A stretch of DNA of 37,726 bases, taken from Patescibacteria group bacterium (GTDB lineage Bacteria > Patescibacteriota > Patescibacteriia > UBA10025 > JAHIVO01). Position numbers and translations under genes: made by a program. Shown in pieces: positions 1-37,726 of the stretch (position 1 is the first letter of the stretch; the number at the start of each line of letters is the position of its first letter). Under the pieces are notes generated by a model, which saw only the letters and a program-made list of their open reading frames with translations, was not told where the DNA came from and made no database searches. Where the stretch lies: positions 1-37,726 of the forward strand of contig JAHIVO010000036.1 in the NCBI GenBank assembly GCA_018816445.1. The letters run 5' to 3'.

Positions 1-891
1 GACGCTTATAGTGGTCAGATGCAGTTTTATATAGCCAATGAGCAGGATCCAATAATCCAGACATATGCTAAAATCTTTCCAGATACTTTTGTTCCATTGA
101 GTGATATGCCAGAGGATCTAAGGGCACATATTCGCTATCCAGAAGATATTTTTAAGTATCAGACATCAATTTTTTCTACTTATCACATGGAACAACCTCA
201 GATTTTTTATAACAAGGAAGACAAGTGGGAAGTGCCTCAAATCAGCGCTGAGCGTGCCGATCCTATGATGCGCCATATGATCATGAAACTGCCGGAAGAA
301 GAGCAGGAAGAGTTTATTTTGATGCTGCCCTATACTCCACGCAACAAAGACAACTTAGCCGCCTGGATGGTAGCTCGATCGGATGGCGATCATTATGGTG
401 AATTGGTTGTTTACAGCTTTCCCAAACAAAAGTTAATTTTTGGCCCGAAGCAAATCGTTAATAGAATAAATCAGGACGCTGATATCTCCGGGCAAATATC
501 TCTTTGGGACCAGCGTGGGTCCGAAGTAAACTATGGTAATTTATTAGTTATCCCCATTGAGAAATCATTAATCTATGTCCAGCCGCTCTATTTAAGAGCT
601 TCAGGCGGCAAGATCCCGGAGCTAAAGCGCGTTATTGTGGCCTATGAAAACCAGATCGCCATGGCGGAAACTCTTGATCAGGCGTTAAATATTATTTTCA
701 GCGGTGCTATTGATACGGCACCGGAGCCAATAGATTCCCCAGAAGAAACATCAGTAGAAACATCAGAAGATTTAGTATCACAGGCCAATACCCATTACCA
801 AGCAGCCTTGGAGGCCCAGCAGCGCGGTGACTGGGCAGCCTATGGCCGGGAAATAGATGCGTTGGGGGATGTCTTGAATAAGTTAAAATAA
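1..891 (+). CDS. UPF0182 family membrane protein, C-terminal part (5' truncated by window)
   Basis: The frame is open from base 1 (reading DAYSGQ before the first Met), so the gene starts upstream and only about the last 296 residues are visible. The visible part matches the conserved soluble C-terminal region of the UPF0182/COG1615 family: a [12 protein letters not shown] stretch near the start, [15 protein letters not shown] around residue 110, [13 protein letters not shown], then [10 protein letters not shown] and [20 protein letters not shown]. Family members have several N-terminal transmembrane segments, which would lie outside the window. The tail after about residue 240 is acidic and Ser/Thr-rich, then forms a helix ([16 protein letters not shown]), as is usual at the end of this family. 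The molecular function of the family is not established. Family call is firm. Confidence 0.9.
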
Positions 892-938
892 TTATTGGTT
901 TTACTTTTAGCAAGGGCACCATTTTTTCGTATTTTTTA

Positions 939-977
939 TAAAAAAACACCGGCACAATCTTTTGATTGTCCCGGTGT
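939..977 (-). terminator. Rho-independent terminator of the minus-strand gene 1008-1958
   Basis: Arms 946-959 and 964-977 pair over 14 positions with one mismatch around a TTTT loop. On the minus strand the stem is followed by a run of T (the A run at 940-946). It lies 31 bases past the stop of the 1008-1958 gene and also separates it from the convergent UPF0182 gene. Confidence 0.85.
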
Positions 978-1007
978 CGATTTGTCTAAAGAGCTGACGT
1001 ATCACGG

Positions 1008-1958
1008 TTACGTGGTGGGCTGTTCCTCGGCCGGCGTTTCTGCGGCCGGCTGTTCCGTAATCTCCGGCATCTTCGGTCCCATGCCCAGGAATTTACGGAG
1101 ACCGTCGAACAGTTTCAGCTTGCGACCGCGGGATTCCTCGAGCTTGAATATGGCCTTGAACAGGTTCCGCTCAGCTTCGGGCACATCGTCAGTCTCCTCG
1201 TGGCGATGGCGAGTGATGGCGGCCTCGATCTCACCCTCCGGAGTCATGCCGATTCCCAGGTCAAGCACATTATTATCGTCCCCGAAGGCCGATTCGAAAT
1301 GATTTTGCATAGCCTCGAGGACCAGTATCCGCTTCAGTTCGAGCAGATCGGGAAGCGACCGAGCCTCGCGCTCGAGTTCCTCGGCGTGTTCCCGCATCCC
1401 ATCCACCTGGATGTCGAGGTGATCAAGTTCGTTCTGCTCGGTCAGCAGGGATCGGCCGATGGTTTCATCGATCTGGAATCCGCCGTCATCGTATCCGGGG
1501 CATACCACCGTGATCGGTCCCGAATCATCACCCTGGAGTTTCAGATCAGTTCGGCCGAACAGGTTGTGTTGTTCCGGGGGAAGTGCCTGCGAGATATTGA
1601 ACCGGAGATCAATACGGTGCCGACGGACCATCTCCTCGATCCGATTCGCCTCCTGCTGCAGAAACGCAGCCGCTTCGGCGTTATCGTCGATCTGCTTGCC
1701 GAGGGAAAAGAAATCAGTAACGGTCTTGATGGCCGATTCCGGCAATCCGTCAATTTCATTCAGCGGCCTGTACTCGGTGTCGATGTAATCACGCACCCGC
1801 TTCATCGTGCCGTCCCTACCGACGACGATCCTGGTCGAATCTCCCATCATTCCGAACGGGATTCTACCACTTATCAGAGCCATGGGGATCATCGAGCTCA
1901 GTAAATCACCTAATCCTTCGTCTGCCTTGCAGTTCGGGTCACCACAAAAAATGCACAT
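1008..1958 (-). CDS. Hypothetical protein with N-terminal CxxC, GC-rich orphan
   Basis: A 316-residue protein that I do not recognise. It opens with MCIFCGDPNC, a possible metal-binding C-x2-C-x4-C, followed by a short hydrophobic Gly/Met-rich stretch (about residues 17-39). The rest is charged and helical with no clear domain: Glu-rich helices near residues 85-115 and 180-215, and a Pro/Glu/Thr-rich tail (EQPAAETPAEEQPTT). The start is supported by AAGGAGG six bases upstream of ATG. The gene has its own -35/-10 promoter (2032-2060), an operator-like inverted repeat at the predicted transcription start, and a strong terminator. Base composition is clearly richer in G and C than the core genes (many CTC, GAG, ATC, GCC codons), which suggests acquisition from a different background or selection for expression. 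It could be a regulated stand-alone unit; function unknown. Confidence 0.8.
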   Translation of the reverse strand: MCIFCGDPNCKADEGLGDLLSSMIPMALISGRIPFGMMGDSTRIVVGRDGTMKRVRDYIDTEYRPLNEIDGLPESAIKTVTDFFSLGKQIDDNAEAAAFLQQEANRIEEMVRRHRIDLRFNISQALPPEQHNLFGRTDLKLQGDDSGPITVVCPGYDDGGFQIDETIGRSLLTEQNELDHLDIQVDGMREHAEELEREARSLPDLLELKRILVLEAMQNHFESAFGDDNNVLDLGIGMTPEGEIEAAITRHRHEETDDVPEAERNLFKAIFKLEESRGRKLKLFDGLRKFLGMGPKMPEITEQPAAETPAEEQPTT

Positions 1959-2003
1959 TCGAATCCTCCTTGAGAAACAGGTTTTTGGTGTTATGAAAAA
2001 GCG

Positions 2004-2024
2004 TATTGTATCCTCTATACAATA
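2004..2024. promoter_or_regulatory. Operator-like inverted repeat at the transcription start of the 1008-1958 gene
   Basis: TATTGTA (2004-2010) and TACAATA (2018-2024) form perfect 7-base arms separated by 7 bases. On the minus strand the -10 box ends at 2032, so the repeat covers roughly the first 20 transcribed bases. That placement is typical of a repressor site, but it could also be a small 5' hairpin. Confidence 0.45.
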
Positions 2025-2031
2025 TCAACGT

Positions 2032-2060
2032 AAAATATCATAATGCTTATTTTTTGTCAA
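2032..2060 (-). promoter_or_regulatory. Sigma70-type promoter for the 1008-1958 gene
   Basis: On the minus strand TTGACA (2060-2055) is followed by a 17-base spacer and TATTTT (2037-2032), preceded by TGA as an extended -10. The predicted 5' leader is about 65 bases and ends in AAGGAGG before the ATG. Confidence 0.7.
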
Positions 2061-2079
2061 GCCTTAAGTATTAAATAGA

Positions 2080-2108
2080 TTGATTTTTTGCTAATAAAGT
2101 GAGAGAAT
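2080..2108 (+). promoter_or_regulatory. Probable promoter of the first CxxC zinc-ribbon gene
   Basis: TTGATT (2080-2085), 17 bases, GAGAAT (2103-2108). The same arrangement, TTGATT-17-GATGAT with a similar spacer, precedes the paralogous gene at 4942, which supports it despite the weak boxes. Confidence 0.5.
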
Positions 2109-2147
2109 AGGAGTATAAACAATTTATTAATTAACTATTATAAAAAT

Positions 2148-2690
2148 ATGGGAAATCATAAACAAATGTTTCAAGCTACTTGCGATAAGTGCGGTAATCA
2201 ATGCGAAGTACCATTTCAGCCTACCAGTGGCAAGCCGGTTTTGTGCAGAGACTGTTTTGGTCAAAAGGGAAATAGGCATCATAATAGGTCAGATGACCGT
2301 CATAGCAGATCAGGAGACCGCCAGATGTTTCAGGCCACCTGCGATAAGTGCGGCCAGCCATGCGAAGTGCCGTTTCGACCCACAGGGGGCAAGCCTATAT
2401 TCTGCAATAACTGTTTTAGCAAAAAATCCGGCCATGGAGACAGGGGCCGGGAAAGACACGGAGGTCGTGAAAGGCACGGTGGCAGAGAAAGGCAGGGCGG
2501 CGGCGGCAATGATCAGATAGTTCAGCAATTAAGTGCTTTAAGCAGCAAGCTAGATAGAGTATTAAGTTTGTTAGATCCCGGAGCGGCCAAAAAAGGATAT
2601 CCAAAACAAGAAACCGCTTCTAAATCTGCACCAAAAAAGCCAGCTGCTAAAAAAAAGCCAGTCAAGAAAGCGGGTAAGAAGAAGAAATAG
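2148..2690 (+). CDS. Tandem CxxC-x17-CxxC zinc-ribbon protein with Lys/Ala/Pro tail (paralog 1)
   Basis: A 180-residue protein with two copies of a zinc-ribbon module. Module 1 (about residues 8-42) and module 2 (about 60-93) both start MFQATCDKCG, continue CEVPFxPT.GKP and end CxxCF, so each has two CxxC pairs 17 residues apart. This is the CxxC_x17_CxxC pattern known from CPR bacteria and archaea. The modules are joined by a His/Arg/Asp-rich linker. A GDRGRERHGG-type Arg/Gly/His repeat (about 97-115) follows, then a short helix (QQLSALSSKLDRVLSLLDP) and a Lys/Ala/Pro-rich tail like histone H1 tails. Zinc binding is expected; nucleic-acid binding is inferred from the basic tail and RG repeats. 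A second copy lies at 4942-5466. The exact function is unknown. Confidence 0.85.
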   Translation: MGNHKQMFQATCDKCGNQCEVPFQPTSGKPVLCRDCFGQKGNRHHNRSDDRHSRSGDRQMFQATCDKCGQPCEVPFRPTGGKPIFCNNCFSKKSGHGDRGRERHGGRERHGGRERQGGGGNDQIVQQLSALSSKLDRVLSLLDPGAAKKGYPKQETASKSAPKKPAAKKKPVKKAGKKKK

Positions 2691-2705
2691 CCCCCACACC
2701 AATAG
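2691..2705 (+). repeat. Short repeat CCCCCACACCAATAG, copy 1
   Basis: The 15-base string directly follows the stop codon of the zinc-ribbon gene. It recurs exactly at 4305-4319 after the POT terminator, and 13 bases of a variant start a hairpin at 4851. The three sites bracket the region between the two paralogs. Confidence 0.6.
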
Positions 2706-2709
2706 TTTT

Positions 2710-2813
2710 AATAAGCACGAAGCACGAGTTTCGAAATTTTAAATAAATTTCAATAGTTAATTTCAAAATTCAAAACCGTTTTGAACATTATAATTTTGAA
2801 ATTTGTGCTTATT
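2710..2813. repeat. Nested palindromic intergenic element (about 104 bases)
   Basis: Three concentric inverted repeats share one centre: AATAAGCAC (2710-2718) with GTGCTTATT (2805-2813), AATTTCAAAATT (2759-2770) with AATTTTGAAATT (2792-2803), and TTCAAAAC/GTTTTGAA around base 77 of the 2701 block. There is no coding capacity. The structure is like a MITE or REP-type element; no transposase is next to it. Confidence 0.65.
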
Positions 2814-2873
2814 TCGAGTTTTGATATTTGAATTTTGTATTTCCCGCCTTGTGGAGAGGGATTGATTTTTGAT

Positions 2874-2902
2874 TTGACAATTAATAGGATTTTTTGTAAG
2901 TT
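2874..2902 (+). promoter_or_regulatory. Probable promoter of the POT transporter gene
   Basis: TTGACA (2874-2879), 17-base spacer, TAAGTT (2897-2902). A second TTGACAATTAA string occurs at 2937 without a -10 box before the ribosome-binding site, so the first is preferred. Confidence 0.5.
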
Positions 2903-2960
2903 AAAGTACTTTGGAATTATCGGTCATTGACAATTAAATATCGAAAATAGGAGGTTTTTG

Positions 2961-4244
2961 ATGCATTTAACGGCACACACCGGTGATAACCATCACCCAA
3001 AGGGTTTTAAGTTCATCTTCTGGGGTGAACTGGCAGAACGCGCGAGCTTCTACGGAATGAAAGCTTTGTTGGTCATGTATATGATTGAGAAGCTTGGGTA
3101 TTCCGATGCGAACAGCGCCACCATTGCGTCATTTTTTACTGCTGCCTGTTATATCCTGCCGATCATTGGCGGTATTATCGCAGATCGGTGGCTGGGGAAG
3201 TTCAGGACCGTCATCTACTTTGCCATTCCCTATATCTGCGGACATTTTGTTCTGGGGACATTCACAGCCGAACTGGGACTGTATGTGGCGCTGGCGCTAT
3301 TGGCCGGCGGATCAGGGGCAATTAAGCCGAACATCACCACGCTCATGGGTCTTATGTACGAGCAAGAGGGAAAGTCGCACCTTATGTCACGGGCTTTTTC
3401 CCTGTTTTACATGTCGATCAACATCGGCGCGGCTTCGACCATGATGACCCTGCCGTTTATACGCGATCACTACGGTTACGGCATTGCTTTTATGGCGCCT
3501 ACCATTTTGATGGTGGTTTCACTCGGGATTTTTTATCTCGGTAAGAGGCACTATCCCATAGAGGATGTGCGCAAGCTGCAGCGGAAAGTGAAAACAGAGG
3601 CCGAGTGTCGTGAAGAGCGAGCGGTGCTGGGGCGTTTGTCCGGAATTTTTATTCTCATTACTTTCTTTTGGTCGATCTTTGACCAGTCCTACTCTACTTG
3701 GACTCTGTTCGCGCGTGACTACCTGGTACTCGATACGTTCATCGGCCACATTCCCCCGGACGCGATTCAGGGCATAAATCCCATTTTGATCATCCTGATG
3801 ACGCCGTTTTTCACCTGGCTTTGGAAAAAAACAGACCGTGATGAAGATCACAAGCTGTCATCACCCAAAAAAATGCTGATCGGTTTTATTCTCACGATTT
3901 CATGCATGGGCCTCATGTCAGTGGCCGGCTATGTTGCGGTTGCCAGCAAGATTTCGATCATGTGGGAAGTTGCTGCCTACATCATGGTTACCGCGGCAGA
4001 ACTTTGCATTTCTGTTATCGGGCTGCAGCTCGCCTTTGAGGAAGCGCCCCCGCGGATGAAATCGTTCATCATGGGGGTTTTCCTTTTCACTGTGTTTATT
4101 GGTGACATCCTGGCCGGTTTGTTCGCGAGAGCGTATACTGTCATGGCGCCGGGCAATTACTTCGGCCTGATGACGATCATGGTCACGATCGTAGCGATCA
4201 TTTTCTATTTTGTTGGTAAGCGTTTCGAACACCGGAGGGCATAA
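2961..4244 (+). CDS. POT/PTR family proton-dependent peptide transporter
   Basis: A 427-residue inner-membrane protein of the POT (PTR2) branch of the major facilitator superfamily, which imports di- and tripeptides with protons. The PTR signatures are present: ELAERASFYGMKALL in helix 1 (the ExxERxxYYG-type motif), GGIIADRWLGKFRT after helix 2, and GGSGAIKPNI near residue 115. The length and about 12 hydrophobic segments fit a short POT. The ATG at 2961 is chosen over an in-frame TTG at 2958 because AGGAGG ends six bases before it. The gene has its own promoter and a strong terminator. It is clearly GC-richer than the core genes and uses few TTA leucine codons, so it may be horizontally acquired. 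For a presumably auxotrophic CPR cell, peptide import is a plausible amino-acid source (inference). Confidence 0.92.
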   Translation: MHLTAHTGDNHHPKGFKFIFWGELAERASFYGMKALLVMYMIEKLGYSDANSATIASFFTAACYILPIIGGIIADRWLGKFRTVIYFAIPYICGHFVLGTFTAELGLYVALALLAGGSGAIKPNITTLMGLMYEQEGKSHLMSRAFSLFYMSINIGAASTMMTLPFIRDHYGYGIAFMAPTILMVVSLGIFYLGKRHYPIEDVRKLQRKVKTEAECREERAVLGRLSGIFILITFFWSIFDQSYSTWTLFARDYLVLDTFIGHIPPDAIQGINPILIILMTPFFTWLWKKTDRDEDHKLSSPKKMLIGFILTISCMGLMSVAGYVAVASKISIMWEVAAYIMVTAAELCISVIGLQLAFEEAPPRMKSFIMGVFLFTVFIGDILAGLFARAYTVMAPGNYFGLMTIMVTIVAIIFYFVGKRFEHRRA

Positions 4245-4272
4245 AACGTTGCTTTCAATTTTGACTTGCCGG

Positions 4273-4302
4273 GTCCCTGCTGGGTAGCGGGGACTTTTTT
4301 TT
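4273..4302 (+). terminator. Rho-independent terminator after the POT gene
   Basis: GTCCCTGCT (4273-4281) pairs with AGCGGGGAC (4286-4294) with one G-T wobble, followed by eight T (4295-4302). Confidence 0.92.
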
Positions 4303-4303
4303 A

Positions 4304-4320
4304 CCCCCCACACCAATAGC
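4304..4320 (+). repeat. Short repeat CCCCCACACCAATAG, copy 2
   Basis: Identical over 15 bases to 2691-2705. It lies directly behind the POT terminator, as copy 1 lies directly behind the zinc-ribbon gene. Confidence 0.6.
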
Positions 4321-4362
4321 TATTACCTAGAGAGCCTGTCCTGTTTTGGCAGTTTTTGCATA

Positions 4363-4389
4363 TTGACTAATATTTTACACTGTGATAAT
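4363..4389 (+). promoter_or_regulatory. Probable promoter of the 4439-4750 gene
   Basis: TTGACT (4363-4368), 15-base spacer, GATAAT (4384-4389) preceded by TGT as an extended -10. A TATAAT at 4412 is too close to the ribosome-binding site to be the main -10. Confidence 0.5.
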
Positions 4390-4438
4390 ATTTTTTAATT
4401 AATAAGCTCATTATAATATGAAAGATTGGAGGAAAATC

Positions 4439-4750
4439 ATGGAGAAGCCTAAAGAAGAGCGATTGTATATTGAAGAAAAGCCGCGTCCGGTGCGTGTCAT
4501 CGTTAATGGTTTACATCATGCAATGGTTGGCTATGACGTGGTTGCTGGAGATAGCTGGGAACAGTTCCCGCCTGCAGAAGGTTCAGTACCGATATTAGTC
4601 GGTGGTTTAATAAAGTCCACTGATTTTCTGCTTTATTGTACTGTTAGATGGAACACGAAGGACGGCCAAGAACATCGGGGCAAAATACAAGTAACCCCGG
4701 TTCTCCTGCCGCCGCCTTATAAGATTGAGCGCGAATTGGATTGTGAATAA
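4439..4750 (+). CDS. Hypothetical protein, 103 residues
   Basis: A small soluble protein that I do not recognise. The start at 4439 is preferred over the in-frame ATG at 4418 because GGAGG (4428-4432) sits six bases before it and lies inside the longer frame. It begins MEKPKEERLYIEEKPRPVRV. The central part is beta-rich (RVIVNGLHHAMVGYDVVAGD; SVPILVGGLIKSTDFLLYC) and the end has VTPVLLPPPYKIERELDCE. No signal peptide or membrane segment is visible. It is monocistronic between its own promoter and terminator, and lies between the two zinc-ribbon paralogs and downstream of the transporter. Confidence 0.75.
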   Translation: MEKPKEERLYIEEKPRPVRVIVNGLHHAMVGYDVVAGDSWEQFPPAEGSVPILVGGLIKSTDFLLYCTVRWNTKDGQEHRGKIQVTPVLLPPPYKIERELDCE

Positions 4751-4769
4751 GCGCGCTTCGTCGCTTCAT

Positions 4770-4809
4770 ACCTGCCAAATGGTTTATCCGATTGGCAGGT
4801 AATTTTTTT
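4770..4809 (+). terminator. Rho-independent terminator after the 4439-4750 gene
   Basis: ACCTGCCAA (4770-4778) pairs perfectly with TTGGCAGGT (4792-4800); a 13-base loop separates the arms and seven T follow at 4803-4809. Confidence 0.88.
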
Positions 4810-4850
4810 AATAATTTTTTGGCTAAAAAGGTTAGAGAATAGAGATTTTG

Positions 4851-4880
4851 CTCCCACACCAATGAAATTGGTGTGTGGAG
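4851..4880. repeat. Hairpin built from the CCCACACCAAT repeat
   Basis: CTCCCACACCAAT (4851-4863) and ATTGGTGTGTGGAG (4867-4880) pair with one bulged base around a GAA loop. The left arm is a variant of the 2691 and 4305 repeats. No T run follows, so it is not an obvious terminator; it ends exactly where the next promoter begins. Confidence 0.6.
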
Positions 4881-4909
4881 TTGATTTTTAACTTAAAAGG
4901 TGAGATGAT
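4881..4909 (+). promoter_or_regulatory. Probable promoter of the second CxxC zinc-ribbon gene
   Basis: TTGATT (4881-4886), 17 bases, GATGAT (4904-4909). Box spacing, spacer sequence and the A/T-rich leader resemble those of the paralog at 2080-2147. Confidence 0.5.
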
Positions 4910-4941
4910 AGTTACATAATTGATTAACTATTTTAAAAAAT

Positions 4942-5466
4942 ATGGATAATAGAAAACAAATGTTTCAGGCGGTTTGCAGCGAATGCGATCAGAATTGTGA
5001 AGTTCCGTTTCAGCCCTCAGGCGGCAAGCCGGTTTTATGCAGAGACTGTTTCGGCCAAAAGGGAAATAGACGAAATAACAGGTCAGATGACCGCCATGGC
5101 AGGCCAGGTGATCGCCCAATGTTTCAGGCTACCTGCGATAAGTGCGGCAATAAGTGTGAAGTTCCGTTTCGGCCAACCAGCGGCAAGCCGGTTTTCTGCA
5201 ATAATTGTTTTGAAAAGAAATCAGGCCATGGAGACAGGCGTGGCGGCAGAGACAGGTTTAGCGACAGAGACAGGCGCGGGGGCGGCAATGATCAGGTATT
5301 TCAGAAATTAGAATCCTTGAGCAGCAAGATAGACAGGGTATTGAGTTTGCTGGACCCGGGAGCGGTTAAGAAAGGGTATCCAAAACAAGGAACTGATTCC
5401 AAAGCTGCGCCGAAAAAGCCAGTTGCTGGAAAAAAGACAGCCAAGAAAGCGGGTAAGAAGAAGTAA
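4942..5466 (+). CDS. Tandem CxxC-x17-CxxC zinc-ribbon protein with Lys-rich tail (paralog 2)
   Basis: A 174-residue paralog of the 2148-2690 product with the same order: a CxxC-x17-CxxC module starting MFQAVCSECD, a basic linker NNRSDDRHGRPGDR, a second module starting MFQATCDKCG, a GDRRGGRDRF-type Arg/Gly/Asp segment, a helix ESLSSKIDRVLSLLDPG, and a Lys/Ala/Pro tail ending KKAGKKK. All eight cysteines are kept. Divergence is greatest in the first module and linker. The leader and promoter are also related, so the duplication included upstream DNA. The secreted-protein gene follows 22 bases later on the same strand and may be co-transcribed. Zinc binding is expected, nucleic-acid binding inferred. 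Confidence 0.85.
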   Translation: MDNRKQMFQAVCSECDQNCEVPFQPSGGKPVLCRDCFGQKGNRRNNRSDDRHGRPGDRPMFQATCDKCGNKCEVPFRPTSGKPVFCNNCFEKKSGHGDRRGGRDRFSDRDRRGGGNDQVFQKLESLSSKIDRVLSLLDPGAVKKGYPKQGTDSKAAPKKPVAGKKTAKKAGKKK

Positions 5467-5488
5467 AAATTATTAATAAGAAAAATAT

Positions 5489-6427
5489 ATGAAAAAATTA
5501 GCCTTTGTTCTAGGCCTGGCTATTGCTATTTTTGTTAGTGCGCAGATTGCCAGTGCCGCACAGATTATTGATGACGCACTGCAAGTTAATTCACTAAAAG
5601 TCGGCCAGCAGGGAGCCGGAGGTGTAACTTATTTTAACGGGACAATCGTTAATGAAACTACAGGTGACGATGGGGCTAATAATCCAGTGACCTTTGGCGA
5701 CAACGTCCGCATAGACGGCAGGATTTATCGCGGAGCCACGGCTGGTACGACTGACTCATTATCTTTAATTGTTAATGACAACATGGAAGTAGAGGGTTCA
5801 CTCACTGTTGGTTCAACTAATGTGCTGGATGCTATAAATGGTATTATCACTATTAGTCAATCTGATCTTGATAATTATATGCTTATGTCAACCTACGATG
5901 CTGCAGCTAATGGTTTGGTTGATGCAGATAAGCTTGATTCGGGGATCGCTGCAACTTTGGTTGGGGCCGGTACTGTTGGCAATACTGAATTTGGTTTTCT
6001 CAACGGTGTGACTTCAGGCATCCAAACACAGCTTGATGTGAAACAGGAGGCCGGCGGAGCAATAACCGGCGATGGCACAACAACGCAAAGCGGCATGCTC
6101 AGTGTTGTCACCAATGATTCTAATGGTAAAACCCTGACCATAAGTGAAGTAGGGACGATCCAGACAAATGCAGGTGCCACAAGCGGCGGGATCTGGAATT
6201 TGCCAGATGCCTCTTCGGTCATAGGAGCACATTTTACTTTTGCAGTGGTTGCTGCACAAAACTTGGATATCAATCCCCGCAACGGCGATCAGATACTGGC
6301 CGGTACAAACAATAGCGGAGACGCCGTGAGAGGTAATGACATTGGTAGTATGATCACGTTGGTTAGCCTTAATGGCAGCAGTTGGGCGGCATCAGGTGGC
6401 AGTGGTTCGTGGGACGATGTGAATTAA
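5489..6427 (+). CDS. Secreted fibre-like surface protein with signal peptide
   Basis: A 312-residue exported protein. Residues 1-23 are a classical signal peptide (MKKLAFVLGLAIAIF, ending ASA before AQIIDD). The mature part is rich in Gly, Asn, Thr, Ser and Asp. Near residues 120-135 it has ITISQSDLDNYMLMSTYD, and near 165-185 NTEFGFLNGVTSGIQTQLD, a trimeric stalk-type motif widely seen in phage tail fibres and bacterial surface fibres. The C-terminal region (GDQILAG, MITLVSLNGSSWAASGGSGSW) resembles the end of such fibre proteins. No lipobox, sortase motif or C-terminal anchor is visible. It sits 22 bases behind the second zinc-ribbon gene and has no clear Shine-Dalgarno. A role in surface or host attachment is inference only. 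Confidence 0.8.
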   Translation: MKKLAFVLGLAIAIFVSAQIASAAQIIDDALQVNSLKVGQQGAGGVTYFNGTIVNETTGDDGANNPVTFGDNVRIDGRIYRGATAGTTDSLSLIVNDNMEVEGSLTVGSTNVLDAINGIITISQSDLDNYMLMSTYDAAANGLVDADKLDSGIAATLVGAGTVGNTEFGFLNGVTSGIQTQLDVKQEAGGAITGDGTTTQSGMLSVVTNDSNGKTLTISEVGTIQTNAGATSGGIWNLPDASSVIGAHFTFAVVAAQNLDINPRNGDQILAGTNNSGDAVRGNDIGSMITLVSLNGSSWAASGGSGSWDDVN

Positions 6428-6472
6428 AATGATTTTATTGATTGAATATGTCCACTTAGCTCAAAAAAATTT

Positions 6473-6973
6473 ATGAGAGTTCCCATACGAAAATCAGGCC
6501 AGTATACCCATGCCAAACCGGATCGGCATATAACAAAAGGAAAGTTGCAGGAGTTTAAAGAAGAATTGGGCAGGCTTAAGCGCATTCACCAACCTAGAGC
6601 AATTTCAGAGGTGAAGCGTTTAGCTGAGATGGGGGATTTTTCTGAGAATGCAGCTTACCAAATTGCCAAGGGACGCTTGCGGGGCATTAATGAACGCATG
6701 CTCCAGCTGGAAGACGCAGTAAAAAAGGCCATAGTGATCAAGCCTGGTAGTCATACTGACCTAATTCAAATTGGACACCATGTGACTATAGTAATAGCTG
6801 GAGAGCAAAAAAAATATTTAATTCTTGGTTCAACGGAAACTGATCCGGAAAAGGGTATAATATCTCACACCTCGCCTCTTGGCAAAAGCCTGATTGGAAA
6901 AAAAGTAGGGGATACGTTTACCATCAAGCTCGCGAATAAAGAAGTGGAGTGTAAGATACTTCACATAGAATAA
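6473..6973 (+). CDS. greA: GreA/GreB-type transcription elongation factor
   Basis: A 166-residue Gre factor, which enters the RNA polymerase secondary channel and stimulates cleavage of backtracked RNA. The N-terminal coiled coil (about residues 20-95) carries the tip motif GDFSENAAY at 54-62 with the acidic pair D55 and E58; the usual AEY is AAY here. The C-terminal FKBP-like domain has IISHTSPLGKSLIGKKVGD. A basic N-terminal extension of about 15 residues (MRVPIRKSGQYTHAKP) precedes the normal start of the family. No Shine-Dalgarno is visible. The alternative is another Gre-fold regulator, but the intact acidic tip favours a true cleavage factor. Confidence 0.88.
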   Translation: MRVPIRKSGQYTHAKPDRHITKGKLQEFKEELGRLKRIHQPRAISEVKRLAEMGDFSENAAYQIAKGRLRGINERMLQLEDAVKKAIVIKPGSHTDLIQIGHHVTIVIAGEQKKYLILGSTETDPEKGIISHTSPLGKSLIGKKVGDTFTIKLANKEVECKILHIE

Positions 6974-7002
6974 TTACTTAAATTTTCTATAGGCGATTTA
7001 TA

Positions 7003-7011
7003 TGTTATCAT
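7003..7011 (+). promoter_or_regulatory. Extended -10 promoter placing the start site at an ATG
   Basis: TGT-TATCAT (7003-7011) ends six bases before the ATG at 7018, and no Shine-Dalgarno is present, so the mRNA would be leaderless or nearly so. No good -35 box is visible. Confidence 0.45.
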
Positions 7012-7017
7012 TAATTT

Positions 7018-7194
7018 ATGGGATCAAAATTTGTTATATATATTTTTATTTTTATTGGCGGGACTATCGGCGGTTATATCCCGTTACTCTGGCATGATAG
7101 CTTTTTTTCCTTCTGGTCAGTCATTCTGTCTACTGTTGGTGGTTTGGTTGGAGTTTTTGTTGGCTATAAAATTAATCAGAGAATCGGTGGATGA
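7018..7194 (+). CDS. Small two-segment membrane protein, 58 residues
   Basis: ATG GGA TCA opens a frame of 58 codons ending in TGA at 7192. The product starts MGSKFVIYIFIFIGGTIGGY, continues IPLLWHDSFFSFWSVIL and ends VGYKINQRIGG. It has two hydrophobic segments with Gly-rich kinks around a short Trp/His/Asp loop and a basic end, a coherent small membrane protein. The overlapping frame at 7031-7234 has no comparable structure and is rejected. Similar short Gly-rich proteins are, to my knowledge, common in CPR genomes. Function unknown. Confidence 0.75.
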   Translation: MGSKFVIYIFIFIGGTIGGYIPLLWHDSFFSFWSVILSTVGGLVGVFVGYKINQRIGG

Positions 7195-7250
7195 CCAAGG
7201 CATGATTGTAAGGTATAGAGAGGATAAAATATGAGTAAATTTTAAAATAT

Positions 7251-7421
7251 TATGGAAGGAAAAAAGAAAAAGTAATTTAGGCAATCGTAATTTTTTTGCT
7301 TATTTGGATTGGTGGTAGTACAGTTTTTATAATGCTGGATATTTCTAATGGGTGGTTGCCATCTTTGTTTTTAGGGGCTGGTATAGCAATTTGGCGTTAT
7401 AAATCTAAGAGAAAAAATTAA
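7251..7421 (+). pseudogene. Possible frame-disrupted or very short membrane protein gene
   Basis: From TTG at 7296 a 41-codon frame gives LLIWIGGSTVF...WLPSLFLGAGIAIW ending RYKSKRKN, which looks like the end of a two-helix membrane protein with a basic tail. The region before it (ATG at 7251, then GAA GGA AAA AAG) is in another frame and stops after eight codons. Joining the two would need shifts within the A runs and the T7 run at 7291-7297. It is either a decayed gene, a sequencing error in homopolymers, or a tiny gene starting at TTG 7296. Confidence 0.35.
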
Positions 7422-7439
7422 TATAATAGTTAATAATTA

Positions 7440-8081
7440 ATGAAAAAACTCCTCTTATCATCCAAAGGCTCTTATATTACTGATGGTAAATACGAAATAT
7501 TTGATAAACCACGGAATGAATTAAAATGGGCTTTTATAATTACAGCCAGTAAAAGCGTACCGGATGTAACATATCTAGACAGACACAGGAAACGAATGAA
7601 AGAATTAGGTTGGGATGTGGAAGAAGTGGATTTGGATAGTAAGACGCCGGATGAATTACGGAAGATTTTAAAAAACAAAGACGCCATTAACATGCTTGGC
7701 GGCAATGCTTTTTATTTGTTAAAAAGTATTCGCGAGAGCGGGTTTGCAGAATCGTTAAATGAGTTTTTGGATAGAGGAAGCGTGTATTGCGGTTCTAGCG
7801 CTGGAGCGTATATTGTTTGTCCGACTATTGAGATGGCTACCTGGAAAAAACCGGAAAAATTTGATCATCACGGGGTGACTGATTTTACAGCCCTGAATTT
7901 AGTATCTTTTTTAATTGTGGCGCATTGTACGCCGGAGATTATTAAAAATATTAAACCTGCTATGGACAAGGCAGAACTTCCAGTTAAACTATTAACAGAC
8001 CAGCAGGCGCTCTTAGTTATTGACGATAGGGTTGAATTACTGGAAGATCCGGATATTATTCCAAAAGAGTATGGAGGGTAG
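7440..8081 (+). CDS. Peptidase S51 (dipeptidase E-like) family protein
   Basis: A 213-residue cytoplasmic serine peptidase-like protein with a class I glutamine-amidotransferase-type fold. The nucleophile elbow CGSSAGAYIV is at residues 117-126, with Ser120 as likely nucleophile. His162 in AHCTPE is the likely catalytic His. The NMLGGNAFYLL stretch near residues 84-94 matches the conserved GGN of peptidase E. Known members hydrolyse Asp-X dipeptides or degrade cyanophycin; the substrate here cannot be told. A TATAAT at 7422-7427 lies 12 bases before the ATG with no Shine-Dalgarno, so the leader is probably very short. Confidence 0.85.
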   Translation: MKKLLLSSKGSYITDGKYEIFDKPRNELKWAFIITASKSVPDVTYLDRHRKRMKELGWDVEEVDLDSKTPDELRKILKNKDAINMLGGNAFYLLKSIRESGFAESLNEFLDRGSVYCGSSAGAYIVCPTIEMATWKKPEKFDHHGVTDFTALNLVSFLIVAHCTPEIIKNIKPAMDKAELPVKLLTDQQALLVIDDRVELLEDPDIIPKEYGG

Positions 8082-8101
8082 TGTTGATTCATCAGGCTGT
8101 G

Positions 8102-8218
8102 GCCGCGTCTTGCACACTGTCACGCATTTTAACTCATTATATCCTGAAACAAGTTCAGGATGACAAATAAGCAAACAATCTTGTCACCCTGAATTCATTT
8201 CAGGGTATAGGACGCGGC
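8102..8218. repeat. Nested palindromic element with 8-base terminal inverted repeats (copy A)
   Basis: GCCGCGTC (8102-8109) and GACGCGGC (8211-8218) are perfect ends. Inside lie hairpin ATCCTGAA/TTCAGGAT (8141-8161), TGACAA/TTGTCA (8161-8166, 8181-8186) and hairpin ACCCTGAA/TTCAGGGT (8186-8206). The inner TTGTCA-C-CTGA signature recurs at 12584 and 12977. There is no coding capacity. Confidence 0.75.
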
Positions 8219-8251
8219 ATTATACGAAAAAAACAGATCAAAATCCTCGAT

Positions 8252-8279
8252 TTGACCGATAATACTTAGTTGGTATAGT
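8252..8279 (+). promoter_or_regulatory. Promoter of msrB
   Basis: TTGACC (8252-8257), 16-base spacer, TATAGT (8274-8279) preceded by TGG (extended -10). The -10 ends 12 bases before the ATG, so the leader is only about 6 bases and no Shine-Dalgarno is present. Confidence 0.7.
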
Positions 8280-8291
8280 ATTAATATCGCT

Positions 8292-8657
8292 ATGAAAAAA
8301 GCATACAACAAATTAACTTTTGAAGAGGAGCAGGTGATTGTGCATAAAAGCACGGAAGCGCCGTTTTCTGGCAAATATGATAAACATGCCGAGTCTGGTG
8401 TCTATGTTTGCAAGCGCTGCAATGCGAAACTTTACCAATCGGATGATAAATTTGATTCTGGGTGCGGCTGGCCAAGTTTTGACGATGAAATACCAGGTGC
8501 TGTTAAACGAGTTCCTGATGCTGACGGCCGACGGACTGAGATTGTTTGTAATAACTGCGAGGGGCATCTGGGGCATGTTTTTGAGGGCGAGAAACATACT
8601 GACAAAAATACGCGGCATTGCGTTAATTCTATTTCATTGAGTTTTAAGAAGGGGTAG
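8292..8657 (+). CDS. msrB: Peptide-methionine (R)-S-oxide reductase MsrB
   Basis: A 121-residue single-domain MsrB, which reduces the R epimer of methionine sulfoxide in proteins. The family motifs are in order: [17 protein letters not shown] (about 24-40), CKRC at 40-43 and CNNC at 86-89 (structural zinc), DSGCGWPSF (55-63), [17 protein letters not shown], and RHCVNSISL with the catalytic Cys110. An extra Cys58 in SGCGWPSF could serve as a resolving cysteine (inference). Its length is normal for a stand-alone MsrB, with no MsrA fusion. It has its own promoter and lies between two large nested palindromic elements. Confidence 0.93.
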
Positions 8658-8681
8658 GCGATTTTATTAATTTTAATCCTG

Positions 8682-8880
8682 CCTGGCCCTTCTCACCTCC
8701 CCTCTGAATGCCCTGATTTTTTTATTTACAGCCACGCTCTTTCCCCTCCTTGGCAAGGAGGGGTGAATTTCGCGGTTACTTTAAAAGTATGGGTGGAAAG
8801 GGGAGGTTAATTGATTGAGACTCTGAATAGATCCTGACATTCGTCAGTACTCCGGCAAAGAGTAACAAAGAGGGGCCAGG
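8682..8880. repeat. Nested palindromic element with 8-base terminal inverted repeats (copy B)
   Basis: CCTGGCCC (8682-8689) and GGGCCAGG (8873-8880) are perfect ends. Inside are ACCTCCCCT (8695-8703) with AGGGGAGGT (8799-8807), hairpin CCCCTCCTT/AAGGAGGGG (8743-8763) and hairpin CTGAC/GTCAG near 8833-8846. It fills most of the 327-base gap between msrB and the lipoprotein gene; the rest is promoter. The build matches the element at 8102-8218, but the sequence differs. Confidence 0.7.
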
Positions 8881-8885
8881 CGTTC

Positions 8886-8913
8886 TTGACAAAACTAGTG
8901 GTTTTGCTATACT
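8886..8913 (+). promoter_or_regulatory. Strong promoter of the lipoprotein gene
   Basis: TTGACA (8886-8891), 16-base spacer, TATACT (8908-8913) preceded by TGC (extended -10). The leader is about 65 bases and ends in GGAGG five bases before the ATG. Confidence 0.78.
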
Positions 8914-8984
8914 GTCTTATTGCTTTTTAAAATGAAAATAAGGCAATGTTTGTATAATGAACCTTTCACATTCTGGAGGATGCT

Positions 8985-9443
8985 ATGTTGAGGAATGTAT
9001 TTATTATTCTGATGGTGCTGTCTCTTATACTGATGGCTGGCTGTGAAAGGACGGTCATGGAACGTTCCGAAATATTCACCGAAGAGGTCAGGGTACGCGA
9101 TCTTATCTTCACTCCTTCGATTCATGGGACCGGCGTGGGTCCGACGCTTGATTTGACTGGCGAAGGCGGTCTGGGGATCGCGGTTACCTCGGTAAGTACG
9201 AAAGAGAAGCATTCTATTGTGTTTGAGTGCCAGCACGGCGGATTCGTCATTGAACGGGAGGAACTTTGGAAAAAACTCCACGAGGACTCTGTTTACACTT
9301 GCCACTATGTGAACCTCTTTAAGGCCGTATATAACGGTGATCAGTTTGTGTCCCGGGATTTCTATGACTTTGATTTCCTCGGTCTGGCCGAGTTCCCCGA
9401 TTTAATGGAGGAACCTGATCCGCGGCACGAGGTTGTCAACTGA
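8985..9443 (+). CDS. Hypothetical lipoprotein
   Basis: A 152-residue exported protein. Residues 1-18 form a hydrophobic signal (MLRNVFIILMVLSLILM) and the lipobox LMAGC predicts lipidation at Cys20, followed by ERTVMERSE. The mature domain is mixed alpha/beta, with FECQHGGFVIEREELWKKL and a second Cys in YTCHYV that could form a disulfide with FEC. The tail is acidic and Pro-rich. No family recognised. GGAGG (8975-8979) fixes the start. It is monocistronic with a strong promoter and a strong terminator, and is GC-richer than the core genes, like the 1008-1958 and POT genes. Confidence 0.82.
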   Translation: MLRNVFIILMVLSLILMAGCERTVMERSEIFTEEVRVRDLIFTPSIHGTGVGPTLDLTGEGGLGIAVTSVSTKEKHSIVFECQHGGFVIEREELWKKLHEDSVYTCHYVNLFKAVYNGDQFVSRDFYDFDFLGLAEFPDLMEEPDPRHEVVN

Positions 9444-9471
9444 TCTTTGCCGATAATGGTATCTACCATAG

Positions 9472-9501
9472 AGGCTGGAACCTACAATCCAGCCTTTTTT
9501 T
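9472..9501 (+). terminator. Rho-independent terminator after the lipoprotein gene
   Basis: AGGCTGGA (9472-9479) pairs perfectly with TCCAGCCT (9488-9495) around an 8-base loop, followed by a seven-T run to 9501. Confidence 0.93.
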
Positions 9502-9514
9502 ATTACCTATTTTT

Positions 9515-9523
9515 TGCTAAAAT
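9515..9523 (+). promoter_or_regulatory. Extended -10 promoter of the helicase-nuclease gene
   Basis: TGC-TAAAAT (9515-9523) ends six bases before the ATG at 9530, directly behind a terminator. It predicts a leaderless transcript; the -35 position is only a T run. Confidence 0.5.
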
Positions 9524-9529
9524 ACAGAC

Positions 9530-12500
9530 ATGGACATTTTCAGTAACCTTAATCCTGCGCAAAAAAAGGCCGTTCAGTTTGAAGAAGGGCCTTTGTTAAT
9601 CGTGGCCGGCGCTGGTACCGGCAAGACTACGGTTATTACCCAACGCTTAGCCTGGCTTATTAAAGATCAAAAAGTAGGCACGGACAATATTTTGGCCTTA
9701 ACTTTTACAGAAAAAGCCGCTTCGGAAATGGAAGAGCGTGTCGACGTTCTTTTGCCATACGGCTACGTGGATTTGTGGATATCCACGTTTCATTCATTTT
9801 GCGATCGTATTTTGAAGGATAATGCGCTGGAAATTGGTTTACCGCCTGATTTTAAATTATTAAACACTACAGACCAGGCTTTGCTTATCCGTCAGAATTT
9901 TGACGCATTTGAGCTAGATTATTACCGGCCCCTGGGAAATCCCACCAAGTTTATCCAAGCCTTGGTCAAGCATTTTTCCCGGGCCAAAGACGAGAATATT
10001 TTACCGGATGAGTATTTGGAATATGCCAAGAGTTTGAAGCTGGACCGGGATCAGGAAGAATTTGTAAAGAAAAAGGGTGAAGATGACGAAGAAGTTTCAG
10101 AAGACCAACGTGTCATGGAGGTAGCCAACGCTTATCATGTGTATCAGCAAATGCTGTTAGATAATAGTGCGCTTGATTTTGGCGACCTTATTTTATACAC
10201 CATTAAGTTATTTAAAACCCGGCCTAAAATATTAAAAAAATACCAAGAGCAGTTTAGATATATTTTAGTTGATGAGTTTCAGGACACTAATTACGCCCAG
10301 TATGAATTGATTAAAATGCTAGCTAAGCCCAAAAATAACTTAACAGTAGTGGGGGATGATGATCAATCAATTTATAAATTCCGCGGAGCAGCAATTTCAA
10401 ATATTCTAGAATTTAAAAAGGATTTTCCCAAGTCCCAGGAAATTGTGCTAACCGATAATTACCGCACTAAGCAAAACATTCTAGATTTGGCCTATAAGTT
10501 TATCAAGCAGAATGATCCTAATCGTTTGGAATACCAGTTATCAAAAGGAAAAATTGATCCCAAGGGAGCGCCACTGAAAACTAAAATAAGCAAGGAATTG
10601 AAGTCCCAGGTGGGTCAAACAGGTATTATTAATCATCTGCATTATAAATCACATTTTGAAGAAGCCTCGGGTGTGACTAAGCAGATTATTGAGCTTAAGA
10701 ATTCCGCCAAAGGCGGATCCGCCTCTGGCGGAAAAAAATTGTTATGGAGTGACTTTGCCATTCTGGTGCGGGCTAATGCCTATGCGCAGGAGTTTATTAA
10801 TTCCTTATCGCGTTTTGATATACCGCATCAGTTTTTAGCTTCCAAGGGATTATATTCCCAGACAGAGATTCTGGATGTAGTGTCGTACTTCAAGATGCTG
10901 GATAATTACCACGAAAATGCAGCCATGTGGCGTGTATTGAATTTACCGCAGTGGAATTTGAATGCCCAGAGCGTGCAAGGATTAATGGCTTTATCTGTTT
11001 ATGCGCGGCGTAAAAATATTTCTTTATATGAAGCGTCGCAAAAATCTAGGATTATTACTAACCTCACGCCGAAGTTTCATTTAGCTATTGATAAAATAAT
11101 TACCATGATCCAGAAACATACAGTAATTGCCAGACATAAAAGCGTGATGCAGGTAGGCTTGCAGTTCATGAAAGACTCGGGTTATTTAAAATATATAACC
11201 AAGGATGATAGGCCGGAGAACATGGAAAAGGTGATTCATTTAAATCAATTTTTCAAGGAGATTGAGCAGTTTGAAGCAGTTAACGAAGATAAGTCAGTAA
11301 AAAATTTCCTGATTAAATTTGAACAGGCCCGCGAAGCAGGTGAGTATGGTTCATTGCGCCAGCCTATGGAAGAGGGTCCGGAAGCTGTAAAAATTATGAC
11401 TATCCACGGTGCTAAGGGTTTAGAATTTCCTTATGTATTTTTAATCAGCCTGGTTGATAAAAGGTTCCCAACGATTGAACGCCGCGAGCCGATTGAACTG
11501 CCGGATAAACTGATTAAGGAGATTATCCCTGAGGGGGATATCCATTTGCAGGAAGAGCGGCGGTTATTCTATGTAGGTATGACTCGGGCCAGGGAAGGCT
11601 TATTTTTCACCAGTGCGGATGATTATGGCGGTACTCGGGCAAAAAAGCCGTCACGGTTTTTGATTGAACTCGGATTTGAGCGTAAAAAAGGCACAGAGGA
11701 ATTAGACACGGCAGACAGGCTAAGATCGCCAGCTAAGGAGCAGCAGGAAATTAAAGAATTAAAGTTTTTACAGCAAGCTATCCCGGACAAAGCCAGCTAC
11801 ACCCAGGTGCGTGCTTTTACTACCTGTCCTAAGCAGTTTAAGTATGCCCATATATACCGCGTGCCGGTTGAAGGACGGTTTACTTTTAGCTTTGGTAAGT
11901 CAATCCATAACACGCTGTTTCATTTTTTCAAACTAATTACAGAGCGATCAAGCATCCAGCAGGAGGATTTATTTGGTGCAAGTAAGAAGGTTAGTAAAGA
12001 TAAGGATAAGCAAAAAGCTTCATGGGATGAATTACAGAAAATATATGAAGAGCAGTGGCTGGATGACTGGTATATTTCCAAAGAGCATATGGAAGAGTAT
12101 TTTGCCAAGGGTAAAAGTGCCTTAAAAGAATTTTATGATTCTCACCAGGGTGAATTTCCGACCCCTTTGCATTTAGAAAAAATGTTTAACATTAAGCTGG
12201 GCAAGTATACATTTAAGGGAGTAATTGATAGAATAGATAAAGTAGGCACTGGGCAGGAAGCAGAGATCATTGATTATAAAACCGGAAAATGGCCAAAGAA
12301 CGGGAAGTTATCACCCAATGACAAGGAGCAGCTGTTAATTTATACTCTGGCGGCCAAAGATATTTTAAAAGTAAAACCAGTTTTACTGTCCTATTATTAT
12401 ATTGAAGCCAATAAGAAAATTTCATTTGCGCCGGAAGAAAAGGATTTAGATAAGATAAAAACTAAACTCTTGAAAGTAATTGAAAATATTCGTGCCAGTG

Positions 12501-12577
12501 ATTTTAAGGCTAGTCCGGGTTTTTGGTGCAATTCTTGTGATTTTAAAGATATTTGCGAGGACAGATGGAGAGGGTAA
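9530..12577 (+). CDS. UvrD/Rep-type helicase fused to a RecB/Cas4-type Fe-S nuclease
   Basis: A 1015-residue superfamily 1A helicase with a C-terminal PD-(D/E)XK nuclease. Helicase motifs: AGAGTGKTTVI (Walker A, about residues 26-36), ILVDEFQDTN (motif II, about 245-254), GDDDQSIYKFRGA (III, about 274-286), DNYRTKQNIL, VKIMTIHGAKGLEFPYVFL and RRLFYVGMTRARE. Nuclease motifs: GKSIHNTLF (His near 793), GVIDRIDKVG (Asp near 899) and IIDYKTGK (D-x-K near 913). Four cysteines frame the nuclease, one in TTCPKQF (near 765) and three in CNSCDFKDIC (near 1000), the spacing of a 4Fe-4S cluster as in AddB, AdnA or Cas4. This points to double-strand-break end processing, combining helicase and nuclease in one chain. 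Residues 392-401 are encoded by a palindromic repeat. A partner subunit is not visible here. Confidence 0.92.
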   Translation: MDIFSNLNPAQKKAVQFEEGPLLIVAGAGTGKTTVITQRLAWLIKDQKVGTDNILALTFTEKAASEMEERVDVLLPYGYVDLWISTFHSFCDRILKDNALEIGLPPDFKLLNTTDQALLIRQNFDAFELDYYRPLGNPTKFIQALVKHFSRAKDENILPDEYLEYAKSLKLDRDQEEFVKKKGEDDEEVSEDQRVMEVANAYHVYQQMLLDNSALDFGDLILYTIKLFKTRPKILKKYQEQFRYILVDEFQDTNYAQYELIKMLAKPKNNLTVVGDDDQSIYKFRGAAISNILEFKKDFPKSQEIVLTDNYRTKQNILDLAYKFIKQNDPNRLEYQLSKGKIDPKGAPLKTKISKELKSQVGQTGIINHLHYKSHFEEASGVTKQIIELKNSAKGGSASGGKKLLWSDFAILVRANAYAQEFINSLSRFDIPHQFLASKGLYSQTEILDVVSYFKMLDNYHENAAMWRVLNLPQWNLNAQSVQGLMALSVYARRKNISLYEASQKSRIITNLTPKFHLAIDKIITMIQKHTVIARHKSVMQVGLQFMKDSGYLKYITKDDRPENMEKVIHLNQFFKEIEQFEAVNEDKSVKNFLIKFEQAREAGEYGSLRQPMEEGPEAVKIMTIHGAKGLEFPYVFLISLVDKRFPTIERREPIELPDKLIKEIIPEGDIHLQEERRLFYVGMTRAREGLFFTSADDYGGTRAKKPSRFLIELGFERKKGTEELDTADRLRSPAKEQQEIKELKFLQQAIPDKASYTQVRAFTTCPKQFKYAHIYRVPVEGRFTFSFGKSIHNTLFHFFKLITERSSIQQEDLFGASKKVSKDKDKQKASWDELQKIYEEQWLDDWYISKEHMEEYFAKGKSALKEFYDSHQGEFPTPLHLEKMFNIKLGKYTFKGVIDRIDKVGTGQEAEIIDYKTGKWPKNGKLSPNDKEQLLIYTLAAKDILKVKPVLLSYYYIEANKKISFAPEEKDLDKIKTKLLKVIENIRASDFKASPGFWCNSCDFKDICEDRWRG
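10702..10733 (+). repeat. Palindromic repeat inserted in frame inside the helicase gene
   Basis: A 32-base near-perfect palindrome (one mismatched pair) of the form CCGCCAAAGGCGG-AT-CCGCCTCTGGCGG. Its core is 30 bases, a multiple of three, and reads SAKGGSASGG between a helix (QIIELKN) and the next strand (KLLWSDFAILV). The Gly/Ser-rich product looks like a tolerated surface loop. Confidence 0.75.
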
Positions 12578-12583
12578 AGGAGC

Positions 12584-12710
12584 TTGTCACTCTGAATCGA
12601 AGACCTGACGCATGTCGGGATCATTTCAAAGTCTCGAATAATTAGATGCTGAAACATTCATTCTTCGCAGTAGCAGACTACTGCTACGGAGAACGGGAGT
12701 TCAGCATGAC
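12584..12710. repeat. Nested palindromic element (TTGTCACTCTGA family, copy C)
   Basis: It starts TTGTCACTCTGA, identical over 12 bases to the element at 12977, and ends GTTCAGCATGAC. Inside are CGAAGAC/GTCTCG, CCTGAC/GTCGGG, GATGCTGAAAC/GTTCAGCAT and a Cys-like hairpin GCAGTAGCAG/CTGCTAC. Its last bases supply the ATG at 12706 of the next gene. Confidence 0.65.
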
Positions 12711-12957
12711 TAAAATGAGTATTATGGATCAAGCACCACAACAACCAATTCAAACTAAAATTAATGTTTTTAAACGTTGGTGGTTTTGGCTGTTAATTGT
12801 GATTATTGTGCTGGTGGTACTTTTATTCATTCCGTTGGTTTGTGAACCAGCTGCCTGTGCGCCTTGTCCAGACGACAGCACATATTGCCCACCCTGCCCG
12901 ACCTATTGCACAAGTGTGTTGGGTAATATGTTTGATTTCGGCTGGGTGCAGAAGTAG
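12706..12957 (+). CDS. Small single-pass membrane protein with Cys/Pro-rich tail
   Basis: An 83-residue protein with a polar N-terminus (MTKMSIMDQAPQQPIQTK), one strongly hydrophobic segment after INVFKRW (WFWLLIVIIVLVVLLFIPLV), then a short outer domain with seven cysteines: CEPAACAPCPDDSTYCPPCP, then TYC. The basic FKR before the helix predicts the Cys-rich part outside. The frame is open further up to 12646, but that part is encoded by a dispersed palindromic element; GGGAG six bases before ATG 12706 supports this start. ATGs at 12715 and 12724 are alternatives. The cysteines could bind metal or form disulfides. Function unknown. Confidence 0.65.
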   Translation: MTKMSIMDQAPQQPIQTKINVFKRWWFWLLIVIIVLVVLLFIPLVCEPAACAPCPDDSTYCPPCPTYCTSVLGNMFDFGWVQK

Positions 12958-12976
12958 ATGGGCGTGATATAATAAC

Positions 12977-13063
12977 TTGTCACTCTGAGCGAATGCGAAG
13001 AGTCCCCTCCGCTGAAAGTGGAGGAGACTCTTCCCCTTCACTTTGTTCAGGGTCAGGGTGACA
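12977..13063. repeat. Nested palindromic element (TTGTCACTCTGA family, copy D)
   Basis: TGTCACTCTGA at the left end pairs with TCAGGGTGACA (13053-13063) at the right. GAAGAGTC (12997-13004) pairs with GACTCTTC (13026-13033), and CTCC..GGAG forms the tip. It ends 14 bases before the DUF721 start and creates a false N-terminal extension of that frame. Confidence 0.75.
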
Positions 13064-13077
13064 TAAAAAAAAGCTAT

Positions 13078-13371
13078 ATGGCCATACCATTAAAGGATTT
13101 ATTGCAAAAAAGCATTAATAAAGCCGGGGTTTCTGAACAAGTAGGGGCGGCGGTTGTTTGTAATGAATTTAATAAGATAATACAGGATATTTTAGACCCT
13201 AAATTAGTAAAAAGAGTTAAAGCCATGTACGTGAAAAATAAGACTTTGACCGTGGCTGTTTTAAGCTCAGTTGTGGGTCAGGAAATTAAATTGTATGAAC
13301 GGGAGATACTGGAAAGATTAGAAAAAAAAGTGGGTGAAAATATTGTTGAAAGAATAAGATTTTTAGTGTAA
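13078..13371 (+). CDS. DUF721 (DciA-like) protein
   Basis: A 97-residue protein matching the DUF721 family, whose best-known member DciA helps load the replicative helicase DnaB. The visible pattern is typical: an N-terminal helix pair (IPLKDLLQKSINKAGVSEQV), AAVVCNEFNKIIQDIL, and the compact alpha/beta core with TLTVAVLSSVVGQEIKLYE, EILERLEKKVGENIV and a final strand RIRFLV. The usual conserved Trp of larger members is replaced here by Val/Gly. The start at 13078 is chosen because the 20 codons before it come from a dispersed repeat. A role in replication is plausible but inferred from the family. Confidence 0.78.
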   Translation: MAIPLKDLLQKSINKAGVSEQVGAAVVCNEFNKIIQDILDPKLVKRVKAMYVKNKTLTVAVLSSVVGQEIKLYEREILERLEKKVGENIVERIRFLV

Positions 13372-13414
13372 AAATTTGGCTAATATTAGCAAGAAAATAT
13401 CATCCACAGTTTTC

Positions 13415-13443
13415 TTGTCAAAGGAGTAAAAATATGTTAAAAT
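13415..13443 (+). promoter_or_regulatory. Promoter upstream of the pheS operon
   Basis: TTGTCA (13415-13420), 17-base spacer, TAAAAT (13438-13443). Transcription would start at about 13450, inside a small hairpin with a T run, so this may be an attenuated start. Confidence 0.55.
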
Positions 13444-13446
13444 TCG

Positions 13447-13470
13447 AGTAGGTTTAGGCCTACTTTTTTT
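13447..13470 (+). terminator. Short terminator-like hairpin before the pheS operon
   Basis: AGTAGG (13447-13452) pairs with CCTACT (13459-13464) around six bases, followed by seven T. It may end DUF721 transcription. The promoter at 13415 overlaps it, so read-through must be allowed for the pheS operon to be expressed from there. Confidence 0.6.
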
Positions 13471-13488
13471 AATAATTACCTATATATA

Positions 13489-13872
13489 ATGTCTTTAAAG
13501 CAATATTTAATAATTGTATCTTCAGCCACAATAATTTGCTGGTTAGCCTGGCTGGTAGTACTTTTTTACATAAATCCTAACGAAGCGGGTTTTGTAGGTT
13601 TTTTCCTGTTTTACTGCAGTTTAATTTTTGCCTTAGTTGGCTCATTTTCTTTGATCGGATTTTTTGGACGCGTGTGGTTTGCCAAGGAAAAAGTCATTTT
13701 CAGGCATTTAGGCATTTCTACCAGGCAAGCCTTATGGTTTTCAGTATTATTAACAGGTGTCTTAATGCTAAAAGGGGCTAATTTTTTAAGGTGGTGGACC
13801 GTCTTATTGATTATTATACTTTTAGTGCTGCTGGAATTTTTCTTTTTATCAAGAAGGGTAGTACGTCATTAA
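13489..13872 (+). CDS. Multi-pass membrane protein in front of pheS
   Basis: A 127-residue protein with four hydrophobic segments: after MSLKQY (LIIVSSATIICWLAWLVVLF), residues about 35-60 (GFFLFYCSLIFALVGSFSLI), about 80-95 (ALWFSVLLTGVLML) and about 100-120 (WWTVLLIIILLVLLEFFFL). A basic loop (VWFAKEKVIFRHLG) lies in the middle and RRVVRH at the end. The stop is one base before the pheS start codon, so the two are co-transcribed and probably translationally coupled. No family is recognised. Confidence 0.82.
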   Translation: MSLKQYLIIVSSATIICWLAWLVVLFYINPNEAGFVGFFLFYCSLIFALVGSFSLIGFFGRVWFAKEKVIFRHLGISTRQALWFSVLLTGVLMLKGANFLRWWTVLLIIILLVLLEFFFLSRRVVRH

Positions 13873-13873
13873 T

Positions 13874-14884
13874 ATGCGCGATGAATTAGAACAACTAAAA
13901 AAACAAGCCTTAACAGAGTTGGAACAAATCAAGCAACCTGAGCAGCTTAAGGATTTTGAAATTAATTATTTAGGCAGAAAAGGCAAGCTTACCAGCGTAT
14001 TAAAGCAATTAAAAGATGTGCCTAAAATTGACAGACCGGCTATGGGTAGTTTAGCTAATGAAACAAAGCAGGGTATTATTCAATCCTTGGAGCTTAAAAA
14101 AACACAGCTTGTGCAAGGGCCTAAATTAGCCATGTCAGCCATTGAGGCTACCTGGCCAGGCCGTGATTTTGGCCTGGGCCATCTTCATCCCATCACTCAG
14201 TTTTTAAATAAAGTACAGGATATTTTTATGTCCATGGGGTTTGAAGTAGTTGAAGGTCCGGAGGTTGAAACACAAAAATTTAATTTTGATTTGTTAAATA
14301 TTCCCAAGAACCATCCGGCGCGTGATGCCTGGGATACATTTTATGTAGAGGGCGGGTTGCTGATGCGCACCCATACATCACCGGTTCAACTGCGCGCCAT
14401 GAAAAAATCAAAACCGCCCGTGCGTTTAATAGCGCCGGGGCGCGTGTTCCGCAATGAAGCCACGGACGCCGGACATGAAACAAACTTTTACCAGTGTGAA
14501 GGGTTGGTTATTGATAAGTGTATTACCGTGGCGAATTTAATTTCCACTTTGGAATCATTTTTAAAACAAGTGTTTGGGCAGAATGTCAAAATCCGCGTTC
14601 GGCCAGAGTATTATCCGTTTGTTGAGCCGGGCTTGGATGTTGATATGCAGTGTTTGATTTGCGGGGGGAGCGGTTGTTCTGTCTGTAAGCAGAGAGGTTG
14701 GCTGGAAATGCTGGGTTCGGGTATGGTTCACCCAACAGTGTTAAAAAATATGGGCGTTGATCCTGCCAAGTATTCTGGTTTTGCTTTTGGTCTGGGTATT
14801 GATCGTCTGATGATGCTGTATCACAGCATTAATGATATTCGTTTTTCGTATAGCGGGGATTCAAGGTTTTTAGAACAGTTTTAA
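13874..14884 (+). CDS. pheS: Phenylalanine--tRNA ligase alpha subunit
   Basis: A 336-residue alpha subunit of the (alpha-beta)2 PheRS that charges tRNA-Phe. The N-terminal coiled coil (about residues 1-80, with INYLGRKGKLTSVLKQLK) binds tRNA. The class II core has HLHPITQFLNKVQDIF, GFEVVEGPEVETQKFNFDLL (motif 1 area), LLMRTHTSPVQLRAM, PGRVFRNEATDAGHETNF (motif 2) and FAFGLGIDRLMML (motif 3). A cysteine cluster CLICGGSGCSVC near residue 260 is seen in many bacterial PheS. Length is normal. It follows a membrane protein gene with a one-base gap, and is separated from pheT by a repeat element and a small gene. Confidence 0.97.
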   Translation: MRDELEQLKKQALTELEQIKQPEQLKDFEINYLGRKGKLTSVLKQLKDVPKIDRPAMGSLANETKQGIIQSLELKKTQLVQGPKLAMSAIEATWPGRDFGLGHLHPITQFLNKVQDIFMSMGFEVVEGPEVETQKFNFDLLNIPKNHPARDAWDTFYVEGGLLMRTHTSPVQLRAMKKSKPPVRLIAPGRVFRNEATDAGHETNFYQCEGLVIDKCITVANLISTLESFLKQVFGQNVKIRVRPEYYPFVEPGLDVDMQCLICGGSGCSVCKQRGWLEMLGSGMVHPTVLKNMGVDPAKYSGFAFGLGIDRLMMLYHSINDIRFSYSGDSRFLEQF

Positions 14885-14887
14885 AAA

Positions 14888-15000
14888 TGCGTCGCCGTTT
14901 TATTCCCCCAGGAGCAGGCCTCTGTGCCTGCGACTGCCAGTTAAATGGCGAGCGCGGCCACAGAGGGCCACGCTCGGAACATAATAAATAAAGCGACGTA
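14888..15000. repeat. Nested palindromic element between pheS and pheT
   Basis: CGTCGC (14890-14895) pairs with GCGACG (14993-14998). CCTCTGTG (14919-14926) pairs with CACAGAGG (14959-14966). GAGCGCGGCC pairs with the GGCC-ACGCTC arm ending at 14975, with one mismatch. The 16-base core CAGGCCTCTGTGCCTG (14915-14930) recurs inverted at 34768-34783. There is no coding capacity. Confidence 0.7.
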
Positions 15001-15035
15001 AGAAGTAAAAATTCGTAAAGTAATTAATTTTTAAT

Positions 15036-15281
15036 ATGGAACAAGAAAAAAAGGAAATTAGCACATTCAATAAGGTTTTTAAAAATACCTGTTATTTTAT
15101 TTCAATACTTAGTGTGGTGACGCTTTTATGGACGATATTTACTATTGATAATGCTTTTTGGTTAATATTTTATATTCCGATTCACTTGACTTTTACGCTT
15201 GTCTTTTATCTTATTGCTCGGAATATTGGAAAAGAGAAGAAAGTATTTAAAATAATTACTAACTATGTACTTATCCCTTAA
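15036..15281 (+). CDS. Small membrane protein overlapping pheT
   Basis: An 81-residue protein with two hydrophobic segments (YFISILSVVTLLWTIFTI and FWLIFYIPIHLTFTLVFYLI), a charged N-terminus (MEQEKKEISTF) and a basic end (RNIGKEKKVFKII). The last 17 bases overlap the start of pheT in another frame, so translation may be coupled. No Shine-Dalgarno and no known family. The composition is clearly that of a membrane protein and the frame fills the gap exactly, so I consider it real but not certain. Confidence 0.6.
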   Translation: MEQEKKEISTFNKVFKNTCYFISILSVVTLLWTIFTIDNAFWLIFYIPIHLTFTLVFYLIARNIGKEKKVFKIITNYVLIP

Positions 15282-17604
15282 TTGGCTAAAAGATTTTGTA
15301 AGGTTTAAACAAACGCCCGAACAAGTGGCGGAAGTTTTAACGCTGGGTGGGTTTGAGGTGGACAAGATTGAGTATAAGGGAAAGGATTTGGAAAATATAA
15401 TCGTCGGTCAGATAAAAACAATTGTTTCCCATGCCGAAGCGGACAAGCTGGTTGTCTGCAAAGTTGATGTTGGGCGCAAGGAATTATTAAACATTGTGTG
15501 CGGCGCCCGCAATATTAAGCCCGGACACAAGGTGCCTGTTGCCTTGGCAGGAATTAAACTGCCTAACGGACTGAAGATTGAACGGCGCCGCATCAGAGGC
15601 GTTGATTCGGAAGGCATGCTGTGTGCTGAAGACGAACTTGGCCTAGGCGAGGACCATGCCGGTATTTTAATTTTAGATAAGGAAGCACGCATTGGACAAA
15701 AATTAAACAAGGTTTTAGGTTTAGACGATATTGTTCTGGACATTTCGGTTTCACCAAATCGTGCGGACGGATTTTCGATTATTGGATTAGCTGCGGAATT
15801 TGCTGCTTTATCAGGACAGAAGTTTATTGATAAAAAAGTTACTTTAAAAGAAAGTAAGCTGGATATTAGAAAACAAATATCAGTGCACGTGCAGGATAGT
15901 GACTTATGTCCAAAATATACTGCGCGTGTTGTTAAAAACGTTAAAGTTAGGCCCTCTCCCATGTGGATGCAGTCTCGTTTGCGAGTTTGCGGTGTTAAAC
16001 CAATAAATAACATTGTGGATATTACTAATTACGTCATGCTGGAGCGCGGCCAGCCTTTGCATGCTTTTGATCTGGCCAAAATAGGCGGTCAAAAGGTAGT
16101 GGTGCGTAAGGCAGGGCAGGCTATGAAGTTCGTTACTTTAGATAAAGAAGAACGGCATTTGTCAGCTAAGGATTTAATGATTGCTGACAGTAAAGAGCCG
16201 ATTGCTATTGCCGGTGTTATGGGTGGTGTCAATTCTGAGATTACTAAGGCTACTAAAGATGTAGTAATTGAATCCGCGATTTTCAAGCCATTATCTATTC
16301 GCCAGACCAGACAGCGTTTAGGCATAGTTACAGAAGCCAGTACGCGTTTTGAAAAGGGCATTTGGTGGGACTTGCCAGAATGGGCCTCAGATCGGGCTGC
16401 TCAGTTAATATCAGAGATCTCTAGTGGCGAAGTAGCCAAAGGTATTATCATTGTGCCTGCACATAAAGAAGTTAAACCAACAATTATTAAAACAGATTTA
16501 AATTATATAAGCAGCTTAATCGGCCGGAAGTTTACTATTAATGAGGTTAAGCAAAATTTAGAGAGCTTACATTTTAAAGTAGCTGCCAATAAAGATGAGC
16601 TAAAGATTACTATTCCTTCATGGCGGCAGGATGTAAAAATTCCGGCTGATATTGCTGAAGAAGTCGGCCGCATGTACGGGTGGAATAATTTAAAACCAGC
16701 GCCGATATATGCTGAACTGAATCCTAAGGTATTGCCGCAGGATATGGAATGGGAAAATAAAATTAAAGCTATATTATCATCAGCCGGAATGACAGAGGTG
16801 TTGAACTATTCTTTTTATAGCCAAGACCTGATCAGTTTATTCGGGCTTGAAGTTAAGAAACATTATCGTTTGGAAAACCCGTTAAATCCTAAGCAAGCTT
16901 TTTTGCGCACAACCTTAATCCCGCGATTATACGATAATTTAATGAAGAATTACCAGTTAAGGTCTGAGGTTTGCATATTTGAAATTGGTAATGTATTTAA
17001 CAAGAGTAAAGAAATTATGCCAACCGAAATTAAAAAATTGGCTGGGATAATTTTTATCAAGAGCAGTAAGAATGGTAATTATCAGGCTATGTACCAGATT
17101 AAAAATATTGTAGCTACCATTACCAGGCTAATGCCAGCCGGCAGTGTAACATATAAAACAGAAGAAGACGGCAAAATTAATGTTTTGATTAACAAAAATC
17201 AAATTGGCCAGATTAGCTGGCTGCTGCCTGGCGCACAAAAGCTGGGGCGGCCGGCAGCTTGGTTTGAATTTGATCTGCCATCCTTGATAAATTCAATTAA
17301 TATAAAGAATAATTTTCAGCCAGTAGTTGAATACCCTGAAGTGGTTCATGACCTGACTTTTATAACTCCAAAGGGAGTTAATTATTCAGAGGTAGTGGAA
17401 GCCGTAAAAAAAATAAATTCGCTGATTGTGTCATTTGAAGGTACAGGTCAGCCATTTGAACATTCAGAAAAGGAGTTATGCACTACCTACCAAATTGTGT
17501 TCCAGGCACCGGACAGGACTCTGACCTCACAGGTGGTTGACTCGTTAAGGCGCGAAGTGATTCAATTATTGTCTGATAAATTTAATATGAAATTAAAAAA
17601 ATAA
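15265..17604 (+). CDS. pheT: Phenylalanine--tRNA ligase beta subunit
   Basis: A 779-residue beta subunit of PheRS. Domains in order: N-terminal start MYLSLNWLKDFV; an EMAP/tRNA-binding OB domain (about 40-150, NIIVGQIKTIV...VCGARNI); the B3/B4 region that edits Tyr-tRNA-Phe (about 200-380, VDITNYVMLERGQPLHAFD, IAGVMGGVNSEI); B5 (about 400-480); the class II-like catalytic fold (about 490-690, MTEVLNYSFYS, ENPLNPKQAFLRTTLIPRL); and the C-terminal anticodon-binding FDX-ACB domain (about 690-779, YPEVVHDLTFI...YQIVFQAPDRTLTSQ). Length is normal. It pairs with PheS encoded just upstream. Confidence 0.97.
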   Translation: MYLSLNWLKDFVRFKQTPEQVAEVLTLGGFEVDKIEYKGKDLENIIVGQIKTIVSHAEADKLVVCKVDVGRKELLNIVCGARNIKPGHKVPVALAGIKLPNGLKIERRRIRGVDSEGMLCAEDELGLGEDHAGILILDKEARIGQKLNKVLGLDDIVLDISVSPNRADGFSIIGLAAEFAALSGQKFIDKKVTLKESKLDIRKQISVHVQDSDLCPKYTARVVKNVKVRPSPMWMQSRLRVCGVKPINNIVDITNYVMLERGQPLHAFDLAKIGGQKVVVRKAGQAMKFVTLDKEERHLSAKDLMIADSKEPIAIAGVMGGVNSEITKATKDVVIESAIFKPLSIRQTRQRLGIVTEASTRFEKGIWWDLPEWASDRAAQLISEISSGEVAKGIIIVPAHKEVKPTIIKTDLNYISSLIGRKFTINEVKQNLESLHFKVAANKDELKITIPSWRQDVKIPADIAEEVGRMYGWNNLKPAPIYAELNPKVLPQDMEWENKIKAILSSAGMTEVLNYSFYSQDLISLFGLEVKKHYRLENPLNPKQAFLRTTLIPRLYDNLMKNYQLRSEVCIFEIGNVFNKSKEIMPTEIKKLAGIIFIKSSKNGNYQAMYQIKNIVATITRLMPAGSVTYKTEEDGKINVLINKNQIGQISWLLPGAQKLGRPAAWFEFDLPSLINSINIKNNFQPVVEYPEVVHDLTFITPKGVNYSEVVEAVKKINSLIVSFEGTGQPFEHSEKELCTTYQIVFQAPDRTLTSQVVDSLRREVIQLLSDKFNMKLKK

Positions 17605-17607
17605 TAG

Positions 17608-18588
17608 ATGACACTTGATATAATATTATTCTTTGTAGGTATTGGCCTTTTATACTGGGGAGCTGAAGTGCTGGTTAAAAACAGCACCTGGCTGGCCAAG
17701 AGCGTAGGTGTTTCACCTTTGATTATCGGCATGACAGTAGTGGCTTTTGGCACCAGTGCACCGGAATTACTGGCCAGCGGCATGGCTGCTTTGCAGGGTT
17801 ATAGTGATATTGCTTTAGGTAATGTCATCGGCAGCAATATTTGCAATATAGGATTAGTGCTGGGTTTGGTAGTTTTAATCTGGCCTCCAGACCACGAGGA
17901 AAGTGCAGTTAGGCGGGAATTCCCATTTTTAATTATTATTACCCTGCTAATTTTTATCCTGGCTTTGGACGGCAATATTGGCAGAGCTGACGGCATAGTG
18001 CTGATAATTATATTTTCACTGTTTCTTTATTACAATATCCTGACTGTTAAAAAGAAAATGATGTCTAAGTTCAGGCACGAAGTTGAAGAAGTGGAGGAAA
18101 AGATTGAAAATATAGTTGAACATAAGAAAAGAAAAAAGCAAAGGGCCTGGCGTAATTTCTTTTTTTCGTTAATCGGTTTGGCCATATTGCTGGCGGGTTC
18201 AAAGCTAATGGTGGACAGTTCCGTATCAATAGCTGAATCTATAGGTGTTAGTCAGATTGTCATTGGTCTATCTTTGGTAGCCCTAGGCACTTCCTTACCC
18301 GAATTATTTACATCAGTAGTTGCTTCCCTGAAAAAAGAGGAAAAAATTAATGTTGGTATGGTCATTGGCAGTAATATTTTCAATACCCTATTAGTACTTG
18401 GCGTGGCAGCAATTATACTGCCCATCCCAATTGCTAAACATGATATTTATATTAGTATGTCCGTTATGATGCTGTTTACCTTGGCGGTATTCCCGATATT
18501 AAAGAAGAATATCAGGACTCATCGCTTAATAGGATTATTCATGATATTAGGGTATTTTGCCTTTATCTTTTATTCATTTACTAGATAA
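17608..18588 (+). CDS. CaCA family Na+/Ca2+ (cation) exchanger, YrbG-like
   Basis: A 326-residue, about 10-helix inner-membrane exchanger. The two alpha repeats that form the ion site are present: GMTVVAFGTSAPEL (about residues 41-54) with GNVIGSNICNIGLVLGL, and GLSLVALGTSLPELFTS (about 219-235) with GMVIGSNIFNTLLVLGV. A basic, Glu-rich cytoplasmic loop (HEVEEVEEKIENIVEHKKRK) joins the two halves. Members exchange Na+ or H+ for Ca2+; the ion pair here cannot be fixed. The start lies three bases behind the pheT stop, so it probably belongs to the same transcript. Confidence 0.93.
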   Translation: MTLDIILFFVGIGLLYWGAEVLVKNSTWLAKSVGVSPLIIGMTVVAFGTSAPELLASGMAALQGYSDIALGNVIGSNICNIGLVLGLVVLIWPPDHEESAVRREFPFLIIITLLIFILALDGNIGRADGIVLIIIFSLFLYYNILTVKKKMMSKFRHEVEEVEEKIENIVEHKKRKKQRAWRNFFFSLIGLAILLAGSKLMVDSSVSIAESIGVSQIVIGLSLVALGTSLPELFTSVVASLKKEEKINVGMVIGSNIFNTLLVLGVAAIILPIPIAKHDIYISMSVMMLFTLAVFPILKKNIRTHRLIGLFMILGYFAFIFYSFTR

Positions 18589-18592
18589 TAAT

Positions 18593-18628
18593 TTATCTCC
18601 CTTTGGGAGATCACCCGTAGGGTGATAA
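18593..18628. repeat. Double-hairpin repeat, copy 1
   Basis: TCTCCC/GGGAGA (18596-18610) is followed at once by TCACCC/GGGTGA (18611-18625). The same pair, differing at one loop base, occurs at 23053-23082. It lies between the exchanger gene and gyrB; no T run follows on the plus strand. Confidence 0.75.
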
Positions 18629-20710
<2,082 letters not shown>

Positions 20711-20790
20711 TTGGCTGATGGTTGTTGGTTAATAGTAAATAGTTTATGGTTTATGGCTTATAGTTGATTTTTAGCTAATTTAAAAGGAAT

Positions 20791-20819
20791 TTGACATTTT
20801 TTTGGGGGTGTAGTAAGAT
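20791..20819 (+). promoter_or_regulatory. Promoter of the secE-nusG-rplK operon
   Basis: TTGACA (20791-20796), exactly 17 bases, TAAGAT (20814-20819). The leader of about 38 bases contains a hairpin TCCCC/GGGGA (20828-20845) followed by TTTTA, which may be a weak attenuator. The 20711-20790 stretch before it is a degenerate TGG/TTA-rich repeat without other features. Confidence 0.8.
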
Positions 20820-20863
20820 ATTCTTAGTCCCCTCGGAAGCGGGGATTTTAAAGACCAAAATTT

Positions 20864-21049
20864 ATGGCTAATAAAATAGCAAAATACGTAAAAGAGTCCA
20901 AGGATGAGCTAAAAAAAGTCGTCTGGCCGTCACGCAAGGACACCATTAAGTTTACTCTGCTGGTTATCGGTATTAGCTTTGCCACGGCGGTTTTTTTAGG
21001 CGCCTTGGATTTTGGTTTTAATATTGTTGTTAAGCAGGTTATTAAATAG
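20864..21049 (+). CDS. secE: Protein translocase subunit SecE
   Basis: A 61-residue, single-helix SecE, the essential clamp of the SecYEG channel. The amphipathic stretch KYVKESKDELKKVVWPSRKD (about residues 7-26) is diagnostic, with the conserved VWPSR, followed by one membrane segment (TLLVIGISFATAVFLGALDFGFNIV). It is first gene of the usual secE-nusG-rplK order, six bases before nusG. Confidence 0.96.
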   Translation: MANKIAKYVKESKDELKKVVWPSRKDTIKFTLLVIGISFATAVFLGALDFGFNIVVKQVIK

Positions 21050-21055
21050 AGAATT

Positions 21056-21601
21056 ATGCCTAAACAAACAATACAACAAGGAAGGCGCTGGTATGTTCTG
21101 CATACTTATTCAGGTTATGAAGAAAATGTATCGCGTAATCTGCGCCAGAGAATTGAATCAATGGATATGCAGGATAAAATTTTCAGCGTTTTGATACCAA
21201 CGGAAAAAAAAATTAAAATCAGAAACGGCAAGAGAAGGGTAGTTACAGAAAAGATTTTTCCAGGCTATGTGCTGGTTGAGATGATTGTTACTGATGATTC
21301 CTGGTATGTAGTCAGGAATACTCCTAATGTAACCGGTTTTGTCGGGTCAGGCACTACGCCAACTCCGATTTCCAACGAGGAGGTAAAAGCTATCCAGAAG
21401 CGCATGGGCGTTGAAGAGCCTAAGTATAAGATTGATGTCAGCGTTGGATCTCCGGTTAAAATCACTGATGGTCCGTTTAAGGAATTTGAGGGCAAGGTTA
21501 GTGAAGTTGATGAGGCGCGCGGTAAGGTTAAGGTATTAGTTTCTATGTTTGGCCGGGAAACTCCGGTTGAACTTGATTTCTTACAAATAAAGAAAATTTA
21601 A
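21056..21601 (+). CDS. nusG: Transcription termination/antitermination protein NusG
   Basis: A 181-residue NusG. The NGN domain (about residues 8-115) has RRWYVLHTYSGYEENVSRNL, FPGYVLVEMIVTDDSWYVVR and NVTGFVGSG; the KOW domain (about 127-181) has GSPVKITDGPFKEFEGKVSE and ends LDFLQIKKI. It binds RNA polymerase, helping elongation and coupling to the ribosome. Six bases behind secE, in the canonical order. Lower-case variation aside, nothing unusual is seen. Confidence 0.97.
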   Translation: MPKQTIQQGRRWYVLHTYSGYEENVSRNLRQRIESMDMQDKIFSVLIPTEKKIKIRNGKRRVVTEKIFPGYVLVEMIVTDDSWYVVRNTPNVTGFVGSGTTPTPISNEEVKAIQKRMGVEEPKYKIDVSVGSPVKITDGPFKEFEGKVSEVDEARGKVKVLVSMFGRETPVELDFLQIKKI

Positions 21602-21644
21602 TTCAGCTTGTCAGCTTTTCAGCGATAAGCTTTAAGTTAAAAAA

Positions 21645-22073
21645 ATGGCAACGAAAAAAGTTAAGACAATTATTAAATTGCAATTACCGGCTGGCAAAGC
21701 AACTCCGGCTCCTCCTGTAGGTCCGGCTTTGGGCCAGCATGGATTGAATATTCAGGAATTCTGCACCAAGTTCAATGCTGAAACAAAAGATAAAGCCGGC
21801 GATATTATTCCTGCTGAGATAACCGTTTTTGAAGACAGGACCTATAAGTTCAAGTTAAAAACTCCGCCAGCTTCAGAGTTGCTTAAAAAAGCAGCCGGCA
21901 TAAAAAAAGGTTCTGGTGATGCATTAAAGATAAAAGCAGGTAAAGTAACCAGGCAGCAGATTAAAGAGATCGCTAAAAAAAAGATGCCTGATTTAAATGC
22001 CAATGACATTGAGGGTGCTATGAGGATTATTGAAGGCACAGCCAGGAATATGGGCTTGACTGTTGAAGGTTAA
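21645..22073 (+). CDS. rplK: 50S ribosomal protein L11
   Basis: A 142-residue L11, part of the GTPase-associated centre of the large subunit. It has [20 protein letters not shown] and [14 protein letters not shown] at the N-terminus and the rRNA-binding C-terminal domain with [20 protein letters not shown] and [20 protein letters not shown]. Length is normal. The next gene is not rplA, as it is in most bacteria, but a membrane-protein gene. Confidence 0.97.
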
Positions 22074-22081
22074 AAAAAGTA

Positions 22082-23047
22082 ATGGAAGGAATTTTTAGTG
22101 TTATGATTTCACTTTTACCTACTTTAGGCGTATTAGCATTAGTAATTTTTGGCATAGCGGCCATAATTGAAGGAAAATCTACCATGAAAAAAAGTAATGT
22201 TATCAGAAGTGTTTATTTTTACATGGCTTCATTAGTGACGCTGGCTATTGTTATTGGATCTGTGATTTTTCTAATTAATCTGGGTTTGAAGTCCTGGTTA
22301 TTTACAGAGGCAGATCCGGTTCTGTACCGCATAGGCTCACCGCCATCATTATTTCTAGGTGACCGTTTTGAGCCTGAAGTTATTGATGAAGCTTTTTTAA
22401 TCTGTGAGGATGGCTGCATTTTATCAGCTAGTCAGAAAAGCAATATTGCGACTTGGCAGGAGAATTATACTGATTGGCAGAAGAGAAAGAGCAATCCCGG
22501 CGGAGATCGTGCGCGTGATGCGGTAGCGGCACTATCCTTTTTAATAATTTCTCTACCGATTTTTATAATACATTTTAGAATTCTACAGAAAGAATCAAAA
22601 AAAGATGAGGCCATTGCCGGACGTGAAGTTATTCGCCCAACCTATTTTTATTTTGTCTCATTGTCTGCTTTACTAATGATTGTGATTGCCGGCGGCATGC
22701 TAATAAATCTTGGTTTGAAAACGTGGGTATTCCCGAGTGCAGGAGAAGCTGATAGAATTGAGTCAAAAGAATATTTTGCAGAACCTTATGTTATAAGCGA
22801 GAAAACGAATATTCAAAGCATAGTTGACTGCGGTGAGGAATGTGAAATTGATGAGGAAACAATTGCTTTAGCAGAGCTGTGGTTAATTGATTATACAGAA
22901 TGGCAGAATAGCTATGGAGCACAAGACAGCACTCAGAGACAGGCCGCTTCAACTATACCATTTGTGCTATTAGGCATGCCATTATTCTGGTATCATTGGA
23001 GCGTGGTTAGGAAAGAATCAAAGGACAAAAAAGAAGAAAAAGTTTAA
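22082..23047 (+). CDS. Internally duplicated membrane protein inserted between rplK and rplA
   Basis: A 321-residue protein made of two related modules after a first helix. Module 1 (about 40-170) has RSVYFYMASLVTLAIVIGSV, NLGLKSWLF, an outer loop with CEDGC and WQENYTDWQKR, then a helix IISLPIFIIHFRILQKESKK. Module 2 (about 180-318) repeats this as RPTYFYFVSLSALLMIVIAG, NLGLKTWVF, a loop with CGEEC and WLIDYTEWQNS, then LLGMPLFWYHWSVVRKESKD. In both, a CxxxC lies in the loop. The pattern recalls DUF5671-type membrane domains (low confidence). The start is nine bases behind rplK, so it is in the ribosomal operon; whether it acts with ribosomes is unknown. Confidence 0.85.
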   Translation: MEGIFSVMISLLPTLGVLALVIFGIAAIIEGKSTMKKSNVIRSVYFYMASLVTLAIVIGSVIFLINLGLKSWLFTEADPVLYRIGSPPSLFLGDRFEPEVIDEAFLICEDGCILSASQKSNIATWQENYTDWQKRKSNPGGDRARDAVAALSFLIISLPIFIIHFRILQKESKKDEAIAGREVIRPTYFYFVSLSALLMIVIAGGMLINLGLKTWVFPSAGEADRIESKEYFAEPYVISEKTNIQSIVDCGEECEIDEETIALAELWLIDYTEWQNSYGAQDSTQRQAASTIPFVLLGMPLFWYHWSVVRKESKDKKEEKV

Positions 23048-23049
23048 TT

Positions 23050-23083
23050 TTATCTCCCTTCGGGAGATCACCCGTAGGGTGAC
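23050..23083. repeat. Double-hairpin repeat, copy 2
   Basis: TCTCCC/GGGAGA (23053-23067) followed directly by TCACCC/GGGTGA (23068-23082), the same unit as at 18596-18625. It lies between the membrane-protein stop and the L1 operator. Confidence 0.75.
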
Positions 23084-23093
23084 TTATAATTTT

Positions 23094-23132
23094 GTGGGAG
23101 TCTATGATTAGTCGCATAGACGCATTGACCAC
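23094..23132 (+). promoter_or_regulatory. Probable ribosomal protein L1 autoregulatory RNA site
   Basis: GTGG (23094-23097) pairs with CCAC (23129-23132), and GTCTATG (23100-23106) pairs with CATAGAC (23115-23121). Between the two helices lie GA on the left and GCATTGA on the right, an asymmetric internal loop. The GTGGGAG...TGACCAC pattern imitates the L1 site of 23S rRNA (helix 76-77), which L1 uses to repress its own mRNA in other bacteria. It ends 12 bases before the rplA start and just before the AAAGGA ribosome-binding site. A TATAAT at 23085 has no good -35. Confidence 0.72.
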
Positions 23133-23144
23133 GAAAGGAAAAAA

Positions 23145-23828
23145 ATGAGAAACAGATCAAAGCGTTTTTCTAAAGCGGCCAAGCTGGTAGACAAGAGTAA
23201 AAGCTATGCAATTTCAGAAGCCGTTGATTTAGCGAAAAAAGCGTCCAACACCAAGTTTGACGCTGGTTTAGAGGTGCATATCCGCCTGGGTATTGATTCT
23301 AAGAAAGCGGATCAGCTGGTACGCGGTTCAGTTGTACTGCCGCACGGCACGGGCAAGACCAAGAAGATTGCTGTTTTTTGCGAGGGCAAGGAACAGGAAG
23401 TGGCTAAGCAGGCAGGCGCAAAAATTGCCGGCGGCGATGAATTAATAGCGGCCATAAAAAAAACCAAAAAGTGTGATTTTGAATTAGCCTTAGCTACTCC
23501 GGCCATCATGAAAAAAATGGGCCAGATCGCCAAGATATTAGGACCCAAAGGCTTAATGCCTAACCCTAGGAATGAGACAATAACCAAGGATATCGCCAAA
23601 TCAATTAAAGAGCTTAGTCAGGGTAAGGTTACATTCCGCAATGATGAGTCGGGAAATATTCATCAGTTGATCGGCAGAATATCATTTGACAATAAAAAGC
23701 TGGAAGAAAATTACCAGACATTTATTGACGCCATCCGTAAATCTAAGTCGTCCGGCGTAAAAGGGTCTTATATCAGGAATATCACGATTTGCGCTACAAT
23801 GGGCCCGGGCATTAAAATGAAAGTGTGA
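23145..23828 (+). CDS. rplA: 50S ribosomal protein L1
   Basis: A 227-residue L1, which forms the mobile L1 stalk at the ribosomal E site. Motifs are KRFSKAAKLVDKSKSYAISE, VEVHIRLGI-type strand (LEVHIRLGIDSKKADQLVRG), VVLPHGTGKTKKIAVF, KKMGQIAKILGPKGLMPNPR and the C-terminal SSGVKGSYIRNITICATMGPG. AAAGGA five bases before ATG serves as ribosome-binding site. It is preceded by an L1-site mimic. Some CPR groups lack L1, so its presence here narrows the lineage (inference). Confidence 0.97.
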   Translation: MRNRSKRFSKAAKLVDKSKSYAISEAVDLAKKASNTKFDAGLEVHIRLGIDSKKADQLVRGSVVLPHGTGKTKKIAVFCEGKEQEVAKQAGAKIAGGDELIAAIKKTKKCDFELALATPAIMKKMGQIAKILGPKGLMPNPRNETITKDIAKSIKELSQGKVTFRNDESGNIHQLIGRISFDNKKLEENYQTFIDAIRKSKSSGVKGSYIRNITICATMGPGIKMKV

Positions 23829-23848
23829 TTTATAATTTAAAATTTATA

Positions 23849-23912
23849 ATGTATAATGAAATACCAGATTTATTTTAGGCCATTATACATAATTAATTAA
23901 TCATTATACATT
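23849..23912. repeat. Three copies of a 10-base motif, one inverted to two
   Basis: ATGTATAATG (23849-23858) is the reverse complement of CATTATACAT (23881-23890), which is repeated as CATTATACATT at 23902-23912. It fills the 90-base gap between rplA and the dCMP deaminase gene. No T run, so it is not a typical terminator. Confidence 0.55.
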
Positions 23913-23918
23913 AAAGAC

Positions 23919-24386
23919 ATGTCAAAAAGAGAAAATTATATTTCCTGGGATGAGTGTTTTATGCGCATGGCTCATGTAATCTCTGAAAGATCCAAGGATC
24001 CAAGTACGCAAGGCGGATCCGTGGTGGTTAATGATGAGAATATAATTATTGGTTTAGGTTATAATGGCTGGCCCAGGGGTATAAATGATGATGACTTGCC
24101 GTGGGGGCGGAAAGGCAGTTTTCTGGATACCAAATATGCCTACGTGGTTCATTCGGAAGAAAATGCAATTTATAATTCTAACGCTCAAACTAAAGGTTGC
24201 CGGATATATTCCACATTATTTCCCTGTAACGAATGCGTTAAGACAATAATCCAAAACGGCATTAAAGAGATTATATTTGAGAGTGATAAGTACCATGATG
24301 AGGATATTTGGAAAGCAGCGCGTAAGATGCTGGATTTAGCTGGGATTAAATACCGCCAATACAAGTCAGAACAGGCTAAAGATTAA
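23919..24386 (+). CDS. Deoxycytidylate (dCMP) deaminase
   Basis: A 155-residue zinc-dependent deaminase of the dCMP deaminase/ComEB group, converting dCMP to dUMP. Zinc ligands are His78 in VVHSEENAIYN and Cys103 and Cys106 in FPCNECVKTI; Glu80 is the catalytic acid. The usual HAE is HSE here. The N-terminal SWDECFMRMAHVISERSKDP, TQGGSVVVNDENII and GYNGWPRG match the family. It opens a thymidylate cluster and lies one base from dut. A two-domain regulatory version is excluded by the length. Confidence 0.93.
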   Translation: MSKRENYISWDECFMRMAHVISERSKDPSTQGGSVVVNDENIIIGLGYNGWPRGINDDDLPWGRKGSFLDTKYAYVVHSEENAIYNSNAQTKGCRIYSTLFPCNECVKTIIQNGIKEIIFESDKYHDEDIWKAARKMLDLAGIKYRQYKSEQAKD

Positions 24387-24387
24387 T

Positions 24388-24810
24388 ATGAAAGTTAATA
24401 TTAAGTTATTAAAACCAAATGCCAAAATCCCAAGTTATGGCCGTAAGGGCGATGCTGGTTTGGATTTATATTCGTGCGAAGATTATGAATTGAAACCAGT
24501 GGAGCGGCATAGTTTTGGATTGGGAGTCGCCATAGAGTTGCCCAGAGATTTAGTTGCTCTTATCTGGGATAGGGGCGGTATGGCAGCAAAAAAAGGCATT
24601 CATTCAATTGCTGGTGTTATTGACAGTAATTATCGTGGGGAAGTTAATGTGGTATTGCTTAATACCTCTAAAGAGTTATATAAAATTAAAAAAGGCGATC
24701 GTATTGCTCAAATGATTGTACAAAAATGTGAAGCAGTTGAATTTAATCAAGTTGATGAGTTGAAAGAGTCAGAACGAGGCGACCAAGGCTGGTTTTCCAG
24801 TGGGAAGTAA
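24388..24810 (+). CDS. dut: dUTP diphosphatase
   Basis: A 140-residue trimeric-type dUTPase that hydrolyses dUTP to dUMP and keeps uracil out of DNA. The five motifs are present: DAGLDLYS (residues 22-29), DRGGMAAKKGI (61-71; usually RSGLA), AGVIDSNYRGE (75-85, with Asp79 as likely catalytic residue), KKGDRIAQMIV (101-111) and RGDQGWFSSG (130-139). Motif 2 is unusual, with Gly-Gly for the Ser-Gly pair. It sits between dCMP deaminase and ThyX, so dUMP from both routes feeds the next enzyme. Confidence 0.93.
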   Translation: MKVNIKLLKPNAKIPSYGRKGDAGLDLYSCEDYELKPVERHSFGLGVAIELPRDLVALIWDRGGMAAKKGIHSIAGVIDSNYRGEVNVVLLNTSKELYKIKKGDRIAQMIVQKCEAVEFNQVDELKESERGDQGWFSSGK

Positions 24811-24815
24811 AATTT

Positions 24816-26366
24816 ATGACCAATAATAAATTTCAGCGCGAAGTTTTTTCAATAGTTGGTTTGCCGCCTGAAGTTTTAGCAGTGGCGATGGCAAAATATT
24901 CCCGCTCGGCCAAGTCCATTAAACAGGCGATAGATGAATTAACCGAGGAAAAGTCAGCTAAGTTTCACGAAAAGTGGGTTTTAGGCTATGGTGACGCGTC
25001 AGTTGCAGATATGGCGGTTATTGCTGTTGCTTTTGAAAATGTTTCAATATTAGCCAGCAAGGCTATTGAAGATAACCGCCTAGCTTCTTATCAGGAAAAA
25101 TCCACCCGCTATCAGGTTTTTGACGTTGATAGGTATTATAAACCGCAGGGCATTATGAGTTCGTCCTTAGCCGGCTTGTATTCTAAAACGGCAAATTACC
25201 TATTTGAAAACTATAATATTGTAGTTGAGAAAATGAAGGAATTTTACGCTAATAGATATCCCAAACCGGCTGATATGAATGAAAAAGTATATCAGGCTAA
25301 ATTAAAAGCGCGCGCCTGTGATGTCGCCCGCTATATTTTACCAGCTGCTACTCTTACTAATTTTGGCATGATTGCCAATGCCCGGACTATGCGTTATGCT
25401 ATTTCAAAATTTTTAGGTCATGATTTACCTGAATTGCGGGAGATCAGCAAGGATTTAGAGAGAGCTGCGACACAGCCAGCTTATAATCCTCAATTTAACA
25501 AGCTGAAGCCATTATTTAATCAGCTGATTAATGGTAGTTCAAAAGAGGTGCAGAAAATTAGCCAGGAAATTATTAAAGCAATAAATTTACAGATCAAGGG
25601 TGCGCCCACCTTAGTTAAGCATACCGAACCAAAGGAATATTTTAATAAAACGAAAAAGGAGTTAGAAGAGGCGTCTCGCAGACATTTATCCAATTTGGAT
25701 ATTAAAAAAGATGAGCCGCGGCTGGATTATTTAAATGATGATATTTCTTATGAAGATGATTTAATAACATCTCTTTTATATTCTGTCACTCACTATTCTT
25801 ATCAACAAATCTTAGCCAAGGTAAAAAATTTGCTTCAAGATGATAAAAAACAAATAATAAATATTGGCACTAAACATAGAACACAGTGGGACTGGCCGAC
25901 TAGACCTTTTGAAGTAGCCGGATATTTTTCTTTTGATACATTAATGGATTACGGTGCTTTTCGTGATCTGCAGCGCCACCGTATGTGCACGCAAATCAAT
26001 CAGACACTGACCTGTAGGCATGGATATGAAATACCTATTGAATTAGGCGCAGAGGAAGCAGGTCTGGTTAGCTTGTTTCAAGAGATTTACCGTAAGGCGC
26101 AGAGTGCCTGGGAAGAGATGTCGGAAGAATTTCCCAAAGAAGCTCAGTACATTATTCCTCTAGGCTTTCGCAAACGGACCATTTTTAAAATGAATTTAAG
26201 GGAACTGTTTCATATTGTTGAGTTGCGCACAAAGCCAGGCGGTCATATTTCCTACCGCAATTTATGCTATGATATGTTTACTCAGGTAAAAAAACGGCAT
26301 CCTCTACTTGTTCAAAATATGCGAGCGGTGAAGCCTGATTTTAAATATGAATTTTTTGAAAGATAA
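24816..26366 (+). CDS. thyX: Two-domain ThyX-like thymidylate synthase
   Basis: A 516-residue protein, about twice the length of ordinary flavin-dependent ThyX. The N-half (about 1-280) has GYGDASVADMAVIAVAFENV, SKAIEDNRLASYQEKSTRYQ, matching the second part of the ThyX signature (SxxEKSxRY) but with EDNR for RHR. The C-half (about 290-516) has GAFRDLQRHRMCTQINQTLT with the RHR triplet near residue 387, then RELFHIVELRTKPGGHISYR. The two halves thus seem to share the motif. Large ThyX-like proteins are known from CPR and Chlamydia. It would make dTMP from dUMP with FAD; activity depends on how the two halves complement each other. It lies between dut and tmk. Confidence 0.87.
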   Translation: MTNNKFQREVFSIVGLPPEVLAVAMAKYSRSAKSIKQAIDELTEEKSAKFHEKWVLGYGDASVADMAVIAVAFENVSILASKAIEDNRLASYQEKSTRYQVFDVDRYYKPQGIMSSSLAGLYSKTANYLFENYNIVVEKMKEFYANRYPKPADMNEKVYQAKLKARACDVARYILPAATLTNFGMIANARTMRYAISKFLGHDLPELREISKDLERAATQPAYNPQFNKLKPLFNQLINGSSKEVQKISQEIIKAINLQIKGAPTLVKHTEPKEYFNKTKKELEEASRRHLSNLDIKKDEPRLDYLNDDISYEDDLITSLLYSVTHYSYQQILAKVKNLLQDDKKQIINIGTKHRTQWDWPTRPFEVAGYFSFDTLMDYGAFRDLQRHRMCTQINQTLTCRHGYEIPIELGAEEAGLVSLFQEIYRKAQSAWEEMSEEFPKEAQYIIPLGFRKRTIFKMNLRELFHIVELRTKPGGHISYRNLCYDMFTQVKKRHPLLVQNMRAVKPDFKYEFFER

Positions 26367-26367
26367 A

Positions 26368-27072
26368 ATGAAAAAGATCAGAGGAAAATTAATTGTCATT
26401 GACGGGCTAGACGGTTCGGGCAAAGCGACCCAAACCCGCCTATTAGTCAGCCGATTAAGGAAAGAGGGCAAGAAAGTTGCTATTACAGATTTCCCCCAGT
26501 ATTACACCAGTTTTTTTGGTAAACTGGTTGGCCGCTATTTGGCTGGCGAATTTGGCAGCGCCAAGCAGGTCAGCCCTTATCTAGCTTCAATTCTGTTTGC
26601 CCTTGACCGCTGGCAGGCTAGGGAAAAAATGAATAAGTGGCTGGCACAGGGCAGGATAGTGATATCCAACCGTTATGTATCAGCCAATCAGATACATCAG
26701 ACTGGAAAAATACGAGGAAAGAAAGAAAAAGCAAAATTTTTAAAATGGCTAAATGATATGGAATTTAGGATTTTCGGCATTCCGCGGCCAAATCTGATTT
26801 TATTTTTAAACGTGCCTATAAACATCAGCCGGCGTTTAGTGGTAAAAAAAGGCTCCCGCGGTTATATTGGCGGAGCAAAAAAGGATATCCACGAGGCTTC
26901 CCTAAGCCACTTAACAGACGCCCAGCAACAGGTTTTTACATTGATAAAAAAATATAATAATTGGCATAGAATTGACTGTGTAAAAAATGGCCAACTCTTA
27001 TCCCGGCAAGAAATCCATGAACGGATTTGGCAGCGCGTTAAGCTATATGCAAAGAAACGCTGGCAAAGTTAA
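26368..27072 (+). CDS. tmk: Thymidylate kinase
   Basis: A 234-residue P-loop kinase converting dTMP to dTDP. It has GKLIVIDGLDGSGKATQT with the P loop at about 13-21 (the usual Ser/Thr after Lys is Ala), DFPQYYTSFFGKLVGRYL, ILFALDRWQAREKM, ISNRYVSANQIHQ (DRY-type motif with Asn for Asp) and a LID-type basic region VVKKGSRGYIGGAKKDIHE. The start at 26368 is preferred over an upstream in-frame ATG at 26347 that would overlap thyX by 20 bases. It follows thyX by one base and closes the dTMP pathway. The LID and DRY changes match thymidylate kinases of archaea and CPR rather than E. coli. Confidence 0.9.
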   Translation: MKKIRGKLIVIDGLDGSGKATQTRLLVSRLRKEGKKVAITDFPQYYTSFFGKLVGRYLAGEFGSAKQVSPYLASILFALDRWQAREKMNKWLAQGRIVISNRYVSANQIHQTGKIRGKKEKAKFLKWLNDMEFRIFGIPRPNLILFLNVPINISRRLVVKKGSRGYIGGAKKDIHEASLSHLTDAQQQVFTLIKKYNNWHRIDCVKNGQLLSRQEIHERIWQRVKLYAKKRWQS

Positions 27073-27090
27073 AAAGGGCTGTTAAATAAA

Positions 27091-27119
27091 TTGACGGTCT
27101 TTTTTAGTTTTGTTATAGT
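27091..27119 (+). promoter_or_regulatory. Promoter of the sigma-factor gene
   Basis: TTGACG (27091-27096), 17 bases, TATAGT (27114-27119) preceded by TGT (extended -10). The leader is about 50 bases and contains GGGAGGG nine bases before the ATG. Confidence 0.75.
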
Positions 27120-27177
27120 TACTAACCTTTTTGATACATAGTTCTTTGAGAATACTTCAATAGGGAGGGTAGTTATT

Positions 27178-28029
27178 ATGGCACGTTCACACCGTGGTCA
27201 TGATGAAGATAAATCGCTTGATCGGTATTTGCGGGAAATTGGCGAAACATCGCTCTTAAAGCAGGCAGAAGAGGTGGAGTTAGCAAAGCGCATTCATGGG
27301 GGTGATAAGCTGGCTCTAGATCAACTGACAAAAGCAAATTTGAGGTTTGTGGTGTCAGTAGCCAAGCAGTACCAGAATCAGGGCCTATCTTTAGCTGACT
27401 TGATCAATGAAGGCAACGTGGGATTGATTAAAGCAGCCAAGCGCTTTGATGAAACACGCGGTTGTAAATTTATCTCCTATGCCGTGTGGTGGATCAGGCA
27501 AGCAATCCTTCAAGCCCTGGCCGAGCAGTCACGCATTGTGCGTTTGCCCCTGAACCGGGTTGGCGTACTTCATAAGATCGGCAAGGCTTCAAGTGCTTTG
27601 GAGCAGAAATTTGGCCGCGAGCCGACTCCAAAAGAAATTGCCGAAGAAATTGAGTTATCTGAAGCTGAAGTGGCTGATACGCTGAAGATTTCAAGCACGC
27701 ATTTATCTTTGGATGCTCCTCTTAAATCTGACGAAGACAATTCCTTGCTTGATGTTTTGGTAGATGAAGGTCAACTTTCGCCTGATGAAGGACTGGATCA
27801 AAAAGATTTGAGGCTTGAAATTGAAAAGGTCCTGATGACCTTGACACCTCGCGAGGCAGAGGTCATTAATTTGTACTTTGGGCTGCAAACCGGAGAAAAA
27901 CTTTCATTGGAGCAGATCGGTGCGCGGTTTAGCCTGACGCGCGAAAGAATCCGTCAGATCAAGGACAAGGCGATATTACGCTTACGGCACACCAGTCGAT
28001 CAAAACATTTAAGGATATACCTTAGCTAG
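27178..28029 (+). CDS. rpoD: RNA polymerase sigma factor, RpoD/SigA type
   Basis: A 283-residue sigma70 without region 1.1, so much shorter than E. coli RpoD. Region 1.2 is [17 protein letters not shown]; region 2 has [40 protein letters not shown] and [13 protein letters not shown], with the residues that recognise and melt the -10 box; region 3 has [16 protein letters not shown]; region 4 has [15 protein letters not shown] and [20 protein letters not shown] for the -35 box. It probably recognises the TTGACA/TATAAT-like sequences found across the window. Strong promoter, GGGAGGG and terminator; it is a one-gene unit. Confidence 0.93.
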
Positions 28030-28074
28030 ATGTCTATAAATAATTGTGGGGATAATTATAGGCATCTTTTTTTT
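28028..28074 (+). terminator. Rho-independent terminator after the sigma-factor gene
   Basis: AGATGTCTATAA (28028-28039) pairs with TTATAGGCATCT (28056-28067), with one wobble, followed by T to 28074. The stem starts inside the stop codon. Confidence 0.85.
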
Positions 28075-28086
28075 ACTTGAAAAAAA

Positions 28087-28095
28087 TGTTAATAT
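28087..28095 (+). promoter_or_regulatory. Extended -10 promoter of gatB
   Basis: TGT-TAATAT (28087-28095) ends six bases before the gatB ATG, and there is no Shine-Dalgarno. It predicts a leaderless mRNA, as for the helicase and miaA. Confidence 0.48.
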
Positions 28096-28101
28096 ACACA
28101 T

Positions 28102-29652
28102 ATGAATAAGTATGAGCCAGTCATAGGCTTGGAGATCCATGTTCAGCTAAAGACTAAAAGTAAGATGTTTTGCTCTTGTTTGAATAGCGGTGATGATCGG
28201 CCGCCGAATACGACCATTTGCCCGGTCTGTATGGGGCATCCAGGAGTTTTACCGGTTACTAACAAGCTGGCAGTTAAATATGCAGTCATGGCTGCTTTGG
28301 CTCTTGATTGTAAGATTAACAAAAAATCGCATTTTGACCGCAAGAGTTATTATTATCCGGATTTGCCCAAGAATTACCAGATATCGCAATACAGCCTGCC
28401 ATTTGGGCATGACGGGCATTTATTATTTGAGACAAAGGAATTGAAGCGCCGGGTCAGGATTGAGCGGGTGCATTTAGAAGAGGATACAGGCAAGCTGTTG
28501 CATGAAGGAGATAAAAGCGCATCGTATGTTGATTATAACCGGGCTGGTATCCCGCTGATGGAGGTTGTTACCAGGCCGGATATCCAAACACCGGCTGGGG
28601 CCAGAATTTTACTGCAGGAACTGCGACTGATCATGAGATATTTGGAAATATCTGACGCAGATATGGAAAAAGGCCAATTGCGCTGTGATGCTAATGTTTC
28701 TTTGCGTCCAAATCCTGAATATTTTCTTGAAAAGGCGAAGGATGCTAGTATAGGTTTAGATCCTAAAAAGTTATACCCTAAAACTGAAGTTAAGAATTTA
28801 AATTCGTTCAAATCCGTGGAAAAAGCTTTGGCCTATGAAATTCAACGCCAAACTGAACTTTGGGATAAAGACCAGGCACCGACTCAGCAGGCGACTATGG
28901 GCTGGGATGATAAAAAAGGTCAGACTGTTTTGCAGCGCATTAAGGAAGAACAGCATGATTACCGTTATTTTCCTGAGCCCGATTTACCGCCGTATGAGTT
29001 TGATAAAAAGTTTCTGGACAGTGCTAAGAGTGAGATAGTGGAAATGCCGTATGACCGGCGTAAGCGGTTTAAAATTGAATACGGGCTGGGGGATTATGAC
29101 ATAGATATTTTAGTCGGCGACAAGAAGATGGCGCATTTTTTTGAAGAAATGATTTCTGAGCTCAAAGCGTGGTTAGTAGCGTTGGAGCAAGTTGAGGGCA
29201 GTGAAGAAGAGATTTGGGCCAAACACAAGAAAAAATTGGTTAAAAAAGCGGCCAACTGGATGATTAGTAGATTGCTTGGGTTATTGAATGAGAAAAAGTT
29301 AGGCATTACCGATTCAAAAATTACTCCAGAGAATTTTGCCGAACTAATAACGTTGGTTTATGAAAATAAGCTAAATAATCAAACTGCTGTGGCGGTCATG
29401 GGCAAGATGTTTATGACCGGCAAAGATCCGTCAAATATTATGGAAGAGGAAGATTTAGGCCAGTTAACGGATGATAAGGGTTTAGATGCGGTTATAGATA
29501 GCGTAATTAGTAATAATAAAAAGGTGGTTGATGAGTATAAGTCTGGCAAAGAGCCGGCACTCAAGTTTTTAATCGGCCAGGTAATGAAGCAAACCAAAGG
29601 CCGCGCTGATGCAAAAAAAGTTGAAGAAGTATTAAAGTATAAATTAAAATAG
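28102..29652 (+). CDS. gatB: Aspartyl/glutamyl-tRNA amidotransferase subunit B
   Basis: A 516-residue GatB, the kinase/transamidase subunit of GatCAB that turns Glu-tRNA-Gln (and Asp-tRNA-Asn) into the amide forms. It opens with KYEPVIGLEIHVQLKT. The zinc cysteines CSC and CPVC (near residues 24-49) flank NTTICPVCMGHPGVLPVTN. Further motifs: DLPKNYQISQYSLPF, RVHLEEDTGKLLHEG, SYVDYNRAGIPLMEVVT, RCDANVSLRP and DYRYFPEPDLPP; the C-terminal YqeY-type helical tail ends at about 516. Length is normal. No gatA or gatC is in the window. Confidence 0.96.
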   Translation: MNKYEPVIGLEIHVQLKTKSKMFCSCLNSGDDRPPNTTICPVCMGHPGVLPVTNKLAVKYAVMAALALDCKINKKSHFDRKSYYYPDLPKNYQISQYSLPFGHDGHLLFETKELKRRVRIERVHLEEDTGKLLHEGDKSASYVDYNRAGIPLMEVVTRPDIQTPAGARILLQELRLIMRYLEISDADMEKGQLRCDANVSLRPNPEYFLEKAKDASIGLDPKKLYPKTEVKNLNSFKSVEKALAYEIQRQTELWDKDQAPTQQATMGWDDKKGQTVLQRIKEEQHDYRYFPEPDLPPYEFDKKFLDSAKSEIVEMPYDRRKRFKIEYGLGDYDIDILVGDKKMAHFFEEMISELKAWLVALEQVEGSEEEIWAKHKKKLVKKAANWMISRLLGLLNEKKLGITDSKITPENFAELITLVYENKLNNQTAVAVMGKMFMTGKDPSNIMEEEDLGQLTDDKGLDAVIDSVISNNKKVVDEYKSGKEPALKFLIGQVMKQTKGRADAKKVEEVLKYKLK

Positions 29653-29654
29653 AA

Positions 29655-29996
29655 TTATTTATTTATTCGGATGGTAATACTGCCTGGTTGTTTTGTTTTT
29701 GATCTAATTCCCTTATATTTTTTTATCTGGCGGATAAGCTTAGGCATACACAGGTCAATTGCTTCACGCATATTTTCTGCCTTATGCCCGGCTTTGATTA
29801 TTTTGCCAAGTAATTCAACAGAAACTTCAACGCGGTTTTTCAATCCTGACTGCTGGTTTTTATCAATATCAAGTTCAACCTTCATGTCATTGATAGGCAT
29901 AGAAGTGTATTTAGTAACCTTATTCATTTGTTTAGTCACGTACTCTTTAATTGCGCTGTTAAGCTTGAAATTCTTGCCGGTAATTACTAAGGACAT
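29655..29996 (-). CDS. hpf: Ribosome hibernation promoting factor, short HPF/RaiA type
   Basis: A 113-residue HPF/RaiA (YfiA) protein that binds the 30S A/P site in resting cells. It starts MSLVITGKNFKLNSAIKEYV, has KVTKYTSMPINDMKVELDID, then VEVSVELLGKIIKAGHKAEN and ends with a basic tail (RQIKKYKGIRSKTKQPG). It lacks the C-terminal dimerisation domain of long HPF. It is convergent with gatB, the stop codons being three bases apart. It has its own promoter (30027-30055). Confidence 0.93.
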   Translation of the reverse strand: MSLVITGKNFKLNSAIKEYVTKQMNKVTKYTSMPINDMKVELDIDKNQQSGLKNRVEVSVELLGKIIKAGHKAENMREAIDLCMPKLIRQIKKYKGIRSKTKQPGSITIRINK

Positions 29997-30026
29997 AATA
30001 TTAATTTTTAGTTGGTAATTATTTAA

Positions 30027-30055
30027 ATAATATCAGTAAAAAGAGCCTAGGTCAA
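30027..30055 (-). promoter_or_regulatory. Promoter of hpf
   Basis: On the minus strand TTGACC (30055-30050), 17 bases, TATTAT (30032-30027) preceded by TGA (extended -10). Confidence 0.7.
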
Positions 30056-30058
30056 ATT

Positions 30059-30122
30059 TACCCCTCACCATTTTTTAATGGTGAGGGGTAAAAAAACCAT
30101 TGAGTTCAACTCAATGGTTTTT
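30059..30122. terminator. Double hairpin ending the miaA transcription unit
   Basis: TACCCCTCACCATT (30059-30072) pairs perfectly with AATGGTGAGGGGTA (30077-30090). A second palindrome (AACCATTGAGTT/AACTCAATGGTT, 30095-30119) follows. The second has T runs on both sides, so it can act as terminator on either strand. It separates the minus-strand membrane protein from the hpf promoter. The CTCACCAT/ATGGTGAG core recurs at 32425-32442. Confidence 0.72.
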
Positions 30123-30143
30123 CTTGTCTAGTATATTCTGCCG

Positions 30144-30401
30144 TTAACGCCTGCTTACCACAGCGATTATGATCCCAACAATAATGATAATGAGAGGACT
30201 AATTATGAAAATCAGTGCCTGTATTATTCTGACCAAGATCAAATGGCGTGAGAAGTTCGGAGCAAAATACTTGATCAGTTCGGCAACCAACCTGCCCAAA
30301 CTGGGGTAACCAATCGGTTTGATAAGGCCGTTTGCTACATTTATGTAAGAGCCAAGGCAGAATAGTCCAATTGCTACGTACAAAAGTGTCTGCCAATCCA
30401 C
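30144..30401 (-). CDS. Small two-segment membrane protein (GTG start)
   Basis: An 85-residue protein read from GTG (30401), chosen because GGAGG lies four bases before it. It has an N-terminal hydrophobic segment (LLYVAIGLFCLGSYINVANG), an amphipathic middle (GYPSLGRLVAELIKYFAPN) and a C-terminal hydrophobic segment after LVRIIQ (ALIFIISPLIIIIVGIIIAVV), ending SRR. It lies 24 bases after the miaA stop and before a double terminator. No known family. SD plus hydrophobic pattern make it a likely real gene. Confidence 0.65.
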   Translation of the reverse strand: MDWQTLLYVAIGLFCLGSYINVANGLIKPIGYPSLGRLVAELIKYFAPNFSRHLILVRIIQALIFIISPLIIIIVGIIIAVVSRR

Positions 30402-30425
30402 TTGTCCTCCGCGGTTATGTAAAAA

Positions 30426-31319
30426 CTATTTTTTTAGAAAATTATCAGCTGCAATTTCAGCTTGCCTATAGTTTGATATCCAGCGATAACGTTTGTCTTT
30501 ATTTAGCCAGGTAAGCTGCCTTTTGGCATACTGATGACTGGCATTAGTCAACTGTTCAATCATTTGTGGCTTAGTTATTTTACCACGAAGATACAGATTG
30601 ACAAATCGGTATTCAAGCCCGAAATAATAAAGTCGCTGCCAGCTGACTCCTTGCTTATGCAGATGCTTTACTTCAGCAATCATGCCTTTTTTTAGCCTGG
30701 CTTTTATTCTGTTATTAATTTGGTGGTATAATTTTTGCCTCGGTGTTTTTATAGCCAACATTAGAGTATCAAATGGAGCTTGCTTAGAAATTCTGGGAAC
30801 CGGCCTGTTGGTAGCTTTAATAATTTCAATAGCGCGAATTAAACGATAGGGATTTTGTTGGTCAATATTACTGGCGCGGATGCGGTCCATCCTTTTTAAT
30901 ATTTGATAAAGTTGTTGAGCAGTTTTTTTAGCTAATTGGTGTCGTAAAATTTTATTAGGCTTAACTTTTGGCAAATTAATATCATCAATCACGGCTTGTA
31001 TCCAAAATCCGGTTCCTCCCGTAAGAATGGGAATTTTACCTTGCTTATAAATTTTTTTTATGGCGGATAGGGCTTTTTTCTTAAAATGTGAGACATTAAA
31101 TTCAGTAGTTGGCTTAACTACATCCAGGAGGTAGTGTTTAGCCTGACGCTGTTCTTGTTTGGTAGCTTTACCCGTACCAATATCCATGCCTTTGTAAATC
31201 TGCCGCGAGTCAGCAGAAATAATTTGACCATTAAATTTTTTGGCTAGTTTGATGGACAAAGAGGTCTTGCCAGACGAGGTCGGCCCGGTAATTACTATGA
31301 GTTTTGGTTTATTAGGCAT
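30426..31319 (-). CDS. miaA: tRNA dimethylallyltransferase MiaA
   Basis: A 297-residue MiaA, which adds dimethylallyl to A37 of tRNAs that read codons starting with U. The P loop is VITGPTSSGKTSLSIKLAKK (about residues 8-27); further motifs are IISADSRQIYKGMDIGTGK, HYLLDVVKPTTEFNVSHF, PILTGGTGFWIQAVID and NPYRLIRAIEII. The helical insertion domain and C-terminal end (QYAKRQLTWLNKDKRYRWI) are intact. The product is the substrate of MiaB, encoded 2 kb away on the same strand. Confidence 0.95.
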   Translation of the reverse strand: MPNKPKLIVITGPTSSGKTSLSIKLAKKFNGQIISADSRQIYKGMDIGTGKATKQEQRQAKHYLLDVVKPTTEFNVSHFKKKALSAIKKIYKQGKIPILTGGTGFWIQAVIDDINLPKVKPNKILRHQLAKKTAQQLYQILKRMDRIRASNIDQQNPYRLIRAIEIIKATNRPVPRISKQAPFDTLMLAIKTPRQKLYHQINNRIKARLKKGMIAEVKHLHKQGVSWQRLYYFGLEYRFVNLYLRGKITKPQMIEQLTNASHQYAKRQLTWLNKDKRYRWISNYRQAEIAADNFLKK

Positions 31320-31325
31320 GTCATT

Positions 31326-31353
31326 ATTTTACTACAAATTTGCTGTTTTGTAA
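31326..31353 (-). promoter_or_regulatory. Promoter of miaA, predicted leaderless
   Basis: On the minus strand TTACAA (31353-31348), 16 bases, TAAAAT (31331-31326), which ends six bases before the ATG. No Shine-Dalgarno is present. It is divergent from the promoter at 31363. Confidence 0.5.
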
Positions 31354-31362
31354 TTGCGCTAT

Positions 31363-31392
31363 TTGACAATTATTACTAGTTTAAAGTATTTT
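31363..31392 (+). promoter_or_regulatory. Probable promoter of the first receiver-like gene
   Basis: TTGACA (31363-31368), 18-base spacer, TATTTT (31387-31392). The leader of about 40 bases ends in GGAGG before a TTG start. Confidence 0.55.
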
Positions 31393-31437
31393 AAAGTCAG
31401 AAATTGCACATATTACATAAAACGATTGGAGGTCGTT

Positions 31438-31797
31438 TTGGCTAAGATAATACTGATAGAAACCGAGGGGCCGGTTAGAAAATACCTAGCTATGGTGCTG
31501 CGTGAAATGGGGCAAGAATTTACAGAGATGAATGATTTTACTATAGCTGCTCAGATTATCAGTCGAAGTAAATGTGACTTGGTAGTACTATTCATCCATC
31601 AAGCACAAAGCAAAGCCGGGCTATGGCTAACTGATATTATTGATAAATCAGACAATAAATGTTCAATCATTGTATTTTCTGATGCCATGTCAGTGGTCAG
31701 ATCAGCCAAAGGCAAATACACGGCAGCCCATTTACTGGTCAGGTTTGATTCAGGGCAGGACGCTATGATCAAACAAGCCATTACACAAGCACTTTAA
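31438..31797 (+). CDS. Degenerate single-domain receiver-like protein (TTG start)
   Basis: A 119-residue protein read from TTG at 31438, because GGAGG (31428-31432) lies five bases before it; the ATG-type frame at 31354 would lie inside the promoter leader. The pattern of a CheY-like fold is visible: strand 1 AKIILIETEGP with Glu for the acidic pair, helix VRKYLAMVLREMGQEF, strand 3 KCDLVVLFIHQ where Phe stands at the phosphoacceptor Asp, strand 4 SIIVFSDAM, and HLLVRF in place of the conserved Lys-Pro. Without the Asp it cannot be phosphorylated in the normal way. It is a one-gene unit with terminator. Assignment to the fold is by pattern, so moderate. Confidence 0.62.
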   Translation: MAKIILIETEGPVRKYLAMVLREMGQEFTEMNDFTIAAQIISRSKCDLVVLFIHQAQSKAGLWLTDIIDKSDNKCSIIVFSDAMSVVRSAKGKYTAAHLLVRFDSGQDAMIKQAITQAL

Positions 31798-31841
31798 TCA
31801 GGACAACAGGATGTACAATCAATTCCATTATTTAGGGGTAT

Positions 31842-31883
31842 AACCGCTTAATAGCAAGCAGGATTTGCATAAGCGGTTTTTTT
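31842..31883 (+). terminator. Rho-independent terminator after the first receiver-like gene
   Basis: AACCGCTTA (31842-31850) pairs perfectly with TAAGCGGTT (31870-31878), and T run continues to 31883. An inner GCAA/TTGC pair may tighten the loop. Confidence 0.85.
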
Positions 31884-31996
31884 ATCCCACACCATATTAA
31901 TAAGTATGGGACAGACTTGACTAAGGCAGGAAAGTTTGGTAAGTTAGCTTAATGCAAAAATTGAAAAAACGTACATTAAGATAGATAGGGGCTAAT

Positions 31997-32347
31997 ATGC
32001 TTGAAGTATTAATAGTTGAGAAGGAGATAAGTCTTGCCGCAAAAATCATCACTGTAGTTGAGGAGTTAGGGCATACTGCCTACGAGTATTCAGTAGCCAG
32101 GGAAGTGATTGATGTTTGGCTATTACGCGGGAAGTTTGACTTGATGATCATTGACGGCAATATTGATAAGCACCCAAATGCCATGGATGTAATTGAAGCT
32201 TTCCAAAGGCTTAATCCTGGCAAGAAGGTCATCTTCATTTCCAACGATCCTGGCAAACTGGATTTGGCCAGAAGCGAAGGGTGCGATACTCTCCAAAGGC
32301 CGTTTGATATGGATGCTCTTCTCCAGCTTATCCTGAAGATCACCTAG
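31997..32347 (+). CDS. CheY-like single-domain response regulator receiver
   Basis: A 116-residue receiver-like domain with no output domain. It starts MLEVLIVEKEISLAAKIITV, where the usual Asp-Asp is Glu-Lys-Glu. FDLMIIDGNIDKHPNAMD holds an Asp (residue 53 area) at the phosphoacceptor site. It goes on with KKVIFISNDPGKL (strand 4) and DTLQRPFDMDALLQLIL, where Arg replaces the usual Lys before Pro-Phe. It is 200 bases behind a related, more degenerate gene and has its own downstream hairpin. A weak TTGACT...TAAGTT lies at 31917-31945. No histidine kinase is in the window. Fold call good; phosphorylation uncertain. Confidence 0.72.
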   Translation: MLEVLIVEKEISLAAKIITVVEELGHTAYEYSVAREVIDVWLLRGKFDLMIIDGNIDKHPNAMDVIEAFQRLNPGKKVIFISNDPGKLDLARSEGCDTLQRPFDMDALLQLILKIT

Positions 32348-32384
32348 GCTTATTCTCCCTTTTGTTCGAATGTTCGAAACAAAC

Positions 32385-32418
32385 AAGCCGGATACTATTA
32401 CAGTGCCCGGTTTTTTTT
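32385..32418 (+). terminator. Terminator after the receiver gene
   Basis: An AAGCCGG...CCGGTT stem with one bulge, followed by eight T (32411-32418). A TGTTCGAATGTTCGAA direct repeat precedes it at about 32363-32378. Confidence 0.6.
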
Positions 32419-32424
32419 AATCTC

Positions 32425-32478
32425 CTCACCATAAATGGTGAGTTATAGGGATTGATCCTGCACCTCATGAGGTGCAGG
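32425..32478. promoter_or_regulatory. Hairpin plus perfect 22-base palindrome before the 32480 promoter
   Basis: CTCACCAT/ATGGTGAG (32425-32442) repeats the core of the 30059 hairpin. CCTGCACCTCA/TGAGGTGCAGG (32457-32478) is a perfect 22-base palindrome that touches the -35 box at 32480. No T run follows. It fits an operator for a dimeric regulator, or a dispersed repeat that happens to be there. Confidence 0.5.
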
Positions 32479-32479
32479 G

Positions 32480-32508
32480 TTGACAAAAATAAATTTTCAG
32501 TGTAGAAT
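32480..32508 (+). promoter_or_regulatory. Strong promoter of the 32561-33073 gene
   Basis: TTGACA (32480-32485), 17 bases, TAGAAT (32503-32508); it is one of the best matches to the sigma70 consensus in the window. Confidence 0.8.
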
Positions 32509-32560
32509 AATTTATTAACTAGTTTTGTTCTTTAACTGATACATCAGAAGGGAGGCATAA

Positions 32561-33073
32561 TTGGATCCTATTACAGATGCCATTGTTGCTTTATTAGAGT
32601 TACTGTTTGATATTGTAACTTGGATTCTGCAGGCTGAAGAGCGCTTAGCTCTTTTATTGCTTGATCGGGGAGTGCCAATAGGAAATCGGATTTGGATTTT
32701 ATGTGTGGCAAATTCTGTCTTTATTGCTGTGGAGATTTTGGTGTTGCACCTACTTGTCAAGGCATCAAAGTTCATGCAGAAGATCCATACCCCTGGGTGG
32801 CTCAAAGCAATTACACATCACAAACCTGTTACGTATTGGGATTTAGTTTTATTCACTTTTACCCCGGGTACGCAAAAGTTTGGTGTTATTGCTTACAGAG
32901 CCCGCATAAGACAATTTGGTTTTCGGGGTTACCTCTGTTTGATATTAGGTGGTATGTTTAGGGTTTCCCTGTACCCATTTCTCGGCAATTTGGTCTGGGG
33001 GTTGGTAATTTTACTTATTGCCTATCGCGCTATTAGGTGGTGGTGTAATTCCAATAACCATGCAAAGTCTTAA
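32561..33073 (+). CDS. Membrane protein, 170 residues (TTG start)
   Basis: Read from TTG at 32561 because GGGAGG lies five bases upstream (32550-32555). It has an N-terminal amphipathic/hydrophobic segment (DAIVALLELLFDIVTWIL), a helix in NRIWILCVANSVFIAVEILV, a basic loop with His/Lys (KFMQKIHTPGWLKAITHHK), a polar stretch YWDLVLFTFTPGTQKFGVIA, and two more segments (YLCLILGGMFRVSLYPFLG, GLVILLIAYRAIRWW). No known family. It has a strong promoter next to a palindrome, and a terminator that runs into the convergent miaB end. It may be regulated as a single unit. Confidence 0.72.
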   Translation: MDPITDAIVALLELLFDIVTWILQAEERLALLLLDRGVPIGNRIWILCVANSVFIAVEILVLHLLVKASKFMQKIHTPGWLKAITHHKPVTYWDLVLFTFTPGTQKFGVIAYRARIRQFGFRGYLCLILGGMFRVSLYPFLGNLVWGLVILLIAYRAIRWWCNSNNHAKS

Positions 33074-33113
33074 GACCGTTGGCACGCATACAATGTGTTA
33101 GCGGTCTTTTTTT
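33072..33113 (+). terminator. Terminator after the 32561-33073 gene
   Basis: AAGACCG (33072-33078) pairs with CGGTCTT (33102-33108), the stem extended by wobble pairs, followed by T to 33113. It overlaps the 3' end of miaB on the other strand. Confidence 0.75.
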
Positions 33114-34477
33114 ATAACCCCTTGTAATCCCCAGGCAGTAGCTTTAGTAATTTTTATATTAATAAATTGACCTGTTAAGTTGTCACCTTTAAACCTGACA
33201 TTTTTGAAAGTTTCAGTTTTACTAAGATTTTCTTTTTTAGATTTATTGTAATTTTCAACTAGTACTTTAACGGTTTTTCCGATAAGTTTTTTATTATTTG
33301 CCAGAGCGGTTTTTTTCAGTATTTCATTTAAAATTACTTCACGTCTGGCTTTTTCTTCTTTTGGAATATCATCTTTGAAAAAACGTTCTGCCGCAGTACC
33401 CGGACGAGGTGAATACCTGGCCAGATAAGCCATGTCGTATTTAACTTGCTCCATAAATTTAGCGGTTTGCTCAAATTGTTTTTTTGTTTCTCCCGGAAAA
33501 CCGACAATAACATCAGTGCTAATTGCTATGCCTGGCCAGGCTTGCCTGATTTTTTGGATTAATTCAAGATAGTATTTTTTTGTATGGCGTCGGTTCATGC
33601 GTCGTAAAATTTCATCATCTCCTGCCTGAATGGGAAGATGGAAATATTTAGTTACCTTATTTAATTGTGGCAAGGTTTTTAATAGCTCTTCTGAAACATC
33701 CTGTGGATTTGAGGTCAGGAAGCGAATCCAGAATTCTCCTGGTATTTTATTAATTTTTTTCAGCAATTCAGCGAAATCTTTCGGCACCTTGGTAGTGGCT
33801 GAACGGAACTGGATAGGCTGATTTTTTTCAAATTGCCAGAAATTCCGCGAGCGGGTTTTTAATAATACACTGTTGTGTTTTTTCTCCGGATCTATATAGG
33901 CATTTACATTTTGCCCAAGTAAAGTTATTTCCTTATAGTCTTTAGTAATTAGTTGTTTTATTTCAGTAATAATTTCAGAGGATGGTCGTGAGGCTTCTTG
34001 TCCGCGAGTATAGGGCACAGCGCAGTAAGTGCAATAGTTATTACAGCCCGTCATTATCGGCACAAAAGCCTGGAATGCAGAGTTGTGCAGTGCTTTTAAG
34101 GCTAAATAGTCGGCATTGGTGATATTATCATGACTTGTCTGCTTTTTTAGCCCTAGTTGTTGAGGAAGCTTTTCTATATCATTAATAGCAATAATAATAT
34201 CAAAATCTCGCTTAAGTTTTTTCTTATCAGCCGGCAGAACACAGCCGGTGAGTATTGTTTTAAAGTCCCTTTGTTTTTTCCAACGACGCCATTTATTAAG
34301 CCGTCCGTAAATACGGTCCATGGCTTTTTGGCGCACTGAACAGGAAACAATAATAATAAGATCAGCTGACTGTTCGTCAGTTGTCCGGGAACAGCCATTC
34401 ATTTCAAGGATATTGGCCACGCGCTCCGCATCTGACTCATTCATCTGGCAGCCAATAACAAATAGGAAGTATTTCAT
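33098..34477 (-). CDS. miaB: tRNA-2-methylthio-N6-dimethylallyladenosine synthase MiaB
   Basis: A 459-residue radical SAM methylthiotransferase that methylthiolates i6A37 made by MiaA. The N-terminal UPF0004 domain has MKYFLFVIGCQMNESDAERV, with further cysteines in SCSVRQKAMD and TGCVLPADKK as ligands for the auxiliary cluster. The radical SAM motif is GCNNYCTYCAVPYTRG (CxxxCxxC, near residue 145). Next are LGQNVNAYIDPE, FHLPIQAGDDEILRRMNRRH and DVIVGFPGETKKQF, and a C-terminal TRAM-type domain. MtaB or RimO are alternatives, but the CNNYCTYC and GLNVNAY-type pattern with MiaA near by favours MiaB. A TACAAT (34493-34488) lies ten bases before the ATG, so its leader is very short. Confidence 0.93.
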   Translation of the reverse strand: MKYFLFVIGCQMNESDAERVANILEMNGCSRTTDEQSADLIIIVSCSVRQKAMDRIYGRLNKWRRWKKQRDFKTILTGCVLPADKKKLKRDFDIIIAINDIEKLPQQLGLKKQTSHDNITNADYLALKALHNSAFQAFVPIMTGCNNYCTYCAVPYTRGQEASRPSSEIITEIKQLITKDYKEITLLGQNVNAYIDPEKKHNSVLLKTRSRNFWQFEKNQPIQFRSATTKVPKDFAELLKKINKIPGEFWIRFLTSNPQDVSEELLKTLPQLNKVTKYFHLPIQAGDDEILRRMNRRHTKKYYLELIQKIRQAWPGIAISTDVIVGFPGETKKQFEQTAKFMEQVKYDMAYLARYSPRPGTAAERFFKDDIPKEEKARREVILNEILKKTALANNKKLIGKTVKVLVENYNKSKKENLSKTETFKNVRFKGDNLTGQFINIKITKATAWGLQGVIKKDR

Positions 34478-34510
34478 AGTATGATGTATTGTAAATGTTT
34501 ATTGTTGGTT

Positions 34511-34560
34511 TAGCAAGTTAGCAAATTAGCAAGATTGCTAGCTAGCAAGTCAAGCAAGTT
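34511..34560. repeat. Iterated TAGCAAG direct/inverted repeats
   Basis: About six copies of (T)AGCAA(G/A)T in 50 bases, at about 8-10 base steps, with one inverted copy forming TTGCTAGCTAGCAA near the middle. It lies between miaB and the small gene at 34595, upstream of its promoter. It could be protein binding sites or a simple-sequence expansion. Confidence 0.5.
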
Positions 34561-34566
34561 GTTTTG

Positions 34567-34575
34567 TGTTATAAT
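34567..34575 (+). promoter_or_regulatory. Extended -10 promoter of the 34595 gene
   Basis: TGT-TATAAT (34567-34575), a consensus extended -10; the -35 position shows no clear box. Start of transcription at about 34582 excludes the ATG at 34574. Confidence 0.6.
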
Positions 34576-34594
34576 GATTTTAGGGATTAAAAGT

Positions 34595-34747
34595 ATGGAT
34601 ATTGATCGTGAGCAAAAGCAAAAGGAATTAGTTACAAAAATTGCTACCCAGAAAAAACTCAGTGTAGGGATTAAGGTGGTATTAACTTTAGTTACTATTT
34701 GCGCTGCAATTGCTGGAGTGGTAGTGGCTTTATTTTTAGCGCGGTAG
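34595..34747 (+). CDS. Small single-pass membrane protein, 50 residues
   Basis: MDIDREQKQKELVTKIATQK is a charged N-terminal helix, followed by one hydrophobic segment (VVLTLVTICAAIAGVVVALFL) and AR. The frame is open further up to 34535, but the TATAAT at 34570 and an AGGGA eight bases before ATG 34595 support the short form. No known family. It lies between the divergent miaB and convergent thrS. Confidence 0.6.
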   Translation: MDIDREQKQKELVTKIATQKKLSVGIKVVLTLVTICAAIAGVVVALFLAR

Positions 34748-34764
34748 GATAATTTTTGAAAACC

Positions 34765-34786
34765 GCCCAGGCACAGAGGCCTGGGC
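34765..34786 (-). terminator. Possible terminator of thrS, built from a dispersed repeat
   Basis: GCCCAGGC (34765-34772) pairs perfectly with GCCTGGGC (34779-34786). On the minus strand GG-TTTT follows. Its 16-base core is the inverted copy of 14915-14930, so this is also a dispersed element. Confidence 0.5.
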
Positions 34787-34804
34787 TTGGTTGGAATTTA
34801 ATAT

Positions 34805-36523
34805 TTATTTTTTATCCTCAATTTCTTTTAGGACTTGTTTGATAAAAGATACTTGAGTCATTTTTTTAATATCTTTTTGTCCGCGCAGACGAATATTCAG
34901 TGATTTGCTTTTCATTTCTTTATCGCCAATAACCAGCATATAAGGAATTTTTTGTTTTTCTGCCAGGCGGATTTTATATCCCACTGTGTCATTGGCATCA
35001 TCAAGTTCAGAACGTATGCCCTCGTTCAAAAATTGCTGATGCAATTTTTTAGCATAGGTTACATGTGCCTTACCAACTGTCATTATTTTGACCTGAGTAG
35101 GGGACAACCAGACAGGAAAACTACCGGCATAGTGCTCAATTAGAATACCCATAAATCTTTCAAACGATCCAAAGACAGCACGATGAATAATCACCGGCGT
35201 TTGTTTGCTGCCGTGCTGGTCAGTGTATGATAGTTCAAACCTTTCAGGTATCTGAAAGTCCAATTGGATGGTAGCTAATTGCCAGGCTCGTGATAGGCTA
35301 TCTTTGATAATAATATCAATTTTAGGGCCGTAAAAAGCTCCATCACCTTCGTTTACCTTATAGGAGATTTTATTTTTTGTTAAAGCCTGGGCCAAGGCTT
35401 TTTCAGCATAGTCCCATTTTTTAATTTCTCCTATGTATTTTTTTGGCCGGGTGGACAGAGCAAAGCTAGGCTGGAAATTAAAAATCTTATAAAAAGGCTT
35501 AATTAGTTTAATGACGCCAGTAATTTCCTGTTCTATCTGGTCTGGCCGGCAGTAAATATGAGCGTCATCCATGGTTATCTGGCGTACGCGAAATAATCCG
35601 CCCAAGGCGCCGCTTAATTCGTTACGGTGTAAACGACCAATTTCAGATAAACGCAGAGGCAGATCTTTGTAACTTCTTAATTTGGAGGAGTAGATATAAG
35701 TTGAACCCGGACAGTTCATCGGTTTTAAGGCGTATTCCTGATCATCAACTTTCAGCCGAAATATGTCTTCTGCATAGTGCTGCCAGTGGCCTGATTTTTC
35801 CCACAGAGTTTTTTTATTAAGAATGGGAGTTGAAGTTTCTAAATACTCATTTTGATCGTGAATTTTCCGCCAGTATTTTTCAAGCTCTTTGATTATAATC
35901 ATGCCTTTAGGCAGCCAAAACGGTGCACCAGGCGCTACCTCATGAAAAGCGAAAAGTTCCAGCTCCTTGCCCAGTTTACGATGATCGCGCTTTTTTAATT
36001 CTTCCTGGAGTTTGAGGTAGTCATCTAATTCCTTCTTTGTATTAAAAGCAACGCCGTAGATTCTTTGGAGCATGGTGTTTTTTTCGTCGCCTCGCCAATA
36101 AGCGCCCGCAGTTTTGGTTAGTTTAAAAGCATCAGCTGGAATTTCTTTGGTAGTGGCCACATGAGGACCTGAGCATAAGTCAATAAATTTCCCTGACTGA
36201 AAGTAGGTGATTGGTGCTTTTTCTTTTTTCAGCTCCTGAATTAATTCCAGTTTATATGGATCTTTTTTAGAAAAAGCAATAGCTTCAGAATAATCCTTTT
36301 CGTTTTTTTTAAAAGCGATATTCTGGCTAGCCAGTTTTTTCATGCGTTTTTCAATCCTCGGCAGATCCTGTGGAGTAAAGGGACGTGGTAAGTCAAAATC
36401 ATAGTAAAATCCATTAGCAATCACCGGGCCAATGGCTAGCTTGGCATCAGGGAATAATTGCAGCACTGCCGAGGCCATGAGGTGTGAGAGTGAGTGGCGG
36501 ATTTTGTGAAGTTGTTTGTCCAT
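34805..36523 (-). CDS. thrS: Threonine--tRNA ligase lacking the TGS domain
   Basis: A 572-residue class II ThrRS. The first domain present is the editing domain (about 1-185) with HSLSHLMASAVLQLF (HxxxH) and FIDLCSGPHV. The catalytic core (about 200-460) has GAPFWLPKGMIIIKELEKYW (motif 1), LPLRLSEIGRLHRNELSGAL (motif 2), ALKPMNCPGS with the zinc-binding Cys, and VIIHRAVFGSFERFMGILIE (motif 3). The anticodon-binding domain (about 470-572) closes it. The N-terminal TGS domain of the 640-residue standard form is absent, as in other CPR. A T-box leader lies upstream, with one gene between. Convergent gene on the other strand. Confidence 0.96.
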   Translation of the reverse strand: MDKQLHKIRHSLSHLMASAVLQLFPDAKLAIGPVIANGFYYDFDLPRPFTPQDLPRIEKRMKKLASQNIAFKKNEKDYSEAIAFSKKDPYKLELIQELKKEKAPITYFQSGKFIDLCSGPHVATTKEIPADAFKLTKTAGAYWRGDEKNTMLQRIYGVAFNTKKELDDYLKLQEELKKRDHRKLGKELELFAFHEVAPGAPFWLPKGMIIIKELEKYWRKIHDQNEYLETSTPILNKKTLWEKSGHWQHYAEDIFRLKVDDQEYALKPMNCPGSTYIYSSKLRSYKDLPLRLSEIGRLHRNELSGALGGLFRVRQITMDDAHIYCRPDQIEQEITGVIKLIKPFYKIFNFQPSFALSTRPKKYIGEIKKWDYAEKALAQALTKNKISYKVNEGDGAFYGPKIDIIIKDSLSRAWQLATIQLDFQIPERFELSYTDQHGSKQTPVIIHRAVFGSFERFMGILIEHYAGSFPVWLSPTQVKIMTVGKAHVTYAKKLHQQFLNEGIRSELDDANDTVGYKIRLAEKQKIPYMLVIGDKEMKSKSLNIRLRGQKDIKKMTQVSFIKQVLKEIEDKK

Positions 36524-36638
36524 ATTGTTGTAATTAGTAATTTGTAATTTATAACCAGTAATTACTTTTTGTTTGACGGTTTAGTTATTCATTGTAATAG
36601 ATCTGAAGCTTTATATACCGAAATAGTTAGCGCTGTGG

Positions 36639-36953
36639 TTATAAATTCATTGGACCTACACCTGTTTGTTTATCGTGCTGTTGTGTTTTACCGGCATTAA
36701 GTAGCATTTGATACCAATTGATTTCCCGCATTTTTTCTACGTCTTCATAAAAAGTAATTTGATTTTGGCTATTAAAGAAAAAGACCTTCTTGGGCTTTCC
36801 TTCTTCATTAAATCTTACTTCTCTTTTAAAATGTTCATGAGTTTTAGGATGTTCTACCATGGTAATTTCTGGTTCGGGAGCTTCTTTACCATTCTCTTGT
36901 TCAGAAGCAGGAATTGTACTTTGTTCGGATGGTGTGTATATTTCTCGGGCCAT
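36639..36953 (-). CDS. Hypothetical acidic protein between T-box leader and thrS
   Basis: A 104-residue soluble protein that I do not recognise. Residues 1-40 are acidic, Pro/Glu-rich and probably disordered (MAREIYTPSEQSTIPASEQE). The core (about 40-92) looks folded: HEHFKREVRFNEEGKPKKVF, FFNSQNQITFYEDVEKMREI and NWYQMLLNAG. The end is polar (GKTQQHDKQTG). No Shine-Dalgarno is visible. It is the first gene behind the T-box terminator (about 70 bases) and 115 bases before thrS; no separate thrS promoter is evident, so the two may share threonine control. A shadow frame on the other strand is not convincing. Confidence 0.7.
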   Translation of the reverse strand: MAREIYTPSEQSTIPASEQENGKEAPEPEITMVEHPKTHEHFKREVRFNEEGKPKKVFFFNSQNQITFYEDVEKMREINWYQMLLNAGKTQQHDKQTGVGPMNL

Positions 36954-37022
36954 AAGTTTTGGAGATAATAATTAGTTGGGTTTTTTGTAATAATTTTTAT
37001 TGTTTATCGTATTGGATTATCG

Positions 37023-37205
37023 TCTAAATAAAATAAATCCCGAAAAGTAATGATATTCGGGACCCCGAAGGGCGGTTCCACCCTTATTGTCTCCCTGCGG
37101 GAGACCTCTTTAATATTGAGTTGGCCTTTGATTTAGTCCCATAAAACGGGATAGTTCTTGTTAGCTAAGGCGTTTGGTATTCGCCCCAATCATCAATAGG
37201 CAGTT
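37023..37205 (-). promoter_or_regulatory. T-box riboswitch-type leader, probably threonine specific
   Basis: On the minus strand, in transcribed order: a short Stem I (about 37194-37160) whose terminal loop AATACCAAA holds ACC, a threonine codon, followed by a purine; hairpin TCCC/GGGA; a CTC/GAG hairpin; Stem III GTCTCCC/GGGAGAC (37106-37090); the T-box core GGGTGGAACCGC (37083-37072); then terminator TCCCGAA/TTCGGGA (37062-37038) with a T-rich tail to 37026. The T-box TGGA would pair with a tRNA ending UCCA. The antiterminator can pair GGG of the T-box region with TCCC that also begins the terminator. This is a transcriptional design. Stem I is far shorter than the classical one, with the specifier in the terminal loop as in ultrashort Stem I T-boxes. 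Confidence 0.83.
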
Positions 37206-37208
37206 TTT

Positions 37209-37237
37209 AGCATACTCTTTAGTATAAAATATGTCAA
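37209..37237 (-). promoter_or_regulatory. Promoter of the T-box leader
   Basis: On the minus strand TTGACA (37237-37232), exactly 17 bases, TATGCT (37214-37209); transcription would start at about 37202-37205, just at the T-box leader. Confidence 0.8.
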
Positions 37238-37238
37238 T

Positions 37239-37265
37239 AAAAAAGAGCTCTCCTGATGGAGAGCC
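37239..37265 (-). terminator. Terminator of the small zinc-ribbon gene
   Basis: GCTCTCC and GGAGAGC (37247-37253, 37258-37264) form a perfect stem with a four-base loop. On the minus strand a TTTTTT run follows, just before the -35 of the T-box promoter. Confidence 0.88.
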
Positions 37266-37304
37266 CATAAGACTTTATAGGTGCAACATTCCATTGTCGT
37301 ATCC

Positions 37305-37496
37305 CTATAACTTATTGCCACAATCGCTGCAGAAAATATCTCCTCTTTTTTTGTCCTTAGAGTGGCATTTAGTGCAGTCTGCGCGTATACCAGCATTAGG
37401 ATTTAGCAGGAATCCGCATTTAGGGCAATGTTTTGTTACCGACCTGAAGTTTGATTTCCTTCCACATTTGTCGCATTGTTTGTTGTTGCCTTGCAA
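37305..37496 (-). CDS. Small double zinc-ribbon protein (TTG start)
   Basis: A 63-residue protein with four CxxC pairs: CDKC and CPKC (about residues 8-27), CTKC and CSDC (about 41-59), i.e. two treble/ribbon zinc sites: KQCDKCGRKSNFRSVTKHCP, then KCGFLLNP, and ADCTKCHSKDKKRGDIFCSD. Read from TTG at 37496 because GGGAGGG lies six bases before it. A second, basic frame (37524-37420, starting MKNTKREGKVARQ) overlaps it and also has GGAGG in front. Own promoter and terminator. Such small zinc ribbons often bind nucleic acid or protein; function unknown. Confidence 0.78.
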   Translation of the reverse strand: MQGNNKQCDKCGRKSNFRSVTKHCPKCGFLLNPNAGIRADCTKCHSKDKKRGDIFCSDCGNKL

Positions 37497-37550
37497 CCTT
37501 TCCCTCCCGTTTCGTGTTTTTCATAGCCCTCCGTTGTTTTGTTTCATCAT

Positions 37551-37579
37551 AGCTTAACTAATATTGATACCATTGTCAA
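37551..37579 (-). promoter_or_regulatory. Promoter of the small zinc-ribbon gene
   Basis: On the minus strand TTGACA (37579-37574), 17 bases, TAAGCT (37556-37551). It lies close to the start of a transposase gene, so the -35 may sit in or next to the left end of that element. Confidence 0.6.
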
Positions 37580-37631
37580 GGTTATTGTAATGGTTCAATA
37601 CCTTGTGACCACCTAGCAGGAGTACAATGGT

Positions 37632-37726
37632 ATGTATATGGCATATACAACTAATCCTCACTTACCCAAAGTGCGTATGCAGGCAGTGCGTTTAGTGCGT
37701 GCTGGCTGGTCAATTCGTAGAGCAGC
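37632..37726 (+). CDS. Transposase N-terminus (IS481/integrase-core type), cut by window end
   Basis: The frame from ATG 37632 (or 37638) reads MYMAYTTNPHLPKVRMQAVR, then LVRAGWSIRRAA, and runs off the edge. This is the start of the helix-turn-helix domain of IS481-like/integrase-core transposases, whose N-termini in CPR genomes are, to my recollection, very similar. AGGAG (37618-37622) lies nine bases before the first ATG. The DDE core would be outside the window. Left end and terminal inverted repeat cannot be defined with only one side visible. Confidence 0.7.
   Translation, partial: MYMAYTTNPHLPKVRMQAVRLVRAGWSIRRA

Follow-up and report, generated by a model that had tools for sequence, protein, structure and literature searches.

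A predicted compact threonine T-box ahead of thrS, with its specifier hairpin enclosed by an outer helix, in a Patescibacteria group genome and its relatives

The window analysed here, a stretch of 37,726 nt from a Patescibacteria group assembly of 1.34 Mb (92% complete), carries at its right end a minus-strand leader (37237-37026) that consists of a threonine T-box and a transcription terminator and heads a 104-aa open reading frame (ORF) and thrS. The T-box (37237-37055, minus strand) is the sole Rfam T-box match in the whole assembly. In the order of transcription, the unit comprises the following features, each given with the basis of its assignment.

37209..37237, minus strand: sigma-70-type promoter, TTGACA (37237-37232), 17 bp, TATGCT (37214-37209); sequence
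37192..37201, minus strand: 5' strand of the outer helix P1, GCC (37201-37199), then TTGAT (37196-37192); minimum free energy (MFE) fold of the leader, covariation of the homologous helix
37187..37191, minus strand: conserved junction strand GATTG; found in 34/38 leaders and 68/80 independent leaders
37168..37186, minus strand: P2 specifier hairpin, 6 bp, with the 7-nt loop ATACCAA, ACC at 37178-37176; covariation, independent leaders
37137..37167, minus strand: insert with a weak P3a (TAG/CTA, 3 bp, 37167-37152) and P3b (TCCCGTTTTATGGGA, 37151-37137); folding against shuffles
37133..37136, minus strand: conserved junction strand CTAA; CTAA in 29/38 leaders, CCAA in 4
37124..37132, minus strand: 3' strand of P1, ATCAA (37132-37128), A, GGC (37126-37124); covariation, MFE fold, flank-swap control
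37087..37110, minus strand: Stem III with a 5' purine run AAGAG and 3' AA; sequence, covariation
37059..37083, minus strand: antiterminator with A1 GGG/CCC, the bulge UGGAACC (37080-37074) and A2 GCCC/GGGU with a UUCG loop; RF00230 alignment
37026..37062, minus strand: intrinsic terminator with a T-rich tract; fold, terminator scans of relatives
36639..36953, minus strand: first ORF of the unit, 104 aa, orphan; homologue, Pfam and NCBIfam searches
34805..36523, minus strand: thrS, threonyl-tRNA synthetase, 572 aa; TIGR00418, 725 bits against a cut-off of 384

An earlier note, made from the sequence of this locus, had described a promoter, a stem-loop presenting ACC, a Stem III-like hairpin, the T-box core and a terminator, all of which were found at their minus-strand places. 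The Stem III helix reads GTCTCCC-GCA-GGGAGAC (37105-37089), the T-box core GGGTGGAACCGC occupies 37083-37072, and the base of A2 is the G-U wobble 37073/37062. The terminator hairpin, TCCCGAA(11 nt)TTCGGGA (37062-37038), is followed by TTTATTTTATTT, with the T tract at 37037-37026. Nucleotides 37062-37059 are common to the terminator and the 3' strand of the antiterminator, which makes the two folds mutually exclusive. When the window leader was folded without constraints, P1, P2, P3b, Stem III and the terminator all formed; P1 is interrupted by an A-A mismatch, and P3a, with 3 bp only, is absent from the MFE fold. The full-transcript MFE fold prefers the terminator, as expected, because no tRNA takes part in it. 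What the earlier note had overlooked is the outer helix P1 and, within it at 37167-37137, one or two further small hairpins. From the end of the -10 box to GATTG there are 17 nt, and the promoter adjoins P1, so that a longer Stem I could not be accommodated; the leader, about 190 nt in total, is without a long Stem I, an internal specifier loop and an IDTM. Just upstream of the T-box promoter, the window also holds a 63-aa zinc-ribbon-like ORF (37305-37496, minus strand), after which a terminator-like hairpin, GGCTCTCC...GGAGAGCTC TTTTTT (37240-37270), precedes the promoter. A manA-II match on the opposite strand was at chance level (E 2) and was discarded.

Running the Rfam T-box model, as had been proposed, gave an alignment of RF00230 to 37237-37055 (minus strand) over the full model with 29.2 bits and an E value of 2e-4, which places the leader in the same family. 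The score lies below the gathering score of 93 bits, a database threshold and not a biological feature, and the leader is therefore unlisted at the default cut-off. Three tRNA-Thr genes with the anticodons GGU, UGU and CGU were located in the window genome using Rfam and ARAGORN. All three have the discriminator U that the earlier note had expected from the UGGA of the T-box, and the GGU anticodon is complementary to the loop codon ACC. The leader thus shows the general hallmarks of T-boxes, namely a UGGN-ACC bulge in an antiterminator with an A2 G-U wobble, a cognate specifier, a discriminator match and mutually exclusive folds. Judged from these sequence features, it is very probably a T-box riboswitch that works by transcription attenuation and recognises tRNA-Thr(GGU) specifically. 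Were it a leader-peptide attenuator or some unrelated terminator, a terminator would likewise stand ahead of an aminoacyl-tRNA synthetase gene, but the T-box core, the discriminator match and the invariant ACC hairpin would be left unexplained; no Thr-rich ORF was seen in the leader by eye, and we regard this explanation as extremely improbable.

For comparison with the predicted T-box of the window, 40 thrS leaders with a T-box were fetched from the same class. They share a common order of elements, with the 5' strand of P1, GATTG, P2 with the 7-nt loop NNACCAA, an insert, CTAA, the 3' strand of P1, an A-rich spacer, Stem III, GGGTGGAACCGC and a terminator, and P2, P3a, P3b and CTAA often adjoin without a linker. 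In an alignment of 32 thrS leaders (A1; five leaders were left out), every one of the 16 tested pairs had changed on both sides (P1, 6/6 counted pairs; P2, 6/6; Stem III, 4/4), so that the possible objection of absent covariation, raised at the outset, fails. Paired cells amounted to 91% in A1 versus 58% after shuffling and no more than 50% after sliding. The insert folded better than its own shuffles in 32/32 leaders (mean z -2.4) and in 63% of the leaders, versus 7% after shuffling, it contained two hairpins, each with 4 bp or more; as this proportion is only 63%, a strict four-way junction is claimed neither for all leaders nor for the window. Terminators were present in 36/43 thrS leaders versus 9% of shuffled sequences; as this strict ungapped scan missed bulged terminators, the independent leaders described below were scanned by folding.

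A covariance model built from A1 (R1, 32 leaders) matched 195 of 381 genomes of the class at E<=0.001, and its 139 strongest matches were spread over 138 of these 381 genomes. Wherever the coordinates of thrS were known (77/77 R1 matches), the gene lay downstream on the same strand at a distance of 82-1464 nt, an association that is partly given by construction, since R1 was trained on thrS leaders and about 40% of its strong matches belonged to the training set. We therefore considered an independent set of 80 leaders outside R1 training, which were themselves recruited by R1; the model expects ACC and P1, though the scores come to about 45-96 bits and each of the two accounts for no more than a part of them. 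Within this set, thrS followed within 1.1 kb in 74/80 leaders, and UGGAACC was present in all 76 leaders in which a T-box motif was found. With the hairpin sought after GATTG and no codon required, ACC occupied the third to fifth positions of a 7-nt loop in 63/65 leaders, which bears out the constancy of the specifier before thrS on which the earlier note had made its reading depend. P1 paired over 5 bp or more in succession in 71% of the independent leaders versus 8% when 5' flanks were swapped between leaders. By these sequence comparisons, the architecture recurs in 135 or more further genomes of the class and is not due to chance; the assignment as a threonine T-box ahead of a hypothetical gene and thrS was thus confirmed by the RF00230 alignment, by covariation and by the thrS association in relatives.

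The same set of relatives bears on two other explanations. Long-Stem-I T-boxes occur in the same class, and the window leader might be one that was shortened by an assembly or annotation error; against this, the promoter adjoins P1 not only in the window but also in 26/36 thrS leaders (TTGAC, 15-19, TAnnnT just before P1, versus 0.7% in shuffles), and the short form was found independently in more than 130 genomes, leaving such an error barely conceivable. The second explanation is a translational T-box, in which a ribosome binding site is hidden or freed and the 3' hairpin acts as a sequestrator, as in the ileS leaders of Actinobacteria. It draws on the published record, in which T-boxes that combine an ultrashort Stem I with an apical-loop specifier are mostly translational (PMC7583486, PMC10482949), but in the window TTTATTTTATTT comes after the 3' hairpin, which is situated some 70 nt upstream of the ATG of the first ORF, and terminators with a dG of -10 or better were found in 61/76 independent leaders versus 2/76 shuffled ones. 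Translational control is accordingly very unlikely, and the leader is treated here as a transcriptional T-box.

Four T-box classes were distinguished in a 2023 paper, in which Class III is characterised by a short Stem I, a specifier loop of 5-6 nt and a required Stem II, and Classes III and IV mostly control translation (PMC10482949). In the T-box database TBDB, the class II model was applied to Actinobacteria and to truncated class I matches (PMC7778990). There is a close likeness to Class III (ileS of Nocardia farcinica and Mycobacterium; PMC10482949, PMC7583486), with which the thrS leaders share a very short Stem I without an elbow-binding IDTM, an apical-loop specifier and the same discriminator domain (Stem III and T-box bulge). 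The description of the element as an ultrashort, ileS-like Stem I stands as far as the short hairpin with a loop specifier and the combination with a terminator are concerned; the hairpin is, however, one arm of a multi-helix junction closed by P1, with further hairpins beside it. Its loop has 7 nt instead of 5-6 nt, although in some leaders the outermost T-A could pair and leave 5. The leaders also differ from Class III in ending in a terminator and not in a sequestrator, in preceding thrS and not ileS, and in belonging to the CPR and not to the Actinobacteria. The Stem II S-turn and the IIA/B pseudoknot of Class III were unrecognisable in the thrS leaders by a motif test, an F-box-like and an S-turn-like motif being found in just 3/32 leaders each. 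It is conceivable that the leaders belong to Class III, with Stem II and IIA/B diverged past recognition, rather than to a new arrangement: the short Stem I and the apical specifier agree with this, the inner hairpins could be a degenerate Stem II, and short aspS and valS T-boxes of the same CPR class have IIA/B-like and mostly S-turn-like motifs. We nevertheless consider such a divergence unlikely in view of the scarcity of both motifs, the position of the inner hairpins within P1 and not 3' of Stem I, the loop length, and an outer helix that encloses the whole unit with covariation.

With regard to the remaining classes, the terminator/antiterminator arrangement is shared with Class I (Bacillus tyrS and the thrS leaders of Firmicutes, the latter with the same target and UGGA), but the family lacks the long Stem I, the internal specifier loop and the IDTM. 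Class II (glyQS) is likewise without Stem II and has a terminator, but reads glycine and has a long Stem I, in contrast to the threonine codon ACC ahead of thrS. Class IV has an intermediate Stem I with the specifier in a side bulge, whereas the specifier of the window sits in a hairpin loop. On this sequence comparison, the family has the general features of T-boxes and appears to fit none of Classes I-IV. We favour, with moderate confidence, the view that it represents a fifth T-box class, largely confined to the CPR, in which a P1-closed cloverleaf-like junction presents a CUACCAA hairpin that would read the anticodon by loop-loop pairing, fast enough for transcriptional control, without Stem II and without a Stem I tip that binds the tRNA elbow.

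Other short T-boxes were seen in the same CPR class. Seven leaders ahead of aspS and one ahead of valS (near positions 1501-1722; gene names by eye) have a specifier loop of 5-8 nt and terminators, and carry IIA/B-like motifs and mostly S-turn-like ones as well; they are apparently Class III-like in shape and transcriptional. Most of the aspS leaders present AAC (Asn) and not GAC, which suggests a non-discriminating AspRS.

The earlier note had remarked that T-boxes are little described in the CPR. Our literature search found no paper joining T-boxes with CPR, Patescibacteria or Parcubacteria, an earlier mention in older key papers being possible and priority uncertain; in the genomes, however, they are common in the class of the window organism as judged by sequence matches, with an Rfam T-box match (E<=0.01) in 124/286 genomes (sizes in the class about 0.5-1.7 Mb), only 6 of these 124 exceeding the gathering score. 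Many of the matches sit just upstream of thrS. A Falkowbacteria record, within the Patescibacteria group according to NCBI, contains a leader of the same type, scoring 78 bits, and in a phylum-wide sample of 380 genomes three from other classes clearly carry it before thrS. Weaker phylum-wide R1 matches were other ultrashort T-boxes, some with apparent glycine codons, and the thrS T-boxes of Firmicutes scored at most 45 bits with R1, probably owing to the shared discriminator domain.

Several individual leaders are worth recording. Very short T-boxes lacking Stem II, with apparent Gly specifiers (GGC or GGA), UGGA and a kink-turn-like GATGA, were seen in other CPR classes and in two members of the class (L224-L230, near positions 1501-1620). 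In the leader of a Wolfebacteria thrS with an ultrashort Stem I (L061, 2208-2340), a kink-turn motif GATGA/GGAG closes directly beneath the ACC hairpin, and this leader may connect Class III with the junction type. Among named genomes, the nearest thrS (57% identity) lies on a 4.4-kb contig labelled Ignavibacteriae (JACQVI010000087.1), possibly a misbinned CPR contig. Six further T-boxes, several of them with a long Stem I, stand before apparent trp genes or argininosuccinate synthase in some members of this class of reduced genomes (genes by eye).

The hypothetical gene said to come first in the unit is indeed an orphan: the search for homologues of the 104-aa ORF in 56 related genomes returned no match except itself, nothing was above the Pfam cut-off and nothing was found in NCBIfam. 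An identity as Desulfoferrodox was rejected, as the match was weak and under the Pfam cut-off. By sequence, the ORF is peculiar to the window genome among the genomes searched, and as a putative gene it is a local instance of the genes found between T-box and thrS. In about one quarter of the checked genomes, thrS starts at least 570 nt past the T-box, which gives room for another gene. Intervening genes include those of a GNAT acetyltransferase (eight leaders), a D-aminoacyl-tRNA deacylase (two leaders), metK (one leader) and NUDIX or HAD proteins, two examples having been confirmed by family search and the rest named by eye. Neither thrC nor homoserine dehydrogenase had a match in the window genome, both being present in 14/14 control genomes, and threonine is therefore most likely imported. 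Patescibacteria have been described as missing amino-acid biosynthesis pathways (perspective article, PMC11665869), and the bacterium of the window is tiny and probably host-dependent.

Our comparison covers the anatomy, conservation and covariation of the leader, its tRNA match, its gene target and its exclusive folds; from the well-studied T-boxes we infer that it binds tRNA, senses charging and switches. RNA polymerase would start just before P1, and P1, P2 and one or two small hairpins would fold into a multi-helix junction that displays ACC in the 7-nt loop for pairing with the GGU anticodon of tRNA-Thr. The 3' UCCA of an uncharged tRNA would pair with UGGA in the T-box bulge, hold the antiterminator and prevent the terminator, so that the first ORF and thrS would be transcribed; with charged tRNA, the terminator would form and transcription would stop. 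With imported threonine, the output of ThrRS would then follow the threonine supply. A tRNA anticodon loop is laid out as two pyrimidines, the triplet and two purines. The P2 loop consensus CUACCAA, with the pattern Y-Y-ACC-A-A, shares this layout, which by analogy suggests a preorganised loop-loop interaction. The junction probably takes the place of the tRNA-elbow contact and the Stem II of the known classes in stabilising codon-anticodon pairing, and GAUUG/CUAA may possibly be a kink-turn junction (compare PMC4005666). Mimicry of tRNA by the whole cloverleaf was dismissed, as the helix lengths do not match those of tRNA.

Published accounts hold that transcriptional control by a T-box generally depends on a long Stem I gripping the tRNA elbow, and that short T-boxes require Stem II and are mostly translational. 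A large covarying family with neither feature, yet ending in terminators, would offer a test of the minimal RNA required for reading a tRNA in the seconds before the terminator. Standard Rfam annotation with its 93-bit cut-off misses nearly all of these T-boxes, and their small size makes them a candidate sensor for Patescibacteria genetics. For the organisms themselves, the family points to a likely amino-acid control by RNA in reduced CPR genomes.
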